Assembly (NCBI RefSeq): GCF_014695375.1
Contig: NZ_JACJOG010000038.1
Coordinates: forward strand, 186,001-250,000
DNA: 64,000 bases
Source of the DNA: Coleofasciculus sp. FACHB-T130
Lineage (GTDB): Bacteria > Cyanobacteriota > Cyanobacteriia > Cyanobacteriales > FACHB-T130
Direction: 5' to 3'
Below are positions 1 through 64,000 of the stretch, piece by piece. The stretch's first letter is position 1. Each line of letters starts with the position of its first letter. The position numbers and the translations under genes were made by a program. Below the pieces are notes generated by a model. That model was given only the letters and a program-made list of their open reading frames with translations. It searched no databases and had not been told where the DNA came from.

Positions 1-1
1 G

Positions 2-640
2 TTGGAATACCTGCGGTTGTACTTGACTGATGCTATGCGCGAGTTGCGGACTCAGGCGGGACTAACTCAGGCACAGTTAGCCGAAAAGTTGGGAGTGAAG
101 CAAGCGGCAGTGTCTAAGCTGGAGTCGGCACTGAAGGATCATGAGTTGGAGTCGGTGCTGCACTACCTACATACTTTGGGTGCGGATTTATTGGTGGCTG
201 TCAAGCAGGGAGACGAACTCTATCAGGTAAGCGATAACGAAGAGGTGGTGCTGGTAGACTTAGGCGCGGAAGTTGTCCAGCTAGCTGAGGCAGAGGGGAT
301 GAGTCTCCGGGAGTATGTGCAGGCGGCGGTTCGGCACTTCTCGCACAAAGGTGTCTCAGTCATCAAGTCTGTGACGGCGTTTCTGGAGAGTGATGACTCG
401 GTGGCTGTACGGGTACGGGAGAGATTGGGAGCGCGATCGCTTTCTGAAATTGCCGCCGAGTTGGAAAAATGCCTGACCATCCCAGAAGAAGATGACCGAC
501 TCTGTGCTGTCAAGAATCTCTTAGCTGGTAGCGTTGCTGCTGTCGGCACTAACCGCAATTCAAGCGATGATAATGATGAAATCGAACTCCTAGATTTAGC
601 AGAAAGCTTGCTAGAGAAATTAGCCGATGTTTTGCAATAA
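2..640 (+). CDS. XRE-family helix-turn-helix regulator (probably 5'-truncated)
   Basis: DNA-binding protein with a Cro/C1-type helix-turn-helix at about residues 12-45 (LTQAQLAEKLGVKQAAVSKL), followed by a segment resembling the C-terminal end of HigA-like antitoxin regulators (SVLHYLHTLGADLLVAV). The remaining ~130 residues are acidic and helical, with no family I recognise. The frame is open to the window edge and its first in-window start is only a TTG, so the true N-terminus may lie outside. It ends 90 bases before the HExxH gene and points the same way, so it could regulate the HExxH/CHAT pair; that link is inferred from position only. Confidence 0.75.
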   Translation: MEYLRLYLTDAMRELRTQAGLTQAQLAEKLGVKQAAVSKLESALKDHELESVLHYLHTLGADLLVAVKQGDELYQVSDNEEVVLVDLGAEVVQLAEAEGMSLREYVQAAVRHFSHKGVSVIKSVTAFLESDDSVAVRVRERLGARSLSEIAAELEKCLTIPEEDDRLCAVKNLLAGSVAAVGTNRNSSDDNDEIELLDLAESLLEKLADVLQ

Positions 641-730
641 TCTTAAGAGCAAAATCTGCTAACTCTCTGTTTATAAAGCTATGTTTTTTGAATTCTAACC
701 TTTAGATAAAAAGCATCACAAGGAAAGAAT

Positions 731-1285
731 ATGACGCGAGACAAGGGTAATCTGATTATCCCCACCGTTGCTGATGTTCAGGCATTTAGTCACAGCATTG
801 GTGTCAGCGGAATTACTATCACGCCTGGGTATGAGAAGTGGTGGAATGTTCTGCATGAAATTGGTCATTTTGCGGTCAAGCCAGATGGTTACATCGCCCT
901 GTGGCGGCAGCATGGGGGGCTGGGAGTTCCTCAAATGAATTGGTTTAACAGTAATGGGGTTGTTAAGCCAGATGACCCGACACCTGATGAATGGGGAGCG
1001 AGAGCTTGGTGTCTGTTAGCCTTGGAATTCAACGGCTGGGTCAGTCCCCTGGATTGCGGCAAATGGCCTGCTTCTAATGACTGGGAAGGTCGTAGTCGGA
1101 ATAATCCCTATTTGTGGATGAGGAATCAAGTCACCAGCCCTCGCCATCCGTTCTACAAAAATGGATTTGAGCAGTTAGAAGCGGTGGGAATTGACTTCAG
1201 TAGAGGCATTTCGCGCCCCACCCAAGAGTTAGTAACTGTTGGGTGGCAGCCAGTATTGGGGTGGCACTCCCGTCAAAGTGCCTGA
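731..1285 (+). CDS. Hypothetical protein with HExxH (zincin-like) motif
   Basis: 184-aa soluble protein that I cannot assign to a named family. It carries LHEIGHFAV near residue 40, matching the HExxH zinc-binding/catalytic helix of metallopeptidases. About 45 residues later DEWGARAW could supply a third acidic zinc ligand, as the ExxA helix does in ImmA/IrrE-like gluzincins. It is rich in Trp, Gly and Pro and has no signal peptide or membrane segment. An AAGGA ribosome-binding site lies just upstream of the ATG. Only 23 bases separate its stop from the TPR-CHAT gene, so the two are probably co-transcribed. Metallopeptidase activity is inferred from the motif alone; the C-terminal third has no recognisable feature. 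Confidence 0.7.
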   Translation: MTRDKGNLIIPTVADVQAFSHSIGVSGITITPGYEKWWNVLHEIGHFAVKPDGYIALWRQHGGLGVPQMNWFNSNGVVKPDDPTPDEWGARAWCLLALEFNGWVSPLDCGKWPASNDWEGRSRNNPYLWMRNQVTSPRHPFYKNGFEQLEAVGIDFSRGISRPTQELVTVGWQPVLGWHSRQSA

Positions 1286-1308
1286 GATGACTAAGATTTT
1301 AAGGTTAA

Positions 1309-4300
1309 GTGAACGATATGGCAAAAGGATTCGGTACTGGAAAGCCAAAAAAGAGTAAACAATATCAAAAATCCTATGTAAATTTCTTACTTGAGGTATT
1401 GCAGGTAATCGCAGAAAGCAATGGTGATCCACAAGTGGTTTATCCACTGCTGGAAGCGAATTTGGACAAACTTGATGATCAATTTGCGGCTTTGCTGCGA
1501 AGTAGGATAACGGCTCCTAGGTTTGAATCGGAACAAAATCTAGTACAGGGTATTGGAGTCGCTCTCATACATTTCAGTAGCCTGATGCGACAGTTTTCGC
1601 TAGGCATAAAGGCGAACAACCTGGAGATTGCGATTACAGGCTATGAGGTCGTTACCACTATCTTTACCCGTGAAGCATCCCCAGAAAATTGGGCTATGGC
1701 TCAATATAACCTGGGCAACGCCTACCGTGAGCGCATCTTGGACAAGCGAGTCTCAAATCTAGAGCTAGCGATTCAGTGTTATGACCGAGCGTTGCAAGTC
1801 TACACCAATCATGCTTTTCCTGAATACTGGGCAAGAATACAAAGTAATCTGGGTACTGCCTATGGAAACCGCATCATAGGCGACAAAGCATCGAACCTGG
1901 AGTTAGCAATTGAATGCTACAACCAAGCACTGCAAGTCTACACTCGTGAAGCATTTCCTCAAAACTGGGCAGGAACTCAAAACAATTTGGGTACTGCCTA
2001 TGGAAACCGCATCATAGGCGACAAAGCATCGAACCTGGAGTTAGCAATTGAATGCTACAACCAAGCATTGCAAGTCTACACTCGTGAGGCGTTTCCCCAG
2101 GAATGGGGAGGAACTCAAAACAATTTGGGCAATGCTTACCACAGTCGCATTTTAGGAGATCGCAAGTCGAATTTGGATTTAGCGATTCAGTGCTTAGAAG
2201 CAGCTTTGCAAGTTTGCACTCGTGAGGCGTTTCCCCAGGAATGGGCAAGAACCCAAAACCACCTGGGACTTGCTTATAGAGACCGCATCTCAGGCGACCA
2301 ATGGTCGAATTTGGAGTTAGCGATTCAGTGCTTAGAAGCAGCATTACAAGTTTATACCTGTGAGGCATTTCCCCAAGCATGGGCAGCAATTCAGAGTAAT
2401 TTAGGTGTTGTCTACTGCGATCGCATCTTAGGAGATAAAGAATCGAGTCTAGAGTTAGCAATTAAATGCTACAAGCGAGCTTTGCAAATCTATACCTTTG
2501 AGGACTTTCCCTACCAATGGGCAGATACTCAAACTAATCTGGGTAATGCCTACCGCGATCGCATATTAGGAGACGGTGTGTCCAGTTTAGAGTCGGCGGA
2601 CTCTCAGAGAACAATGGGTGAACTATTTGTTCGCTCAATAATAGACTCGGCATCAAATCTGAAGTCAGCTGTTCAGTGCTATGAAATGGCACTACAAGTC
2701 TATACCCGTGAAGGCTTTCCGAGGAACTGGGCAGGAATTCAAAACAATCTGGGACTTTACTATTGCAAGCTGCAAAACATTCCAGAGGCATTACAGGTAT
2801 TTCGATTGGCGTTGGCAATCCACTCTCCTACTACTGACCCAGTAGAGTGCCTCAAAACTGGACGTAACCTGGGCAACGCCGCCTTTGCCGCTACGCTATG
2901 GACAGAAGCTACCCAAGGCTATGCTGCTGCTATTGATGCTATAGAACAAAGCCGCACTTGGACAACTTCTGAATCACGCCGTCAAGAGATTCTGGCAGAG
3001 TCCATTGGCATCTACGAAAACATGGTGCAAGCCTGCATCAATAATGGTCAACTGGAAAAAGCCATTGAGACTGTTGAGCGATCGCGTTCCAAGCGCCTCG
3101 TAGATTTGATGGCTAGTAATGACCTCTACCAAGGCGGCGAAATTCCCCCAGAAGTCAAAGCGTTATTGCAGCAGTTTGATGGCTTGCAACAGCGAATTGA
3201 CCAAGAACGGTTTAAATACAATTCTGACAATAAGAGCGGAGAAATTAGCAAAGGCGATCGCGCTTCCTTCCAAGCCAAAACACAAGCGATCGCATCTTTA
3301 GAAGCTGAGAAACAGCAAATCTGGGAACAACTCAGACGCCTAGACCCCGTACTAGCTGGTGAGATTCAAGTTATAGCTCCTGACTTTTCGGCGATGCAGA
3401 AGCTCATCGACCAACCTACTACTGCTATCCTCAGCTTCTATAGCACCAGTAACGATACTCATATATTTGTACTGCGGAAAAACCAGATCGCCTGCCACAC
3501 TTGTACTGGAGAAGGCATGGCAACACTGCAATCTTGGATTTTGCAGAACTGGTTAAAACTCTACGTCGAAGATGGAAACACTTGGAAGTCCCAAATTAGT
3601 AATTTCTTAGTCGAACTGGCTCAACGCTTGCAAATCAATGACCTTATTTCTCAGCACCTACAGGACATTACCGAACTGATTTTAGTGCCTCACTTGGCGC
3701 TGCATCAGATTCCCTTTGCTGCTTTGCCCCTTGGAGAAGGTCAATATTTGGGAGATAAGTTTCTCATTCGCTATACCCCCAGTTGCCAAGTTTTGGAATT
3801 TTGCCAACAACGGGGCGAAGTAGAAGGAAATCTCACCTACGGCACCGTGGAAGATGCTACCGAAGACCTACCCGTTGCGAATTTTGAGGGTGAACAAATT
3901 GCGAAAATTTACAATATTCCTGAAAGCGATCGCTTAAGAGGTCGCAGCCAAGCTACGACAAGCAACTATCGTCAGATGGCTTCACGAGTTCAGGTGCTTC
4001 ACTCCAGCCATCATGCTGAATCCTGCCTCGATAATCCTCTTAACTCCCAGTTGAAATTGGCTGATGGTAATATCACCTTGGGGCAGTTGATGACTCCAGG
4101 CTGGCGGCTGCCTAATCTTTCTGATGTGTTTCTCTCTTGTTGCGAAACTGGTTTGGGCGTGCCGGAAATAACGGATGATATTCTCACCCTTTCCACAGGT
4201 TTTTTATGTGCTGGTGCCAGAAGTGTTGTCAGTACACTTTGGTCAGTCGATGACTTAGCCACAGCATTATTTTCCATTTTTTACTATCAGCATCGACAAC

Positions 4301-4590
4301 AAGATAAAAGCCGCCCCGAATCTCTGCAACAAGCTCAAATCAAACTGCGTGAACTGAACAAAGATGATATTAAAAAAATATCGAGTCAGACACTCGTCGC
4401 ATGGAAAGAAACAAAAAGCAAGCGAGATCAATATCAGCCTGGTTCATCTGACTATGTGGAGTGTAATCGTAAACATCAGATCTACGGTGTAGTCATAGGA
4501 CAGCTTAACCCACACAAAAATTCTTTAGATGAATATGCCTTCTCACATCATCGCTACTGGGCTGCTTTCACCTGCCAAGGCTTGCGATGA
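1309..4590 (+). CDS. TPR-CHAT protein (caspase-like protease family)
   Basis: 1093-aa protein. About residues 130-490 form an array of tetratricopeptide-like repeats of 46 residues, each built like NLGTAYGNRI...SNLELAI.CY..ALQVYTREAFP. A linker region and a C-terminal CHAT domain (about residues 700-1090) follow. The CHAT dyad is visible: His902 in LHSSHHAES, where the usual HG is HA, and Cys945 in FLSCCETGLG, the family's SACETG motif. CHAT domains are clan CD (caspase/separase-like) peptidases; the TPR array probably binds a partner or substrate that controls the protease. GTG at 1309 and ATG at 1318 are both possible starts. Gene 731-1285 lies immediately upstream. Substrate and trigger are unknown. 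Confidence 0.9.
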   Translation: MNDMAKGFGTGKPKKSKQYQKSYVNFLLEVLQVIAESNGDPQVVYPLLEANLDKLDDQFAALLRSRITAPRFESEQNLVQGIGVALIHFSSLMRQFSLGIKANNLEIAITGYEVVTTIFTREASPENWAMAQYNLGNAYRERILDKRVSNLELAIQCYDRALQVYTNHAFPEYWARIQSNLGTAYGNRIIGDKASNLELAIECYNQALQVYTREAFPQNWAGTQNNLGTAYGNRIIGDKASNLELAIECYNQALQVYTREAFPQEWGGTQNNLGNAYHSRILGDRKSNLDLAIQCLEAALQVCTREAFPQEWARTQNHLGLAYRDRISGDQWSNLELAIQCLEAALQVYTCEAFPQAWAAIQSNLGVVYCDRILGDKESSLELAIKCYKRALQIYTFEDFPYQWADTQTNLGNAYRDRILGDGVSSLESADSQRTMGELFVRSIIDSASNLKSAVQCYEMALQVYTREGFPRNWAGIQNNLGLYYCKLQNIPEALQVFRLALAIHSPTTDPVECLKTGRNLGNAAFAATLWTEATQGYAAAIDAIEQSRTWTTSESRRQEILAESIGIYENMVQACINNGQLEKAIETVERSRSKRLVDLMASNDLYQGGEIPPEVKALLQQFDGLQQRIDQERFKYNSDNKSGEISKGDRASFQAKTQAIASLEAEKQQIWEQLRRLDPVLAGEIQVIAPDFSAMQKLIDQPTTAILSFYSTSNDTHIFVLRKNQIACHTCTGEGMATLQSWILQNWLKLYVEDGNTWKSQISNFLVELAQRLQINDLISQHLQDITELILVPHLALHQIPFAALPLGEGQYLGDKFLIRYTPSCQVLEFCQQRGEVEGNLTYGTVEDATEDLPVANFEGEQIAKIYNIPESDRLRGRSQATTSNYRQMASRVQVLHSSHHAESCLDNPLNSQLKLADGNITLGQLMTPGWRLPNLSDVFLSCCETGLGVPEITDDILTLSTGFLCAGARSVVSTLWSVDDLATALFSIFYYQHRQQDKSRPESLQQAQIKLRELNKDDIKKISSQTLVAWKETKSKRDQYQPGSSDYVECNRKHQIYGVVIGQLNPHKNSLDEYAFSHHRYWAAFTCQGLR
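1851..2088 (+). repeat. Near-identical tandem DNA copies inside the TPR array
   Basis: Two consecutive TPR units (1851-1950 and 1989-2088) are almost identical over 100 bases, offset by exactly 138 bp (46 codons); the visible differences are synonymous changes such as the CTG/TTG leucine. The other units of the array have diverged much more, so this is a recent in-frame duplication or gene-conversion event. Confidence 0.9.
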
Positions 4591-4770
4591 TTGTACTCTA
4601 TATAACAGTGAGGAATAGGCACGATCTCTTTCAGTTCACCTTTCAATATGATGGGGTTTGAAAGGCGCAATCGCTCTCATCTTCTAATTGATGAGTAGAT
4701 ATATAGAGCTAAATTCCCAAAGCGATCCAGATGAGCTAGCGATCGCCTTTATAGGGTAATAAACATAGCA

Positions 4771-5328
4771 TTATTGAGGCTGCCGTGTCTCCTCGTCCGT
4801 AGCAGGTGGCAGAGCGAAATTGCCCCAAGAAAGTTTCGTTGTTGTATCAATATCTAACAGAAATAAGGTTAGAGAAGTTTCTGGTTGAGAAATGACAGCA
4901 ACGTGACTGGCTATCCCTAGGGTATTAGCGTGACGAAAGGATTCGGGTAAGACTCGGATGGTGGATAAGGGAACATCTATCAAAGCGGGAACGGTTTCAA
5001 CCGGGATACCATACAACTCGCTTTCGGTATTTTGAAGAACGATCAGGTAGGCTCCCTGAAGGGTTTCGTGGGTTGAGTTGGATGAAAATAACCGCTGCTG
5101 TAAATCCAAAACGGTCACTTCGCGATCGCCTACATGAGCAATACCGACTCCATTCAGTTCGCTGCCAAAAATTTGGGTAGAATTCAGCACTTTGTAGATA
5201 GACTCAATCCGCAAACCCAAGTTTAAGCTACCAATGCTAAACACAAGCACTTTAATAGCGGGTACAGACGCGGAAACATCTAACCGATCGAAATCTGGGG
5301 GGTTTGAGTTGATTAAAGTGCTATTCAT
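4771..5328 (-). CDS. CheW-like chemotaxis coupling protein
   Basis: 185-aa CheW-domain protein. After a ~25-residue variable leader, the fold starts at KVLVFSIGSLNLGLRIESI, with the typical beta-barrel segments (VTVLDLQQRLF, YLIVLQ, YGIPVETVPALIDVP). CheW domains couple chemoreceptors to a CheA kinase. It lies last in the phototaxis cluster, 111 bases after pixL and on the same strand, so it is probably part of the same transcription unit. It is additional to the pixI-type cheW at 15028-15615 and is quite different from it. It might tune or compete for PixL, but its role is not shown by the sequence. Confidence 0.88.
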   Translation of the reverse strand: MNSTLINSNPPDFDRLDVSASVPAIKVLVFSIGSLNLGLRIESIYKVLNSTQIFGSELNGVGIAHVGDREVTVLDLQQRLFSSNSTHETLQGAYLIVLQNTESELYGIPVETVPALIDVPLSTIRVLPESFRHANTLGIASHVAVISQPETSLTLFLLDIDTTTKLSWGNFALPPATDEETRQPQ

Positions 5329-5439
5329 GCCTTTTTTTCAGGGGAAAGTAGGATTCATCCCTCCCGATTCACCCAGAGGGTTGGGGTGGGTTTCTGGACT
5401 GTAATTGATGTTTTTAAAAACATTGAGATGCTCTCATTA

Positions 5440-8400
5440 TTATGAGCTACGAACGGCAGCTCCTAAAGATCCACTTTTTTCAAAAAGGGCTTTGAGGGCT
5501 GCTAAGAATTCTTGCTCTAAGTAAGGTTTGCTAAAGTAAGCACTGGCTCCCAAGTGAGTTGCTAATTGTCGATGTTTTTCACTACTACGGGAAGTCAGCA
5601 TCGCTACGGGTATTTTTGATAGCTGCGGATCTTGACGACGATGGTTAAGAAATTCAAAGCCATTTAGATTCGGCATTTCTACATCGCAAACTACCATTTG
5701 AATGTTGGAATTTTGCTGTAACTGTTCGATGGCTTCCCGTCCATCTCTTGCTTGTAAGACGCGGTATCCTGCTTTTTGGAGTGTTAAAGCTAAAGTTTGT
5801 CTCAGGGTAATGGAGTCATCTACGATTAATATCAAAGGCGATTTAGCTGTGTTTACGGATACTTTAGTTTTGTCAATTGATGCAGTTTGGATGGGGGAAG
5901 CAGTTGGCAGATCGGTGAAAGTAGTCGTAGCGATCGCGTTCTTACTTTGCCCAACCATCTGGGTGAGAAGCGTTGCCCCATCAATTACCGGAATCAGGCT
6001 CCCATCTCCTAAAATCGTGCAACCGTAAATATAACTTGGAGGCGCGATCGCTGCACCAAAGGGTTTAATCACCAATTCTTGCTCTGTGACCAAGCGATCG
6101 ATTTCTAAGGCAAGAATTTGGTTGTCTCGGCGGATTAGCAGCATCGGTGGGGCCCAAGCTTCGGGAGTGGGAACGGCGACTAAAGCTTGGCTGGGAATTG
6201 ATTCAGGCAACGGACAACTATAGTCCAGTAATTCTGATAAGTGATAGACAGGAACGATTCGCTTGCGCCAGTGCAAGAATCTCTGTTTTCCAGAGTGCTT
6301 CATCTGGTCAGTTTTCGGAATGACGATCTCTTCAATGCTGTCAGCGGGGAAGGCGTAAGCAGTGGAACCAACCAAGCAGACGAGTAATTTGGCAATCGTC
6401 AGCGTCAGCGGGATGCGTAAGGTAAAGGTGGTACCTTTTCCAGGCGTGGTCGTGACGGTGATGGTGCCTTTGAGCGATCGCAGTTGCGATCGCGCCACAT
6501 CTAATCCCACACCTCGACCCGACAGTTCGCTGACTTGAGCCGCAGTGGAAAATCCTGGCTCAAATAGTAAATCTAAAAGTCGAGTGGTTGAAGTTGTAAC
6601 CACTTGTTCTGGTGAAAGCAACCCCAACTCTAGTGCTTTCAAACGGATGCGTTCTAGGTTGACTCCTTGACCGTCATCCCGTACTTCAATAATCGTGTGA
6701 CTCCCCTGATGATAAGCCTGAATTTCAATCTGACCCCGCTCCGGTTTCCCTTGCTGACGGCGTACTTCTGGTGGCTCAATCCCGTGATCGAAGGCATTGC
6801 GGAGCAAGTGCAGTAAAGGATCGTTGAGTTTTTCTAAAGCGGCTTTATCAACTAAAACTCCCGTCCCGCTTAATTTCAGCTCGACTGGCTTTTTGTATTT
6901 TGTGGAAAGGTCGCGCAAAACTCTAGGAAAGCGGCTCAACACTTCGCGCAGGGGAAGCATCCGCGCCCACATCAAATCATCCCGCAAGTGGGCGATCATT
7001 TGACGTTGACTTTCTAAAGTTTGGCTTGACTGTCCAGCTAAGTGTGCCACATCCCCGACGATTTCTTCGAGTTGCACCATCTCTTCGAGGCTCTCTTGCA
7101 CCATTGAGTGCAATGCTCCATAGCTGTCCATCTCTAGGGAGTCAAACGAAGAAGTTAGGGGTGTAGAGGTGCTAGAAGACAGGAGATTTTGCTCTATATT
7201 TTCCTCGGTTTCAGACGCAGGAAATCGCGTTTTTACATCCGGCTTTTCTGCTTTTCGAGATGCGATTTGCTGGTCTGACGCAATAGAATGGCGTTCTGGA
7301 GCCACTATCATCTGGTCTGATAAATCGCGCAGATGATTGGCGATTTCCTGAAATTTAGTAAACCGCCGCAGCAGTTCTTGTACCGTTGCTTGCAGTTGTT
7401 CGTTTTGGAGGAAAAGACCGTTTCGGTTAATGGCAAGTTCACCCACCAAGTTATTCATTCGTTCCAGTCGATCTAAGTCAACTCGAACAGAAAGTTGGGG
7501 AGTAGAATTGGTAGGGACAATGGTTTCTTTCTTCTTGTCTTTGGCAGCAGGCAATTTAGCGGGTCTAGAAGTTTTAGGCGCTGCTTTGTCGATTTCAGAC
7601 TGAATTATCTGAGGCGAATTTTCTGTGTTGACTAGATTGACCGGAAGCTCGGTTACGGAAGGCAAACTATCAAATAATTGCTCGATTTCCTGAACAACTG
7701 CTTGAATATTCGTTGAGGATTTTGTTGCAATTAATTCTGAGTGTAGTTCTGGAGCTGGGGGAGAAATAGTAACTAGGTTAGTTTCTTCAACAGCTAGCTC
7801 TAATTCAGGAATTTCCTCAATCAGCGCCATCGGCTCAGCTACTTCATAAGAAGATGAGTTTTCAATTTCTATCTCTGGTAAATTTGAGGCAAAACTACCA
7901 AAAACTTCATCTAGAGAAGGAGGGGAAGCGAGGATTTCTTCTTGAGCGATTAACTCAAATTCTTGATTTAGATTAGCTGCTGGTAGCGCCGGAAGTTTCA
8001 GCCCGTCGAAAGATGAATTATTATAAAAATCTGTAATTTCTGCTGTTAATTTTGAATCCTTAAAAATTTTATCTGAAGTTTGTTTCTGTTTTCGCTCGTC
8101 TAAGTTTGGTTTGAGACTTTCCTCATCTGTAGTTAAGGTTAGATGCTCAAGTTCATCAACTTTGAGAAGAGGGAGTTGATTTTGAGTTGATAGGCTGGAA
8201 TCTGAGAAATCAAGAATTTCGTCGAAAGCAGCGATAGAAGTTAGCGTTTCCCCTGGAATGCCTAACTCGGTTTCGGAAATTTCTTCAGATGTGAATAGTG
8301 CCGAAACGTCTAGGAAATCTTCATTGATTTCAGAAGGGAGGACAGAGCTACCAAAAATATCTTCAATAGAAGAAAAGGAAAAGGAGAGCGCTGATTCCTC

Positions 8401-9270
8401 TTCATCTTCAGTCAGTGTCAGTAGCTCTAATTCGGGAGCCAGTTGGACGCCTGTAACCGTTGCTACGGGCGAAGTTTGAACAGGAGAAGTAGCAGCAAGT
8501 TTTGTTAAAGCGGTAGAGGGAGAACCGCCAAGCAAGCGATCGCCTGCGAGTACGCCTTCTCTAGCTGCTAGAAAATCAGCTAATGCCAGTTGAGCAATCT
8601 GCAAGGCTTGTTCGGGATGAGCATCGAGCGCCGCCAAAGTAGTTTGCGCGATCGCTCCAAATCCTGGCAAACTTAATAATTCTGCGATGCCGGTAAATAC
8701 ATCAGCGAGTGCCCGCAATTCTCCGGCTACTTGATTGCTCTCAGGATGGGCTAAAACATGAGTGAGGCGCTCTAGTTCTTGCGCCACGTCCACTTCAAAT
8801 ATCGATAAGGTGATATCAATTCCCAATTCCACCGCATTGGGTAAAACTTCCTCTCCGGTGAGGAAATCTCCTAATTGCGCCTCAATTTTGGCAAACACGG
8901 GTTCGGCGATCGCGATCGCCTGTTCTGCGTTGAAATGACCCGCCAGAATCTGCTCCGTTAAAGGGAGGCGGAGACAATCATAGGCTTGCAGCAATAAGCT
9001 TTCTAGTTCGGCATCAATCTCTAACTCTTTGTTGTGGAGCGCCTTAAAGATGTCTTCAAGGCGGTGAGCTATCGTTTTGATTGTTTCGAGTCCCACGCAA
9101 GCAGATCCCCCTTTAATCGAGTGAGCCGCACGCATGAGACTGTGAATTTTAGCAGTAGTCCGCTCTGTCTTGAGCGTCAGCAGTTCCGATTCGATGACCT
9201 GCAACAGCTCTGGAGCTTCTTGAATGAAGAACTGATAGGCTTGGTCGCGGATATCAGAGTCGAGCGCCAT
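5440..9270 (-). CDS. pixL: CheA-type hybrid histidine kinase/response regulator, PixL-like
   Basis: 1276-aa kinase of the phototaxis pathway. An N-terminal Hpt domain has its phospho-accepting His50 in MRAAHSIKGG. A long acidic low-complexity linker (about residues 280-600) is followed by the dimerisation domain (LDRLERMNNLVGELAINRNG), an HATPase with LLHLLRNAFDHGIE, DDGQGV and GRGVGLDV motifs, a CheW-like P5 domain, and a C-terminal REC domain with its phospho-Asp in VVCDVEMPNLNGFEF. This Hpt-HATPase-CheW-REC order matches Synechocystis PixL/PilL. It lies directly after the pixJ-type receptor on the same strand. It should autophosphorylate in response to the receptor and pass phosphate to its own REC and to the PixG/PixH regulators. 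Confidence 0.93.
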   Translation of the reverse strand: MALDSDIRDQAYQFFIQEAPELLQVIESELLTLKTERTTAKIHSLMRAAHSIKGGSACVGLETIKTIAHRLEDIFKALHNKELEIDAELESLLLQAYDCLRLPLTEQILAGHFNAEQAIAIAEPVFAKIEAQLGDFLTGEEVLPNAVELGIDITLSIFEVDVAQELERLTHVLAHPESNQVAGELRALADVFTGIAELLSLPGFGAIAQTTLAALDAHPEQALQIAQLALADFLAAREGVLAGDRLLGGSPSTALTKLAATSPVQTSPVATVTGVQLAPELELLTLTEDEEESALSFSFSSIEDIFGSSVLPSEINEDFLDVSALFTSEEISETELGIPGETLTSIAAFDEILDFSDSSLSTQNQLPLLKVDELEHLTLTTDEESLKPNLDERKQKQTSDKIFKDSKLTAEITDFYNNSSFDGLKLPALPAANLNQEFELIAQEEILASPPSLDEVFGSFASNLPEIEIENSSSYEVAEPMALIEEIPELELAVEETNLVTISPPAPELHSELIATKSSTNIQAVVQEIEQLFDSLPSVTELPVNLVNTENSPQIIQSEIDKAAPKTSRPAKLPAAKDKKKETIVPTNSTPQLSVRVDLDRLERMNNLVGELAINRNGLFLQNEQLQATVQELLRRFTKFQEIANHLRDLSDQMIVAPERHSIASDQQIASRKAEKPDVKTRFPASETEENIEQNLLSSSTSTPLTSSFDSLEMDSYGALHSMVQESLEEMVQLEEIVGDVAHLAGQSSQTLESQRQMIAHLRDDLMWARMLPLREVLSRFPRVLRDLSTKYKKPVELKLSGTGVLVDKAALEKLNDPLLHLLRNAFDHGIEPPEVRRQQGKPERGQIEIQAYHQGSHTIIEVRDDGQGVNLERIRLKALELGLLSPEQVVTTSTTRLLDLLFEPGFSTAAQVSELSGRGVGLDVARSQLRSLKGTITVTTTPGKGTTFTLRIPLTLTIAKLLVCLVGSTAYAFPADSIEEIVIPKTDQMKHSGKQRFLHWRKRIVPVYHLSELLDYSCPLPESIPSQALVAVPTPEAWAPPMLLIRRDNQILALEIDRLVTEQELVIKPFGAAIAPPSYIYGCTILGDGSLIPVIDGATLLTQMVGQSKNAIATTTFTDLPTASPIQTASIDKTKVSVNTAKSPLILIVDDSITLRQTLALTLQKAGYRVLQARDGREAIEQLQQNSNIQMVVCDVEMPNLNGFEFLNHRRQDPQLSKIPVAMLTSRSSEKHRQLATHLGASAYFSKPYLEQEFLAALKALFEKSGSLGAAVRSS

Positions 9271-9278
9271 AATACTGA

Positions 9279-9480
9279 ATTGGTAATTGGTAATTAGTAA
9301 TTGGTAATTGGGGAATAGGCGTATGGGAATTGGGAATTGGTAATTGATAATTGGGGAAAAGGGGTTTAGTAATTAATAATTGGCTGGATTCTTCCCCCTA
9401 CCAATTACCCATTACCAATTACCCATTACCAATTACCCATTACCAATTACCCATTACCAATTACCCATTACCAATTACCC
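9279..9480. repeat. Tandem 14-bp repeat with inverted copies between pixJ and pixL
   Basis: Five perfect copies of ATTACCAATTACCC lie at 9411-9480, preceded by a 12-base partial copy at 9399-9410. Reverse-complement copies (GGTAATTGGTAAT type) occur at 9279-9313 and 9339-9356, so the spacer can fold into a long AT-rich hairpin. The array runs right up to the pixJ stop codon (TAA on the minus strand, 9482-9484). Such repeats are common in cyanobacterial spacers. Here it lies inside a probable operon and could attenuate pixL expression or stabilise upstream mRNA. Confidence 0.9.
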
Positions 9481-9481
9481 A

Positions 9482-12400
9482 TTAGCTAACTTTAAATCGA
9501 CCCACGTTTGCTTGCAGTTCTTGCGCCAACGCTAGCAATTCCTTAAAGGATGCCGATACATCGGTGGCTCCCGTTGAGGTTTTAGTGGCGATCGCTGCCA
9601 CATCGGTCATGGTTTTGGTGACTGCATCGGAAGCTTTGGATTGCACGACAGCCGCTTGGGCGATCGCTTCCACCAAGGCGCTGATCTGGGCGCTGGCAGT
9701 TGTAATTTTGTTCAGGCTTTGGCGGGTTTCATCCACCAGTTTCGTCCCTGTAACGACCTGCTCGGTGCCCGCTTCCATCGCCGCTACCACCTCATTAGTT
9801 TCTGCTTGAATGCCTGCAACCAGCTTTTCGATTTCCGCCGTTGCTGCCGCCGATTGCCGCGCTAGCGATCGCACTTCATCCGCAACGACGGCGAAGCCTC
9901 GACCCTCTTCCCCAGCGCGTGCCGCCTCAATTGAAGCATTGAGCGCCAACAAGTTCGTTTGAGCGGCAAAGGTGCCAATTAGGTTCACCACTTTGGAAAT
10001 CTTTTGCGAAGATTCGCCCAAACGCTTGACTTTTTTAGAGGTTTCTGCGACAGTTTCCCGAATCGCTAGAATCCCGTCCACCGTGCGGTTCATGGCAGCG
10101 TCACCCTCCTTCACAATCTGCGTCGCTTGTTGAACCGCAGCTTCCGCTTGTTCGGCATTGGCAGCAACCGCTCGAATCGAGGTGGACATTTCCTGAATTC
10201 GATCCAGAGCAGCTAAAATTTCCTCTGATTGCCGTAAAGCTTCTGCCGATAGCTCTTGAACAGAGACTTCATTGCTGCTGGTGGTTGCTGCCACTTGTTT
10301 GGCGGCGGTTTGCACCTGGCTAACAATTTTCCGTAAGCTACCGATCGTGGCATTGTAGGAGTCAGCAATCGTGCCAATTTCATCCTCAGTCACCTGCGCC
10401 CGAATGGTGAGGTCTCCTTTACTGACAGGATCGACTTCCAGCAGCAGTTCCAGCGCTCGTTTTTGCAGGGCTTCCTTGGCTGACCTTTGCTGTTCGGCAT
10501 TTGCAGATTGTTGGCGGGTCGCTTCCTCTTGCGCCGCCAGCAAAGTTTGAATCTGTTCCAGCAGCGTCGCTTGGTTGAGGGCAATACCCACTTGAGTTGT
10601 CAACTGGGTGAACAAATCGATTTCACCCTTCTGCCAAATGCGAGTCCCCGAACATTGATGAGCAATCATCAAGCCGAATAGCTCGTTATCTACTACGATG
10701 GGCACGACCAAGTTGGCTTTGACTTGAAAGCGCTCCAACATTTTAATGTGACACTCGTTCAGACCCGCTTGATAAATATCCTCAATCGCACGAATGCGCC
10801 CTTTGTTGTAGCTTCCCCCCTGCGTCTCTTTCAAGCAGGTATCTTCAACTTTGACTCCTTGAGTGGGCATCCAACCCGTCGCTACAGATTCTGCAATTAC
10901 CGTCCCATCCCAGTTCGCATCGAAGCGATAGACGATTAAGCGATCTGTTTTAAATGCGCGTCGCACCTCTTCGACCGCTGTATTCAGAATGTCTTCCAGC
11001 TTCAGAGATTCCCGAATGCGGAGAGTAATCATCGACAAAAGTTGCGATCGCGTGGCTTGAGCTTCTTTCTGTTCCAGATAGCTGATGCGGTCTATCGCCA
11101 AACCAACTTGAGTGGACAACTGCGTGCAGATAGCGACTTCAGACTGCTGCCAAGTCCGAGGGGTTGAACACTGCTGGGTACACATTAAGCCCAGTAGTTT
11201 GTCACCGCTAACAATCGGGGTGATCACATTGGCTTTGATTTTTAATCGCTCGTACAACTCAACGTGACAAGGGGCGAGATTCGCTTGATAAATGTCATCG
11301 ATAACAAACACGCGACCTTTGCGGTACAACTCTACCCCCGCCTCTGAGTCGGTGAAATAGGTATCTGCTACTTTCATGTTCATGCAGGTCGGTAATCCGG
11401 GCGTCACCGCTTCCGCAACTACATTCCCACTCCAGTCCGGGTTAAAGCGATACAAAAACACCCGTTCCGCATTCAGGATTTGTTGAGCGCCAATTACTGC
11501 TTTCTCGAAAACCTCTTTGACATCGAGAGATTCACGAGCGCTGTTGGCAATATCTGCAAACAATTGTGTCAAATTGGCTTCGACTTCTCGCTGTTTGGCT
11601 TCCGCTTCCTTCTGTTTGAGGAAACTGATTCGGTCTAAAGCTAAGCCGATTTGAGTAGATAACTGCGAGCAAAAATCTACTTCATACTGCTGCCAAGTCC
11701 GAGGAGTAGAACACTGCTGCGTACACATCAAGCCTAATAGTTTGTCACCGCTGACAATTGGGGTGATTACATTGGCTTTGATTTTTAATCGCTCGTACAG
11801 CTCAATGTGACAACCTGTAAGATTGGCTTGATAGATGTCATTAATGACAAATACGCGACCCTTGCGATACTTTTCTACACCCACATTCGAGTCGGTGAAG
11901 TAAGTATCGGTCACGGTCATTTTCAGGCACGAAGGTAAGCCAGTTGTCACCGCTTCCGCAACAACATCTCCACTCCAATCCGAGTTAAAGCGATACAAAA
12001 ACACTCGTTCTGCATTCAGGATTTGTTGAGCGCCAACAACGGCTTTTTCAAATACTTCCTTGACATCTAGCAACTCACGAGCGCTAGTAGCAATATCAGC
12101 ACACAGTTGAATGCGCTTAGCTTCAACTTCTTGCTGTTTTGCTTCAGTTTCTTTCTGTTCTAGGAAACTGATTCGGTCTAGAGCTAAGCCGACTTGAGTA
12201 GATAACTGCGAGCAAAAGTCTACTTCATACTGCTGCCAATTCCGAGGATTTGAACACTGTTGCGTACACAGCAAGCCTAATAGTTTATCACCGCTGACAA
12301 TCGGGGTAATCACATTGGCTCTAATTCTTAATCGCTCATACAACTCAACGTGGCAATAAGTCAAACCAGATTGATAAATATCATTAATGACAAATACGCG

Positions 12401-14905
12401 ACCATTGCGATATCTTTCTACCCCCACATTCGAGTCGGTGAAGTAAGTATCGGTAACAGTCATTTTCAGACAGGAAGGCCAACCCGGCATTACTGATTCA
12501 GCAACTACATCCCCACTCCAATCTGGGTTGAAGCGATATAAAAACACCCGTTCCGCATTCAGGATTTGTTGAGCGCCAACAACGGCTTTTTCAAATACTT
12601 CCTTGACATCGAGAGATTCACGAGCGCTAGTAGCAATATCGGCACACAGTTGAATGCGCTTAGCTTCAACTTCTTGCTGTTTTGCTTCAGCTTCCTTCTG
12701 TTCTAAGAAACTGATTCGGTCCAGAGCTAAGCCGACTTGAGTAGACAACTGCGAACAAAAATCGACTTCATACTGCTGCCAATTCCGAGCATTTGAACAC
12801 TGCTGCGTACACAGCAAACCTAATAGTTTATCACCGCTGACAATCGGGGTAATCACATTGGCTTTGATTTTTAATCGCTCATACAACTCAATGTGGCAAC
12901 CCGTAAGATTGGCTTTGTAGATGTCATTGATGACAAACACGCGACCATTGCGGTATCGTTCTACCCCCGCTGGAGAGTCGGTGAAGTAGGTATCCGTGAC
13001 GGTCATTTTTAAGCAGGAAGGCCAACCTGGAGCAATAGATTCCGCGACGATATCTCCACTCCAGTCTGGATTGAAGCGATACAAAAACACCCGTTCTGCT
13101 TTGAGGATTTGTTGAGTTCCTTGAACGGCTTTCTCGAAAATTTCTTTGACATCTAACGATTCTCTAGCGCTGGTGGCAATATCGGCACACAACTGTAATC
13201 GCTTGGCTTCAACTTCTTGTTGTTTAGCTTCAACTTCCCGCTTTTGCAAATAGCCAATCCGATCTATGGCTAGCCCTAATTGAGTGGACACCTGGGTACA
13301 GAAATCGACTTCAGACTGCTGCCAAGTCCGAGGATTAGAACACTGCTGCGTACACATCAAGCCGAGTAGTTTGTCGCCGCTAATCAGCGGGGTAATTACA
13401 TTGGCTTTGATTTTTAATCGCTCGTACAACTCAATGTGGCAAGGTGTGAGATTGGCTTTATAGATGTCATCAATGACAAAAACGCGGCCCTTCCGATAGA
13501 GTTCTACTCCCACCTTGGAAGAGGTGAAGTAGGTATCAGCTACCTTGATTTTCATGCAGGTCGGCAATCCGGGCGCTACCGCTTCGGCAACAACATAGCC
13601 ACTCCAGTCTGGATTGAAGCGATAGATAAATACTCGTTCTGCATTCAGGATTTGTTGCGTGCCTTGAACTGCTTTCTTGAAGACTTCATGGATATCGAGA
13701 GATTCTCTGGCACTGGTAGCAATATCGGCACATAGTTGTAATCGCTTGCCTTCAACTTCTTGCTTGCTTAATAAGTCTTTAACTCGTGCCACTAAGTTAT
13801 TGAAGCTGACAGCTAGAGTTTGGGTTTCAGTAGTCCCGCGAGGTTCAACGTAGGCATCCAAATTTCCGGCAGCAACCTGCTCTGATGTACCCGTCAATTC
13901 TTTCAAAGGAGCAGACCAGCGGCGTGCTAAACTCACCACAATGCCTGCACCTACGGCTCCCAAGGAAAGAAAAATTAGGACAAAAATTAGCCCATGCTCA
14001 TTTCCTGCGGCAGCAATTTCCGAAAGTTCAATTGAGGTGACACTGACCAAATCGATGCCAGGAACTGCGGCAAGGCTATACTTTCTGCCGTCCCGATCGA
14101 ATGAAGTACTCAGAACTAATTGTCCCTCTTGGCGAACGTAAGGGACAATGGTAAGTCCCTGGAGTTGACCTGTAGTGGCAACGTAGCTTGGTTTTTTCCC
14201 TAGGGTGGCGTTTTCCCCAAAATTAGCCTTTTGTACTTCTAGTTCGGCTAACAGAGCGGTGGCTGTTTGTAAAACCGCATCGCCACCCAACACTTCTTTC
14301 TGCGCGATCGCGCCATTAGATGTAATGGTACTAATAACGGCTTTGCTTGCCGGAGCCAAAATCTGAATTTTTTCAGTGTTACTCAGTCCTACATGCTCCA
14401 ACGGCACCGCTAGTTCGTCAAAGTTAGCAGCACGCGCAACATCAATAGTTAAGGAATTTTCTGCCAAAGACGACGAAATCAAAGCATCCTTGACCTTTAC
14501 GCCAGCCAAGTTGGAGGAAAGCATCGCGTCATTCCATAATTTCGTCTCGGTGCGCCCAGATGCTTGATAATTCGTCATCCCCCAGCTCACAATACCTGCG
14601 ATCGCTAGCGGTGCTAGTACCACAGGTAAGATTGTCCTCAACAATTGGCTGCGGAGCGTGGGACTTTTAGATAGATTCAATTGTGGAGACGGCGGGTTAA
14701 GCTGGTCTTGCTCTGTTTGCTCTAGCTGCTCTTTTCCCTTGTTCTCTACCTTTTGTTCAAGATTTTGAGATCCGTTTAAATCTTGTTGGTTCGGAATGAG
14801 CTTAAGAGGAGGGGGTTGATGGCTAACACCTGTCTTGCGACCCCGGAGACGACGCTTAATATTGGCTTTTGTTGTATCTGATTGAGGATCGGAAGGCGTC
14901 TTCAT
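9482..14905 (-). CDS. pixJ: Methyl-accepting phototaxis receptor with six bilin-type GAF domains, PixJ-like
   Basis: 1807-aa receptor. Order: basic/proline-rich cytoplasmic leader; transmembrane helix about 88-108; periplasmic sensor segment; transmembrane helix about 303-325; HAMP; six GAF domains starting near residues 388, 569, 750, 931, 1112 and 1290; a second HAMP-like segment (about 1490-1545); and an MCP signalling domain with the hairpin motif [15 protein letters not shown]. Every GAF has the Cys-His pair (CHIEL, CHVEL or CHIKM) that anchors bilin in cyanobacteriochromes. GAFs 1-5 have DTYF where DXCF-type proteins have a second Cys; GAF6 has DTCL (Cys1357 and Cys1385). GAFs 1-5 also share a Cys in the SCLKM/TCMKI segment. 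The order matches Synechocystis PixJ, which has only two GAFs. Chromophore and colour response are inferred. Confidence 0.92.
10990..13750 (-). repeat. Tandem ~543-bp GAF-coding repeats in pixJ
   Basis: Five consecutive units of about 543 bp (181 codons), each coding one GAF domain plus a coiled linker ([15 protein letters not shown] type), are similar enough in DNA to show the same stretches over and over, for example around the ELYERL and GDKLLGL codons. The sixth GAF is much more diverged. This indicates expansion by unequal recombination of an ancestral unit. Confidence 0.88.
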
Positions 14906-15027
14906 AGTTTAAACTTTGCTAAAGGTAGATGAGTGTGGCGAGTTGAGTTGATTAAGGGATATAGATAGAAGTTAAAAAATTGAAATTCCAGACCCAAAGA
15001 AAGACATCTGGATATTCAAACAGCCAT

Positions 15028-15615
15028 TCAAACTTCTGGCTTAGGCATTCCAGCCATGATGGATTCTCCCTCTAGAACCACCAGTATTTCACCATTTGAT
15101 TTCAGCCAATATCCCCGTAAAAATGGCACCAATTCCGGGGTGACAGATGATTGTGGAGGAGATTGAATTAAATCTGGATCGCAGCTTTCGATGTCTTCGA
15201 CTCGATTCACTACCAATCCCAGCATCTTTTTTCCTATGATTTGGCTACCAGTTCGCTGTTTACCAAGGATTTGCTGTTCCCCATGAATCACAATGACTGT
15301 GTAAGTTGATCGGTTAATTGCCTGTAAGTATAAGGGAGTCAGCCCTACCAAATGACCGAGATCCGCAATCCATAAAATCTCACCACGCCAGTTATAAACT
15401 CCCATCACCCAAGGTGGCATATGAGGAATGGGGACAATCTGACCAACTGGAATTGTCAGCACCTCTGTCATTTGGTGCATGGGGAATAGTGCGGTAATGT
15501 CCGGAAAAAGATGAAACCGCAAAAATTGCTCTCCCACGACTGCTTTATGTTCTGCGGTTGGGATTTCAAATTGTTGAATTAAAGCTTTGTTTCCAGACAA
15601 AAATTCAGATTCCAT
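15028..15615 (-). CDS. pixI: CheW-like coupling protein, PixI-like
   Basis: 195-aa CheW-domain protein. The domain starts near residue 25 (GEQFLRFHLFPDITALFPM) and contains the conserved PPWVMGVYNWRGEILWIADL stretch expected of a CheW that links receptor and kinase. It lies between pixH and the pixJ-type receptor, exactly the pixG-H-I-J-L order. The gap to pixH is 35 bases and to pixJ 122 bases, so it should be part of the operon. It would dock PixL to PixJ arrays at the inner membrane. Confidence 0.9.
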   Translation of the reverse strand: MESEFLSGNKALIQQFEIPTAEHKAVVGEQFLRFHLFPDITALFPMHQMTEVLTIPVGQIVPIPHMPPWVMGVYNWRGEILWIADLGHLVGLTPLYLQAINRSTYTVIVIHGEQQILGKQRTGSQIIGKKMLGLVVNRVEDIESCDPDLIQSPPQSSVTPELVPFLRGYWLKSNGEILVVLEGESIMAGMPKPEV

Positions 15616-15650
15616 TGCTTGTCTCTTGACGGTGCTGACGAAGATTTTTC

Positions 15651-16016
15651 CTAACCTTTAATTAATTGATTAACAGTACGCAGTAGTTCCTCTTGATCGA
15701 CTGGTTTTGGAATGTAGGCATCTGCTCCTTGTTTCATGCCCCAAAATTTATCCATATCAGTGCTTTTGGTGGAACACATCACGACTGGAATTTTGCTGGT
15801 TTCTGCATCTGCTTTGAGTTCGCGGCAGAGCTCAAAGCCGCTACGACCGGGCAATACAACGTCTAAAATGATCACATCAGGTTTATGGCTACTGATTTTT
15901 TCTAAGGCTTCTTCTCCAGTATTGGCTGTTAAAACATTTAACCCACCTCGTCGCAAGCAGCTAGCAAAAGTTTCCCTTTCCGTTAGGGTATCTTCAACGA
16001 TTAAAGCAGTATGCAT
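15651..16016 (-). CDS. pixH: CheY-like response regulator, PixH-like
   Basis: 121-aa single REC domain: acidic pair in ALIVEDTLTERE, phospho-Asp in IILDVVLPGRSGFELC, switch Ser/Thr in VVMCSTKSTD and Lys in AYIPKPVD. There is no output domain, as for PilH/PixH-type regulators of type IV pilus motility. I use the internal ATG (MHTALIVED) because an AGGAG box lies 10 bases upstream; a longer frame starting at 16049 would overlap pixG and adds residues unlike the family. It sits between pixG and pixI. Confidence 0.9.
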   Translation of the reverse strand: MHTALIVEDTLTERETFASCLRRGGLNVLTANTGEEALEKISSHKPDVIILDVVLPGRSGFELCRELKADAETSKIPVVMCSTKSTDMDKFWGMKQGADAYIPKPVDQEELLRTVNQLIKG

Positions 16017-16045
16017 TGTATTAAGGCTCCTAGGAAAAACAAAAA

Positions 16046-17263
16046 TCAACTGACCACGAGGGAACTGTTTTTGAGGTGCTTGAGGTACTTGTTGGTTATC
16101 GCTAGCACCTTTTCTGCATCGACTGGTTTCCCCATGAAATCTGAAGCTCCGACAACCTTAGCTCGGACTCGGTCAATGATACCGTCATTTCCTGTCAAAA
16201 TAATAATTGGGGTATCTCGGAAAGCAGAAACTTTACGCAATTGGGTACAAATTTCATAGCCGTTCGTATTGGGCATTACCAAGTCTAAAAAGATGATATG
16301 AGGTTTGCGGTTTAATAAAGTAGCGATCGCTCGCATCGAATCTGGTACTGCCAAAAATTGATACCCGGCTGACGTAAGAATCTTTTCCATATTTTTGCAA
16401 ACCAACGGGCTATCATCCACACAAGCAATGAGTGGTTTTCGAGTCGCCGCTTGAGCGGGTGTTTTGCCTGAAGAAGTCGGAGGATTTTTAGCAGTTAATT
16501 CTGAAGAAGTCGGGGAAACCGGATTTGCTAAATCAGGAATATCATTTAACTCTACTAATCCAGTTTCAAGGTAAGGCAATAGAGATCGGGTTACTTCCGC
16601 AACATTGCGCTTAGTTTGAACCGCAATATCTCGTAAGGTTCTTTGCCCATCTAATAACAATGTCAGAGATTTATAAACGGTAGGCGATGTTTTTTGTTGG
16701 AGTTGTTCTGGTTGCTTGATCGATGGCGCTCGATTGGGAAGCACATCAGAAATTTTAGCGATTTTCCAGGCTTGCCAAATTTCTTGAGTTTTCGCGATCG
16801 CTTGTTCGGCATCAATCAATAACAACTGGGGGGCTAAGGCATTTTCTTGCTTAATTTGTAATGCTTTTGGTACTTCTTGAGTGATGTCAAACAATAATTC
16901 AAGAACAATGCCTTGAATTATTTTTACAACTTGTTCACGGGTAATTTTTTGCTGCTTCAGCCACAAACATAACAAATAATATTCTCGACAGTTTTTGCTA
17001 AGATCGGAAGAAGTTTCAGAAATATCAGTTTGTAAACTAAGTTGATTCGGACTAACATTAGAACAATTTATTCCTAAATGTCTTTGCCACCTTCTAACTG
17101 GATGAGTTCCTCCAGTTGCGTACAAAATCCGACCCAGGTAGAAGTAAAGAATCCACTCTCGCCCCAAAGTACCTTTCAGGAACAGCCGCCCACTAAAGCG
17201 AGCTTCCTTCAAAGTAGTCAGCTTGCTAGCAAAAGCAGTAATCGTCATAGGTTGGGCGGTCAT
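16046..17263 (-). CDS. pixG: PATAN-domain response regulator, PixG-like
   Basis: 405-aa protein. The N-terminal PATAN (PatA N-terminal) region begins TLKEARFSGRLFLKG and contains WILYFYLGRILYATGG. A C-terminal REC domain (about residues 280-400) has phospho-Asp in HIIFLDLVMPNTNGYEIC and Lys in DFMGKPVDAEK. PATAN-REC proteins (PixG, PixE, LsiR class) act at the output end of cyanobacterial phototaxis, some by binding the PilB motor. ATG at 17263 is preferred: AAGGA lies 9 bases upstream, whereas the longer frame to 17368 adds a Lys/Phe-rich stretch. It is the first gene of the cluster and the AT-rich spacer upstream should hold its promoter. Confidence 0.9.
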   Translation of the reverse strand: MTAQPMTITAFASKLTTLKEARFSGRLFLKGTLGREWILYFYLGRILYATGGTHPVRRWQRHLGINCSNVSPNQLSLQTDISETSSDLSKNCREYYLLCLWLKQQKITREQVVKIIQGIVLELLFDITQEVPKALQIKQENALAPQLLLIDAEQAIAKTQEIWQAWKIAKISDVLPNRAPSIKQPEQLQQKTSPTVYKSLTLLLDGQRTLRDIAVQTKRNVAEVTRSLLPYLETGLVELNDIPDLANPVSPTSSELTAKNPPTSSGKTPAQAATRKPLIACVDDSPLVCKNMEKILTSAGYQFLAVPDSMRAIATLLNRKPHIIFLDLVMPNTNGYEICTQLRKVSAFRDTPIIILTGNDGIIDRVRAKVVGASDFMGKPVDAEKVLAITNKYLKHLKNSSLVVS

Positions 17264-17567
17264 AATTCTTGATTCCTTCTTGCAAAGTTCGCTTGACTTT
17301 AGCGAAAACCAGAGTTTACATTTATAAATATTTCTGATAAAAAAGCCTATTAATTTAATTAATAGCACTATATAGAAATAACAAGTCTCAGTAATTTTAC
17401 TGAAATATTTTTAGAATTTTAGGCGTTCCGTAAATTTACGAAAACCCCCTATTTTAATAATTTTTATTAAGATACGAGCAAACAATTTGATTTCGCTTTG
17501 ATAATAGTAAACTGAGTCTTAGTTGAGTAAACAATTAAGATAGTTTATTGAGCATAAAACGGAATAA

Positions 17568-17601
17568 AAAATCCCCCAGGTTGATGCAACTTGGGGGATT
17601 T
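17568..17601 (-). terminator. Rho-independent terminator after the DHS-like gene
   Basis: AAATCCCCCAGG and CTTGGGGGATTT form a strong stem with a 9-base loop. Read on the minus strand it is followed by a run of T, and it begins 17 bases after the stop of the DHS-like gene. It separates that gene from the pix operon. Confidence 0.85.
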
Positions 17602-17618
17602 GATCCAAAAGCAGCCTG

Positions 17619-18812
17619 CTATTGGGTATTAGGAATTAGCCTGCCGCAGGGATAAGTTGCTACAGGTTGTTCAGAAGCATTTTCGACAACAGCGGCAGGA
17701 ATTTCATCGGAAGGCTGGGTTTTTGCTGCTTGATAGTCCGTCCGCAATTTTGAGAACATCTCTTCTCGACGATCGTACAAGCGCTTCAGGGGGCGGGGCT
17801 GACATTGGTTCATCACGTAGGCGGCGATGAGAGGTAGGGCAATTGTGCTGTCGGTGTAACAGACAATGGTGCTAGGTAACTCTTCGGGGTCAATCTTGCC
17901 CCAGCTAACGGCTTCGCTGGGTGTTGCACCAGAGAGTCCGCCGGTATCAGGACGCGCATCGGTGACTTGTACGAAGTAATCGTGACCTCGCTCCTCTAAT
18001 CCCAACACTTCGTGAAGTTGCGGTTGAGTTTGCAGCAGGAAGTTTTTGGGACTACCACCGCCAATAATCACGGCGGCGCTTTTGCCTTCTACGTCTGGGT
18101 TGCCGGTTTCACGAGCGCAGTAGGCGATCGCAGCTGTCTCATTCACATCAATGGCTGGATCTAGCACTAAGTTTGAGCCTTCCAAGGACAATGCTGCTAC
18201 GTTCATCCCAATCGAACTATCCCCCGGCGAAGAAGTATAAATAGGCACACCACATTCATAAGCTGTCGCCAATAAGCAGGAATTTTTCACTCCTAACTGC
18301 TTTTCCACTTCCCGAACATACTTTCCAAGCAGGTAGTGAAATTCAGCAGTTCCCATCCGCTTTTGGAACGGTTCTGCTTGCAAAATCTTTCGGATGAAGG
18401 CATCAGTTTCCAGCAGCACATCGTAGCCAAAGATAATGTCATAAATGCGAATGGTGCCTTCTTCGCGCAGTTTCACATCATCTGCAAACGGATTCCCTGC
18501 GTAAAGGTCGAAACCCAGCCCGAAATGCATATCGTGGTAAAGATTGGCACCCGTGCTGATCATCCAGTCAATAAAACCGTGGCGAATCAGGGGAGCCAAA
18601 ATTCCCACACCCATCCCAGCGGGGGTCATCGCGCCTGATAGACTGACTCCGACGGTGACGCCCTCACGCATGACCTCTCGGCTGAGCAAGTGACACATTT
18701 CCCGCAGACGCGCTGAGTTGTAGGCGCTGAAGTAACCATCAATTAGATCGACAACATTAATTGCTGTCGGCATGGGGGCGGGTGCGATTTTGTTACCGGG
18801 CAGTTGTGACAT
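17619..18812 (-). CDS. Deoxyhypusine synthase-like protein (possible homospermidine synthase)
   Basis: 397-aa member of the deoxyhypusine synthase family. It has the NAD-binding and spermidine-handling segments of the family ([45 protein letters not shown]) and the active-site block AVSWGKI with the catalytic lysine at Lys306. In eukaryotes and archaea the enzyme modifies eIF5A; bacteria lack that substrate, and several bacterial family members are reported to make homospermidine from putrescine and spermidine. A polyamine role is therefore the likeliest, though not proven here. It has its own terminator and no obvious operon partner. The C-terminal ~35 residues are variable. Confidence 0.88.
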
Positions 18813-19084
18813 TTTTTACTTTTAAAAGAATGAACCGCATTGTCAACTATAACCAGCAAAAGCGAGTCAGAAACCCAACTGGAGCAGGAAAAATATAAGT
18901 GTGGGGAAAAGATAAATGAGAGCGAGAGCGATCGCACTCGTTGCATCCTCACGCAGATAATTTTGTCGGGTAAGCAGCGATCGCTCTAGCGCCATCCCTT
19001 ATCTGATTGAATTCTACTCAGTATCGGTGGGGTCTTTTTGCCCTTACAGCACTTAGGATTTTTTCAGGCGAGCGCTACCTTGTC

Positions 19085-19603
19085 TTAAATAATTTCTTTT
19101 ATCGCAGCCGAGTAAGAATTATAGGCAGTATCCCCAAAGCAAATGAAAATCGCCTGCTCTATCGAGGTAGTGCGCTCCAAAAACTTCTTCACTTCAGTTA
19201 CAGCAATTCTAGTGGCGCGTTCTATCGGGAACCCATAGACACCCGTGCTAATAGCTGGGAAGGCAATGCTGCGTATCTCGTATTGCTCCGCCAAAGCCAG
19301 AGAATTGCGATAACATCTAGCTAGCAGCTCATCTTCCTGGCGATCGCCCCCTCGCCAAATTGGGCCAACTGTGTGGATTATCCACTCGGCGGGGAGATTG
19401 TAACCTTTTGTAATCTTTGCTTCACCCGTGGCACAGCCCTTCAACTGGCGACATTCTGACAACAATTCTGGTCCAGCGGCGCGGTGAATTGCCCCATCGA
19501 CGCCGCCACCACCGAGTAAGGAGGTATTCGCTGCGTTGACGATCGCATCTACCTTTTGCTGAGTTATATCACCTTGAACGATTGCAATTTTGCCTAAAAT
19601 CAT
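19085..19603 (-). CDS. Macrodomain protein (O-acetyl-ADP-ribose deacetylase type)
   Basis: 172-aa single macrodomain. ADP-ribose-binding motifs are plain: [20 protein letters not shown] (Asp and Asn contacts), [14 protein letters not shown], and [13 protein letters not shown]. These match the MacroD/YmdB class that removes ADP-ribose from proteins or O-acetyl-ADP-ribose. Its length is normal for a stand-alone enzyme. It lies alone between the DHS-like gene and a divergent small gene, with no visible toxin partner, so a housekeeping de-ADP-ribosylation role is likely. Confidence 0.93.
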
Positions 19604-19758
19604 GGGATTTTTTTCCTTAGCACAAAAAACTGACCAAGACCGGCTGAGTCATAATTGCCATCATAGGGGTGTTGCAAAGCTCCCTGCGGGGATCGCAAAA
19701 GCGATCGCCACAATTCGATAAATCTCAAATTTTTGTAAACTGGAAAAAGGTCATTCTC

Positions 19759-20112
19759 ATGGCTTTAATCCAGAGAAGGATTTTGTCTCAGTCCAGTCAA
19801 TATGACAAGATGGCAAGCAATCTTTCCTCTCGCAATCCCGTTAGAGTTCAATCAGCATCTCAAAGCCAGCACCATAATCATTGGTCTAATTTTGAGGAAA
19901 TGTTGCAACGGCTTCATGCAGAAGGTTTGTACATTCATCCCGAGCATCTGGCAGAATTTCTGCTGGCGCATGGTATCCCTGTCAACCTCCGCTATGTACC
20001 CGAACATTTGAAGAGTAAAGCGGTTTTCATTAACGAGAACTACCAGGGCGATATGGCTCATTTAGTTGAAGAACCCGATGCTACTTCCAGCCAGTTTCCG
20101 TGGTTGAATTAA
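19759..20112 (+). CDS. Small conserved-type hypothetical protein
   Basis: 117-aa protein of unknown function. A Ser/Gln-rich N-terminal third is followed by a helical region (NFEEMLQRLHAEGLYIHPEHLAEFLLAHG) and an acidic end finishing FPWLN. No signal peptide, membrane segment or catalytic motif is seen. I start it at ATG 19759, 8 bases after an AAAAAGG box; the frame is open further upstream to 19669, but that part reads as repeat-like spacer sequence (GATCGCAAAAGCGATCG). It is divergent from the macrodomain gene and followed by a repetitive spacer. Confidence 0.6.
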   Translation: MALIQRRILSQSSQYDKMASNLSSRNPVRVQSASQSQHHNHWSNFEEMLQRLHAEGLYIHPEHLAEFLLAHGIPVNLRYVPEHLKSKAVFINENYQGDMAHLVEEPDATSSQFPWLN

Positions 20113-20312
20113 GACCAGATAATCGCTAATGGCTAATCGCTCGTGGCTAATTGTTAATAGTTATGGGCGATTAGCGATCGGCTCTCAATTAGAGATGTAA
20201 AATCAAAACTTTGATTTTTCCTCAGCAAGGGGAGAGATTTAATTTAGCAGTTTATTTATATCTATTTACTGATAACAGTTGTGCTACAAATTGCACATAG
20301 TTTTAAATTCAT

Positions 20313-21404
20313 TCACATGGGCAGGGCAACACGCACAATGGTTTTTTGAGTGGGAATACTCTCAATTGATAATTCGCCAGCGTGTAGTTCGGCTAGGCGT
20401 TTAGCAATGAGCAAGCCCAAACCAGAGCCTTGCTGTGAAGCGAGTTTGCGCTCAAATCGCATATAGGCTCCAATTGTCGCAATTTGCTCTGGTGTCATCC
20501 CCTGTCCGAAGTTGCTCACGGACAGTACAAAAGTGCTATTTTTACATCGAGTGGCAACGCGAATTGCGGTGTTGGGAGACGAAAATTTACAGGCATTATC
20601 GATTAGTTCTTCCACAATTTTTCGCAATTTTGGCTCTGAAATTAAGACGGTAGCTTCTTGGAGGTCTAATTCCAAATCCATTTCCCGACAAACTTGCTTG
20701 GCTTTTTTAATCGCCGCTTCTGCGATCGCGCTCTTCGCTGAATCAGTTCGGCTGTTTTGTCTAAGATCCGCTATCTGAAGCGGATCGGTTCCGATTAGCT
20801 CTAATTGAGCGAAGAGTAAAAAATTCTGGACTAACTTAGATAAACGTTCCGCAGAGGTACGAATATCGACTGCCATTTCTAGAATTTCTTGCGGTTCTAG
20901 GGAGTCGGCTTCATCAATTAACATTTGCGAACAACACAAAATGCCATTGAGGGGAGTATGGAGTTCGTGAGGGAGGGAGAAAGAGATATTGCTGCGTAAA
21001 TCATCGAGTTTTTTTTGCGAATGTCGCTCAATCGCCGCCTGTTTTTCCATCCTCGCTGCGATCGCCCCCAGTAATTCCGCTCTCGTAAATGGCTTGGTGA
21101 GGTAGTCGTCTGCACCCAATTCCATCCCTTGACGCCAATCGGTTTTCGCTGCTTTGGCAGTGAGAAAGATAAAGGGAATCGTTGCCGTGACAGGGTTAGA
21201 GCGAAGTGCCTTCAGAACGCCATAACCGTCGAGTTCCGGCATTAGCGCATCGGAGAGAATTAAATCGGGGATTTCTGCTTGAGCTAACTGCAACCCTATT
21301 TGACCATTTTCGGCTGCAATAGCGTCAAATCCTTCTGCTTCTAACAACTCCAGAATGTTCTCTCTGATAGATATTTCATCTTCAATTACCAGAATCTTTG
21401 CCAT
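20313..21404 (-). CDS. Response regulator-histidine kinase hybrid (REC-HisKA-HATPase)
   Basis: 363-aa soluble two-component protein. The N-terminal REC domain (residues 1-125) has phospho-Asp in LILSDALMPELDGYG and Lys in DYLTKPF. The dimerisation box is FSLPHELHTPLNGIL, and the HATPase shows the N box DNACKFSS, the G1-like FGQGMTPEQ and the G2 box GSGLGLLIAKRL. REC-first kinases of this shape act as intermediates in phosphorelays. Its start is 212 bases downstream of the end of another sensor kinase on the same strand (21617-23221), so the two may work together. The input signal is unknown. Confidence 0.92.
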   Translation of the reverse strand: MAKILVIEDEISIRENILELLEAEGFDAIAAENGQIGLQLAQAEIPDLILSDALMPELDGYGVLKALRSNPVTATIPFIFLTAKAAKTDWRQGMELGADDYLTKPFTRAELLGAIAARMEKQAAIERHSQKKLDDLRSNISFSLPHELHTPLNGILCCSQMLIDEADSLEPQEILEMAVDIRTSAERLSKLVQNFLLFAQLELIGTDPLQIADLRQNSRTDSAKSAIAEAAIKKAKQVCREMDLELDLQEATVLISEPKLRKIVEELIDNACKFSSPNTAIRVATRCKNSTFVLSVSNFGQGMTPEQIATIGAYMRFERKLASQQGSGLGLLIAKRLAELHAGELSIESIPTQKTIVRVALPM

Positions 21405-21616
21405 ATCAGCGATCGCCTAGCAGGTAAGCAATTAAAAATTAAAAATGTCAGCTCCCAGGACTGCAAACAAGATGTTCGCTAGGATTGTCCAAATTCAATG
21501 CACAACAACCGAGCAGCTTTAATAAGGTTTGAGTATGTTCGGGGCACTTTCTTCTATACACCCAAACTTTCCTTTTAAATAAAGACTTTAGACTTTATCT
21601 TGCAAGAAAGCTTACC

Positions 21617-23221
21617 TTAGCACGGGCGGGTAGACCTTGCCTCTACAGCACTCTTCAGGGGTAGTCTTACTTTAAATTTAGTGCCCACACCCACTTTACT
21701 CTTAACGGTAATCTCACCCCCGTGAAGATCCACACACTTCTTAACGATTGCTAATCCTAAACCAGTTCCAGGGATGTTGCCGACATTCGCGGATCGATGA
21801 AATGCTTCAAATAAGCACTGACGCTCTTGCAGAGGAATCCCAATTCCTTTGTCTTCAATTTGGAAGACGATTGCATCTTTTTGTTGGGTAATTTCAAATC
21901 TGACTGGACTCCCTTCAGGTGAATATTTTATCGCGTTTGAAAGGAGATTGCTAAGAATATGTCGCAGCAATTTTTCATCTAGACTAAAGGAGGTAGATTT
22001 GCAATGATTAATCAAGTTGATTGCACGGGAATTGCCCTCATTCAGTTGCAATTCTTTCACTAATTCAATACAAAATTCTTCTAGATGCAGCGGTTCAGGT
22101 TTGAAGTCCGACTGTCCGGCTTCGGCTTTACCAATGATTAATACATCATCAAGCAGTCCAATCATGTGCTTAACAGCGATTTGAATGCGATGCAGGTGGA
22201 TGAGTTTTTTCTCTTCAGACCAATTGTTACTGTAATGTTCCAATAATTCGGCAGAAGAGAGGATCGTACTCAGGGGAGTGCGGAATTCGTGGGAAGTCAT
22301 GGAGATAAAGCGGGATTTTAGGTCGCCGAGTTCTTTTTCTCGCTCAAGCGATGCTCGCAGTTCTTCTTCTAATTGCTTTCGTTTGGTAATATCAATTCCT
22401 ACTGTGACAGCCGCTTGATCTTGGTTGTATTTCTGCGCCACCATAAGATAATTTTTGATATTGCCGTCAACTTCTGCGGTCACTTCCTGAGAGGTTGTTT
22501 TCGTCGGGGAAGCAAAGAATTGCTCCACAAATTCACTAAAGTTGGGGCTACTGTCAAAACAGCTAAGTTCCTGACCGACAAATTCCTCTGAAGACAAGTT
22601 AAAGGATGCAGCTAAATGCTGGTTGACGCCCAGGTATTGTAAATCCGAGCTAATCCAGGAGACAAATCCAGGCACGGCATCTAAGACGGCTAAAAGTTGG
22701 TTTTTTGCCTGTTGCAGCGCCAATCCCATTTGCTTATAGGCTGCCATTGTAATTTCATGCACCTCTGACTGAGCCAGCAGAAGTTGATGCACGTCTAACA
22801 ATTTATAAATTCCGGGTGCTGTTTGTACGATGATTGGTTCATAGATCAATTCAGGCGAGCGCTTCAAAGACTCCCGCACCGCTGCGGTAATGGAAGTATA
22901 ACTGGGAAAAACTAGAATTTCGGTATGGTTAAATTGATAGAGCGATCGCAAACTTCGTTTCGACAGTAACTCCAAGCTGTAACGACGGCTCAGATATTCA
23001 AAAAAACGCCTGCGACTGATCATCCCGACTAGTTGGTTTTTATCCATGAGGATTAAACCCGGTAGTAGCGGTTTTTCCTCGAAAAGCCTGAGAACCTCTG
23101 CGGCTGTGTGGTTGTATTCAATGCAAGCCTCATACAGGGTTAATCCCTGCAATGTAGACTCCAAATTCAGATTAAGTTGCTCTGCACCTTGTTCAGAAGA
23201 GATTGATAAGGTTAAAGACAT
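21617..23221 (-). CDS. CBS-PAS sensor histidine kinase
   Basis: 534-aa soluble kinase. A pair of CBS motifs covers about residues 20-155 (LILMDKNQLVGMISRRRFF, IVQTAPGIYKLLDVHQLLL), a PAS domain about 175-280 (LLAVLDAVPGFVSWISSDL), then HisKA with the phospho-His in SMTSHEFRTPLSTI and an HATPase with NLLSNAIKYS, DKGIGIP and GTGLGLAIVKK. CBS pairs usually sense adenine nucleotides, so energy or nucleotide state is a plausible input. It has no membrane segment and no partner regulator next to it except the REC-kinase at 20313-21404. Confidence 0.92.
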   Translation of the reverse strand: MSLTLSISSEQGAEQLNLNLESTLQGLTLYEACIEYNHTAAEVLRLFEEKPLLPGLILMDKNQLVGMISRRRFFEYLSRRYSLELLSKRSLRSLYQFNHTEILVFPSYTSITAAVRESLKRSPELIYEPIIVQTAPGIYKLLDVHQLLLAQSEVHEITMAAYKQMGLALQQAKNQLLAVLDAVPGFVSWISSDLQYLGVNQHLAASFNLSSEEFVGQELSCFDSSPNFSEFVEQFFASPTKTTSQEVTAEVDGNIKNYLMVAQKYNQDQAAVTVGIDITKRKQLEEELRASLEREKELGDLKSRFISMTSHEFRTPLSTILSSAELLEHYSNNWSEEKKLIHLHRIQIAVKHMIGLLDDVLIIGKAEAGQSDFKPEPLHLEEFCIELVKELQLNEGNSRAINLINHCKSTSFSLDEKLLRHILSNLLSNAIKYSPEGSPVRFEITQQKDAIVFQIEDKGIGIPLQERQCLFEAFHRSANVGNIPGTGLGLAIVKKCVDLHGGEITVKSKVGVGTKFKVRLPLKSAVEARSTRPC

Positions 23222-23428
23222 AAATCTTAAAAGAAGGTAAGTAAATTTATACTGAAATCAGTGTTGCTGAATCTATAGGCAAAATGGAAGGGGGGTTATG
23301 CCCTCTGTCTTGAAGTGATGACTGGGAGCGATTCCCTGCAATTATAAGGAATTGCCGATGGCTTATCCTGATGCATATCCCTTTGGGGCTATTTTAATAG
23401 GTGTGAAAGTTTTTTCTAGGCAGACTTG

Positions 23429-24103
23429 ATGACAACTCCTACCCCGACTGATTTAAATAAAAATTTAGAATCTGCTGACTTACTGGAGACAGAAACATCA
23501 TCACTAACTCCAGAACAATACCAGCGCAAGATGCAGCGGCGCAAGGAAGTTCAAGAGCAGCGGGTGGCAAAGGCATCTCAGGAGAAAGGCTTAATTATTG
23601 TTAATACAGGCAATGGCAAGGGAAAAACCACTGCTGCTTTGGGAATGGTAATGCGATCGCTTGGTCACGGCTATCGAGTCGGGATCGTACAATTCATTAA
23701 AGGAGCCTGGGAACCCGCTGAGAAAGCTGTCCTCGGTCGCTGGGAAGGTCAGCTAGAGTTCCACGCGATGGGAGAAGGCTTCACTTGGGAAACTCAAGAC
23801 CAACAGCGAGATATCCAGAAAGCGCATCAGGCTTGGGAAACTGGACTCAGCTTTATCCGCAATCCTGAATTTAAGCTAGTGCTGTTGGATGAAATCAACG
23901 TAGCTTTAAAACTCGGCTATTTGAGCGTTGAGGAAGTGCTAGCTGGGTTGGAGGAAAAGCCTGCGGATTCTCACGTTATTCTCACCGGCAGAGGTGCCCC
24001 AGCAGCCCTAATTGAACGAGCCGACTTGGTAACGGAAATGACCCTCGTTAAGCATCCGTTCCGGGAACAGGGCGTCAAGGCGCAGCCAGGAATCGAGTTT
24101 TGA
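23429..24103 (+). CDS. cobO: Cob(I)yrinic acid a,c-diamide adenosyltransferase
   Basis: 224-aa ATP:corrinoid adenosyltransferase of the CobA/CobO/BtuR family, which attaches the 5'-deoxyadenosyl group in B12 synthesis and salvage. The P-loop NTGNGKGKTTAALG lies near residue 57, followed by RVGIVQFIKG, LVLLDEINVALKLGYL and HVILTGRGAP, all hallmarks of the family. The Glu/Lys/Arg-rich N-terminal leader is normal. ATG 23429 is chosen over the adjoining TTG; a TAGG box lies 8 bases upstream. It is monocistronic with its own terminator. No cobalamin riboswitch is recognisable upstream. Confidence 0.95.
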   Translation: MTTPTPTDLNKNLESADLLETETSSLTPEQYQRKMQRRKEVQEQRVAKASQEKGLIIVNTGNGKGKTTAALGMVMRSLGHGYRVGIVQFIKGAWEPAEKAVLGRWEGQLEFHAMGEGFTWETQDQQRDIQKAHQAWETGLSFIRNPEFKLVLLDEINVALKLGYLSVEEVLAGLEEKPADSHVILTGRGAPAALIERADLVTEMTLVKHPFREQGVKAQPGIEF

Positions 24104-24119
24104 AGTTCAAAAAATCAAG

Positions 24120-24150
24120 AAACCCGTTTTCTTGAAGAAAACGGGTTTTT
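24120..24150 (+). terminator. Rho-independent terminator after cobO
   Basis: AAACCCGTTTTC and GAAAACGGGTTT form a 12-bp perfect stem with a 5-base loop followed by TT, 16 bases after the cobO stop. It is symmetric enough to work for convergent transcription too. Confidence 0.88.
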
Positions 24151-24246
24151 GGAGGAGCTAATTGTTTTTCTGGTGATTAGCCATGGGTTAGTAGCAACAA
24201 ACTACTGACAACTACCTTGATTTGCACCGCCAAAGCTTACTTCTAG

Positions 24247-24792
24247 TTAGAAGTTAACTTTACAAGCGTTCAAGATTTGCTGGTCGTTAGCGCTAATTTT
24301 GTTAATTGGGTGATAGCCCTGGAGCCGTAAACTATCTTCAATGGGCAACCGACTATCGGCAGAGGCGACTGGGGGGGCTTCGCTGAGGGCAATTGAGTGA
24401 GAATATGTTGTACTGTCGTAGGGATCTTGAACGGTTAGATTGATTTGCTGTGCCCCAACCTTGCCGGAAAAACAACTATATTCTGAGGAAGGCATATAAA
24501 ACGCACCCCTTACCTTTCCCTGACGCGCCTCAAATACTATATATTCTTGACCAATCTCTTCTGTCTTTTGGGAGCTACCATACAAATAAATACCGTCAGC
24601 CACTGAAGTGTCTGATGCTGGCATTTGTGCAAGGGAAACGGAATTTGTGCCAACGATTCCCGTCTTACTGAAGGATGTTGGTGCTTGCAATGCAACTGTG
24701 CTGGTTGCGAAGCTCATCGTTAGAAGTAATCCTAGGGCAGGTACTTCAAGCGGAAGCCGAGACATAAATTGCTGATAAAACTTGTTAAGCAC
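24247..24792 (-). CDS. Putative exported hypothetical protein
   Basis: 181-aa protein. A hydrophobic segment (PALGLLLTMSFATSTVALQ, about residues 18-36) looks like a signal peptide or anchor. The mature part is small, with two well-placed cysteines (EYSCFSG and the C-terminal ILNACKVNF) that could form a disulfide in the periplasm. I see no catalytic motif and cannot name a family. It is convergent with cobO, with the cobO terminator between them. Confidence 0.65.
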   Translation of the reverse strand: MLNKFYQQFMSRLPLEVPALGLLLTMSFATSTVALQAPTSFSKTGIVGTNSVSLAQMPASDTSVADGIYLYGSSQKTEEIGQEYIVFEARQGKVRGAFYMPSSEYSCFSGKVGAQQINLTVQDPYDSTTYSHSIALSEAPPVASADSRLPIEDSLRLQGYHPINKISANDQQILNACKVNF

Positions 24793-25335
24793 CGTTTTTT
24801 CCCCCCTAGCAATTACGAGCAGACACCCTCAAGCATCTAATTACAAAGTACCTAATTCCTTAGGTGTAAAGCTTCACCCATTTGAATGAACCGTAGGTCA
24901 TCCGAAAGGAGTTTTTTTTGTTAAGACAAGCAACGCATTCATCTTTGATTCCCGGTTATTAAATTGCCTTCTAAAATCAAAATGCGTATTTATACTCACT
25001 TTATTCACCCGTTTTATGAGCTTTCCCAAATCGGGTCAGTGTGGGCTTGTCTGTAGTACTTGTTCTTTAACTGTGGATGACTTCACTGGCACCCGTTCGA
25101 GTTCCCGAACTGCTTTACGAAACTTTACAAAAATATAAAAAAAGAGCAGTAACAGATTTTAGATGTCTACAAAAAACTTCAACAGGTAGACACATCTACT
25201 CGACAGGGGCTAAAAGCGGGGATTAAAATGACTGAAAAACCCGCCCTTACTTAGCTGTAAGGACGGGTTTTAGGAGCGATCGCTATAGGATGATGTGGGA
25301 GGCAGGAGCATAGCGGGTCGATCCCGCCTCTACAA
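24793..25335. other. Non-coding spacer upstream of 24247-24792 and downstream of the sigma factor gene
   Basis: 543 bases without a convincing gene. It should hold the promoter of the exported protein gene (minus strand, near 24800-24950) and, at 25237-25270, the sigma-factor terminator. The rest is AT-rich with no RNA family I recognise. Confidence 0.6.
25237..25270 (-). terminator. Rho-independent terminator after the sigma factor gene
   Basis: AAACCCGCCCTTA and TAAGGACGGGTTT form a stem with one mismatch and an 8-base loop. On the minus strand the stem is followed by TT and lies about 65 bases past the sigma-factor stop. Confidence 0.8.
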
Positions 25336-26325
25336 TTAACTAGCAGCGATATACTCGCGGACATTCGCCTGACGACGGCGCAGATGGGCGAGGGCTTGGT
25401 GTTCTAGCTGGCGTACCCGTTCGCGGCTGAGGCTTAGGCGTTCGCCGACTTTTGCTAGAGATAGCTCGTTACCATCTTCCAAGCCAAAGCGCAGAGTTAG
25501 CACTTCCCGCTGCTGTGGGGTTAGTTCTGCCAGAAGATCGTCCAGGTCTTGCCGCAGCGACTCCTGGGTCATATAATGGTCAGGGGTTGGGCCTTCGTCT
25601 TCCAGAAGGTCTTGCAGTTCGGTATCCTGGTTATCGCCAACGCGCACATCCAGAGAAATCGGTTGACGGGCGATATTCAAGTACTCGCGGATCAACGCGG
25701 GTTCTAAATCCAGCGCCTTAGCGATTTCACCGGGGGTAGCACTGCGACCAAGCGTCTGAGCTAGTTCCCGTTGCACCCGCTTAATTTTATTAAGCTTTTC
25801 GGTGATGTGGATGGGCAAACGAATCGCACGGGCTTGTTGAGCGATCGCGCGAGTAATCGCTTGGCGAATCCACCAGTAGGCGTAGGTCGAAAACTTGTAA
25901 CCGCGCATCGGGTCAAATTTCTCGACGCCGCGTTCCAAGCCGAGAGTACCTTCCTGAATCAAATCCAGGAATTCCATGTTACGCTTCTGGTACTTCTTCG
26001 CGATCGCGACCACTAGACGCAAGTTAGCCTCTATCATCTTGCGCTTTGCCCGCGTTCCCAGTTTGATTATCCGGTCGAGTTCGGGTTCACTCAAGCTAAC
26101 ATGGTCTGCCCACTCTTGATGAGTTGGTTCTCGCTGCAATGTCTCAGCCAAGGTCTCCTTCGCCTCCAGCAGCGCCATCATTTGCTGCACCTGCTTGCCG
26201 AAGACAATCTCTTGTTCGTGGGTCAGCAGGGGCACGCGCCCAATCTCATGCAGATAGGTGCGAACCATATCAGCCGTAAACGTGGGTTGTTTAGTCGTCT
26301 TTTTTAGGGTGTTGGCAGTGGGCAT
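25336..26325 (-). CDS. RNA polymerase sigma factor, sigma-70 group 2
   Basis: 329-aa non-essential (group 2) sigma-70 factor: it has region 1.2 ([20 protein letters not shown]), region 2 with the RpoD-like core motifs ([39 protein letters not shown]), region 3 and region 4 with the HTH ([19 protein letters not shown]). It lacks the long N-terminal region 1.1 and the non-conserved insert of the housekeeping factor. It should redirect RNA polymerase to -10/-35 promoters in stress, nitrogen or dark responses, like SigB-SigE. Which of these it corresponds to cannot be fixed by eye. It is monocistronic with a long upstream region. Confidence 0.93.
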
Positions 26326-26888
26326 GAGTGAGTGGTGACTCCGTAAACAAGCAACAATTCTGTAGCAGGGGTTGACCTTAGCGGGAGATTGCCAGCTCTT
26401 ACAATGAGAGTAGCTAGGTCAATTAGTGGAACACATCCTGCAAAAGTTGTAAAGATCGCCTACCCAATTGAATAGGCAAACATAACACACAAAAAGCTAA
26501 TCGTCAAACCTTTCGGCTGGGGGATGCCTTAAAGAGCTGGTATCGACCCCCATTTAGCCACTCCTGATAAGTAATCAAGGCTAAAAAGTCAAAGTCGGTA
26601 TGAGTTTGTTTTACATTTCTATCGTATCACTAATGATAGACGACGCTCCAGGTTGAAAGGTTCATCCGATTGGGTTAAACTTGCTGCTCTGGCAAATTCC
26701 CGTTAACCCTTGAGTACCACCCGGAAAATCATTAGCTAAAAGCGTCCTATCTGTGTCCTATATATATAATCATCCACGGAAAACCCTTCAACGGGTACTC
26801 TAGTCGTTGTGGGATAACCGAACTATTTTTGCCTAGAAGTCCGTAGTCAATAATCATTGGACTATTGACTACGGATTAAAAACCACGA
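26326..26888. other. Non-coding spacer upstream of the sigma factor gene
   Basis: 563 bases between the herA-like gene end and the sigma factor start, with no credible ORF. It probably holds the sigma gene promoter and a long 5' leader. A 12-bp hairpin lies at 26841-26874. I do not recognise a structured RNA, but the length leaves room for one. Confidence 0.6.
26841..26874 (-). terminator. Hairpin after the herA-like gene
   Basis: CCGTAGTCAATA and TATTGACTACGG form a 12-bp perfect stem with a 10-base loop, starting 15 bases past the stop. No long T run follows, so it may be a repeat-type mRNA 3' stabiliser rather than a true terminator. Confidence 0.5.
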
Positions 26889-28628
26889 TCAAAAACCAAT
26901 ATCAGCTTTAGCGGCTTCAGCCGCAGCGAACACTTCATCGTCTGGCATCTCTTCCCAGCAAGTATCGCCAATTTCTCTGTAGAACGTTTCATCGTAAGGA
27001 CGAGTCCGCACCACCACAGGCATTGGAACCGCGTGACCCAAAATTAAAGCTTGTTGCTTGGAATCCAATTTTGCTAGAACGGAACGCAGACTCATGCCGC
27101 CAGAGACGCCAGTAAAAATGGCGTCGATGTCTTTGTCATCGTTTAGCAAAGCAGTGATGCGGGTGCCAATCTGGGACATCACCTCATTATCAATTCCAGA
27201 GGGACGCTGATCTACCACCAGAAGGGTGACAAAGTATTTTCGCATCTCGCGGGCAATCGTACCGAAAATGGTACTTTGCACGATGGCGGAGTCAAGGAAG
27301 CGGTGGGCTTCTTCTATCGTAATGACTAGCTGCTGAGGACGATCGATGGGGTTTTTGGTCTGCAAAAACAATTCAGACTTACTTACATAAGCTTTGTGAA
27401 TGCGGCGGGTGATCATATTCGTCACCAGCATATAGGAGAGCATATCTGACTGAGAACCAAACTCAATCACCACGTGCTGACCTGCATCGAGGCATTGCAA
27501 AATTTGATTGACGTAGTTGTGGGGACAGGCAGTACGTAGATATTTAAGATTTTCCAGGCGCATCAGCTTACGCTGCAACGCCATAATTGAACCCTTATGA
27601 CCCTTCTTCTCCTCGCAGAACATCTGGATTTCCTCGTTGGTCATATTCAACAGTTGGACAATCCAGGAGTTGCCAAACTCGGCGTGCAGAATATTGGCAT
27701 TGTCCAAAGCTGCTTCGGAAAGACCTAACTCATTCCGCACAAGCATGATGTCTTGGACTTCGATTTGGTCGTAGCTGAGGTACAGTTCCTGAGAGTCACG
27801 CACCCCGCGCCGCTTGGTAGATTGGGGGTCAAGGGTGTAAATTTGCACCTGTCCTGGGAATAGCTGCCGCAAGCCTTTGACAGTGCTGAAGTGTTTGCCT
27901 TCGCGGACAGCTTCCCAGCCATATTCCGAGTGCATATCAAAAATTAAATTGACCGCTGCCTGCCTGCGGATGATGCCAGATAAGAGTAAGCGGGTGAGAA
28001 AGGATTTGCCGGTGCCAGATTTCCCGAAAACGCCGTTGCTGCGTTCCACGAATCGGTGTAAATCCAGACATACGGGCACATCCATATCCAAAGGTTGACC
28101 GATGGCGAAGTTGCACCGAGTGGGGTCATCTTCCCAACCGAAGACGGCGCGGAAATCGCGTTCCGTCGCATCATAAACCTGGCTGAAATGACTGGGAATT
28201 GTCTTAACGGGCATCAACTCCATCTCAGTATCAGCACTGCTTTGTAGTTGAAACGATCCCAGAGTTGCACCGTTGGATTTGCCGTTGGAGTTAGGATTTT
28301 CGGCACCCACCACATAAGCGCCTACTGACTTTGTTGCTTCTCGTGTCAGCATTAACATCGGCGTCAGATTGATGGTGCCATAGGTGCCACTCCCTGCTAG
28401 AACCGCTTGCAAAAAAGTGTCCTCTGGACTGGGAGGGTTGGCAACAATTCGCTGACTGGAGGTGCCCAGCGAAACGTCTGTGAGCATACAGAAGAAATCT
28501 GAACGGGCACCTTTGACTACCAGAAATTTGCCAACCCGCATATCCTCTACAGAAATATCGGGATGTAGTCTTACTTCTAGTCCCTGACTGAGGGAGCCTT
28601 GAATTACCGACCCTAATGGCATTTCCAT
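26889..28628 (-). CDS. HerA-like ATPase (DUF87 family)
   Basis: 579-aa ATPase of the HerA/FtsK superfamily. An N-terminal beta-rich HAS-barrel-like region (residues 1-190) precedes the P-loop GKSGTGKS (Lys208), the aliphatic AVNLIFDMHSEYGW strand, and Walker B with VITIEEAHRF followed by the sensor-like VVDQRPSGID. HerA proteins pump or translocate DNA as hexamers, in archaea with the nuclease NurA; here no NurA or nuclease gene adjoins. It is expected to be cytoplasmic. It follows the GST gene on the same strand with 144 bases between. The DNA substrate is unknown. Confidence 0.9.
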   Translation of the reverse strand: MEMPLGSVIQGSLSQGLEVRLHPDISVEDMRVGKFLVVKGARSDFFCMLTDVSLGTSSQRIVANPPSPEDTFLQAVLAGSGTYGTINLTPMLMLTREATKSVGAYVVGAENPNSNGKSNGATLGSFQLQSSADTEMELMPVKTIPSHFSQVYDATERDFRAVFGWEDDPTRCNFAIGQPLDMDVPVCLDLHRFVERSNGVFGKSGTGKSFLTRLLLSGIIRRQAAVNLIFDMHSEYGWEAVREGKHFSTVKGLRQLFPGQVQIYTLDPQSTKRRGVRDSQELYLSYDQIEVQDIMLVRNELGLSEAALDNANILHAEFGNSWIVQLLNMTNEEIQMFCEEKKGHKGSIMALQRKLMRLENLKYLRTACPHNYVNQILQCLDAGQHVVIEFGSQSDMLSYMLVTNMITRRIHKAYVSKSELFLQTKNPIDRPQQLVITIEEAHRFLDSAIVQSTIFGTIAREMRKYFVTLLVVDQRPSGIDNEVMSQIGTRITALLNDDKDIDAIFTGVSGGMSLRSVLAKLDSKQQALILGHAVPMPVVVRTRPYDETFYREIGDTCWEEMPDDEVFAAAEAAKADIGF

Positions 28629-28721
28629 AATCGCTTCTGGAGTCTTTTTAGTGTTGCTTCAGAACACTTAGGCATCCAAAGTTTACCCTAATTCTCGGAG
28701 CCTAACTATTCGCTCAATCTT

Positions 28722-28753
28722 AGATTTTGGATTTTTCAACCAATCCAAAATCT
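28722..28753. repeat. AT-rich inverted repeat between the GST and herA-like genes
   Basis: AGATTTTGGATT and AATCCAAAATCT form a 12-bp perfect stem with an 8-base loop, and a further TCTAAAATCTAAAAT direct repeat follows. It could attenuate read-through from the GST gene to the herA-like gene. Confidence 0.7.
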
Positions 28754-28772
28754 AAAATCTAAAATGGATTGC

Positions 28773-29573
28773 CTAATCTATCTCAATTGATGTTGGCGTT
28801 GAGCCTGTGGCTCCGGCGGTTGTGTTGGCACTTAGGGGTTTGCGATAATCGGCATAAAGGCGATCGCGCCAGTTGAAAAATGTCTCGTAAGCGCTACGGT
28901 CAGCCAATCCAGGGATTCCTTTGCCTCTAAGGGTTTCGGGAAGGTCAAGATAGGGGCCAGAGGGAAATTTAATCAGCATACTCAGCCCAGCGACGGCAAA
29001 ATCTGCCAAGGTTGGATAGTCGCCGACTAAGTAAGGGCTTTCCAATAGTAGCAGGGATAGGCTCTCTAGGTCTTGCTGAAGATCCTCTGTCGCCGCTTGT
29101 ACGGCATCGGGGCCGTATCCGACGCCAAGACCCAGGAGATTCAGCACTTCACCAGGCAGTGCCCCCACGAGAGTCTTGAGAGCATCTGGCGTGTTGCTGG
29201 GTAAAATCGAGGTGCGGAAGCTCTGATTTTGGCTGAGTGCCCCAAACAACACCTTACGACTTTTGAGACCGATAGATTCATCTGCCCAGGCTTCAATCAG
29301 TAAGCACAGTCCCTTTTGTTTCGGGTCAACGGGGATTAGGGGTCGGTCGGGATATTGCTTGTCGAGGTACTTAGCGATCGCTGTCGAATCAGCAATTACT
29401 GTATTGCCATCCTTCAGGACAGGTACCTGTCGTTGACCAGACATGCGGAACAATTCTACCTGTCCCACTCCTGGCGTTACCTCAATTTTGCGGTAGGGCA
29501 GACCTTTATAATCCAGCAGCAGTCGCACTTTTTCGGCGTAGTGGGATAGCTCAAATTGGTACAACTCCAGCAT
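28773..29573 (-). CDS. Glutathione S-transferase family protein
   Basis: 266-aa GST. The N-terminal thioredoxin fold (residues 1-80) begins LELYQFELSHYAEKVRLLLD, with the glutathione-binding cis-Pro in RQVPVLKDGNTVIADSTAIA. The C-terminal helical domain contains YLVGDYPTLADFAVAG. The Ser/His before the first helix (LSHYAEKV) takes the place of the catalytic Ser/Cys. At 266 residues it is longer than the usual ~210, the excess lying in the helical domain and a Thr/Gly-rich tail. Substrate is unknown; detoxification or thiol chemistry is likely. Confidence 0.9.
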   Translation of the reverse strand: MLELYQFELSHYAEKVRLLLDYKGLPYRKIEVTPGVGQVELFRMSGQRQVPVLKDGNTVIADSTAIAKYLDKQYPDRPLIPVDPKQKGLCLLIEAWADESIGLKSRKVLFGALSQNQSFRTSILPSNTPDALKTLVGALPGEVLNLLGLGVGYGPDAVQAATEDLQQDLESLSLLLLESPYLVGDYPTLADFAVAGLSMLIKFPSGPYLDLPETLRGKGIPGLADRSAYETFFNWRDRLYADYRKPLSANTTAGATGSTPTSIEID

Positions 29574-29924
29574 TTTTTATCTCCTTCTATTTTTAAGTAA
29601 CACTGTTAATCTAACGCTTTTAGCCTACTATTGTTATTATTTGCATCGGTGGAACTAAAAGCAAAAATTATTGTTTTTGGGCAGATGTACTTATTAAATT
29701 ACTTATTTTTGCTTATAAAAAATACAGCTTGAAAAATTACAACTTTGCAAAATTAAAAGTTGAGTTCAAATGGCTTTATTTTTTTAATAAAAAATGAGCG
29801 AATCGGCTTTATTAAATGCAGCCAAATAACGACGGCTATAACACAAAATAGACCCAATAAAAATACCCCAGGCTAAGCTGGGGTGCTTTCTAAATGCTAG
29901 ATGGTAATAAAAGGGAACCCTTAA
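29574..29924. other. AT-rich spacer with terminator
   Basis: 351 very AT-rich bases. The part next to 29573 should carry the GST promoter; the far end holds the terminator of the following YeaQ-type gene. No ORF of any credibility. Confidence 0.6.
29865..29884 (-). terminator. Rho-independent terminator of the YeaQ-type gene
   Basis: ACCCCAG and CTGGGGT pair around a 6-base loop; on the minus strand ATTTTTA follows. It lies about 40 bases beyond the stop. Confidence 0.82.
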
Positions 29925-30194
29925 TTAAGCTCTCTGGCGAGTTAACAAGCCCCACAGGAATAGCAGAACCATTGCACCTAGAACAGCAAAAGCAATACTC
30001 GGTACTGTCAACGCTCCGTAGGCTGCGCCTCCCGATGACCCCAGTAAAACTTGTCCTAAATAACCACCAACCAGGGCACCTAAAATACCTAATACCATTG
30101 TGGCGAGAATACCGCCGCCTTGATGACCGGGATAAATGGCTTTAGCAATCGCACCTGCAATCAGACCTAAAACAATCCAAGCAATAATTCCCAT
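29925..30194 (-). CDS. GlsB/YeaQ/YmgE family stress-response membrane protein
   Basis: 89-aa glycine-rich membrane protein with three hydrophobic stretches: WIVLGLIAGAIAKAI, ILATMVLGILGALVGGYLG and IAFAVLGAMVLLFLWGLL. The GLIAGAIAK and PG..GGG motifs are the signature of the transglycosylase-associated/YeaQ family, small inner-membrane proteins often induced by envelope or general stress. Length and topology are normal. It is monocistronic with its own terminator. Confidence 0.93.
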   Translation of the reverse strand: MGIIAWIVLGLIAGAIAKAIYPGHQGGGILATMVLGILGALVGGYLGQVLLGSSGGAAYGALTVPSIAFAVLGAMVLLFLWGLLTRQRA

Positions 30195-30892
30195 TTTTTT
30201 GCTCCGTTCTTATTAATGTTTTTTGTTGATGTTGTTATCTTTTTGTTGTTATTAGAATAACAAGCTGGCTTAATTGTCCACCTCTATCAGAGGGTATAAT
30301 CAAAAGGCATAGATAATGAAGCTATTGCTTAAGTTTGTTTATATATAAAGAAGTAGTATTTCCAGTTAATTAACCGGATTGCAATAAATTTTGGCTGACT
30401 GAGGGCGGTTGAAGCCAAAAACGGCAATCATGACTCAACTCGCCCAGTGGAGAGGGCGGTGCTAGCCTCAGCAAAGCGGAGAACAAAGCTTTATTTAGTC
30501 AGACGCGCGAACTTTTTACTCCCCTAACAGAAAGTAGGCAGGAGGGAGAAAAGTCGGAATCGCTCCGAGACAGGAATGGTTTCTGCCTAGATGAGCGTAG
30601 GTAAACGTAGGCGCGATCGCAACAAAATTCTCCTTTTAGTCTGAAGAGCATACCAGCCGCCTTGTAACCCCTAGCTCTTAACAAGCCGCCACGAAGAAAG
30701 CTAACCCTGACATTCTTAATAAGAAATAAGTTGCACCTTTTCGCCTATTTAGCTACTTAGATTGTTCAATCCCCCTGTGTTGTCCCGGTTTCCCCATCGG
30801 TTGGCAGAGGAACTCACACTTTAGGCAGAGGTAAACATATGTAACAAAATGTGAACTTAACTAAGTCTAAGTTTTTAGGGAAACCCTTAGCA
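30195..30892. other. Long spacer upstream of the fasciclin gene
   Basis: About 700 bases with no convincing gene; a 61-codon minus-strand frame at 30499-30684 is rejected. It contains the divergent promoters of the YeaQ-type and fasciclin genes. Several short inverted segments are visible, but none matches a small RNA I can name. Confidence 0.6.
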
Positions 30893-31720
30893 ATGACCAA
30901 TCAAAAACGCAACAGTTTGATTAAACAACTGGCTAGCCTGATGGGAGTTATCGGTGCTAGTACCCTTATGGGTCTGCCAGCTGGTGCCCAGGTGAATCCC
31001 AACCCTGAAATTCTTCAATCAGACGTTTTCAGCAAGCCGCCCTACAATCGCGATCGCAGCGCTCAGTCAACCCCAAGAACTGTACCATCCCCTACCGCTA
31101 TCCCTAGCCAAGGCGCTCAGCCGAAGCCGTCTTCTACCGACCGGATGATACAATCCCCCAGCAACAGCACTCAGCCCCCTGCTACAGAAGGGATGATGCA
31201 ATCCCCCAGCAACAGCACTCAGCCCCCTGCCACAGAAGGGATGATGCCAGCCCCCGGCGAAGGTCCTGACCCGGCTGCTACACAAGGGACGATGCCTTCA
31301 AGTAGCAACTTGGTTGCGCTTGCTGCCCAAAATGGTTCATTCAAAATTCTGACTGCTGCTTTGGAAGCCGCAGGTTTGACCGAAACCCTGGAACAACAAG
31401 GACCGTTCACGGTTTTTGCACCGACTGATGCAGCATTTGCAGCTTTACCCGAAGGCACTGTCGAAAAGTTACTGCAACCAGAAAATAAAGCGATGCTGGT
31501 TCAGATTTTGACCTACCACGTCATTCCCGGCAAAGTGAGTTCTTCCCAGTTGAAATCTGGAGAAGTGACGACAGTTGAAGGCAGCCCAGTCACCGTTAAG
31601 GTTGGAAACGATGGCGTGATGGTGGGCAACGCCAATGTCTCTCAGGCTAACATTGAAGCCACTAATGGCATCATTCATGTGATTGACAAGGTGATTATGC
31701 CACCGATGCCGACCAAGTAG
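30893..31720 (+). CDS. Secreted fasciclin (FAS1)-domain protein
   Basis: 275-aa exported protein. A signal peptide (LIKQLASLMGVIGASTLMGL, cleavage near AGAQV) is followed by a proline/serine/threonine-rich linker (about residues 30-135) with 16-residue repeats and one FAS1 domain (about 140-275), with FTVFAPTDAAFAALP, LVQILTYHVIPG and ATNGIIHVIDKVIMP. FAS1 domains mediate adhesion or matrix interactions at the cell surface. I prefer ATG 30893; an in-frame GTG at 30851 would add 14 residues. A strong terminator follows. The linker could span the peptidoglycan or surface layer. Confidence 0.93.
   Translation: MTNQKRNSLIKQLASLMGVIGASTLMGLPAGAQVNPNPEILQSDVFSKPPYNRDRSAQSTPRTVPSPTAIPSQGAQPKPSSTDRMIQSPSNSTQPPATEGMMQSPSNSTQPPATEGMMPAPGEGPDPAATQGTMPSSSNLVALAAQNGSFKILTAALEAAGLTETLEQQGPFTVFAPTDAAFAALPEGTVEKLLQPENKAMLVQILTYHVIPGKVSSSQLKSGEVTTVEGSPVTVKVGNDGVMVGNANVSQANIEATNGIIHVIDKVIMPPMPTK
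31145..31288 (+). repeat. 48-bp in-frame tandem repeat in the fasciclin gene
   Basis: Three units of 48 bp (16 codons) at 31145, 31193 and 31241. The first two are identical except for two bases and encode MIQSPSNSTQPPATEG-type units; the third is diverged. This is a variable-length linker candidate. Confidence 0.92.
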
Positions 31721-31766
31721 ATGTGAAACAGAGTCATCGTTTGTAACGCTAACGTTTCAAAAGAAT

Positions 31767-31804
31767 AAACACCGTTCCGAGAAAGCTTGGGGCGGTGTTT
31801 TTTA
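31767..31804 (+). terminator. Rho-independent terminator after the fasciclin gene
   Basis: AAACACCG and CGGTGTTT form a stem followed by TTTT, 46 bases after the stop. Confidence 0.85.
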
Positions 31805-31870
31805 TCTCTGGCTATGAATAATTTGGTACTGAGGAAATTCAGGATAAATTAGAATACAATCGACACAAAC

Positions 31871-32512
31871 ATGGAGCATTTTGCTTCATGGGCGCTGAGG
31901 AGTGGGGAAATGGAGCGTTTCAAGGATTTATTTCTGCAAGAAGGAGTCGCCTTAGAAGGTGACAGGAAAAAGGTAAAAAAAAGCCTTTTTTACTTTTTAT
32001 TTTTTGCGTTTTACTTTTTGCTTCCCGTAACCGATTCGGCTTCCGGTAAGATAGGGTTTGCTTTTTGTCAGCCAGCATCGGCTCAAGCAGCATACGGCAG
32101 CTATGTGGGTGTTGGTGCTACGGTGGGGATTAATGATAATGATTTTGGAGAAGGTCGCCAAATCGGTGGGGTGGTTGCTGTACGCTACAAACTCCTGCAA
32201 GCTCCCCTTTCCTTAAGGGCACAAGCGCTAATTGGGGCGAGTCCCGCGGTTGTGCCAACGATTTCCTATGATATCCCCCTCAACTGGCAAACAGATGTCT
32301 ATGTGGGTGCAGGCGTTGCTTTTGGCAGTGGGAATCGGACGCCTTCGCCGGTGGGGGATAAAACCAGTTTTGCGATCCAACCGGGGATTGATTACGTCGT
32401 TCCCAACAGCAATGCTGTTCTGTTTGGCAATGCGATTATTGCTTTTGATGCCTACCGCGATGGCGGCGGTACTGCTGTTTCAGTCCAGGGTGGTGTGGGT
32501 TTGAGATTTTAG
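31871..32512 (+). CDS. Putative outer-membrane beta-barrel protein
   Basis: 213-aa protein with an internal signal-like hydrophobic run (KKSLFYFLFFAFYFLL, about residues 37-53) and a likely cleavage near PASAQA. The mature ~140 residues are glycine-rich with alternating hydrophobic residues (YVGVGATVGIN, AQALIGAS, VYVGAGVAFGSG, VSVQGGVGLRF) and end in Phe, the C-terminal signature of outer-membrane barrels. ATG 31910 is an equally possible start and gives a shorter leader. No named family recognised. Being short, it would form a small 8-strand barrel. Confidence 0.65.
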   Translation: MEHFASWALRSGEMERFKDLFLQEGVALEGDRKKVKKSLFYFLFFAFYFLLPVTDSASGKIGFAFCQPASAQAAYGSYVGVGATVGINDNDFGEGRQIGGVVAVRYKLLQAPLSLRAQALIGASPAVVPTISYDIPLNWQTDVYVGAGVAFGSGNRTPSPVGDKTSFAIQPGIDYVVPNSNAVLFGNAIIAFDAYRDGGGTAVSVQGGVGLRF

Positions 32513-32563
32513 GGATTGCCTGTGACAAGACAGCGGAGTTGGAATCATTTGCGATCGCTCGCT

Positions 32564-33049
32564 TTAGATTTCTAGACGCCTGCGAATCTGCTGCACAATT
32601 ACGTCCAGCGGCTCGGAAACGTCCACCCAGAGGGCATTCTGTGGTTCCTCAAGGGTGTCAAACTGGCTTTGCAGGAGTGTTTTGGTCATAAAGTGACTTT
32701 GACGCTCCTCCAGCCGCTGCGCGATCGCCTCAAAACTCCCTTTGAGATAAACGAGGCGCATCTGTTGTGGATCTCGCCACAGCATCTGACGATAGGATTC
32801 TTTTAAGGCAGAACACGCTAGTACCCGATTCTTGCCTTCCTGTAGCCATTGGTCGATGGCGTGTTGCATTGCTTGCAGCCACGGCATTCGGTCGGCATCG
32901 GTCAGGGGAATGCCTCGGCTCATCTTTTCAATATTAGCGGTTGAGTGGAAGCAGTCGGCGTCGCTGAAGCCCCAGTTTAGTTCTTGTGCGAGTAGCTGGG
33001 CGACGGTAGATTTGCCGCTACCAGATACGCCCATGACGAGAATAATCAC
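32564..33049 (-). CDS. gntK: Gluconokinase
   Basis: 161-aa GntK-type kinase that phosphorylates gluconate to 6-phosphogluconate. The P-loop GVSGSGKSTVA lies at the N-terminus, followed by the family's substrate motif FSDADCFHSTANIEKMSRG and PLTDADRMPWLQAM, then ACSALKESYR and FMTKTLLQSQFDTLE. Length and motif order are normal. It is a single gene, convergent with the barrel protein. It would feed gluconate into the pentose phosphate pathway. Confidence 0.94.
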   Translation of the reverse strand: MIILVMGVSGSGKSTVAQLLAQELNWGFSDADCFHSTANIEKMSRGIPLTDADRMPWLQAMQHAIDQWLQEGKNRVLACSALKESYRQMLWRDPQQMRLVYLKGSFEAIAQRLEERQSHFMTKTLLQSQFDTLEEPQNALWVDVSEPLDVIVQQIRRRLEI

Positions 33050-33207
33050 TTTTTTATTACTAATCCGTTTCAGTTATTTTAAAATGCGATCGCTTCCATA
33101 ATCTTGTCGATTTTAAATAATTGAAATTAAGCGATCGCGCCCATTAAATCGCCACACCTACATAAAGATATACTATTAAATAGTTACACGACTACGGAAC
33201 GGTAATC

Positions 33208-33528
33208 ATGACCCAGAAAACCCACAGACGAGTACCGCGTGGCAGCCGAATTTTTCCCGATCGCCCCCCGCTTTCTCCAGAAGAGATAGCAAAACGCAAG
33301 GCTGAGGATGAAGCATTTGGTAAGCGATGTCGGGAAATTTTTAACCAAGTTTACCCGGAATTAGTCGCGGAGCATTACGACTGGTTCATACATATTGAGC
33401 CAGAAAGCGGAGACTATTTCATTGACCCCGATGAAGAAGTCAGTTTCCAAAAAGCCCAGCAGAAGCACCCTACAGCAGTGCTGATGGCAATGCGCCTGAA
33501 TGAAACCGGGACTTGCGGCAGAATATGA
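33208..33528 (+). CDS. Hypothetical protein coupled to a retropepsin-like protein
   Basis: 106-aa charged soluble protein of unknown function. An arginine/proline-rich start (RRVPRGSRIFPDRPPLSPEE) leads into an acidic core (HIEPESGDYFIDPDEE) and a helical end. No catalytic motif is seen. Its TGA stop overlaps the ATG of the next gene (ATGA), a typical translationally coupled pair, so it is probably the partner of the aspartic-protease-like protein. Similar two-gene modules are common in cyanobacteria, where a toxin-antitoxin-like role has been a natural guess; I cannot support that here. Confidence 0.7.
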   Translation: MTQKTHRRVPRGSRIFPDRPPLSPEEIAKRKAEDEAFGKRCREIFNQVYPELVAEHYDWFIHIEPESGDYFIDPDEEVSFQKAQQKHPTAVLMAMRLNETGTCGRI

Positions 33529-33893
33529 TCCAAGGCTATTTTGGCGAGAAGGGCGAGCTATTTTTTGAGATTGACTTAATCGCGGATGATGGTTCATTAG
33601 TTACAGTGAATGCGTTGCTAGACACCGGATTCACTGACTGGTTGGTAATGAATATCCAAGATGTAGAGAGTTTGGGATGGTCATTTGTCAAGAAAGAGCA
33701 AATGCAGACAGCAAGGGGAGAGGCAACGTTTAATCTTTATCGAGGAACTGTTGTTATGGAGGGTAAAGAGTTTACTATTCCCGTTTTAGGGGGTGAAGAA
33801 ATTACCGAGGTTTTACTGGGTTTACCCTGGCTAGAAAATCGGCGGTTAGTAGTAGATAGAAAAGCAGGTTTGCTGACGTTAGGAGAAGAGTAA
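33525..33893 (+). CDS. Retropepsin-like aspartic protease fold protein
   Basis: 122-aa clan AA aspartic protease-like protein. The motif ALLDTGFTDWLV contains the catalytic-type DTG triad, and the second family signature (hydrophobic-hydrophobic-Gly) is GLPWLENRRLVVD. Retropepsins act as dimers of ~100-130 residues, which fits. ATG 33525 overlaps the previous stop by 4 bases; an in-frame TTG at 33513 is less likely. Whether it cleaves proteins is not known, and its substrate could be its coupled partner. Confidence 0.82.
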   Translation: MIQGYFGEKGELFFEIDLIADDGSLVTVNALLDTGFTDWLVMNIQDVESLGWSFVKKEQMQTARGEATFNLYRGTVVMEGKEFTIPVLGGEEITEVLLGLPWLENRRLVVDRKAGLLTLGEE

Positions 33894-34104
33894 GGAGAAA
33901 GCGATCGCCTTCCAAGCGCTTCATAAAAAACAACGGCGATTTCTCTAATCTTCCATCATCATTTCCCACAACCACCCGACAATATTTTCAACTAAATTCG
34001 GCTGATAACAGAGAAGAATTGCAGTGACAACAAGCCATTTGCTAAAAGCAATACCGTTGCGATACGGCTAAATTTCGGGCTGTTTCCTTCTGTTGCCAAG
34101 AATA

Positions 34105-35721
34105 CTAGAACGCCGTGGCGATCGCAGTGCCGTAAGCTCTATGCACAACTGCCATCAAATACTGAGTCAAAGTATACGCATCAACTCCTAACTCAGTCCG
34201 CTCCTCGGCTGCCAAAATTCCGGCTTGAGCGTGCCACCAAGCCGCACTTTGCACCATCTCTGCGATGGGTAACTCTTGCTGAGATGCCGTTGCGACCAAT
34301 CCACCCATTAGCCCCGTTAGCACATCTCCACTACCGCCACGGGCTAAAGCGGGAGTGCTTTCGGGAACAATCCATACTGAGCCGCCAGGATGGCAGATCG
34401 CAGTCCTTGCCCCCTTCAGGAGTACCACTGCCCCACTCTGCTGGGATGCTTCCCGAACGGCACTTACCCGGTCTTTCGTGGCATCGGGTGCATCTGGAAA
34501 CAAACGCTTAAACTCACCTGTATGAGGGGTGAGAACAGTGGGTGCTTGTCGTTTAGAGAGAGTCGGTATCGGGTTTAATTGGGCGAGGATATTCAAGCCA
34601 TCAGCGTCTAAAACAATCGGCAAATCGCTTTCTAATACTTTTTCCACGACTGACGTGGCATCTTTTGTCAAACCGGGACCACAAGCGATCGCATTATAGG
34701 AACTCAAATCAATTTCTTCTGGCAAAGATGCGATCGCACCTGTCTCTGTCTCCGGACAACCGATAATCAGCGCTTCTGGCAACTGAGCCACCAGCAAAGG
34801 TTTCAGCGATTCTGGCACCGCAATTGAGAGCATCCCGACGCCACTGGCTCTCGCTCCCAGTCCCGTTAAAATCGCGCCTCCAGCATACTTGCGAGAACCG
34901 CAAATTAACAGCAGATGTCCTTGTTTATACTTGTGAGTCACGGCGGCGCGAGGAATCGGAAGATGCGCGATCGCAACTTCCGGTGTCACCCGCTGAATGT
35001 CGGGCGTCTCACCCAGTACCGCCGAGATATCCGCCACCGGGATACCAAAATCAATCAGTTCGGCTTTTCCAACAGATTCCAAGGCTCGATCTTGCAGAAA
35101 TGCTAATTTCCACAAGCCCAAGCAAAACGTGTAAGTTGCACGAACCGCCGTTCCCAGAACTTCCCCAGTATCGGTGTGCAAACCGGAAGGCAAATCGATA
35201 CTAATGACTGGCTTAGACCACTGATTAAGTTGATGAATCGCAGAAAATATCGGTTCTGCGATCGCTCTTTCCAACCCAAACCCAAACAAACCATCAATAA
35301 TGAGATCGCATTCTTGTAGCGGCTCAATCTCCTCAAAACAGGGAATGCCCAAACTCTCAGCATACTGGGCGTGTTGCGAAGTTAATTCTTTCAGCTTGGC
35401 AATTGGACGATAGATAACAACTTCATAACCCTGAAAATGCAACTCACGGGCGACCACCAACCCATCGCCCCCATTGTGACCTGGCCCTACCAAAACGCCT
35501 ACACGCAGTCCCTTCTTACCTCCCCCCGTCAATGGGGGGAATGAGGGGGGGAAACAAGGATAAAGCGCTTGAACTCGACTAGCAATCAGTCCCCCCACCT
35601 TTTCCATCAAAGCCGCCACCGGCATTCCAGCAGTAAAGATACGCCCTTCAATCTCGCGCATCTGCTGGGCAGTCACCACCATTTGCTGAATCTTTTCCTG
35701 CCTTTGTTGCATCTGTGCCAA
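34105..35721 (-). CDS. nnr: Bifunctional NAD(P)H-hydrate epimerase/dehydratase
   Basis: 538-aa fusion that repairs hydrated NADH and NADPH. The N-terminal YjeF_N epimerase domain (about residues 10-230) has GPGHNGGDGLVVARELHFQG and VISIDLPSGL. The C-terminal ribokinase-like ADP-dependent dehydratase (about 250-530) has GHLLLICGS, CGPGLTKD, VLTPHTGEFKRLF and the catalytic-site motif ARGGSGDVLTGL. Near residues 55-70 a proline/glycine-rich stretch (CFPPSFPPLTGGG) interrupts the epimerase domain, coded by a palindromic repeat in frame. It stands alone on its strand. The enzyme is cytoplasmic. Confidence 0.95.
   Translation of the reverse strand: MAQMQQRQEKIQQMVVTAQQMREIEGRIFTAGMPVAALMEKVGGLIASRVQALYPCFPPSFPPLTGGGKKGLRVGVLVGPGHNGGDGLVVARELHFQGYEVVIYRPIAKLKELTSQHAQYAESLGIPCFEEIEPLQECDLIIDGLFGFGLERAIAEPIFSAIHQLNQWSKPVISIDLPSGLHTDTGEVLGTAVRATYTFCLGLWKLAFLQDRALESVGKAELIDFGIPVADISAVLGETPDIQRVTPEVAIAHLPIPRAAVTHKYKQGHLLLICGSRKYAGGAILTGLGARASGVGMLSIAVPESLKPLLVAQLPEALIIGCPETETGAIASLPEEIDLSSYNAIACGPGLTKDATSVVEKVLESDLPIVLDADGLNILAQLNPIPTLSKRQAPTVLTPHTGEFKRLFPDAPDATKDRVSAVREASQQSGAVVLLKGARTAICHPGGSVWIVPESTPALARGGSGDVLTGLMGGLVATASQQELPIAEMVQSAAWWHAQAGILAAEERTELGVDAYTLTQYLMAVVHRAYGTAIATAF
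35522..35539. repeat. Palindromic repeat inserted in frame in nnr
   Basis: A CCCCCC-GTCAAT-GGGGGG hairpin, followed by another G7 run, lies inside the coding frame and is translated as part of the PPLTGGG segment. G/C-run palindromes of this kind are usually intergenic in cyanobacteria. Confidence 0.85.
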
Positions 35722-35809
35722 TTTCAGTGCTGATTCCTGTGAGTTCTAAGTTTTATCTTACTCAGCATGAGCATGGGCAAAGTCTCCCCGCCCCTACAGC
35801 AGGGGCACG

Positions 35810-36646
35810 CTATTGACCAAAATAAACCACCCGCGCATCCATACCATTAGAGCGAAGAAAGCGACTCCAGCGTTCTGCTTGTGACTGATTCTCAAAAGGG
35901 CCGACCGCAACGTGGGGTCCGCGTGGTACTTCTCTTTGAAACACCTCATCCTTGGGGAACCCCAGCCGGATCATGTGGGCAGCAATGTCAGGTAAATACT
36001 CCTGACTCCCTGGAATCACAACGAAATAGGTAACTTCCTCCACTTCATCCCTACGAGTGACTGGACGAGAATCGAAATTCTCTGCATCAGCATCAAAATT
36101 CTCCTCAGAATAAGCGCTAATTTTCGCCCGAATGCCCCATTCTTCCAAATCCCGAATCCGCTGCTGGGCTTTAACTTCATCAGCAAATACTCCCGCTTGG
36201 ATTACACCCCCGCCGTACCGCACAAAAGCTTCGGGTTCTATTTTTCGGACTTGGGCTAACAACAGAGGGCTATCCCCATTAATAAAAACCCCAAAGAGAC
36301 GAGAATTCCGACGCACCGGGGGAGAATTCTCATCTCTACTTCTGCTAGGTGTCCTTTTGCTAGGTGTAATTGGTGGTGGTGCCTGAAATTCAATCTCACG
36401 CCTGCCCGAAGGATTCGGTGAAATCGAGGGCAAAGTATCTTGAGGAAACGCTGGCGGAGTATTTGGTGATGTAGGTAAGCCAGGAAGCACATCAGGTGGT
36501 GTAGGGAGAGGTCTGGCTGCTGCTGGAATCGGGTGTGGAATGAGCAAATATCCACCCCAGAACAAGCACGAGGCAAGGGACAACAGCCAACAGGTTTTTC
36601 TTTCTCTGTTGCCATGAGTGAGTAAACGCTGCTGATTGCTCCTCAT
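35810..36646 (-). CDS. Exported SPOR-like protein
   Basis: 278-aa protein. A basic start and a hydrophobic segment (WLLSLASCLFWGGYLLI, about residues 20-36) anchor or export it. A proline-rich linker follows (about 45-110), then two repeats resembling SPOR domains: AFVRYGGGVIQAGVFADEVKAQQRIRD and VPRGPHVAVGPFENQSQAER. SPOR domains bind denuded peptidoglycan glycans at division or cell junction sites. Fold assignment rests on the xQxGxF-like pattern (IQAGVF, VAVGPF). It is convergent with nothing and diverges from mnmA. Confidence 0.8.
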   Translation of the reverse strand: MRSNQQRLLTHGNRERKTCWLLSLASCLFWGGYLLIPHPIPAAARPLPTPPDVLPGLPTSPNTPPAFPQDTLPSISPNPSGRREIEFQAPPPITPSKRTPSRSRDENSPPVRRNSRLFGVFINGDSPLLLAQVRKIEPEAFVRYGGGVIQAGVFADEVKAQQRIRDLEEWGIRAKISAYSEENFDADAENFDSRPVTRRDEVEEVTYFVVIPGSQEYLPDIAAHMIRLGFPKDEVFQREVPRGPHVAVGPFENQSQAERWSRFLRSNGMDARVVYFGQ

Positions 36647-36892
36647 TTAAAATCAGCTCTCCTCGGCGATCTTCCAGGAATTGTGCGGACAAAATTTGTA
36701 GTCAATCTAGCATAATTAGTCATCAGTCCTTCATCATTAGTGATTAAAACGTTGGAATATTGTCAGGTTGGAACGTTCTAACTTGATAACGCCTACAGAC
36801 AAAGGACTAATCACTCTAGACGAATGACGATTATCAAAGTGTTAGTCTAGAAAAGAAAAAACTGATAATTCAGTAATTCACTTTTTCGTTCT

Positions 36893-37948
36893 ATGAATAA
36901 AGTCGTCGTCGGCCTCTCCGGTGGAGTTGATAGTTCCGTCGCAGCTGCCACCCTCCATCATCAAGGATATGAAGTTGTTGGTCTTACCCTCTGGCTAATG
37001 AAGGGTAAAGGTCAATGCTGTTCTGAGGGAATGGTCGATGCGGCTTCTCTTTGCGAACAGTTGAGCATTCCCCATCACATTGTTGATAGCCGGGATGTTT
37101 TTCAGGAAAATATTGTCGATTACCTAGTTGCGGGATACGAATCGGGGATTACTCCGTTGCCTTGTTCTCAGTGTAATAAGGCGGTGAAATTTGGCCCGAT
37201 GCTGCGCTATGCCTCTGAAGAGTTGGGGATTGATAAAATTGCCACGGGTCATTATGCGCGGATCGGGTATGACGCAGAAACCGGACGTTATCAGCTGCGT
37301 CGGGCTGTAGATTTATCTAAGGATCAGTCGTACTTTTTGTACGATTTGAGCCAAGAAATGCTAGCGGGATCGATGTTTCCGTTGGGAGAACTACACAAGA
37401 CAGAAACTCGGCGTATCGCCGCAGAATTCGGCTTAAAAACCGCTGATAAGCCAGAAAGTATGGATTTGTGTTTGGTTGAATCCCACGGTTCCATGCAAAC
37501 GTTTCTAGACAAGTACATTTCTCAGCAAACGGGTGACATTGTTGACCAGTCCGGGAAGGTCTTAGGTCAGCATACGGGTATCCATCACTACACCATTGGA
37601 CAGCGGAAGGGAATTGGTGTTGCGGCGGCGGAACCGCTGTATGTGGTGGCGTTGGATGCGGTACGGAATCGAGTGATTGTAGGCGATCGCGCTAGCACTC
37701 ATAAGCCTGAATGCACCGCAGCGCGGTTAAACTGGGTTTCTATCCCAGAACCCACCAGTCCAATCCGTGCCGAAGTGCAAGTCCGCTATCGTTCAAAGGC
37801 AGTACCAGTCACCGTAATTCCCCTGGAAGATTCGCGAATCAAGCTTGTCTTCGATGAACCTCAGTTCGGGATTACCCCTGGACAAGCTGCGGTTTTGTAC
37901 GATGGAGACATTGTACTCGGCGGTGGCATCATCGACAGGTTTGAGTAA
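36893..37948 (+). CDS. mnmA: tRNA 2-thiouridine(34) synthase MnmA
   Basis: 351-aa tRNA-specific 2-thiouridylase, which thiolates U34 of Lys, Glu and Gln tRNAs. The PP-loop [12 protein letters not shown] lies at the start, the first catalytic Cys in [14 protein letters not shown], and the second in [12 protein letters not shown]. The tRNA-interacting segment [20 protein letters not shown] and the C-terminal beta-barrel [22 protein letters not shown] complete it. Its length is normal. It is monocistronic, with a terminator about 80 bases downstream. Confidence 0.97.
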
Positions 37949-38360
37949 TTAGAAACTCAAAGGCTCGCCAAGATACGCAAAGGGAATTATACTTAGCGTC
38001 CTCCGCAAGAAATAGATAATTTATTTAGAGGCAAAGGTAAAGTCTTTTGCCTCTTTTTTATCCATATTTAATTAGCTACAGAGGTAATTTTGTGGGAAAA
38101 TCATGAATTTAATTTAGACTTTTTTCTGATTAAAACTGGATAAGTGAAGCCATTACAGATTCTAAAACTATTCAAACAGCACCAAAAAGTTATCCGAGGC
38201 ATCTCTTGCAGCCGCAGAATAGAAGCTAATTATATTATCCTATCCGTGCCGTAATGTTATACATTTCCTGCATCGACTCTTGAAAACGGTTGAATTCAAA
38301 TTTCTGTCCTGTTTCTAGGTAAAGCAAGATACTGTCTGGTACCTTTATATCCCTTCAAAA
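37949..38360. other. Spacer between mnmA and a hypothetical gene
   Basis: 412 bases without a gene. The first part carries the mnmA terminator (38027-38060). The rest is AT-rich and includes the probable promoter of the next gene, with no recognised RNA. Confidence 0.6.
38027..38060 (+). terminator. Rho-independent terminator of mnmA
   Basis: AGAGGCAAA and TTTGCCTCT form a 9-bp stem followed immediately by TTTTT. Confidence 0.87.
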
Positions 38361-38936
38361 ATGCTTATCTATGAGCTTTTGGAAAGAATAAAACCTAGAC
38401 CTGGTATGTACTTGGGAAAGAAGTCTATTACCTTATTAAAGGCATTTATTTCCGGGTACTATTTTGCTAGGCAAACAAATAATGTTGCTATTTTAGAAGA
38501 AATTCCTCCGTTTGGACAATTTCATGATTGGATTGCTAGATATTACAATTGGGAATCATCAACAGCAGGATGGAATAACATTATTTTGCAAGAAGTTGGA
38601 GACGAAGCCAAAGCTCTAGATGTTTTTTTTGAGCTACTCGAATTATTCAAACAACGATTGCCCATCTTAAAGCATCGTGTGTTTCTAAGTTCGCAACATA
38701 CATCTACCAGAGTCGTGCGTCGGTATCGCTATGTAAATGGGGAAAAAATAGAGCTATCTCCACCTCAAGAAATTAGAATTGTGCAATACATACCTGACTC
38801 TGGTTTCTATCTCTTTCAAATATCGCAGGAGTGGGGAGCTTCCGAAGAAGGTTACTTTGAAACAGAGGAGTTAGCGATGGAACAAGTCTATAAAGAGTTT
38901 CAAGTTACCTGGGATGAATGGGAAGCGATCGCATAA
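38361..38936 (+). CDS. Hypothetical protein with RPGMYLG motif
   Basis: 191-aa soluble protein. Its N-terminal segment RPGMYLGKKSITLLKAFISG resembles a motif I have seen in short uncharacterised bacterial proteins, some in toxin/immunity settings, but I cannot name the family. The middle is rich in aromatic and charged residues (WESSTAGWNNIILQEVGDEA), and the C-terminus is acidic (FETEELAMEQVYKEFQ). No signal or membrane segment. The gene is clearly more AT-rich than its neighbours mnmA and sat, suggesting separate acquisition. Confidence 0.65.
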   Translation: MLIYELLERIKPRPGMYLGKKSITLLKAFISGYYFARQTNNVAILEEIPPFGQFHDWIARYYNWESSTAGWNNIILQEVGDEAKALDVFFELLELFKQRLPILKHRVFLSSQHTSTRVVRRYRYVNGEKIELSPPQEIRIVQYIPDSGFYLFQISQEWGASEEGYFETEELAMEQVYKEFQVTWDEWEAIA

Positions 38937-39069
38937 TGAGCGCAAACACATTAGTTGAAAAATCGCTCCTCTTCAACCCCAAGAGAAGGGAACTGGGGGG
39001 TTAGGTTTTTCACCGTCCGGTTCTATATATTGGTACGATGTTTTTTGCAGCTAAAATTAACAATTCGAT

Positions 39070-40284
39070 ATGAGTCAGCGTCCAGACGGCATAGCACCTC
39101 ACGGCGGTCAGCTAATTAATCGCATCGCTACACCAGAACAACGACAAGTATTTCTCGATAAAGCCGACTTTCTGCCCAGAGTGCAACTCGACGAACGGGC
39201 AACATCGGATCTAGAACTGATTGCCATTGGTGGATTTAGCCCGCTGACTGGCTTTATGGAACAAGCAGACTACGATCGTGTAGTGACTGAAATGCGGCTT
39301 GCCAATGGGCTACCGTGGGCAATTCCCGTCACGCTTTCGGTGGATGAGTCGATTGCGGCGAATCTCAAAGAAGGCGGTTTGGTGCGTCTGGATGACCCGA
39401 CTGGTAGATTTGTGGGTGTCATGGAACTCACACAAAAGTATCGCTACGACAAAACCCGCGAGGCGGTGAATGTTTATCGTACCCATGATGAAAAGCACCC
39501 AGGCGTTAAGGTTGTCTACAAGCAAGGGGAAATTAATCTCGCGGGTTCAGTTTGGCTGTTGCAACGCGACTCTCATCCTTTATTCCCAAATTACCAGATC
39601 GATCCCGCTCAATCTCGCGCCATGTTCAAAGAAAGGGGATGGAAAACGATTGTCGGCTTCCAAACTCGCAACCCCATCCACCGGGCGCATGAATATATCC
39701 AAAAGTGCGCTTTAGAAACCGTAGATGGCTTGTTCTTGCATCCCTTAGTGGGAGTCACTAAAGATGATGACATCTCGGCAGAGATTCGGATGCGCTGCTA
39801 CGAGATTATGCTGGAACACTACTACCCCCAAGACCGGGTAATTTTGGCAATTAATCCCGCTGCGATGCGCTACGCTGGCCCTAGAGAGGCAATTTTCCAT
39901 GCCCTGCTTCGCAAGAATTACGGCTGTACGCACTTCATCGTTGGACGCGACCATGCGGGTGTCGGCGATTATTATGGAACTTACGATGCTCAGCACATTT
40001 TTGATGAGTTTGAGCCGGGTGAATTGGGCATCACGCCGATGAAGTTTGAACACGCCTTCTACTGCACGCGCACGCAGACAATGGCGACGACAAAGACGAG
40101 TCCCAGCACTCCCGCTGAACGCATTCATCTATCGGGAACGAAGGTGCGAGAAATGCTACGTCGGGGTGAATTGCCACCACCAGAGTTTTCTCGTCCAGAA
40201 GTTGCGGCAGAATTGGCAAGGGCGATGCAGGTGCCGGAGGAAGCAAGCAAATTTAAGATTGCAAGTTTCAAATTTGAAATTTGA
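39070..40284 (+). CDS. sat: Sulfate adenylyltransferase (ATP sulfurylase)
   Basis: 404-aa enzyme making adenosine 5'-phosphosulfate from ATP and sulfate, the first step of sulfate assimilation. The PUA-like N-terminal domain (residues 1-165) precedes the catalytic domain, with [18 protein letters not shown] (the QxRNP and HxxH motifs) and [32 protein letters not shown] closes the active-site region. The last ~12 residues ([11 protein letters not shown]) are coded by AT-rich spacer-like repeats and may be an acquired extension. It is monocistronic; a CysA-type ATPase is encoded 7 kb downstream but not linked. Confidence 0.97.
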
Positions 40285-40377
40285 GAGGGGAGGCAACTTA
40301 AATTTGAAAATTTGCCATTCTTTCTATTCTCTCAAGCCTAGCCCCTGATAGGCTGATCGAGTACTGGCTAATGGCTA

Positions 40378-42864
40378 ATGGCTGATATGGGATTGAATCG
40401 GCGAAGTTTTCTGCAACGGGCGGGGTTGGCGCTAGCGGCGCTGGGCGTAAGCGAAACGGCCCTATCTCTACTGGGAAATCGAAGCTTTGCGGTGCCTCTG
40501 CTAGATCGCTATTATCAGGCGCTGGCACAACCGAGTGGGCGGAAGTTAGCGCTACTGGTAGGAATTAATCAGTACCCGCGTGGGACAGAGACGCGATCGC
40601 TTCCGTCTCTCCAAGGTTGTGTCACAGATGTAGAACTGCAACGGGAACTTTTGATTCATCGCTTTGGTTTTCACCCTAGCGATATTCTGACGCTGACAGA
40701 TAGCCAAGCAACGCGGCAGAATATTGAAACTGCTTTTCTGGAGCATCTCACAGAGCAGGCGGCGGCGGGAGATGTTGTCTTGTTCCACTTCAGCGGCTGC
40801 GGTAGCCGTGTCAGAACTAGGGCTGAGGAGAATGGACTGAGGACTTTGGGTGCTGATGAATCCTCGCTCAGTCCTGAGTCTACCCTTGAGGAAGGGGAAA
40901 GCGTTGCGGCTGCACAGCTAGCGCCTACCGTCTTGAACACTCAAATCAACACTCAAAACAGTTTAGTGCCAGTAGATGGAGTGCTGCTGACGAAAGGGGC
41001 ACCGGCGAATGATTTGTTGGAAGAGACACTGCTGTTGCTGTTGCGATCGCTTCCCACAGACCAAGTCACAACAGTACTGGATACCAGCTATACTGACGCC
41101 GATACAGCCCTCCAAGGGAACTTGCGGATTCGTTCTGCCCTAAAATCGCTAGCAGAGCAAGCGAGCGACCAAGAACTCGCTTTTCAGGAACAACTCCTGC
41201 GGCGTCTCAAATCTTCGCGGGAACAGCTCAATAAGCAGCACCAACCCGGTCAAATGCCAGGAATCGTGCTGGCAGCGGCTGGCCCCAGTCAACTGGCGGC
41301 AGAGGCTCCTTGGGGCGGTTTCAGCGCTGGATTGTTCACCTATGCCCTGACGCAACATCTCTGGCAGGCGACTCCTCCCACTACGGTTCAAGTCACTTTC
41401 AGTCGAGCAGCTGGGGTCGTCGAGCAGCTGGCGGGGAAAGAGCAACAACCCCAGTTGAGCGGTCAAAAAAGTAACCAGCCTTCCTTGTTACCCTATCAGC
41501 CGGAAATTAGTATCGGTGCGGATGGCGTCGTTACAGCGGTGGAAGAGGGCGGTAAAACGGTACATCTGTGGCTAGCAGGATTACCTGCACCCGTTTTGGA
41601 ATACTACGGAGTGAATTCTCAGCTGAGTGCTTCCCTACCCATCTCGGAAGCTCAGACTCCAGACAGCAACGTGACAGGTGAAGTTTCATCAGTTCCGACC
41701 CAACTGCAACTACACATTCGTTCCAAGGAGGGTCTCACCGCCAAGGCGCGAGTTATCGGCAGCACAGACACTTCTAGCCTCTCTAGCCTCCAAGTGGGGC
41801 AACTGGTTCACGAATCCGTCCGGGTGTTGCCCAAAAATATAGGTTTGACAATTGCCTTAGATGCCGGACTGGAGCGAATTGAACGGGTGGATGCTACCAG
41901 TGCTTTTGCCAGCGTTCGCTCTGTATCATCCGTGGTAACGGCAGGAGAGCAACCCGCCGATTATTTGTTTGGCAAGGCGCAGACACCCGATTATCAGGGG
42001 GGATATGGGTTATTTTCTCTCGGTCGGGATTTGATTCCCAATACCGTTGGGGAATCGGGTGAGGCGGTGAAGGCGGCTGTGAATCGGTTAGTGCCCAAAC
42101 TGAAAATGTTGCTGACAGCGAAATTATTGCGTCTGACGATCAATGAAGGGTCTTCCCGCTTGGGAGTGAGAGCAACGTTGGAGATGATTTATCCCAACCA
42201 AAAGGTGCTGCTAAACCGAGAAACGCTGCGGATGACAGGGGACGCCGTTGTGGATTCTAATTCCAGAAGCGAGTCATCGCGTCTCGACAACTCAAAAATT
42301 ACTTCTGAGGGAGGCATCCCCGCCATCCCCATCGGTAGCCGCATCCAGTACCGAGTTCAAAATTATAGCGATCGCCCGATCTATTTGATGCTTATCGGCG
42401 TTGATAGCGGCGGTGCTGGTGTTGCTCTCTATCCGTTGCAATTTCCCCAAATCGGGGACAGTCCGGATGCGAAACCAACGATCAAAGAGCTGGTCGTCGA
42501 GGCGGGTGCTACCCTGATCGTGCCACAACCTTCTGGCTCTTTTGAATTGACGATTCACGGTCCTAGTGGGTTAGAAGAAACTCTTCTAATTTGCTCCTCG
42601 GCACCCTTTACCCAGACGATGGCGGCTGTAGCATCAATTCGCGGGTTGAAGGGAGAGGGAGTGGGCGAGTTGTTTAAGCCGCTGAATGTGGCGCAGGCGG
42701 TGCTGCAAGACTTGCATCAGGCGAGTACGTTAGGGAAGCGGCATGAAGGGGAAACCGAAGCGCTCGCTTCAGTCTCTACCGAAACGATTGCTGTCTCTTC
42801 TGACTCCTACGCCCTAGATGTGCGAAGCTGGGCAACACTCAGCTTTATTTATCAGGTGGTTTAA
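40378..42864 (+). CDS. Tat-exported caspase-family pseudoenzyme with DUF4384-like tail
   Basis: 828-aa protein. The twin-arginine signal NRRSFLQRAGLALAALG (residues 7-23) predicts export of a folded protein. The caspase p20 domain (about residues 54-240) begins KLALLVGINQYP. The catalytic His of the FHYSGHGS motif is replaced by Cys141 (FHFSGCGS), and the catalytic Cys of DSCHSG by Ser237 (LDTSYTD), so peptidase activity should be lost. A C-terminal region near residues 640-740 (VQNYSDRPIYLMLIGVDSGG, ALYPLQFPQ) resembles DUF4384. ATG 40387 (MGLNRR) is an alternative start. Pseudo-orthocaspases with altered dyads are known in cyanobacteria; a binding or regulatory role is likely. Confidence 0.9.
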   Translation: MADMGLNRRSFLQRAGLALAALGVSETALSLLGNRSFAVPLLDRYYQALAQPSGRKLALLVGINQYPRGTETRSLPSLQGCVTDVELQRELLIHRFGFHPSDILTLTDSQATRQNIETAFLEHLTEQAAAGDVVLFHFSGCGSRVRTRAEENGLRTLGADESSLSPESTLEEGESVAAAQLAPTVLNTQINTQNSLVPVDGVLLTKGAPANDLLEETLLLLLRSLPTDQVTTVLDTSYTDADTALQGNLRIRSALKSLAEQASDQELAFQEQLLRRLKSSREQLNKQHQPGQMPGIVLAAAGPSQLAAEAPWGGFSAGLFTYALTQHLWQATPPTTVQVTFSRAAGVVEQLAGKEQQPQLSGQKSNQPSLLPYQPEISIGADGVVTAVEEGGKTVHLWLAGLPAPVLEYYGVNSQLSASLPISEAQTPDSNVTGEVSSVPTQLQLHIRSKEGLTAKARVIGSTDTSSLSSLQVGQLVHESVRVLPKNIGLTIALDAGLERIERVDATSAFASVRSVSSVVTAGEQPADYLFGKAQTPDYQGGYGLFSLGRDLIPNTVGESGEAVKAAVNRLVPKLKMLLTAKLLRLTINEGSSRLGVRATLEMIYPNQKVLLNRETLRMTGDAVVDSNSRSESSRLDNSKITSEGGIPAIPIGSRIQYRVQNYSDRPIYLMLIGVDSGGAGVALYPLQFPQIGDSPDAKPTIKELVVEAGATLIVPQPSGSFELTIHGPSGLEETLLICSSAPFTQTMAAVASIRGLKGEGVGELFKPLNVAQAVLQDLHQASTLGKRHEGETEALASVSTETIAVSSDSYALDVRSWATLSFIYQVV

Positions 42865-42944
42865 AAGCGATCGTCCTACCTTTACATTTCAGATGTGGCG
42901 ATGGGTTGGGACTGGGAAGGGGAAATTAGCGTTTTGAGTTGTAG

Positions 42945-42964
42945 AGACGCGATAAATCGCGTCT
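42945..42964. repeat. Palindromic spacer repeat (AGACGCGAT...ATCGCGTCT)
   Basis: A 9-bp perfect stem with a 2-base loop inside the 300-base spacer 42865-43164. It resembles the GTAGAGACGCGA...TCGCGTCT palindromes scattered in Nostoc-type genomes. It is followed by GAGTTTTGAGT, so it might also end transcription of the caspase-like gene. The rest of the spacer holds repeats of TTTTGAGTGATAA type and nothing coding. Confidence 0.75.
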
Positions 42965-43164
42965 GAGTTTTGAGTGATAAGAGCATTCTTTAATTCAAAA
43001 TTCAAACCCCTGGCATTGAGCGAAGCCAAGGGTTATCACTCAAAAAGTCTTTACCCATTCCCCATTTCCAACCCTCTGCGACTAATCTACAATTTAAATG
43101 CACATCGGCTGATAGTTTTGGCTCGGATTGGGAATACTAAGACTGAAAGCTAACAGGATGAAAA

Positions 43165-44187
43165 ATGAAAATTCCCAATCTGGTTGCGATCGCAAAGCTT
43201 GCGCTTCCTGCACTGGCGCTTTCTTCCCTGCTAGTATCTGCCGTTGCTACCACTGCCCAACCCCAGCCTAATTCACCTCCAACCTTGTCAAATCAAGAAC
43301 GAGAGGAACTAGAACGACTGCGGCAAGAGAAAGAAATACGCGATCGCGTCCAAGCTGAAGTTGACCGAGCCTTTAGCCGCATCACCACGCTGCTCAATAC
43401 TTTGGTACTTGTTCTGACGCTGTTTCCGATTGCGATCGCTGTTAGTGTGGTTCTGCTTCGTCGCAGTATGACAAATCAAATAATTTCAGATGCTCAAAAG
43501 GAATTCACGCAGCTACAAGAACAACTTATTAGACAAATAGAAGAGACCGCTAAGGCTAATTTAAAATTAGAACAATCTGCTTTACCGCAAGAAGCTAATT
43601 TTTTGGAAACGGATACTTTAAGTCAATTAAATACAATTTTAACCCAAGCTCAGATTATATTAGAAGACTTAAAAGAACAGAAAGAAAGTGTACAACAAGA
43701 AATTGCAAAATTTAGGTACGCACAAGCTGTTAAAATTCCGACCGTTATAGATAGAGAAATTGAAACCTCTAACTTTGAGCATTCTTATCACAATCATGAA
43801 CTGCTTTCCGATACCCTATCGGAGCCTGTAGCCCAAACAAACGATGCAGTGTCTGAGCAAAGAGTGACAGAAACAGAATCTGTCAATCAAAATCTTGATT
43901 TAAATGCCAATGATTACTTGATTTTAGGCAACTCTTGCTTTTCTGAAGGTCGATATTTAGAGGCAAATCAATCTTACAACTTAGCGGTTAAAATTGAACC
44001 AAACTTTTCGGAAGCTCGATATAACAATGCTCGCTGCTATGCAATGCAATACCGCCTCAATCTAGCAGTCGGAAACTTACAATGGGCAATTGATATTGAG
44101 CCTATGTATAAAGAGATTGCTAAAACCGATGAAGCTTTTAGCGCAATTCGAGGAGAAGAGATGTTTAGAAAAATAGTAGATGAGTAG
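43165..44187 (+). CDS. Membrane-anchored coiled-coil and TPR protein
   Basis: 340-aa protein. A signal-like hydrophobic start (ALPALALSSLLVSAVATTAQ) is followed by a charged helix (REELERLRQEKEIRDRVQAE), a transmembrane helix (LNTLVLVLTLFPIAIAVSVVLL, about residues 75-98), a long coiled coil (about 110-190) and a C-terminal TPR pair (NDYLILGNSCFSEGRYLEAN, FSEARYNNARCYAMQYR). The topology suggests a short periplasmic part and a cytoplasmic TPR scaffold. No enzyme motif. It follows the caspase-like gene on the same strand by 300 bases, too far to call an operon. The coiled-coil part is AT-rich. Confidence 0.75.
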   Translation: MKIPNLVAIAKLALPALALSSLLVSAVATTAQPQPNSPPTLSNQEREELERLRQEKEIRDRVQAEVDRAFSRITTLLNTLVLVLTLFPIAIAVSVVLLRRSMTNQIISDAQKEFTQLQEQLIRQIEETAKANLKLEQSALPQEANFLETDTLSQLNTILTQAQIILEDLKEQKESVQQEIAKFRYAQAVKIPTVIDREIETSNFEHSYHNHELLSDTLSEPVAQTNDAVSEQRVTETESVNQNLDLNANDYLILGNSCFSEGRYLEANQSYNLAVKIEPNFSEARYNNARCYAMQYRLNLAVGNLQWAIDIEPMYKEIAKTDEAFSAIRGEEMFRKIVDE

Positions 44188-44358
44188 ATTTTTCTAATTT
44201 CTATTGATAGGTTTATTCATAAAAAACTTAATTTTATAAAAAGATACGCTGCACCTCCATGTGCAAGGTTTTAAAGCGCCTAATTATTGATTATTAATTA
44301 TCATAAATAAAACTTTAAACTACAGCCATTCGCTATACTCAATCGCTAAAATCAAAAG

Positions 44359-45162
44359 ATGATGACAAAGCGCTATAACCACCAACAAATCGAATCGTTC
44401 GCCCAAGCGGTTCTGAACGATGGCTATTGTGTGTTGCCCAATCACTTTTCTCCGGTAACACTTAATTCTTGGCGTGAAGCTTTCACGCCTTTGCTAGAAG
44501 ATCATATTGTCCGCGAAGGCAAGCTTCGCAATCGCGGTTCAGCCCGCTATTATGTAACCCTTCCTTTCACGGCTCCTTTTGCCGATCCTAGTATTTACGA
44601 AGATGACGATATTCTGGCACTTGTAGAGTTATTAGTAGGCAAAGATGCAGTGATGTGCCAACTAGCAACTGACACACCTTTGCTGGGGTCTGAATATCAA
44701 GACGTGCATCGAGATGCGCCGCCACTTTTCCCCGAAATGGGTACAGAAACGCCGCCATTCCAGTTAGCTGTCAACTTTCCACTCGTAGATATCACTCTGG
44801 AAAACGGGCCAATGGAGATTACGCGCAGTACGCACATGATTTCCAAAGAGGAAGGACTGCGCCGCATGGAGTCTGGAGAAGCCAAGTTAGAACCTGTCAC
44901 AATGCAACTGGGTGATGTGATGATCCGGGATGTTCGGGGTCTGCACCGGGGCACTCCTAACTACACAGAAACACCGCGTCCGATGGTTGTAATTGGCTAT
45001 AGTCGCCGCTGGATGTTTCGTCCTGAGGTATCGATTAATATTCCGCGTGCAACCCTAGATACACTCTCCGAACGCGCCCGTTACTTGTTGCGTTTTAATC
45101 CGATTGTGGAATCCGTAAACGATAAATCCGAGGTTGAGGTTTATCAATCGTTCGCTTACTAA
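44359..45162 (+). CDS. Phytanoyl-CoA dioxygenase (PhyH) family oxygenase
   Basis: 267-aa Fe(II)/2-oxoglutarate dioxygenase-like protein. The facial metal triad is visible as His117 and Asp119 (DVHRDAPP) and His196 (GLHRGTPN), with the 2-oxoglutarate-binding Arg likely in TPRPMVVIGYSRR. The substrate is not predictable; members of the family hydroxylate lipids, secondary metabolites and small molecules. No biosynthetic cluster adjoins, so it is not obviously part of a natural-product pathway. It starts with two Met codons (ATGATG), either of which could be used. Confidence 0.9.
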   Translation: MMTKRYNHQQIESFAQAVLNDGYCVLPNHFSPVTLNSWREAFTPLLEDHIVREGKLRNRGSARYYVTLPFTAPFADPSIYEDDDILALVELLVGKDAVMCQLATDTPLLGSEYQDVHRDAPPLFPEMGTETPPFQLAVNFPLVDITLENGPMEITRSTHMISKEEGLRRMESGEAKLEPVTMQLGDVMIRDVRGLHRGTPNYTETPRPMVVIGYSRRWMFRPEVSINIPRATLDTLSERARYLLRFNPIVESVNDKSEVEVYQSFAY

Positions 45163-45277
45163 GTCGCTTACTAAGTTTAGTTGTGACTGTTCTAAGTTCA
45201 AGTAGCGGTCGGTCTTCTTCTGTCGTCAATCAAAACTCTCAGAGGAGCGCTATCTGAATATTACGAGGATAAAAAAA

Positions 45278-45308
45278 CCAGCGTTGGATTCTTAAGATCC
45301 AACGCTGG
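45278..45308 (-). terminator. Terminator between phyH-type gene and chlP
   Basis: CCAGCGTTGGAT and ATCCAACGCTGG form a 12-bp perfect stem with a 7-base loop. On the minus strand a run of seven T follows, so it ends chlP transcription; it may also stop the convergent PhyH-type gene. Confidence 0.88.
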
Positions 45309-45375
45309 CTGAAAAACCATTTGTTAATGTTCTAGGTTTTTTTGCTTTTCAAATTCTGCTTACCGATAGAAACCA

Positions 45376-46596
45376 CTAAGGAGCTAGCGCGTTACCCCGC
45401 AACAAGCTACCAATCGTTTTGGCAGTAATTTTCATCTGAATCAAGGGATTTGCCGGAACGACTGTTTTGTACAGGTAGCTATCGAAGGTAAGCTTCTGCA
45501 CATCTTTGTCGGCGCACATTTCCACAAAGGCTTCGCGAGTGGCATCAGAGCGATAGAAGACAGTTTGCAGAATGTCCAGCACCTTGTAGGTGATGCCGTA
45601 TTTCTTATCCCAACGCTTCAGGTACAGCTTCAGGTCGGCTTCTGTGGGGATGCGGGTGCCACCGTTGGAGGTTTCGACAATGGTTTCTGCACACATCCGC
45701 GCCGACTTAGCGGCAAAGTAAATTCCCTCTCCAGAAGACTTCGTAACCGTTCCGGCGGCGTCTCCCACTAGAGCAACGCGACCGACAACGCGGCGGGGTC
45801 TGGGATGCTCTGGAATTGGGTGAGCTTCTACTTTGATGATTTCGCCGCCTGCGAGTTTTCTAGCGGCACGCTTGCGGATGCCTGCTTGCAGATTTTTGAT
45901 GTCGGCTTTGTTCACCTTCATGGTGCCGGTGCCGACGGCGACGTGGTCGTATTTGGGGAATACCCAGGCGTAGAAATCGGTGGAAACATCGTTCCCGACG
46001 TACATTTCTGCCAGGTCGTTGTAATAAGCCATTTTGTCTTCTGGCAGGCGAATGCGCTCTTGGAAGGCGATCGCATAATTGTAATCCCCGGCGTCAATTG
46101 CCTTCGCAACGCGGGAATTCGCCCCATCTGCCCCAATCACCAGATCGACTTTCAGGGTTTTCATCTCCCCTTCAGCGCTACCGTTCGAGTGATCGGCGTA
46201 GTGCAAGGTGTAAGGGTCAGTATTGCCCGTGGGAATATCGAGTTTATAAACAGTGCCGTTAATTAAATTTGCACCCAATTTAGCTGCGCGATCGCGTAGG
46301 TATCCATCCAATACCTCGCGGCGACACATACCGATATATTCATGTTCTTTTTCAATGTTGATATCTACCTCAATGTTGGAAGGTGAGATCATCTTCATTT
46401 TTCTAACCCGCCGGTCAATAATCTCAGGCGGTAGGTCAAACTCGCTCACCATGCATAGCGGAATTGCCCCGCCACAAGGCTTTGCGTTGTCTAGCTTGCG
46501 CTCAAACAGGTAAGTCTCAATTCCAGCTTTTGCTAGCGTTTCGGCAGCAGAGGAACCCGCCGGACCCGATCCCACAACAGCAACCCGTAGTACCAA
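45376..46596 (-). CDS. chlP: Geranylgeranyl reductase
   Basis: 406-aa FAD-dependent reductase that converts geranylgeranyl groups to phytyl for chlorophyll, tocopherol and phylloquinone. The FAD motif VAVVGSGPAGSSAAETL opens the protein. KPCGGAIPLCMVSEF, LVIGADGANSRVAKAID, RVALVGDAAGTVTKSSGEGI and the C-terminal NPLIQMKITAKTIGSLLRG are family hallmarks. I start it at the TTG at 46594-46596, which gives the family's usual MVLRVAVVGSG start and normal length, with GGGAG 7 bases upstream. The frame stays open to 46851 but the extra 85 residues are unlike the family and would overlap the divergent yidD-like gene. Confidence 0.96.
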   Translation of the reverse strand: MVLRVAVVGSGPAGSSAAETLAKAGIETYLFERKLDNAKPCGGAIPLCMVSEFDLPPEIIDRRVRKMKMISPSNIEVDINIEKEHEYIGMCRREVLDGYLRDRAAKLGANLINGTVYKLDIPTGNTDPYTLHYADHSNGSAEGEMKTLKVDLVIGADGANSRVAKAIDAGDYNYAIAFQERIRLPEDKMAYYNDLAEMYVGNDVSTDFYAWVFPKYDHVAVGTGTMKVNKADIKNLQAGIRKRAARKLAGGEIIKVEAHPIPEHPRPRRVVGRVALVGDAAGTVTKSSGEGIYFAAKSARMCAETIVETSNGGTRIPTEADLKLYLKRWDKKYGITYKVLDILQTVFYRSDATREAFVEMCADKDVQKLTFDSYLYKTVVPANPLIQMKITAKTIGSLLRGNALAP

Positions 46597-46779
46597 AGCT
46601 ATTCTCCCGATTCTCTTACGGCTACAAGGTGAGATGGTATCACGGACTTTTCGGTTGTCCCAGCAGGATCGTGCAGGTTGTGACTGAATTGCAACAGAGC
46701 TTAACACATTGAAAACTAAATCGCGGTTCCTGGGGTTGTAGCTACTCCCAATCACTCCAGAGATTTTTGCTCCAACTCT

Positions 46780-47256
46780 ATGAATGCTCCTTCCCTCGAT
46801 TCTGCAATTCGGCAAATCGCGATCGCTTCTATCGGCGGCTATCAGAGGCACATTTCACCCCGCAAAGGGTTTTCTTGCGCTCATCGATTGCTTTACAAGG
46901 GGGAATCTTGCTCGCAGTACGCCAAGCGCATGATTGCACAACAGGGTTTGGTAGCGGCGATCGCCACGGTGCGCCAACGATTCCGAGCTTGTAAAATCGC
47001 AAACCAAATTTTGCAAGCCAGGTATAGCAGTCAAGCTGATAGCGATCGCTCCAAGCGCGAACGCAGACATAGAAACTGGGGCTGCAATTGTGATGATTAT
47101 GGTGCTGTAGATTGTGTCTCAGGTGTCTCAGAGCTGAGCTGTGAAGCGCTAGATTGTTTCTCGGAAATGGATTTTGCTTCCTTAGATTGTGGAGTCGCAG
47201 ATTGTGGTTCTGGGATAGATTGTGGAGTCGCAGATTGCGGGAGTTGCGGAGGCTAA
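46780..47256 (+). CDS. yidD: YidD-like protein with Cys-rich tail
   Basis: 158-aa protein. Residues ~15-65 (GGYQRHISPRKGFSCAHR, CSQYAKRMIAQQGLVAAI) match the YidD (membrane protein insertion efficiency factor) core, whose bacterial form is YQR.ISP......CR..PTCSEYA. The second Cys is shifted by a KGES insertion, as in other cyanobacterial versions. A basic linker follows, then a C-terminal ~65-residue extension of VDC, LDC and ADC repeats (DCGVADCGSGIDCGVADCGS) that could bind metal or form disulfides. It diverges from chlP by about 180 bases. The YidD assignment is good for the core; the tail's function is unknown. Confidence 0.8.
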   Translation: MNAPSLDSAIRQIAIASIGGYQRHISPRKGFSCAHRLLYKGESCSQYAKRMIAQQGLVAAIATVRQRFRACKIANQILQARYSSQADSDRSKRERRHRNWGCNCDDYGAVDCVSGVSELSCEALDCFSEMDFASLDCGVADCGSGIDCGVADCGSCGG

Positions 47257-47320
47257 AACATTCATCCTTCTTTTTGTTACCCCCCGACTTCAACTTAATT
47301 TAAGAATGCTGTGAGGGAGA

Positions 47321-47361
47321 GCAGGCAAAATCTAACTGTTCTCATTTTGCCTGCGAGTTTT
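47321..47361 (+). terminator. Terminator after the YidD-like gene
   Basis: GCAGGCAAAAT and ATTTTGCCTGC form an 11-bp stem with a 12-base loop, followed by GAGTTTTATT. Confidence 0.8.
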
Positions 47362-47533
47362 ATTGACCCCAGGTTTCTAGCAAATCTCAATTAATGCAAA
47401 TAGATTTTAGGTATGGTATATATGTACGTTAATCTCATCGATAAACTGGAGATTAGTTTATCCTGACTTTGATGGGTCAATAAAAACCCAGATAGGATAG
47501 CTTAAAAATATTTTTGTCTAGGGGTCGAAAGTA

Positions 47534-48550
47534 GTGGGCATTGTTGTTGAAAACGTCTCTAAAGAGTTCGGCAGTTTTAAAGCCGTTGACGAAGTCAACT
47601 TAGAAATTCAATCAGGCTCCCTGGTCGCGCTTTTAGGACCTTCGGGTTCTGGTAAATCTACACTGCTGCGACTGATCGCCGGTCTAGAAATGCCAGATAG
47701 CGGGAAAATCTGGTTGACTGGTCAAGATGCTACTCATCAGAGCGTTCAAGACCGCAACATCGGGTTTGTATTCCAACACTATGCTCTATTTAAACACCTC
47801 ACCGTCCGCAAAAATATTGCCTTTGGCTTAGAGATTCAAAAAACTCCCAAAGGCAAAGTAAAGGCGCGGGTAGAAGAATTGCTGGAGTTAGTGCAACTAA
47901 GCGGACTAGGCGATCGCTACCCTTCCCAACTCTCCGGCGGTCAGCGACAACGAGTTGCCTTAGCCAGAGCGCTAGCAGTTCAACCCCAAGTATTGCTGCT
48001 AGATGAACCCTTTGGAGCCTTAGACGCCAAAGTGCGTAAGGATTTGCGGGCTTGGTTGCGACGCCTGCACGATGAAGTCCACGTCACCACCGTGTTCGTC
48101 ACCCACGACCAAGAAGAAGCGATGGAAGTTTCCGATGAAATTGTGGTGATGAACAAAGGCAGAGTCGAACAAATCGGCACACCCGCTCAGATTTACGATC
48201 ACCCAACGACGCCGTTTGTCATGAGTTTCATCGGCCCGGTGAATGTGTTGCCCAGCACTTCCCGCATTTTCGAGGCAAACGGGTTTGATTCGACCCAAGC
48301 AGAGATTTTCCTGCGTCCCCATGATGTCGTCGTAGACACGAACCCCAACGGCAGCTCCGTACCGGCACGAGTAAACCGCTTGATTCATCTCGGCTGGGAA
48401 ATTCAGGCAGAATTAATCTTAGACGATGGTCAGGTCGTCACGGCACATATCACGCGAGAGCGGTTCGACCAGTTAGAGCTAGAGCCGCAACAGCGAGTAT
48501 TCGTCAAACCAAAGGATGCGAAATCTTTCCCGCTGTATTTTTCGATCTAG
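47534..48550 (+). CDS. cysA: Sulfate-type ABC transporter ATP-binding protein
   Basis: 338-aa ABC ATPase of the CysA group. Walker [10 protein letters not shown] near residue 38, Q loop in [10 protein letters not shown], signature [15 protein letters not shown], Walker [13 protein letters not shown] and switch [12 protein letters not shown] are all present; the C-terminal TOBE-like domain (about 240-335) ends the protein. It starts at GTG. It would energise sulfate or thiosulfate import, but no sulfate permease or binding protein is adjacent: the next gene is a family 5 (peptide/nickel) binding protein, so this ATPase is an orphan here. The stop codon lies inside a 16-bp direct repeat. Confidence 0.9.
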
Positions 48551-48569
48551 CACTTTTTCGATCTAGCAC
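48538..48569. repeat. 16-bp direct repeat over the cysA stop codon
   Basis: TTTTTCGATCTAGCAC occurs twice head to tail; the first copy contains the cysA stop TAG. It looks like a small local duplication. Confidence 0.85.
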
Positions 48570-48651
48570 TTCCGGCGTCAACACTCAGCTTTCAGTTTAA
48601 TCGGCTTTAATGAGATATCTAAGTCGATTTGAAAGAGCGCATAGTTAATTT

Positions 48652-50301
48652 ATGAAGTGGGGACGCCTGTCTATTCATCGGTGGCGGTTCATCGGACAAT
48701 TCTTTTGTCTGTTTTGTCTTTGTTGTTTTCTCGCGATCAGCTGTGGGAAGCGACCGGCGTCTGATTCAGCGACTTCTCCCAGTCCTGGTGGTGCCAATTC
48801 GGGTCGGATTACCATCGGTACCACCCAGAAGCCACGGACGATGGACCCGGCAGATAATTACGAGCTAGCAGCCGTCTACTTGCTCTATAACCTGAGCGAT
48901 CGCCTGTATACCTACGAATTGGGAAGCACCCAACTCAAGCCGCAACTGGCGACGGCAATGCCGAAAGTGAGTCCAGACGGGTTAACTTACACCATTCCTG
49001 TGCGTCAGGGCGTCGTCTTCCATGATGGCACTCCTTTTAACGCCAAAGCGATGGAATTTTCCCTGCAACGCTTTATCGAAAATAAAGGAAAGCCGTCATT
49101 TCTTCTCGGCGATGCGGTGGACTCAGTGAAGGCAACTGGCGACTATGAGTTAACGATTAAGCTGAAAAAGCAGTTTGCTGCTTTTCCCGCCCTGCTGGCA
49201 TTTTCCGGTGCCGCTGCGGTTTCACCGAAAGCTTATGAAATTGGCGCTGGAAAGTTCAAGCCAAACACATTTGTGGGTACTGGCCCTTACAAGTTGGCTC
49301 AGTTTAGCAGTGAGTCGCAGCGATTGGATGTTTTTGACCAATACTGGGGCGAGAAACCAGTAAATAAAGGAATTGACGTGCAAGTGCTGAGTAATTCAGC
49401 CAACTTGTTTAACGCATTTCGCACGGGAGGCGTGGATGTCGCCTACCTATCCCTCGATCCCGACCAGATTGCCAGCTTGAAAGATGGGGCGACCAAAGGG
49501 AGCTGGCAAGCGATCGAGTCTCAGGGGAGTGCTGCTAGCTTTCTGGTGCTGAACACCAAGAGTAAGCCGCTAGATAACCCAGTCGTGCGCGGTGCGATCG
49601 CATCCATCGTCAACCGACCTTTGGTGAATGAGCGATCGCTCAAAAATCAAGCCGAACCTCTCTACAGCATGGTGCCCACTACCTTTGATGTCTACAAGCC
49701 AGTATTTAAAGACCAATACGGGGACGGCAATACCGAAAAAGCAAAACAACTGTTGCAGCAAGCGGGATACTCTCCTACCAATCCCTTGAAGCTGCAAATT
49801 TGGTATCCCTCGACTTCACCGACTCGCCGACTCGCTGCCAGTACCCTCAAAGCAGTGGCAGATCAAGAACTGGGAGGAACGCTGCAATTTGAAGTCAATA
49901 CTGTAGACTCCGCCACCTTCTTTAAAAGCGTCTCCCAAGGTCTTTATCAGACCGTCTTGCTGGATTGGTATCCAGACTTTCTCGACCCTGACAACTATGT
50001 TCAGCCATTTCTGGAGTGTCCGAAAGGATCGGTGGCAAACGGCTGTGAAGACGGCGCAAGCCAGAATCAGGGTTCCTTTTATTACAGCGATCGCATGAAC
50101 CAGCTGATTGCCCAAGAACGAAAAGAGCAAAACCCCGAAGCCCGCAAGAAGATTTTTGCGGATATTCAAGACCTACTGGCGAAAGACGTACCTTACGTTC
50201 CACTCTGGCAAAGTAAAGACTTCGCCTTTACCCAAAAAGGTGTCAGCGGTCTCCGCATCAACCCCACCCAGGATTTCGCCTTCTGGACAATTAAAAAGTA
50301 G
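48652..50301 (+). CDS. ABC transporter substrate-binding lipoprotein, family 5
   Basis: 549-aa extracytoplasmic binding protein of the peptide/nickel (SBP_bac_5) family. A signal peptide ends at a lipobox (LAISC, lipid-anchored Cys31). Core motifs are TIGTTQKPRTMDPADNYELA, YTIPVRQGVVFHDGTPFNAK and FVGTGPYKLAQF. It would deliver oligopeptides, nickel chelates or other solutes to the permease encoded next. The specific ligand cannot be told from the sequence. It precedes the permease gene by 150 bases, with a large hairpin between. Confidence 0.93.
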   Translation: MKWGRLSIHRWRFIGQFFCLFCLCCFLAISCGKRPASDSATSPSPGGANSGRITIGTTQKPRTMDPADNYELAAVYLLYNLSDRLYTYELGSTQLKPQLATAMPKVSPDGLTYTIPVRQGVVFHDGTPFNAKAMEFSLQRFIENKGKPSFLLGDAVDSVKATGDYELTIKLKKQFAAFPALLAFSGAAAVSPKAYEIGAGKFKPNTFVGTGPYKLAQFSSESQRLDVFDQYWGEKPVNKGIDVQVLSNSANLFNAFRTGGVDVAYLSLDPDQIASLKDGATKGSWQAIESQGSAASFLVLNTKSKPLDNPVVRGAIASIVNRPLVNERSLKNQAEPLYSMVPTTFDVYKPVFKDQYGDGNTEKAKQLLQQAGYSPTNPLKLQIWYPSTSPTRRLAASTLKAVADQELGGTLQFEVNTVDSATFFKSVSQGLYQTVLLDWYPDFLDPDNYVQPFLECPKGSVANGCEDGASQNQGSFYYSDRMNQLIAQERKEQNPEARKKIFADIQDLLAKDVPYVPLWQSKDFAFTQKGVSGLRINPTQDFAFWTIKK

Positions 50302-50354
50302 CGATCGCTTAGTTTTACAATTCCCTTTTAAACGCAGAGGAACACAAAGGGAAG

Positions 50355-50396
50355 CGCTTTCGTTACGCAGAGTTAAACCTCTGCGTAACGAAAGCG
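50355..50396. repeat. 18-bp perfect hairpin between binding-protein and permease genes
   Basis: CGCTTTCGTTACGCAGAG and CTCTGCGTAACGAAAGCG flank a 6-base loop. Around it, AACGCAGAGGAACACAAAGG and its inverted equivalents (CCTCTGCGAACCTTTGTGTT type, to about 50446) make a nested palindrome. There is no T run, so it is better explained as a repeat element that protects the upstream mRNA 3' end and lowers permease expression. Confidence 0.88.
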
Positions 50397-50451
50397 GCGC
50401 GACAGCGCTACCTTTGCGTAAACCTCTGCGAACCTTTGTGTTAAAACAGTA

Positions 50452-51477
50452 ATGTCACGCTCCAAAGCCCTACAGTCTTACATTTTCGTCCGCCTTCTCC
50501 TAGCACCCTTGATGCTATGGATCATCATCACCCTAGTGTTTTTGCTCCTCCGTGCCACCCCAGGCGACCCGGTGGATGCAGTTTTAGGCGGTCGCGCCCC
50601 AGAAAGCGTCAAAGAGCAATATCGTCAACAGTTGGGGCTATCAGATCCCTTGCCGTTGCAATATATTCGCTATCTGGGTTCTTTACTCAGTTTGAACTTG
50701 GGGACTTCGCTGACCAGTCAGGGTCAAGATGTTTGGGGTGAGATTCAGAAATACTTTCCCGCGACAGTAGAATTGGCAGTATTTAGTATGGCGATCGCTT
50801 TCCTAGTCGGCGTTGGCGTTGGCATCCTTTCCGCCACCCGCCCTGGCACGGCTTTAGACGCGAGCGGTCGTTTGTTTGGCATCATCACCTACTCGCTCCC
50901 GATATTCTGGGTAGGGATGATTCTACAGTTGATTTTCTCGGTTCAGCTAGGCTGGTTCCCGTTAGGATCGCGCTTTCCCCTAACTACAGCACCCCCGCCA
51001 CTCATCACGGGTCTTTATACGATTGATAGTCTCCTGAGCGGTAACTTTGAGCATTTTTTCACCGCATTGCATTATCTCGCCCTCCCCAGCTTGACCCTCG
51101 GAATCCTCCTTAGCGGGATTTTCGAGCGGATTGTCAGGGTGAACTTGAAGCAAACCCTTAAGGCGGATTATGTAGAAGCTGCTAGAGCCAGAGGCATTCC
51201 AGAATCGCGGATTCTCTTTGCCCACGCCCTAAAAAATGCCATGATTCCAGTGATTACCGTCCTGGGGCTGACTTTAGCCGCATTGCTTGGCGGCGCAGTT
51301 TTAACAGAAGTTACCTTCTCTTGGCCTGGTTTAGGAAATCGACTTTATGAAGCAATTTCTTTACGAGATTACCCTACCGTGCAGGGAATCATGGTATTTT
51401 TTGCGTCGATTGTTGTAGTTGCTAGCATTTTGATTGATATTATCAATGCTTACATCGACCCTCGAATTCGGTACTAA
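50452..51477 (+). CDS. ABC transporter permease (DppB/OppB type)
   Basis: 341-aa inner-membrane permease. A first transmembrane helix (LMLWIIITLVFLLLRATPGD) is followed by the family's N-terminal domain (GGRAPESVKEQYRQQLGLSD) and about five more helices. The EAA loop that contacts the ATPase is YVEAARARGIPESRILFAHA. It pairs with the binding protein upstream; the second permease (DppC type) and the ATPases are not in this window, so the transporter is completed elsewhere. Confidence 0.94.
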   Translation: MSRSKALQSYIFVRLLLAPLMLWIIITLVFLLLRATPGDPVDAVLGGRAPESVKEQYRQQLGLSDPLPLQYIRYLGSLLSLNLGTSLTSQGQDVWGEIQKYFPATVELAVFSMAIAFLVGVGVGILSATRPGTALDASGRLFGIITYSLPIFWVGMILQLIFSVQLGWFPLGSRFPLTTAPPPLITGLYTIDSLLSGNFEHFFTALHYLALPSLTLGILLSGIFERIVRVNLKQTLKADYVEAARARGIPESRILFAHALKNAMIPVITVLGLTLAALLGGAVLTEVTFSWPGLGNRLYEAISLRDYPTVQGIMVFFASIVVVASILIDIINAYIDPRIRY

Positions 51478-51899
51478 AACTGGCAACTCAGACAAAAAGA
51501 ATGGCTAAATTAATCGCTTTGGGTTGATAAGGGGAAATTAATTCAGCCATCTTGATTGGCTGCTGCCCTTGTTGCCAAAAACTCAGCACTATTAGGAACT
51601 TTATGGTGCTTCGGCTGCGGTATTGAGCGAGCGACAACCTTCACCTGTTGCAACGATTAGGTGAAGTATGGTGACGCAGAAGTGATGGAAGTGGTTGAAA
51701 ACCCGGTTCTTTAAGAAACCGGGTTTCTGATATGCAGCCTAATTTTAGGTTGATTAACGGACAGGAACGGTGTTTGAGAAGGTGGGAACTACGCGATCGC
51801 ACTGAGAGCCAAATGCCAGTTAATGAGATATCCAGCAAATTTCCCGATGAAGTAGGGAAAGGAAGCAGCCAATAATCTATTTAGATTTCCGGCTGCATA
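51478..51899. other. Spacer with terminator-like hairpin
   Basis: 422 bases without a gene. A hairpin at 51699-51726 is the only clear structure; the region before 51900 should contain the promoter of the large secreted protein. Confidence 0.6.
51699..51726. terminator. Terminator-like hairpin downstream of the permease gene
   Basis: AAACCCGGTT and AACCGGGTTT pair around a short loop, followed by TTCTGA. It resembles the common cyanobacterial AACCCGGTTT palindrome and lies 220 bases past the permease stop. Confidence 0.6.
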
Positions 51900-54224
51900 A
51901 TGCGTAGAATTCGGCTGCTTGCTTTAGCTACCATCAGCTTTGTTGCGACTCTAGTAGGCTCCTTCTTTGACCCGGTAACATTCCTGCACCGCCTTCTCGC
52001 AATAGCGCTCAGCACCGTTTTTACCCTCAATATGGGTATTAGCAGTACCCATACCGATACCTCCTCTGTTGCCGTTGCTGCTGACTCACCTGCCATTCAA
52101 ACTGCATTCAACAATAAGCTGAATCAATTGGCTTCTGAGTCGCAACAACCGCAAATCCTAGCAAGCCAACCCAGCCCTTTTGAGAAAACCGCCCCGACAA
52201 ATTACTGTGGTTCTGGCACCATCACCAAACCCACCAGAGGAATCGATACAGACACAAGAGTGTATTCCGTTTTCTATGACTTCAGCCGAGGTCAAGAGTC
52301 AGTGAATTCTGCCGCTTGTGGTCGGGAATATTGGATTCCAGCCGAGCAAAGCAATCCTTATTACGGACTTGTATTTGTTTATTGGGTAGATGGATACAAA
52401 AATCGCGTTTCTTCTACTCGTTATGTGGAAACGAACAACGGGAAACTCATTGTTTGGGATGGTAATCCAGTCAATCCTCTACTGAGAAGAATCTTAACGC
52501 GGCAAGATGGAAACCAAGCCCTTTCTCATGCGATCGCGCGGATTCTGAATTGGAGGCAGCTAAGGCGCATTCAGACTGCCTCTATCCCCCAAACCCTTAT
52601 AAATAACCAGAACCAACCTCCTACAGCAGCCCAAACCGCCTCTACTCCTGCCTCCCCAAACCCTCAAACCAGCAAAACAGCAACTCAAAACTACTGCGGC
52701 TCTGGGATGCTAACTCAACCCGGTAAAGGAGTTGATAAGGATGGTCGCCTGTACTATGTTTTCCATCACTTCAATCGAGTTCCAGAGAAAGTGAATCCTG
52801 CCGCCTGCGGTCGGGAGTATTGGATTCCAGTTGAACGCAGTAATCCTAACTACGGTCTTGTATTTGCTTATTTGGTGGATGGTCAAAAAAATCGCGTTTC
52901 TTCAATCCGTTATGTGGAAACCCGCAAACGGCAGCTGATCGTTTGGAATGGGAATGCAAACTCTCAACTCCGGAGAACCACGAGGCAGCGAAACGGAACC
53001 CAAGTGATTTTTCAAAATTGGTTCCGGATGGTTCTGAGTCAGAAAAAGCTGATGGGTCAAGGTCAGACCATCTATACTCCTCCGACAACTGCTCAGACAC
53101 CCGCAACTCCTCCCCTAACCCCCGCAACGCCTCAACCCGTACCCAACACTCCCCAAACCAGTAATCCATTGCTAATTGGTTTTGGTGGCGACACTAGCAA
53201 CGTAGAAGGAACTTGGATGCACAGCCTTGACGTTGCCAAAGAAGTCGGTTTACCCAAACCGAAAGCTGCATCGCTTGGGGTGGAGGTGGGATGGCAACCC
53301 ATCTGGTTTGGTTGTGTCGCCGGTCAGAAAACTTGCGCCACGACAGACCGGATGTTTAAAGAAGGGGTTGTCCCCGTCTTTATCGTTAACTTGATTACCC
53401 ACGATGTCCAAAGTAAAAAAACTTGGGCTGAAATTGAAGCCAGAAAGAGTTGGTACTTCTCGGAGTTAGATCGCCTCGCGAAAGATGTACTCTCTAAAAC
53501 CCAAGGGACGGTGTATGTATCGCTGGAACCGGAGCATAATCTGGTAGGAACGCTCCGCGATCCCGTCAATGCCAATTATGGGTGGGATGCCAGTATTCCG
53601 CAGAAGTTCGGGCAGTTAATGGCTGAAGCTGCCCAAAGATTACGTACCTCAGCGAATTCGGTTCCGGGACTGAATTTGAAAGTGGGTTTGGCTTTCGGTG
53701 ACTTCAATGCCTCCCCCACGGGTCTGCAAAACTATTTACCTGATTTGAAGGCGGCTGCACCGGGAGTCGATTTCTTTGGGTTTCAAGTAACCCAAGGCCC
53801 CTGGCGGAATGACGGAAACGGATGCCAACGCTTAACCCCCGATCAAGCGAAGCTTTATGATATGCCCGACCGAGTAATTGCGATCGCCCAATTCATCCAA
53901 ACCCAACTGCAAAAGCCGTCTCTGATCGATTACTTTTTCCTGATGGCTGATGCTGGCACCGATTGGGACGAGGGAGGCGCGAAAGTTTACCAGGAATTAC
54001 AACAGCGCTCCTTAGAACTGCAAAACGCTGGATTGATTGGCTTGTTGCACTTTACCCTCATTGATACGCCACAATCTGCTCCAAACTCGTACTGGTGTGA
54101 CGGTGAGAAAAATCGGGGTATTATCAAGCCCGCAGCCCAACTTTCTAATTTCAGTTACAAGCGCCCTCTTCAGCTAAAAAAGATGGGCAAGGCACTGGGA
54201 GATTGGATTGACGCTCAAAGCTAA
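51900..54224 (+). CDS. Large exported protein with duplicated domain and glycosidase-like C-terminus
   Basis: 774-aa protein. A basic start and hydrophobic helix suggest export. Two copies of a ~90-residue domain (about residues 101-192 and 264-355) share NYCGSG, PAACGREYWIP, NYGLVFAY and RVSS.RYVET; each has two cysteines that could bridge. A Pro/Thr-rich linker leads to a C-terminal domain (about 422-760) that starts LLIGFGGDTSNVEGTWMH and contains VYVSLEPEHN and LNLKVGLAFGDFN, with the alternating strand/helix pattern of a TIM barrel and acidic residues as in glycoside hydrolases. I cannot name the family. A cell-wall or polysaccharide-binding enzyme is a reasonable guess. Confidence 0.75.
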   Translation: MRRIRLLALATISFVATLVGSFFDPVTFLHRLLAIALSTVFTLNMGISSTHTDTSSVAVAADSPAIQTAFNNKLNQLASESQQPQILASQPSPFEKTAPTNYCGSGTITKPTRGIDTDTRVYSVFYDFSRGQESVNSAACGREYWIPAEQSNPYYGLVFVYWVDGYKNRVSSTRYVETNNGKLIVWDGNPVNPLLRRILTRQDGNQALSHAIARILNWRQLRRIQTASIPQTLINNQNQPPTAAQTASTPASPNPQTSKTATQNYCGSGMLTQPGKGVDKDGRLYYVFHHFNRVPEKVNPAACGREYWIPVERSNPNYGLVFAYLVDGQKNRVSSIRYVETRKRQLIVWNGNANSQLRRTTRQRNGTQVIFQNWFRMVLSQKKLMGQGQTIYTPPTTAQTPATPPLTPATPQPVPNTPQTSNPLLIGFGGDTSNVEGTWMHSLDVAKEVGLPKPKAASLGVEVGWQPIWFGCVAGQKTCATTDRMFKEGVVPVFIVNLITHDVQSKKTWAEIEARKSWYFSELDRLAKDVLSKTQGTVYVSLEPEHNLVGTLRDPVNANYGWDASIPQKFGQLMAEAAQRLRTSANSVPGLNLKVGLAFGDFNASPTGLQNYLPDLKAAAPGVDFFGFQVTQGPWRNDGNGCQRLTPDQAKLYDMPDRVIAIAQFIQTQLQKPSLIDYFFLMADAGTDWDEGGAKVYQELQQRSLELQNAGLIGLLHFTLIDTPQSAPNSYWCDGEKNRGIIKPAAQLSNFSYKRPLQLKKMGKALGDWIDAQS

Positions 54225-54350
54225 ACGAGTGCATTTCGCCCAGTCACGATCCTTTCTGGTGGGGCAGATAGAATGCTCTGCGTGTTTGTGCGATCGCCAA
54301 CTCTCTTGATAATCCAAGGTTTTCTTTAGAAAGAATTTAGAATCCTTGCG

Positions 54351-54356
54351 TATAAT
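54351..54356 (+). promoter_or_regulatory. Candidate -10 element upstream of rpaA
   Basis: A perfect TATAAT lies 75 bases before the rpaA ATG, preceded by TTGCG. No good -35 hexamer is seen at the usual distance, so the call is tentative. Confidence 0.3.
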
Positions 54357-54431
54357 CTGTACAGGAATCTTTGGATTCCGATAAAGGTTCTTATAGAAAC
54401 TTTAAAATACTGTAGCAATAATTTAGTAGTG

Positions 54432-55160
54432 ATGCCCCGGATACTCGTCATCGACGACGACGCTGCGATCGCAGAATTAGTTACCATCAATCTGGAAATG
54501 GCTGGATACGATGTCAGCCAAGCACCAGATGGCATTAAAGGTCAGGCACTGGCTTTGCAACTGCAACCAGACCTGATTATGCTTGACCTAATGCTGCCCA
54601 ATGTGGACGGTTTCACCGTCTGCCAGCGGTTGCGGCGGGATGAACGCACTGCCGATATTCCGGTGTTAATGTTGACAGCACTGGGTCAGACTCAAGATAA
54701 GGTAGAAGGCTTTAATGCCGGAGCCGATGATTACCTGACCAAGCCGTTTGAACTCGAAGAAATGCTGGCACGGGTCAGAGCCTTGCTGCGACGAACAGAC
54801 CGTATTCCCCAAGCCGCCAAACACTCGGAAATCTTGCACTATGGCTCTTTAACCTTAGTCCCAGAACGCTTTGAGGCTATTTGGTTCAATCAGACAGTGA
54901 AGTTAACGCATCTGGAGTTTGAATTACTGCACTGCTTACTCCAGCGTCATGGTCAAACCGTTTCTCCTAGTGAAATCCTGCGGGAAGTTTGGGGCTACGA
55001 TCCCGACGATGACATTGAAACGATTCGGGTGCATATTCGGCACTTGAGAACGAAGCTAGAACCCGATCCCCGCCACCCGCGCTATATTAAGACCGTCTAT
55101 GGTGCGGGCTACTGTCTGGAGTTGCCGACTGAAGAGCAAGTTAGCACAGACGCAAGCTGA
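54432..55160 (+). CDS. rpaA: Response regulator RpaA
   Basis: 242-aa OmpR-family regulator. The REC domain (residues 1-120) has phospho-Asp in [14 protein letters not shown] and Lys in DYLTKPFE; the winged helix DNA-binding domain (about 135-235) contains [33 protein letters not shown] and [14 protein letters not shown]. The sequence follows cyanobacterial RpaA closely, including [16 protein letters not shown]. RpaA is the output regulator of the circadian system, receiving phosphate from SasA, and also affects phycobilisome-photosystem coupling. ATG 54432 is used; an adjoining GTG is in frame. It converges with a light-sensor-type kinase gene. RpaA rather than RpaB is favoured but made from memory. 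Confidence 0.88.
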
Positions 55161-55327
55161 TTGATTGTTGATTTGCCTGTGTTGTGTTCATCAAGATGTG
55201 TTCATCAACAGCCCTTTCTTCCTAGGTGGGGAAGGTCTGCTTGAAGAAAATGGAACGGTTCTAAGCTTCCCGGAGAAAGCAAAAAAACCGACCTTGGCAA
55301 GCAGGGAGTGCCAAGCATAAGGGAGTG

Positions 55328-57799
55328 TTAAGCCACCCGATGGGGCTGTATAGATAGAGGAATTGGGCAATGCGCCCCTAAAAGAGATTCCTCTTCTACC
55401 TTCTGGATCGGAATTTCGATAATAAACTCTGTTCCCTTTCCCGGTGTTGACACGCACTCGAGTTGACCCCCGTGACGTTCAACCACAACTTGGTAGCTAA
55501 TGGACAAGCCCAAGCCAGTCCCTTTTCCCACGGCTTTCGTCGTAAAGAAGGGGTCAAAAATTTGTTTCTGAATTGCTTCGGGAATGCCAGGGCCATTATC
55601 CGCAATCCTGATGACAACAGAGGCAGGATTGGGACTTAGGGATGTAGGGCTTTGCCCTTCTCGAAGGGTGGGATGAGGATTGGCATTGAATTCATCCTTT
55701 ATCCTGATTCCTTCATCCTTCAAAGAGGTGCGAATGGTAATCTGGCTGGGGTTGGCTTTGAGATCCTCCGGCGTCAGCGATGCTCCTCCTGCGGAGACTT
55801 GCTGGGCATTGTATTCTTCTAAAGCATCAATTGCATTACTGAGGAGATTCATAAACACTTGGTTGAGTTGCCCAGCGTAACAATCTACTTTGGGCAAATC
55901 GCCGTATTCTTTAATAATCTGAATTTTGGGATGGGAGCTGTCTTCTTTCAACCGATGCTGCAAAATCAACAGCGTGTTATCTATGCCCTCATGAATATCA
56001 ACCGCCTTCTTCTGGGATTCATCCAGGCGGGAGAAATTCCGCAGCGACAAGACCAAATCGCGGATGCGGTCGGCTCCCATTTTCATGGAAGTCAGTAGTT
56101 TGGGAAAATCTTCCACCAAGAAATCTAAATCGATATCCTGATTTGCAACTTGAATTTCGGTAGGGGGTTTGGGAAAGTGCTTTTGATAGAGATTTAACAG
56201 GTTCAGCAGGTCATGAGCATACTGATTCGCATGGTCGAGATTGCCGTAGATGAAGGAGACTGGATTATTAATTTCATGGGCAACACCTGCAACCAACTGC
56301 CCTAAACTGGACATCTTTTCGCTCTGAATTAGCTGAGATTGGGTTTGTCCCAATTCTCCCAAGGTTCGTTTTAGTTGGGTTGTTTGTTCTTTTAGCTGCG
56401 CTTCTGATTTCAGCCAAGCGATTTCTGCCTGTTTGCGTTCGACCAGTTCGGCGTTTAGCTGTTGGAAGAGAGTGGATTGCTTAATTGCGATCGCTAGCTG
56501 CACGCTCAGCTGTTTGAGCAATTCTACTTCTGATTCTTGCCATTTTCGGGGTTCTCGACAGTGATGGGCAATCAGCAACCCCCATAAATTTTCCCCTTGC
56601 AGAATCGGAACTACCAAGTTAGCTCTCACCTGAAACTGGGCAAGTAAATCAATATGGCATTGTTGGATACCAGCAGTATAGATATTGTCAATCGCTCGAA
56701 CCCGACCTTGCTGGTATGGCGAGACGTAGCTTTTCCCAAAGCAAGGATCTTGGATGCTGGTTCCTAAAATAGGCGTCCAATCCTCACCGACCGACTCTAC
56801 AACCACAACTCCGTTCCGATCTGGATCGAAGCGGTAAATGAGTACCCGGTCAGTAGAGAGAAAATGGCGCACTTCTGCCACAGTTGTATTGAGAACTTCT
56901 TCTAAATCTAGAGACTGACGGATGCGCTTAGCGATCGCTCCGACCAGCCGTTCTCTCAAAAATTGCTGTCGCGACGCTTCCTCTGCTTGCTTGCGTTCGG
57001 TAATATCCATCACCGTTCCCATCATCCGCACGCACTTCCCCGTATTGTCGCGCACAACGGCACCCCGTGACGCCACCCAGCCAATTCCATCAGGACGAAT
57101 TACGCGATACTCCATCTTTAAGTCTTTCCCGACTTCTACGATGCTCGCAATCTCAAGTCCCACGCGGTAGCAATCTTCAGGATGAATGCATTGGAGATAA
57201 GCCTCGTAGGTGCCAGTAAAGGAACCAGGAGCCAGACCAAAAATCCCTTCCACCTCTTCAGACCAAGTCACCCGATTGGTTCCCAGATCCCAGTCCCAAA
57301 CCCCCATACTTGCCGCACCCAGAGCCAGCCGCAGCCGCGTTTCCCCTTCGCACTGCGCCTCTTGGGCGGCTTTACGCTCGGTAATATCCGTCTGGACGCC
57401 AATAAATTGCGTCACCCGACCCTCGTCGTCATACACCGGCGAAATACTCAGGTCATTCCAGAAAGGCGTCCCATCTTTGCGATAGTTCTTGAGAACAACC
57501 TGGCATTCTTTCCCCGTCCGCACGGCTTGACGAATTTGCTCAATTGCGGCTGGATCTGTATCATTTCCTTGCAAAAATCGGCAGTTTCGTCCCAAAACTT
57601 CGGCGGTCGAATACCCGGTTATTTTTTCAAAGGCAGGATTGCAATAGATAATTGGATTATTTGGCAGACTGGCGTCGCTAATGACGATGCCACAGCTGGT
57701 TGCTGCCATCGCTCGGTCATACAGCCTTAGTGTCCCCGTGTCCCCTTGGTGCCCCGTGAGGTCTTGGAACTCCCCACATCTAGCTTGCTGGCTTGCCAT
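55328..57799 (-). CDS. LOV-PAS-bilin GAF sensor histidine kinase
   Basis: 823-aa soluble kinase. Domain 1 (about residues 28-142) is a PAS domain with the full LOV signature: GRNCRFLQG with the flavin-adduct Cys73, NYRKDG (Asn105), FWND (Asn115) and FIGVQ (Gln136). Domain 2 (about 155-270) is an ordinary PAS. Domain 3 (about 285-455) is a GAF with both cyanobacteriochrome cysteines: Cys353 in DPCF and Cys381 in QQCHIDLL. A coiled linker, the H box with His508 (VAGVAHEINNP) and an HATPase with NLLSNAID, DNGPGIP and GKGTGLGLS follow. A ~30-residue insert interrupts the HATPase. No receiver is attached; rpaA lies convergent downstream. Dual flavin and bilin light sensing is inferred. Confidence 0.92.
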   Translation of the reverse strand: MASQQARCGEFQDLTGHQGDTGTLRLYDRAMAATSCGIVISDASLPNNPIIYCNPAFEKITGYSTAEVLGRNCRFLQGNDTDPAAIEQIRQAVRTGKECQVVLKNYRKDGTPFWNDLSISPVYDDEGRVTQFIGVQTDITERKAAQEAQCEGETRLRLALGAASMGVWDWDLGTNRVTWSEEVEGIFGLAPGSFTGTYEAYLQCIHPEDCYRVGLEIASIVEVGKDLKMEYRVIRPDGIGWVASRGAVVRDNTGKCVRMMGTVMDITERKQAEEASRQQFLRERLVGAIAKRIRQSLDLEEVLNTTVAEVRHFLSTDRVLIYRFDPDRNGVVVVESVGEDWTPILGTSIQDPCFGKSYVSPYQQGRVRAIDNIYTAGIQQCHIDLLAQFQVRANLVVPILQGENLWGLLIAHHCREPRKWQESEVELLKQLSVQLAIAIKQSTLFQQLNAELVERKQAEIAWLKSEAQLKEQTTQLKRTLGELGQTQSQLIQSEKMSSLGQLVAGVAHEINNPVSFIYGNLDHANQYAHDLLNLLNLYQKHFPKPPTEIQVANQDIDLDFLVEDFPKLLTSMKMGADRIRDLVLSLRNFSRLDESQKKAVDIHEGIDNTLLILQHRLKEDSSHPKIQIIKEYGDLPKVDCYAGQLNQVFMNLLSNAIDALEEYNAQQVSAGGASLTPEDLKANPSQITIRTSLKDEGIRIKDEFNANPHPTLREGQSPTSLSPNPASVVIRIADNGPGIPEAIQKQIFDPFFTTKAVGKGTGLGLSISYQVVVERHGGQLECVSTPGKGTEFIIEIPIQKVEEESLLGAHCPIPLSIQPHRVA

Positions 57800-58029
57800 C
57801 AGAATTTAAGAACCGAACGTTAACAGCCTTTCTTCAAGATAAATCAATATTAAAAATAACTTAAATATTCCCGAAGATAGATCCCCCGCTTTTCTATCAT
57901 AAATAAAGCATTTTTGCCAAGATAATATCTAAAATTAAGTCTCATCAAAACAAAGCAAAATCGGGAATTTCCCAGAATCGAGAAATTGCCACAAAAGCCT
58001 AGCAGTCGGTAAAAAATTTACAGCCAGTA

Positions 58030-58530
58030 TTAATTTTTAAAGGAAGAATACAAAGTGATTCGCTCCAAGACGTAGCCTTCCAATTTAGAGGCTCGATGGG
58101 CTGCCGTATGTTGTGCCAAAGCGCGAGTCCAAGCGCGATCGCCGATTGCAATTCTCTCAGCTTCCGGAGTTTCTTGAAGATCCTGTAAAGTATCGGCAGG
58201 CGACTCGGCAATCAGAATTTCTTTACCCATTTCAAAAATTGTTTCCAACCCCTACCAATAATCACTAATCATTGGAGTTCCACATGCAGATGCTTCAAAT
58301 AAACGCACGCTGGGAGAATAACCCGATTGAACCATATCAGTCCGTGTAATATTAAGAGTGAACAGTTGGAAAGGGTAAAACTAGCGGTGTCGAGCAGGTG
58401 GCAAATGCTCGATTTGCTCAACATTTTTGGGCAAGTTAATATTATTCGGATACTGTGGCCCTGCCACCACAAAGCGACCTTCTTGCTACTGATGAGCTGG
58501 AAGCAACAGATTGTCCAGGCTAGGCTGTCA
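58030..58530 (-). pseudogene. Decayed CgeB-family glycosyltransferase remnant
   Basis: The minus strand can be read in one frame as the C-terminal part of a CgeB-type glycosyltransferase: LDNLLLPAHQ, GRFVVAGPQYPNNINLPKNV, EQIEHLPPA, LFTLNITRTDMVQSGYSPSV, RLFEASACGTPMISDYW, then GLETIFEMGKEILIAESPAD to the natural end at 58030. The frame is broken by stops at 58252-58254 (TAG, between W and GLE) and 58381-58383 (TAG), with two more stop codons further upstream (TGA where family members have Arg, and TAG). The N-terminal half is missing and the upstream junction is near 58530. It is clearly non-functional. Confidence 0.82.
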
Positions 58531-58624
58531 GTCGCCCCGTGTAAGTTTCCCTATCGTCAAGATGCCAAAATTGAGGAAACTGTTCCTGATATCGCAATCC
58601 TAAATGATTTGTGAAGGCGAGCTC

Positions 58625-58647
58625 CCCGACTTCTTACGGAAGTCGGG
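58625..58647. repeat. Hairpin repeat next to the pseudogene
   Basis: CCCGACTTC and GAAGTCGGG form a 9-bp stem with a 5-base loop. It resembles the small hairpins that recur in cyanobacterial spacers and near ends of IS200/IS605-type elements. No transposase is present. Confidence 0.65.
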
Positions 58648-58759
58648 ATCTGAACCCCTGGAATCTCACAAGAAGTGCTATAGAACCTTACAAATTGATG
58701 AAATTTGGGTTTTAGGAAGGAATGATGTCAGTAGTTAAAGGAAGTTTTAATAAAAATTT

Positions 58760-59914
58760 TCAAAGCATTTGAAAGATTTCTTTGGCAGCGCGATCGCAAA
58801 CTCCCACTTCTCCCAAGGAGGAGCGCATTTCTTGATAATCTGCAACAGTTTGCTGGCGACGTTCGGGATTGAGTAAGAGTTCTAAAGCTTCTTGGACAAT
58901 GTTTTCTGGCGTAGCTTGATCTTGCAGCAATTCTGGCACAATCGACCGCATCATTACCAAGTTGGCTGGCGACATGAAGGGAATCGAGAATTTTAGAATA
59001 TTACGGGCAATCCAATAGGTAAAGCGACTAACGCGGTAGAGAACCACCTGCGGCACGTTTAAAAGGGCAAGTTCCAGATTTACAGTCCCCGACTTAGCGA
59101 TCGCTAAATCAGCCGCCGCCAGAACTTCCTGGCTTTTACCAGCAACCAGAGTCGCATTTAAACCATAACGCCCAATCGCCGCTTCAATTTGGAGCCGATA
59201 AGCTTCTAGAGACAAAGGAATCCAGAAATGAACTTGAGGCAGTTTGTTTTGGATCGCTTTCGCCGCCTCAAACATCACCGGCATCAGATACTTGAGTTCT
59301 TGAGGACGGGAGGCAGGAAGAAGCGCGATCGCAATTTGTTCTGACTCTATCTCTAAGATTCTTCGCGCCGCTTCTCGGCTGGGAGCCTTTTGCATCCGAT
59401 CCACCAAGGGATGCCCGACCCAGGCAGCCGATGCCCCCCGTTTTTGGAAATATTGCGCTTCCTCTGGGAAAATCGCCAACACTTGGTCGCTAATCTCGAT
59501 GATTCGAGTGGTGTCGCGCTTAAAGGGCGACCAAACCCATACCTGCGGCGTGATGTAGTACGCGACTGGCACCTGCGGCATCTGTCGCTGAAGATAAGTG
59601 CCAACGCCAATATTTGGGCCTAAGTAGTCAATTAGCACCACCAGATCCGGTGGGTTCTCTCGGAGGTACTGTTTGGCTCGACGCTGGACTTGTAAGGTCG
59701 GTAACACATAAGGGAGAGATTCAAAAAGCCCCACCGAACCAATCCCGCTGGTATTGCTCAAGAGAGTCGCACCCGCCGCCGCCATGCGATCGCCCCCCAA
59801 GGCAACAATCTCTAATTCCAAGCCAGTTGCCTGTGCTTGTCGATAAAGTGCCTCAATCAGTAGTGCCCCTTGCAGATCCCCTGAAACTTCGCCTGTGCTG
59901 ATAAATATACGCAT
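58760..59914 (-). CDS. lpxB: Lipid-A-disaccharide synthase
   Basis: 384-aa GT19 glycosyltransferase that joins UDP-2,3-diacylglucosamine and lipid X into lipid A disaccharide. It begins MRIFISTGEVSGDLQGALLI; VVLIDYLGPNIGVG, YYITPQVWVWSPFK, AAWVGHPLVDRM, ALLPASRPQELKYLMPVM, AIAKSGTVNLELAL and VSRFTYWIARNIL follow, the standard motif order. It is last in the lpx cluster, 111 bases after lpxA. It acts at the inner face of the cytoplasmic membrane. Confidence 0.97.
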   Translation of the reverse strand: MRIFISTGEVSGDLQGALLIEALYRQAQATGLELEIVALGGDRMAAAGATLLSNTSGIGSVGLFESLPYVLPTLQVQRRAKQYLRENPPDLVVLIDYLGPNIGVGTYLQRQMPQVPVAYYITPQVWVWSPFKRDTTRIIEISDQVLAIFPEEAQYFQKRGASAAWVGHPLVDRMQKAPSREAARRILEIESEQIAIALLPASRPQELKYLMPVMFEAAKAIQNKLPQVHFWIPLSLEAYRLQIEAAIGRYGLNATLVAGKSQEVLAAADLAIAKSGTVNLELALLNVPQVVLYRVSRFTYWIARNILKFSIPFMSPANLVMMRSIVPELLQDQATPENIVQEALELLLNPERRQQTVADYQEMRSSLGEVGVCDRAAKEIFQML

Positions 59915-60025
59915 TAATTTGGCAATCGGTAATGGGTAATTGGGAATGACCGTTTTGAGTCATCAGTCAAAATAAATTTCTTTAATTCAACACTCAAAAC
60001 TTAAAATTCAAAACTGTTTTCCCAA

Positions 60026-60832
60026 TTACTCTTCATCCTTATTCTTCGCTCTTTTCCCTGGAATCGGACCGCGTCGCCCTGGCGCTTGAGAAAGTTGCAG
60101 GAACCGGCGCAGGTGTTGCAAATATTCGTTATCTGGGAGCAGATCCAGTTGTTCTAGGGATTGATTCAGGGGTAATCCAGAACGATAGAGAATCCGAAAA
60201 GCTTTTTTGAGAATTCCCAACTCAGCGGCAGATAAACCAGCGCGTTTGAGTCCCACTAAGTTGAGACTGCGTACCCGCGATGGATTTCCCTCGACAAGCA
60301 GATAAGGAGGCACATCGCGGTCAATACGACTCATCCCGCCCACCATCGCGCCTCGCCCGATGTGGACAAATTGATGAATCCCTAGGACGCCACCAATCAC
60401 CGCCCGCGAATCAATCTGGACGTGCCCAGCGAGCGACACCGCATTGGAAATAATCACTTTATCTGCGATCGCGCAATTATGAGCAACGTGGACATAAGCC
60501 ATCAACAAATTGCCATTGCCAATTACCGTCGCTTCACCCTCGCCAGTTGCGCGGTTAATTGTGACGTACTCTCGAATTCGATTGCTATCACCAATTTTTA
60601 CCCAGGTTTTAGCCCCATCATACTTGAGGTCTTGGGGTTCTAAGCCAATCGCTGCCCCCGGAAAAATGTGATTTTGTGCACCAATTTCCGTTGGTCCCTC
60701 GATTACAACATGAGCGCCAATCGTGGTTTCAGCACCAATTTTTACTTGTTCTCCAATCACCGCATAAGGCCCAACTTGCACGCTGGGGTGTAGTTGAGCA
60801 TCAGGGTGAATTATCGCGGTGGGATGAATCAT
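60026..60832 (-). CDS. lpxA: UDP-N-acetylglucosamine O-acyltransferase
   Basis: 268-aa left-handed beta-helix acyltransferase, the first step of lipid A synthesis. Hexapeptide repeats fill residues 1-190 (IHPTAIIHPDAQLHPSVQVG, YAVIGEQVKIGAETTIGAHV). The catalytic His lies in LMAYVHVAHNCAIADKVIIS, and VEGNPSRVRSLNLVGLKRAG marks the C-terminal helices. Length is normal. It lies between fabZ and lpxB, preceded by a 252-base spacer. Confidence 0.97.
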   Translation of the reverse strand: MIHPTAIIHPDAQLHPSVQVGPYAVIGEQVKIGAETTIGAHVVIEGPTEIGAQNHIFPGAAIGLEPQDLKYDGAKTWVKIGDSNRIREYVTINRATGEGEATVIGNGNLLMAYVHVAHNCAIADKVIISNAVSLAGHVQIDSRAVIGGVLGIHQFVHIGRGAMVGGMSRIDRDVPPYLLVEGNPSRVRSLNLVGLKRAGLSAAELGILKKAFRILYRSGLPLNQSLEQLDLLPDNEYLQHLRRFLQLSQAPGRRGPIPGKRAKNKDEE

Positions 60833-61084
60833 ATACAGGACTGTTAGCGCTCTTCGGCGCGATCGCGCGGACTGTTAGCGAAGCACGGACTGAGTAAACA
60901 AAAGTGACAAGTCACAAATCAAAACTGAGGAATGAGGAATAAAGTTAGCGTTAGGAGTTATGAGTCAGAATTTAATCATCAGCTTCTTCAACTAATGTGC
61001 CATCAAACTTCTTTTCTCAAACCTGTTTTTTAGCCTGCGAATAGAGTAGGGCTAAGCAAACACTCCTCAGTCCTCATGACTGTT

Positions 61085-61621
61085 TTAGTCAACGATGGAA
61101 AACATCAGTTCGCCTTCTGTAGCCAATTGACCATCGACTTCGGCACGGGCGTGCATCTTTCCAAAACGACGCCGTTTGACACACAGCAGTTCCACGGTCA
61201 TGACTAGCTGATCTCCCGGTACTACGGGGCGACGGAAGCGGACTTTATCAATGCCAGCAAACATAAATAAGCCGCTTTCAATATCTGGGAGTTGGGTCAA
61301 TACGATCCCGCCCACTTGAGCCATTGCTTCCACAATTAATACCCCAGGCATAATCGGACGACCGGGGAAATGCCCTTGAAAATGGGGTTCGTTAAAGGTG
61401 ACATTTTTGATGCCCACAGCCCTTTCTCCGGGCACGTACTCGATAATCCGATCCACCAATGCAAAAGGATACCGATGGGGCAGCAATTTTTGAATGTCTT
61501 CGATCGTCAGGATGGTTTTGGCAGCAGACTGGCTGTTTTGTGCTGTTTCTTCCCCGACATTCTTGGCTTGGGGCGTCGCAGTCTCAGCATCGGGTGTATT
61601 GACTTCAATCAGTGTGGACAT
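61085..61621 (-). CDS. fabZ: 3-hydroxyacyl-[ACP] dehydratase FabZ
   Basis: 178-aa hot-dog-fold dehydratase for fatty acid elongation. Catalytic motifs [18 protein letters not shown] (His) and [12 protein letters not shown] (Glu) are present, along with [17 protein letters not shown]. An N-terminal ~35-residue Thr/Ala-rich extension is longer than in most bacteria, but a single ATG fits. Only 66 bases separate it from lpxC, consistent with one transcript. It balances hydroxyacyl-ACP use between lipid A and phospholipids. Confidence 0.97.
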
Positions 61622-61687
61622 GGGCTGTATGACAGGGATTAGAGGCTAGGGGCTAGAGTTGCGATCGCGCAGCCACTTTACACAGGC

Positions 61688-62536
61688 TCACTCAGGGCGA
61701 CTCGCAACTTTTTGGAGTAACTGCTGGGTGAGTTGGATATGCAGGTGATGGCTGGCTTTGTAGGCGAGGATATGAGCTTGCGGGAAATATCCCAGTAAAC
61801 TTAAATCTCCTACTAAATCTAAAAGTTTATGACGCACTGGCTCATTTGAAAATCTTAAGGGAGGATTAAGCCATTCTTGTGAATCGCAAACCAGGGCATT
61901 TTCTAAACTTCCGCCTTTGATTAAACCTGCGGCTTGTAACTGCTCAATTTGGTGCGCCAGACCAAACGTGCGGGCGGGTGCGATCGCGTCTGCAAAATTT
62001 TCTTGCCTCGGCGTCCAGCTGTGCCACTGATTGCCAATCGCTACTGAGTCGAAGTCAATTCCGTAGGAAAAGCGCAATTCTGGCGCTGGTAGGGCGGCGA
62101 CAAAAGCATCGCCTTGATAGACCCAGACGGGCTTTTCTATCTTAAAAGTTGAATCGGGAATTAATTCATCGTTCTCGACCACGCCCGCTTGCGCGATCGC
62201 TTCCGCCCAAATCAGGGCTGAGCCATCCAGCAGGGGCACTTCCGGGCCATCAATCTCAATTCGAGCGTTATCGACACCGCTGCCTGCTAAAGCGGCTAGC
62301 AGGTGTTCCACAGTCCGGACTCGCGCTTCTCTACTGCTGGCAAGTTCGGTGGAGAGAGTCGTCTGACTGACTGCCTCCACCCGCGCTGGAATCACGGGTG
62401 CCCCAGTCAGGTCAACTCTCACAAAGTAACGTCCCTCTCCAGCCGCCGCGGGTAGCACTCGGACATGGGTAGGGACGCCGCTATGTAGACCGACGCCAGA
62501 TTGTTCAAAAGAGCCTTTTAGCGTGTGTTGTTTCAT
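61688..62536 (-). CDS. lpxC: UDP-3-O-acyl-N-acetylglucosamine deacetylase
   Basis: 282-aa zinc deacetylase, the committed step of lipid A synthesis. Zinc ligands lie in [18 protein letters not shown] (His) and [17 protein letters not shown] (His and Asp); [21 protein letters not shown] and [20 protein letters not shown] are also standard. Cyanobacterial LpxC is often slightly shorter than the ~305-residue E. coli enzyme, as here. It follows bamA by 79 bases of AT-rich repeat. Confidence 0.96.
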
Positions 62537-62617
62537 AATTAAAAATTAAAAATTAAAAACTAAAAATTGAAGAAATTCTCCTAATTTTTAATTTTTAATT
62601 TTACATTTTTAATTTTT
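62537..62617. repeat. AT-rich AAAATTAAAAATT repeats between bamA and lpxC
   Basis: AAAATTAAAAATTAAAAA at about 62539-62556 and inverted TTTTTAATTTTTAATTTT copies at about 62585-62617 make an AT hairpin in the spacer, right up to the bamA stop. Probably a weak terminator or mRNA 3' structure rather than a coding element. Confidence 0.8.
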
Positions 62618-64000
62618 AGAATCTCTCCCCAATTCCAAAGTGGAGGCGGCTGTCCCCTTCGTTATTAAAACCATAGTCGATGCGAATCGGGCCGAGGGGA
62701 GATTGCACGCGGACCCCAAGACCATAACCAAAGCCGCTTCCGGGCTTACCCCGCACCCCAGCCGGATCTCCGGGTACGGTGCTACCAGTCCCGAAATCGG
62801 TTGCGGCATCGACAAACAAAGCACCGCCCACAATCGAGAAAATCGGGAAGCGATACTCTGCGGTCGCTTGGATAAAGCTGCGACCGCTGCCGACATCTCC
62901 TTCCTCAAAACCCCGCACCGAGTTACTACCGCCTAGAGAGAAAGCTTCATAGGGAGGTAAATCGCCGAGGACGGTTCCGGCTTGAACGTTGAAGGCGAGC
63001 GCTTGTGGCCCTGGGGAGAAGTTCGTATATCTGACAGGAAGATAGTAGCTATAGCTACCGCGCAGACGGTTAAACAGAATCCCTCCCACACCTACGGGGA
63101 GAGACTGTTCAACGCCTAGGCGCAGTAGAGATCCAGAGGTCGGAATTACGGCGCTGTTACGGCGATCGCGCACAACCCCAAATTGCAGGGTCAACAAGTC
63201 GTCTTTCCCTTCCCCACTAAAGCTCAGGTCGTTGCCTAGCTCATCCTTCGGGCTAATGTCGCCGTCGGAATTTCGGATCGAAACCCGTTGATACTGCAAG
63301 CCCAGACTCGCTCTCCATTCCGGATCTGCAAAAACATCTCGGGAAAGCGGACGGGTAAAGGTGACGCCACCCCCCAATCGCAGGACGCGGGGTCTGTCTC
63401 CATCGGGTAATTCCACCTCTGTGTCACCGCCATCAAAAATCAGCGAAATGGATCGGCGTCTGAACCCATTGACGGTGTAGGAAGTCCGGTAAGGATCGCC
63501 AGCAATCCAGGGATCTGTAAAGTTGACATCAAATAGCAGTTCTCGCTGACCGACCTGCAACTCTGCCCCCAGCTTCTGGTTATTGCCCCCCAGATTTTGC
63601 TCTTGATAGCTAATGGTGCCGAATAATCCACTGGCGGAACTAATCCCAGCACCCGCCGCCACTGAGCCGGTGTTCTTCTCAATCACGTCCACGACCACCA
63701 CCACTTTGCGCGGATCTTGCCCCGGTCTGAATGAGAGTCGCACATCTTCAAAGATGCCTAAGCGAAAGACTCGGCGCAGATCCCTTTCCGCTTTCGTCCG
63801 GTTAAAGACTTCTCCAGAATTCAGTTCGATTTCTCGCGTGATGATGAAATCGCGGGTGCGACCCCGGATGGGTTGACCCTCATCATTTGCGGGTTGTCCG
63901 TCTTTGTCGAGAAAGCGGACTTCAATATCCTCAATCAGTCCTTCTGCTACCTCTAGACGTACCGTACCATCCTCAGCAATCTGGGGTGCAGCAACTACTT
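62616..64000 (-). CDS. bamA: Outer membrane protein assembly factor BamA (Omp85), N-terminus beyond window
   Basis: C-terminal 460 or so codons of an Omp85 protein; translation stays open to the window edge, so the N-terminal POTRA part lies outside. The visible portion has the end of the last POTRA domains (RDFIITREIELNSGEVFNRT, RRVFRLGIFEDVRLSF, VVVVDVIEKNTGSV) and the 16-strand barrel with FGLG-rich turns and VRGFEEGDVGSGRSFIQA (the lid/VRGF motif), ending in LHFGIGERF with C-terminal Phe. It inserts barrel proteins into the outer membrane. It precedes lpxC, the standard cyanobacterial order. Confidence 0.95.
   Translation of the reverse strand, partial: VVAAPQIAEDGTVRLEVAEGLIEDIEVRFLDKDGQPANDEGQPIRGRTRDFIITREIELNSGEVFNRTKAERDLRRVFRLGIFEDVRLSFRPGQDPRKVVVVVDVIEKNTGSVAAGAGISSASGLFGTISYQEQNLGGNNQKLGAELQVGQRELLFDVNFTDPWIAGDPYRTSYTVNGFRRRSISLIFDGGDTEVELPDGDRPRVLRLGGGVTFTRPLSRDVFADPEWRASLGLQYQRVSIRNSDGDISPKDELGNDLSFSGEGKDDLLTLQFGVVRDRRNSAVIPTSGSLLRLGVEQSLPVGVGGILFNRLRGSYSYYLPVRYTNFSPGPQALAFNVQAGTVLGDLPPYEAFSLGGSNSVRGFEEGDVGSGRSFIQATAEYRFPIFSIVGGALFVDAATDFGTGSTVPGDPAGVRGKPGSGFGYGLGVRVQSPLGPIRIDYGFNNEGDSRLHFGIGERF

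Follow-up and report, generated by a model that had tools for sequence, protein, structure and literature searches.

Few natural receptors carry two different light-absorbing pigments, and the locus considered here raises the question of whether one kinase of Coleofasciculus sp. FACHB-T130 could be such a receptor. In the window, that is, the whole stretch of 64,000 nucleotides that was analysed, an open reading frame at 55328–57799 (minus strand, as in the original prediction, like all features of the kinase given below) begins with ATG and encodes 823 amino acids, and its N-terminal MASQQAR is shared with the ortholog from Trichocoleus sp. FACHB-40. Pfam profiles order the protein as LOV, PAS_3, GAF and histidine kinase, with matches to PAS_9 (residues 36–141, 102 bits), PAS_3 (residues 177–263, 57011–57271; 111 bits summed over two stretches), GAF (residues 298–439, 92 bits) and HATPase_c (residues 720–799, 55403–55642; 85 bits). 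Because these matches include no membrane domain, the protein is probably soluble. We put the probability at roughly three in four that it is a dual-chromophore sensor histidine kinase, in which a flavin-binding LOV domain and a two-cysteine, bilin-binding GAF domain feed one signalling helix.

In the kinase part, HisKA reached 23.2 bits at residues 499–522, short of the Pfam cut-off of 26.9, although the H-box AHEINNP with the phospho-acceptor H508 is present (residues 507–513, 56261–56281; profile, alignment and residue check); the N, G1 and G2 boxes of HATPase_c read NLLSNA, DNGPGIP and GTGLGL. Between the N and G1 boxes of this ATP-binding domain lies the stretch NPHPTLREGQSPTSLSPNP (55640–55690). 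Trichocoleus has an unrelated, shorter sequence at this place, and the DNA core of the stretch is present in a congener (G386); it may be a small insertion.

Evidence for the LOV domain (residues 25–148, 57356–57727) comes from Pfam, matches to solved structures, individual residues and predicted fold. The photoactive cysteine lies in GRNCRFLQ and is accompanied by the flavin-contacting N, N and Q; a script check found each residue where the original prediction had placed the complete set (C73 in GRNCRFL, N105, N115 and Q136). The nearest solved chain was 9vf7 (E 4e-42), a Meiothermus LOV domain according to its title, and phototropin and aureochrome LOV domains were also close in the search of PDB sequences. 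Consistently, the predicted fold matched CagFbFP, MrLOV and several LOV domains with Z of about 20 and rmsd of 0.7–2.2. Among NCBIfam families, the protein stayed under the whole-protein cut-offs of both the YtvA family (NF052652; 166.9 bits, cut-off 250) and the blue-light-activated histidine kinases (NF052306; 156.2 bits, cut-off 450), the best-scoring stretch for the latter being residues 25–150.

The GAF domain (residues 282–450, 56450–56956) was assigned to the two-cysteine, or DXCF, cyanobacteriochrome type by profile, alignment, residues and fold. Searches against solved chains returned 6oap (E 1e-58), which we take to be PPHK, engineered derivatives of NpR3784, and 3vv4 (E 2e-38), presumably TePixJ. 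Given E-values of up to 4e-42 for the LOV domain and 1e-58 for the GAF domain against solved photoreceptors, chance resemblance is excluded. The DPCF and CH motifs of TePixJ align column by column with D351-P352-C353-F354 (56738–56749) and with C381-H382 (56654–56659), so that both the second cysteine, C353, and the canonical bilin cysteine, C381, are where they had been predicted, again by script check. Among 133 distinct GAF matches ungapped at both sites, a set biased toward the query and from which gapped matches were dropped, the second cysteine occurred in 77 of the 88 that have the canonical cysteine versus 5 of the 45 that lack it. As for the pigment itself, the host genome contains one match to the Fe-bilin reductases (PF05996), and therefore synthesis of a bilin, for instance phycocyanobilin, is probably within the reach of the cell. 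The central claim of the original prediction, that a LOV domain and a DXCF-type GAF share one kinase, is thus borne out by the Pfam order, the residues and the matches to solved structures.

Which photocycle such a GAF would follow is less straightforward. Its identity is highest to PPHK, at 53%, followed by an engineered NpR3784 derivative at 52%, both of which lack the second cysteine, and is 41% to TePixJ. Since these closest relatives are without that residue, the photocycle could depart from the usual one of DXCF domains; it might be of a blue/orange kind in which phycocyanobilin stays unisomerized, or might involve a red-absorbing state, and the protein would then join blue to orange or red rather than sense blue twice. 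NpR3784 has been called a prototype of a red/green group, in a reference title listed in PMC6336887. Against this reading, the window GAF has the second cysteine absent from PPHK and the NpR3784 derivative, and it lacks the Trp of WXDXXL, described in PMC11284453 as the defining motif of the red/green lineage (XRG); I349 occupies that place. With its defining Trp missing, membership of the red/green lineage was discarded. The same paper attributes to an Ile a supporting role in isomerization to phycoviolobilin, and I410 matches this residue, the equivalence being judged from equal spacing to the canonical cysteine. Taken together, the GAF evidence makes a two-cysteine photocycle likely, and we regard the atypical alternative as a serious but minority possibility. 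A GAF tree with three references had weak deep forks and placed TePixJ on a long branch.

To see how the two sensors might be connected, we turned to the predicted structure. An AlphaFold2 model built from 11 sequences had a mean pLDDT of 68.3, with the LOV and PAS domains mostly at 80–90 and the GAF domain at 57–84, the minimum of 57 falling in the block 351–360 that contains C353. The GAF model superposed on TePixJ (4glq, so named in its title; Z 19.8, 146 residues, rmsd 2.6) and on AnPixJ (3w2z; Z 20.0, 171 residues, rmsd 2.4). Long helices join LOV to PAS (140–162), PAS to GAF (267–295) and GAF toward the kinase (422–487, 56339–56536; the last residues at low confidence).

On this basis, the dual-chromophore reading can be given a mechanism. 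The LOV domain would bind FMN and, in blue light, form a transient adduct at C73 that decays in darkness. The GAF domain would attach phycocyanobilin at C381, with C353 adding reversibly to the bilin; under blue light, its blue-absorbing, C353-linked dark state would convert to a longer-wavelength photoproduct, probably green-absorbing, which would persist until a second colour resets it. Both domains would act in series on the helical linkers, through PAS into the kinase, so that LOV would report the quantity of blue light, fading in the dark, and GAF would hold the colour ratio as a latched setting. Via one helix, the two would jointly set autophosphorylation of H508. The pigments (chromophore occupancy), the colours and the serial integration, or logic, of the kinase are inferred, whereas domain order, residues, homology, conservation and the bilin-reductase gene were observed. 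Together with the profiles and the predicted fold, these observations give good support to what each domain is taken to be and to the prediction of two chromophores.

The original prediction had also called such hybrids rare. In a sample of the phylum, the LOV-PAS-cyanobacteriochrome arrangement was found in at least 5 of 386 genomes (the host, G197, G193, G282 and G346), and in a sample of the order the layout was found in at least 12 of 388; both counts are lower bounds, as four candidates were scored per genome. Ten of the order-sample carriers keep every LOV residue that was scored and the two GAF cysteines, one of them (G551) with CY for CH, in a residue check that covered rows with a locus (G490, where the match spans both domains, is a row without one). 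The other two are damaged, G547 with the LOV Q changed to L and G560 without the second cysteine. From a search of genome contigs, 80 loci were kept. Among these, fusions with all scored LOV residues and the two GAF cysteines are present in Trichocoleus sp. FACHB-40 (77%; locus L009, probably the same assembly as G390 and L227), in a Coleofasciculus fusion (L011), in a Symploca fusion with CY for CH (L012), in L035, with DTCL for DXCF, and in five Pseudanabaena fusions (L014–L018), four of which carry D for N before the LOV cysteine. Two loci are damaged, L010 by a change of Q136 to L and L013 by a change of the second cysteine to F (L206–L209 repeat L010–L013). Orthologs of the window kinase occur across other genera and families, at identities of 95% (G386), 77% (G387 and G390), 69% (G401), 68% (G197 and G389) and 67% (G411). 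The layout is therefore uncommon, not unique. Rarity holds for the phylum sample, but it has to be set against a conserved ortholog group, a separate Pseudanabaena version and paralogs in the host itself, and it needs qualifying because the window kinase shares its genome with at least three further LOV and two-cysteine proteins.

Among 24 stretches around matches in the host genome, at least four open reading frames have an intact LOV and two-cysteine GAF: the window kinase, L090 (1302 amino acids), L091 (2162) and L092 (1214). A further paralog, L089 (3020–5593, plus strand), has the same layout, but its LOV is changed (NCFFLQ, Q to H) and its GAF reads CQ where CH is expected. This paralog type exists in two species, as L193 of G386 also has CQ replacing CH; the GAF match of the type is split into two pieces by an insert, and the LOV lacks the Gln in the host copy but keeps Cys, N, N and Q in G386. 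L091 (contig C37, 2301–8786, plus strand) combines ETR1_N, several PAS domains, LOV, a two-cysteine GAF, histidine kinase and receiver, and is possibly an ethylene and two-pigment light sensor. Elsewhere in the window (9485–14908, minus strand) lies a HAMP/MCP protein of 1808 amino acids with six cyanobacteriochrome-type GAF domains, five with DTYF instead of DXCF and the last with DTCL; it looks like a phototaxis receptor.

The members in which one site has been lost (L010 and L013), together with the changed LOV and the CQ of L089, are what would be expected if one sensor dominated, with the GAF domain as the working photoreceptor and LOV serving a structural or redox role, or with the two roles exchanged. 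This is improbable in our view: the LOV Cys, N, N and Q and both GAF cysteines are intact in the window kinase as well as in the ten order-sample carriers noted above, and LOV and GAF were the most identical of the four domains in all three ortholog comparisons. Identities for LOV, GAF, PAS and kinase, respectively, were 96%, 98%, 88% and 93% to G386, 85%, 82%, 61% and 76% to Trichocoleus, and 70%, 70%, 64% and 66% to G197. The ratio of non-synonymous to synonymous change (dN/dS) was lowest for LOV and GAF among the four domains in the two usable comparisons, namely G386 (LOV 0.09, GAF 0.13, PAS 0.22, kinase 0.18, with the coil at 0.13) and Trichocoleus (LOV 0.09, GAF 0.05, PAS 0.39, kinase 0.11, coil 0.29). 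This ranking does not recur against G197 (GAF 0.11, PAS 0.08, kinase 0.08, LOV not computable), a comparison in which synonymous change is saturated or nearly so. Judged from sequence, both sensor domains are being kept.

Gene neighbourhood bears on both the partner and the descent of the kinase. Its convergent neighbour (54429–55160, plus strand) encodes a response regulator whose best PDB match was 9dvt_R, named RpaA (3e-144 over residues 2–239). RpaA adjoins the kinase in the window and in the congener G386, where both genes as a unit have the opposite orientation with respect to lpxB. A match to RpaA was not found in the stretches around the kinase of L009, L171 and L223–L227. We set RpaA aside as a proven partner, given that adjacency was seen in the window and G386 but not in those stretches and that RpaA is a single conserved copy in each of the 12 genomes in which it was counted, the host included; it is a possible, candidate partner. 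The genes bamA-lpxC-fabZ-lpxA-lpxB precede the kinase in the window and in L223, L226 and L227. The lpx genes of G386 lie 3 kb away with the kinase inverted relative to them, and there is no lpx match in the stretches around the kinase of L224 (G389) and L225 (G401). With neighbourhoods this mixed, synteny supports descent for some orthologs only.

How often the pairing arose was addressed with a GAF tree of 88 rows. Eight Pseudanabaena-type fusions fell apart from the window clade, which itself includes rows without a LOV domain seen in the available stretch. A single origin was rejected when all 24 distinct fusion GAFs were held to one clade (p 0.014), and therefore the pairing was either assembled repeatedly or LOV was lost repeatedly, with the proviso that some rows scored as LOV-free are cut stretches. 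A core of 21 fusion GAFs, picked after viewing the tree, was not rejected as one clade (p 0.33), nor were the same 21 fusions on the LOV tree (p 0.13). The Pseudanabaena type (L014–L018, L115, L116 and L120) is likewise built as LOV-PAS-two-cysteine GAF, with 306–308 residues between the LOV and GAF cysteines; in alignment, L014–L018 differ clearly from the window kinase in the histidine kinase part and have a different middle PAS. The host is rich in related sensor kinases (215 matches to the kinase described here), and fusions and LOV-free rows are intermingled in the GAF tree, yet ordinary shuffling of two domains common in these genomes, brought together by chance and without functional pairing, seems still more doubtful than a single dominant sensor, as orthologs persist across genera and families and beside the same lpx genes in three other genomes, and both light domains are kept.

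Spacing offers a further clue. Of 24 distinct fusions, Pseudanabaena included, 18 have a distance of 308 or 309 from the LOV cysteine to the GAF cysteine, as counted within 255–360 (two fusions fall outside this range, at 507 and 181). Control distances in non-LOV PAS-PAS-GAF proteins ranged from 296 to 349, with 3 of 30 at 308 or 309, although some of these may be to the wrong PAS. The constancy hints at a required register, in a count dominated by close relatives; as proof of one it was set aside because of the kinship of the rows, the outliers at 507 and 181 and the uncertain control PAS. It is conceivable, if speculative, that LOV and two-cysteine kinases form a recurrent dual-chromophore class in filamentous cyanobacteria, assembled on several occasions with an almost identical helical register, and that they compute on one helix a non-additive function of blue intensity, carried by a flavin signal that fades fast, and of the blue-to-green or blue-to-orange ratio, carried by a latched bilin signal, so that the output would separate the quantity of light from its quality.

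Several known systems resemble the window kinase in part. TePixJ (3vv4, 4glq) shares the aligned DPCF and CH cysteines and the predicted fold, but its entry describes a methyl-accepting chemotaxis protein, whereas the GAF considered here would drive a kinase and is preceded by a LOV domain. Brucella abortus LOV-HK (6ph4, 6pps) has the same LOV-PAS-kinase order, and its chains gave the best Foldseek E-values, with large rmsd across several domains; the titles of these entries name LOV, PAS and kinase only, and do not mention a bilin GAF. PPHK, with the closest solved GAF, is a dual-sensor histidine kinase with a cyanobacteriochrome GAF, though one without the second cysteine; its other input is phosphorylation, not a second light, and one entry title mentions BeF3. 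Neochrome unites phytochrome and LOV-type units. Neochrome, Ppr (PYP and bacteriophytochrome) and dualchrome (cryptochrome and phytochrome) are described as single polypeptides with two photosensory units and different chromophores (PMC9614035, PMC5812497, PMC11879098), and none of them, as described there, pairs LOV with a cyanobacteriochrome. A 2022 review, in a passage on receptors with several photosensory units, names neochromes, Ppr and cyanobacteriochrome arrays (PMC9614035). A natural LOV-cyanobacteriochrome protein was not found in the accessible text of the open-access literature searched; subscription surveys may list the architecture. One survey, by Mandalari et al. in 2013, is reportedly of bilin and flavin receptors. 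In the engineered kinase YHF, a LOV and a heme-PAS sensor are integrated by one kinase with positive cooperativity (PMC6798134), which shows that cooperation between two sensors on one kinase is possible; YHF senses light and oxygen.

If the dual-chromophore reading is true, the kinase would provide a tractable bacterial system for studying the integration of two light signals on a single helix, as well as a ready-made two-colour optogenetic part. For the organism, the pairing could let the cell read both the brightness of blue light and the colour of the light, a proposal, open to experiment, of the way in which photosynthetic cells may tell bright from blue.
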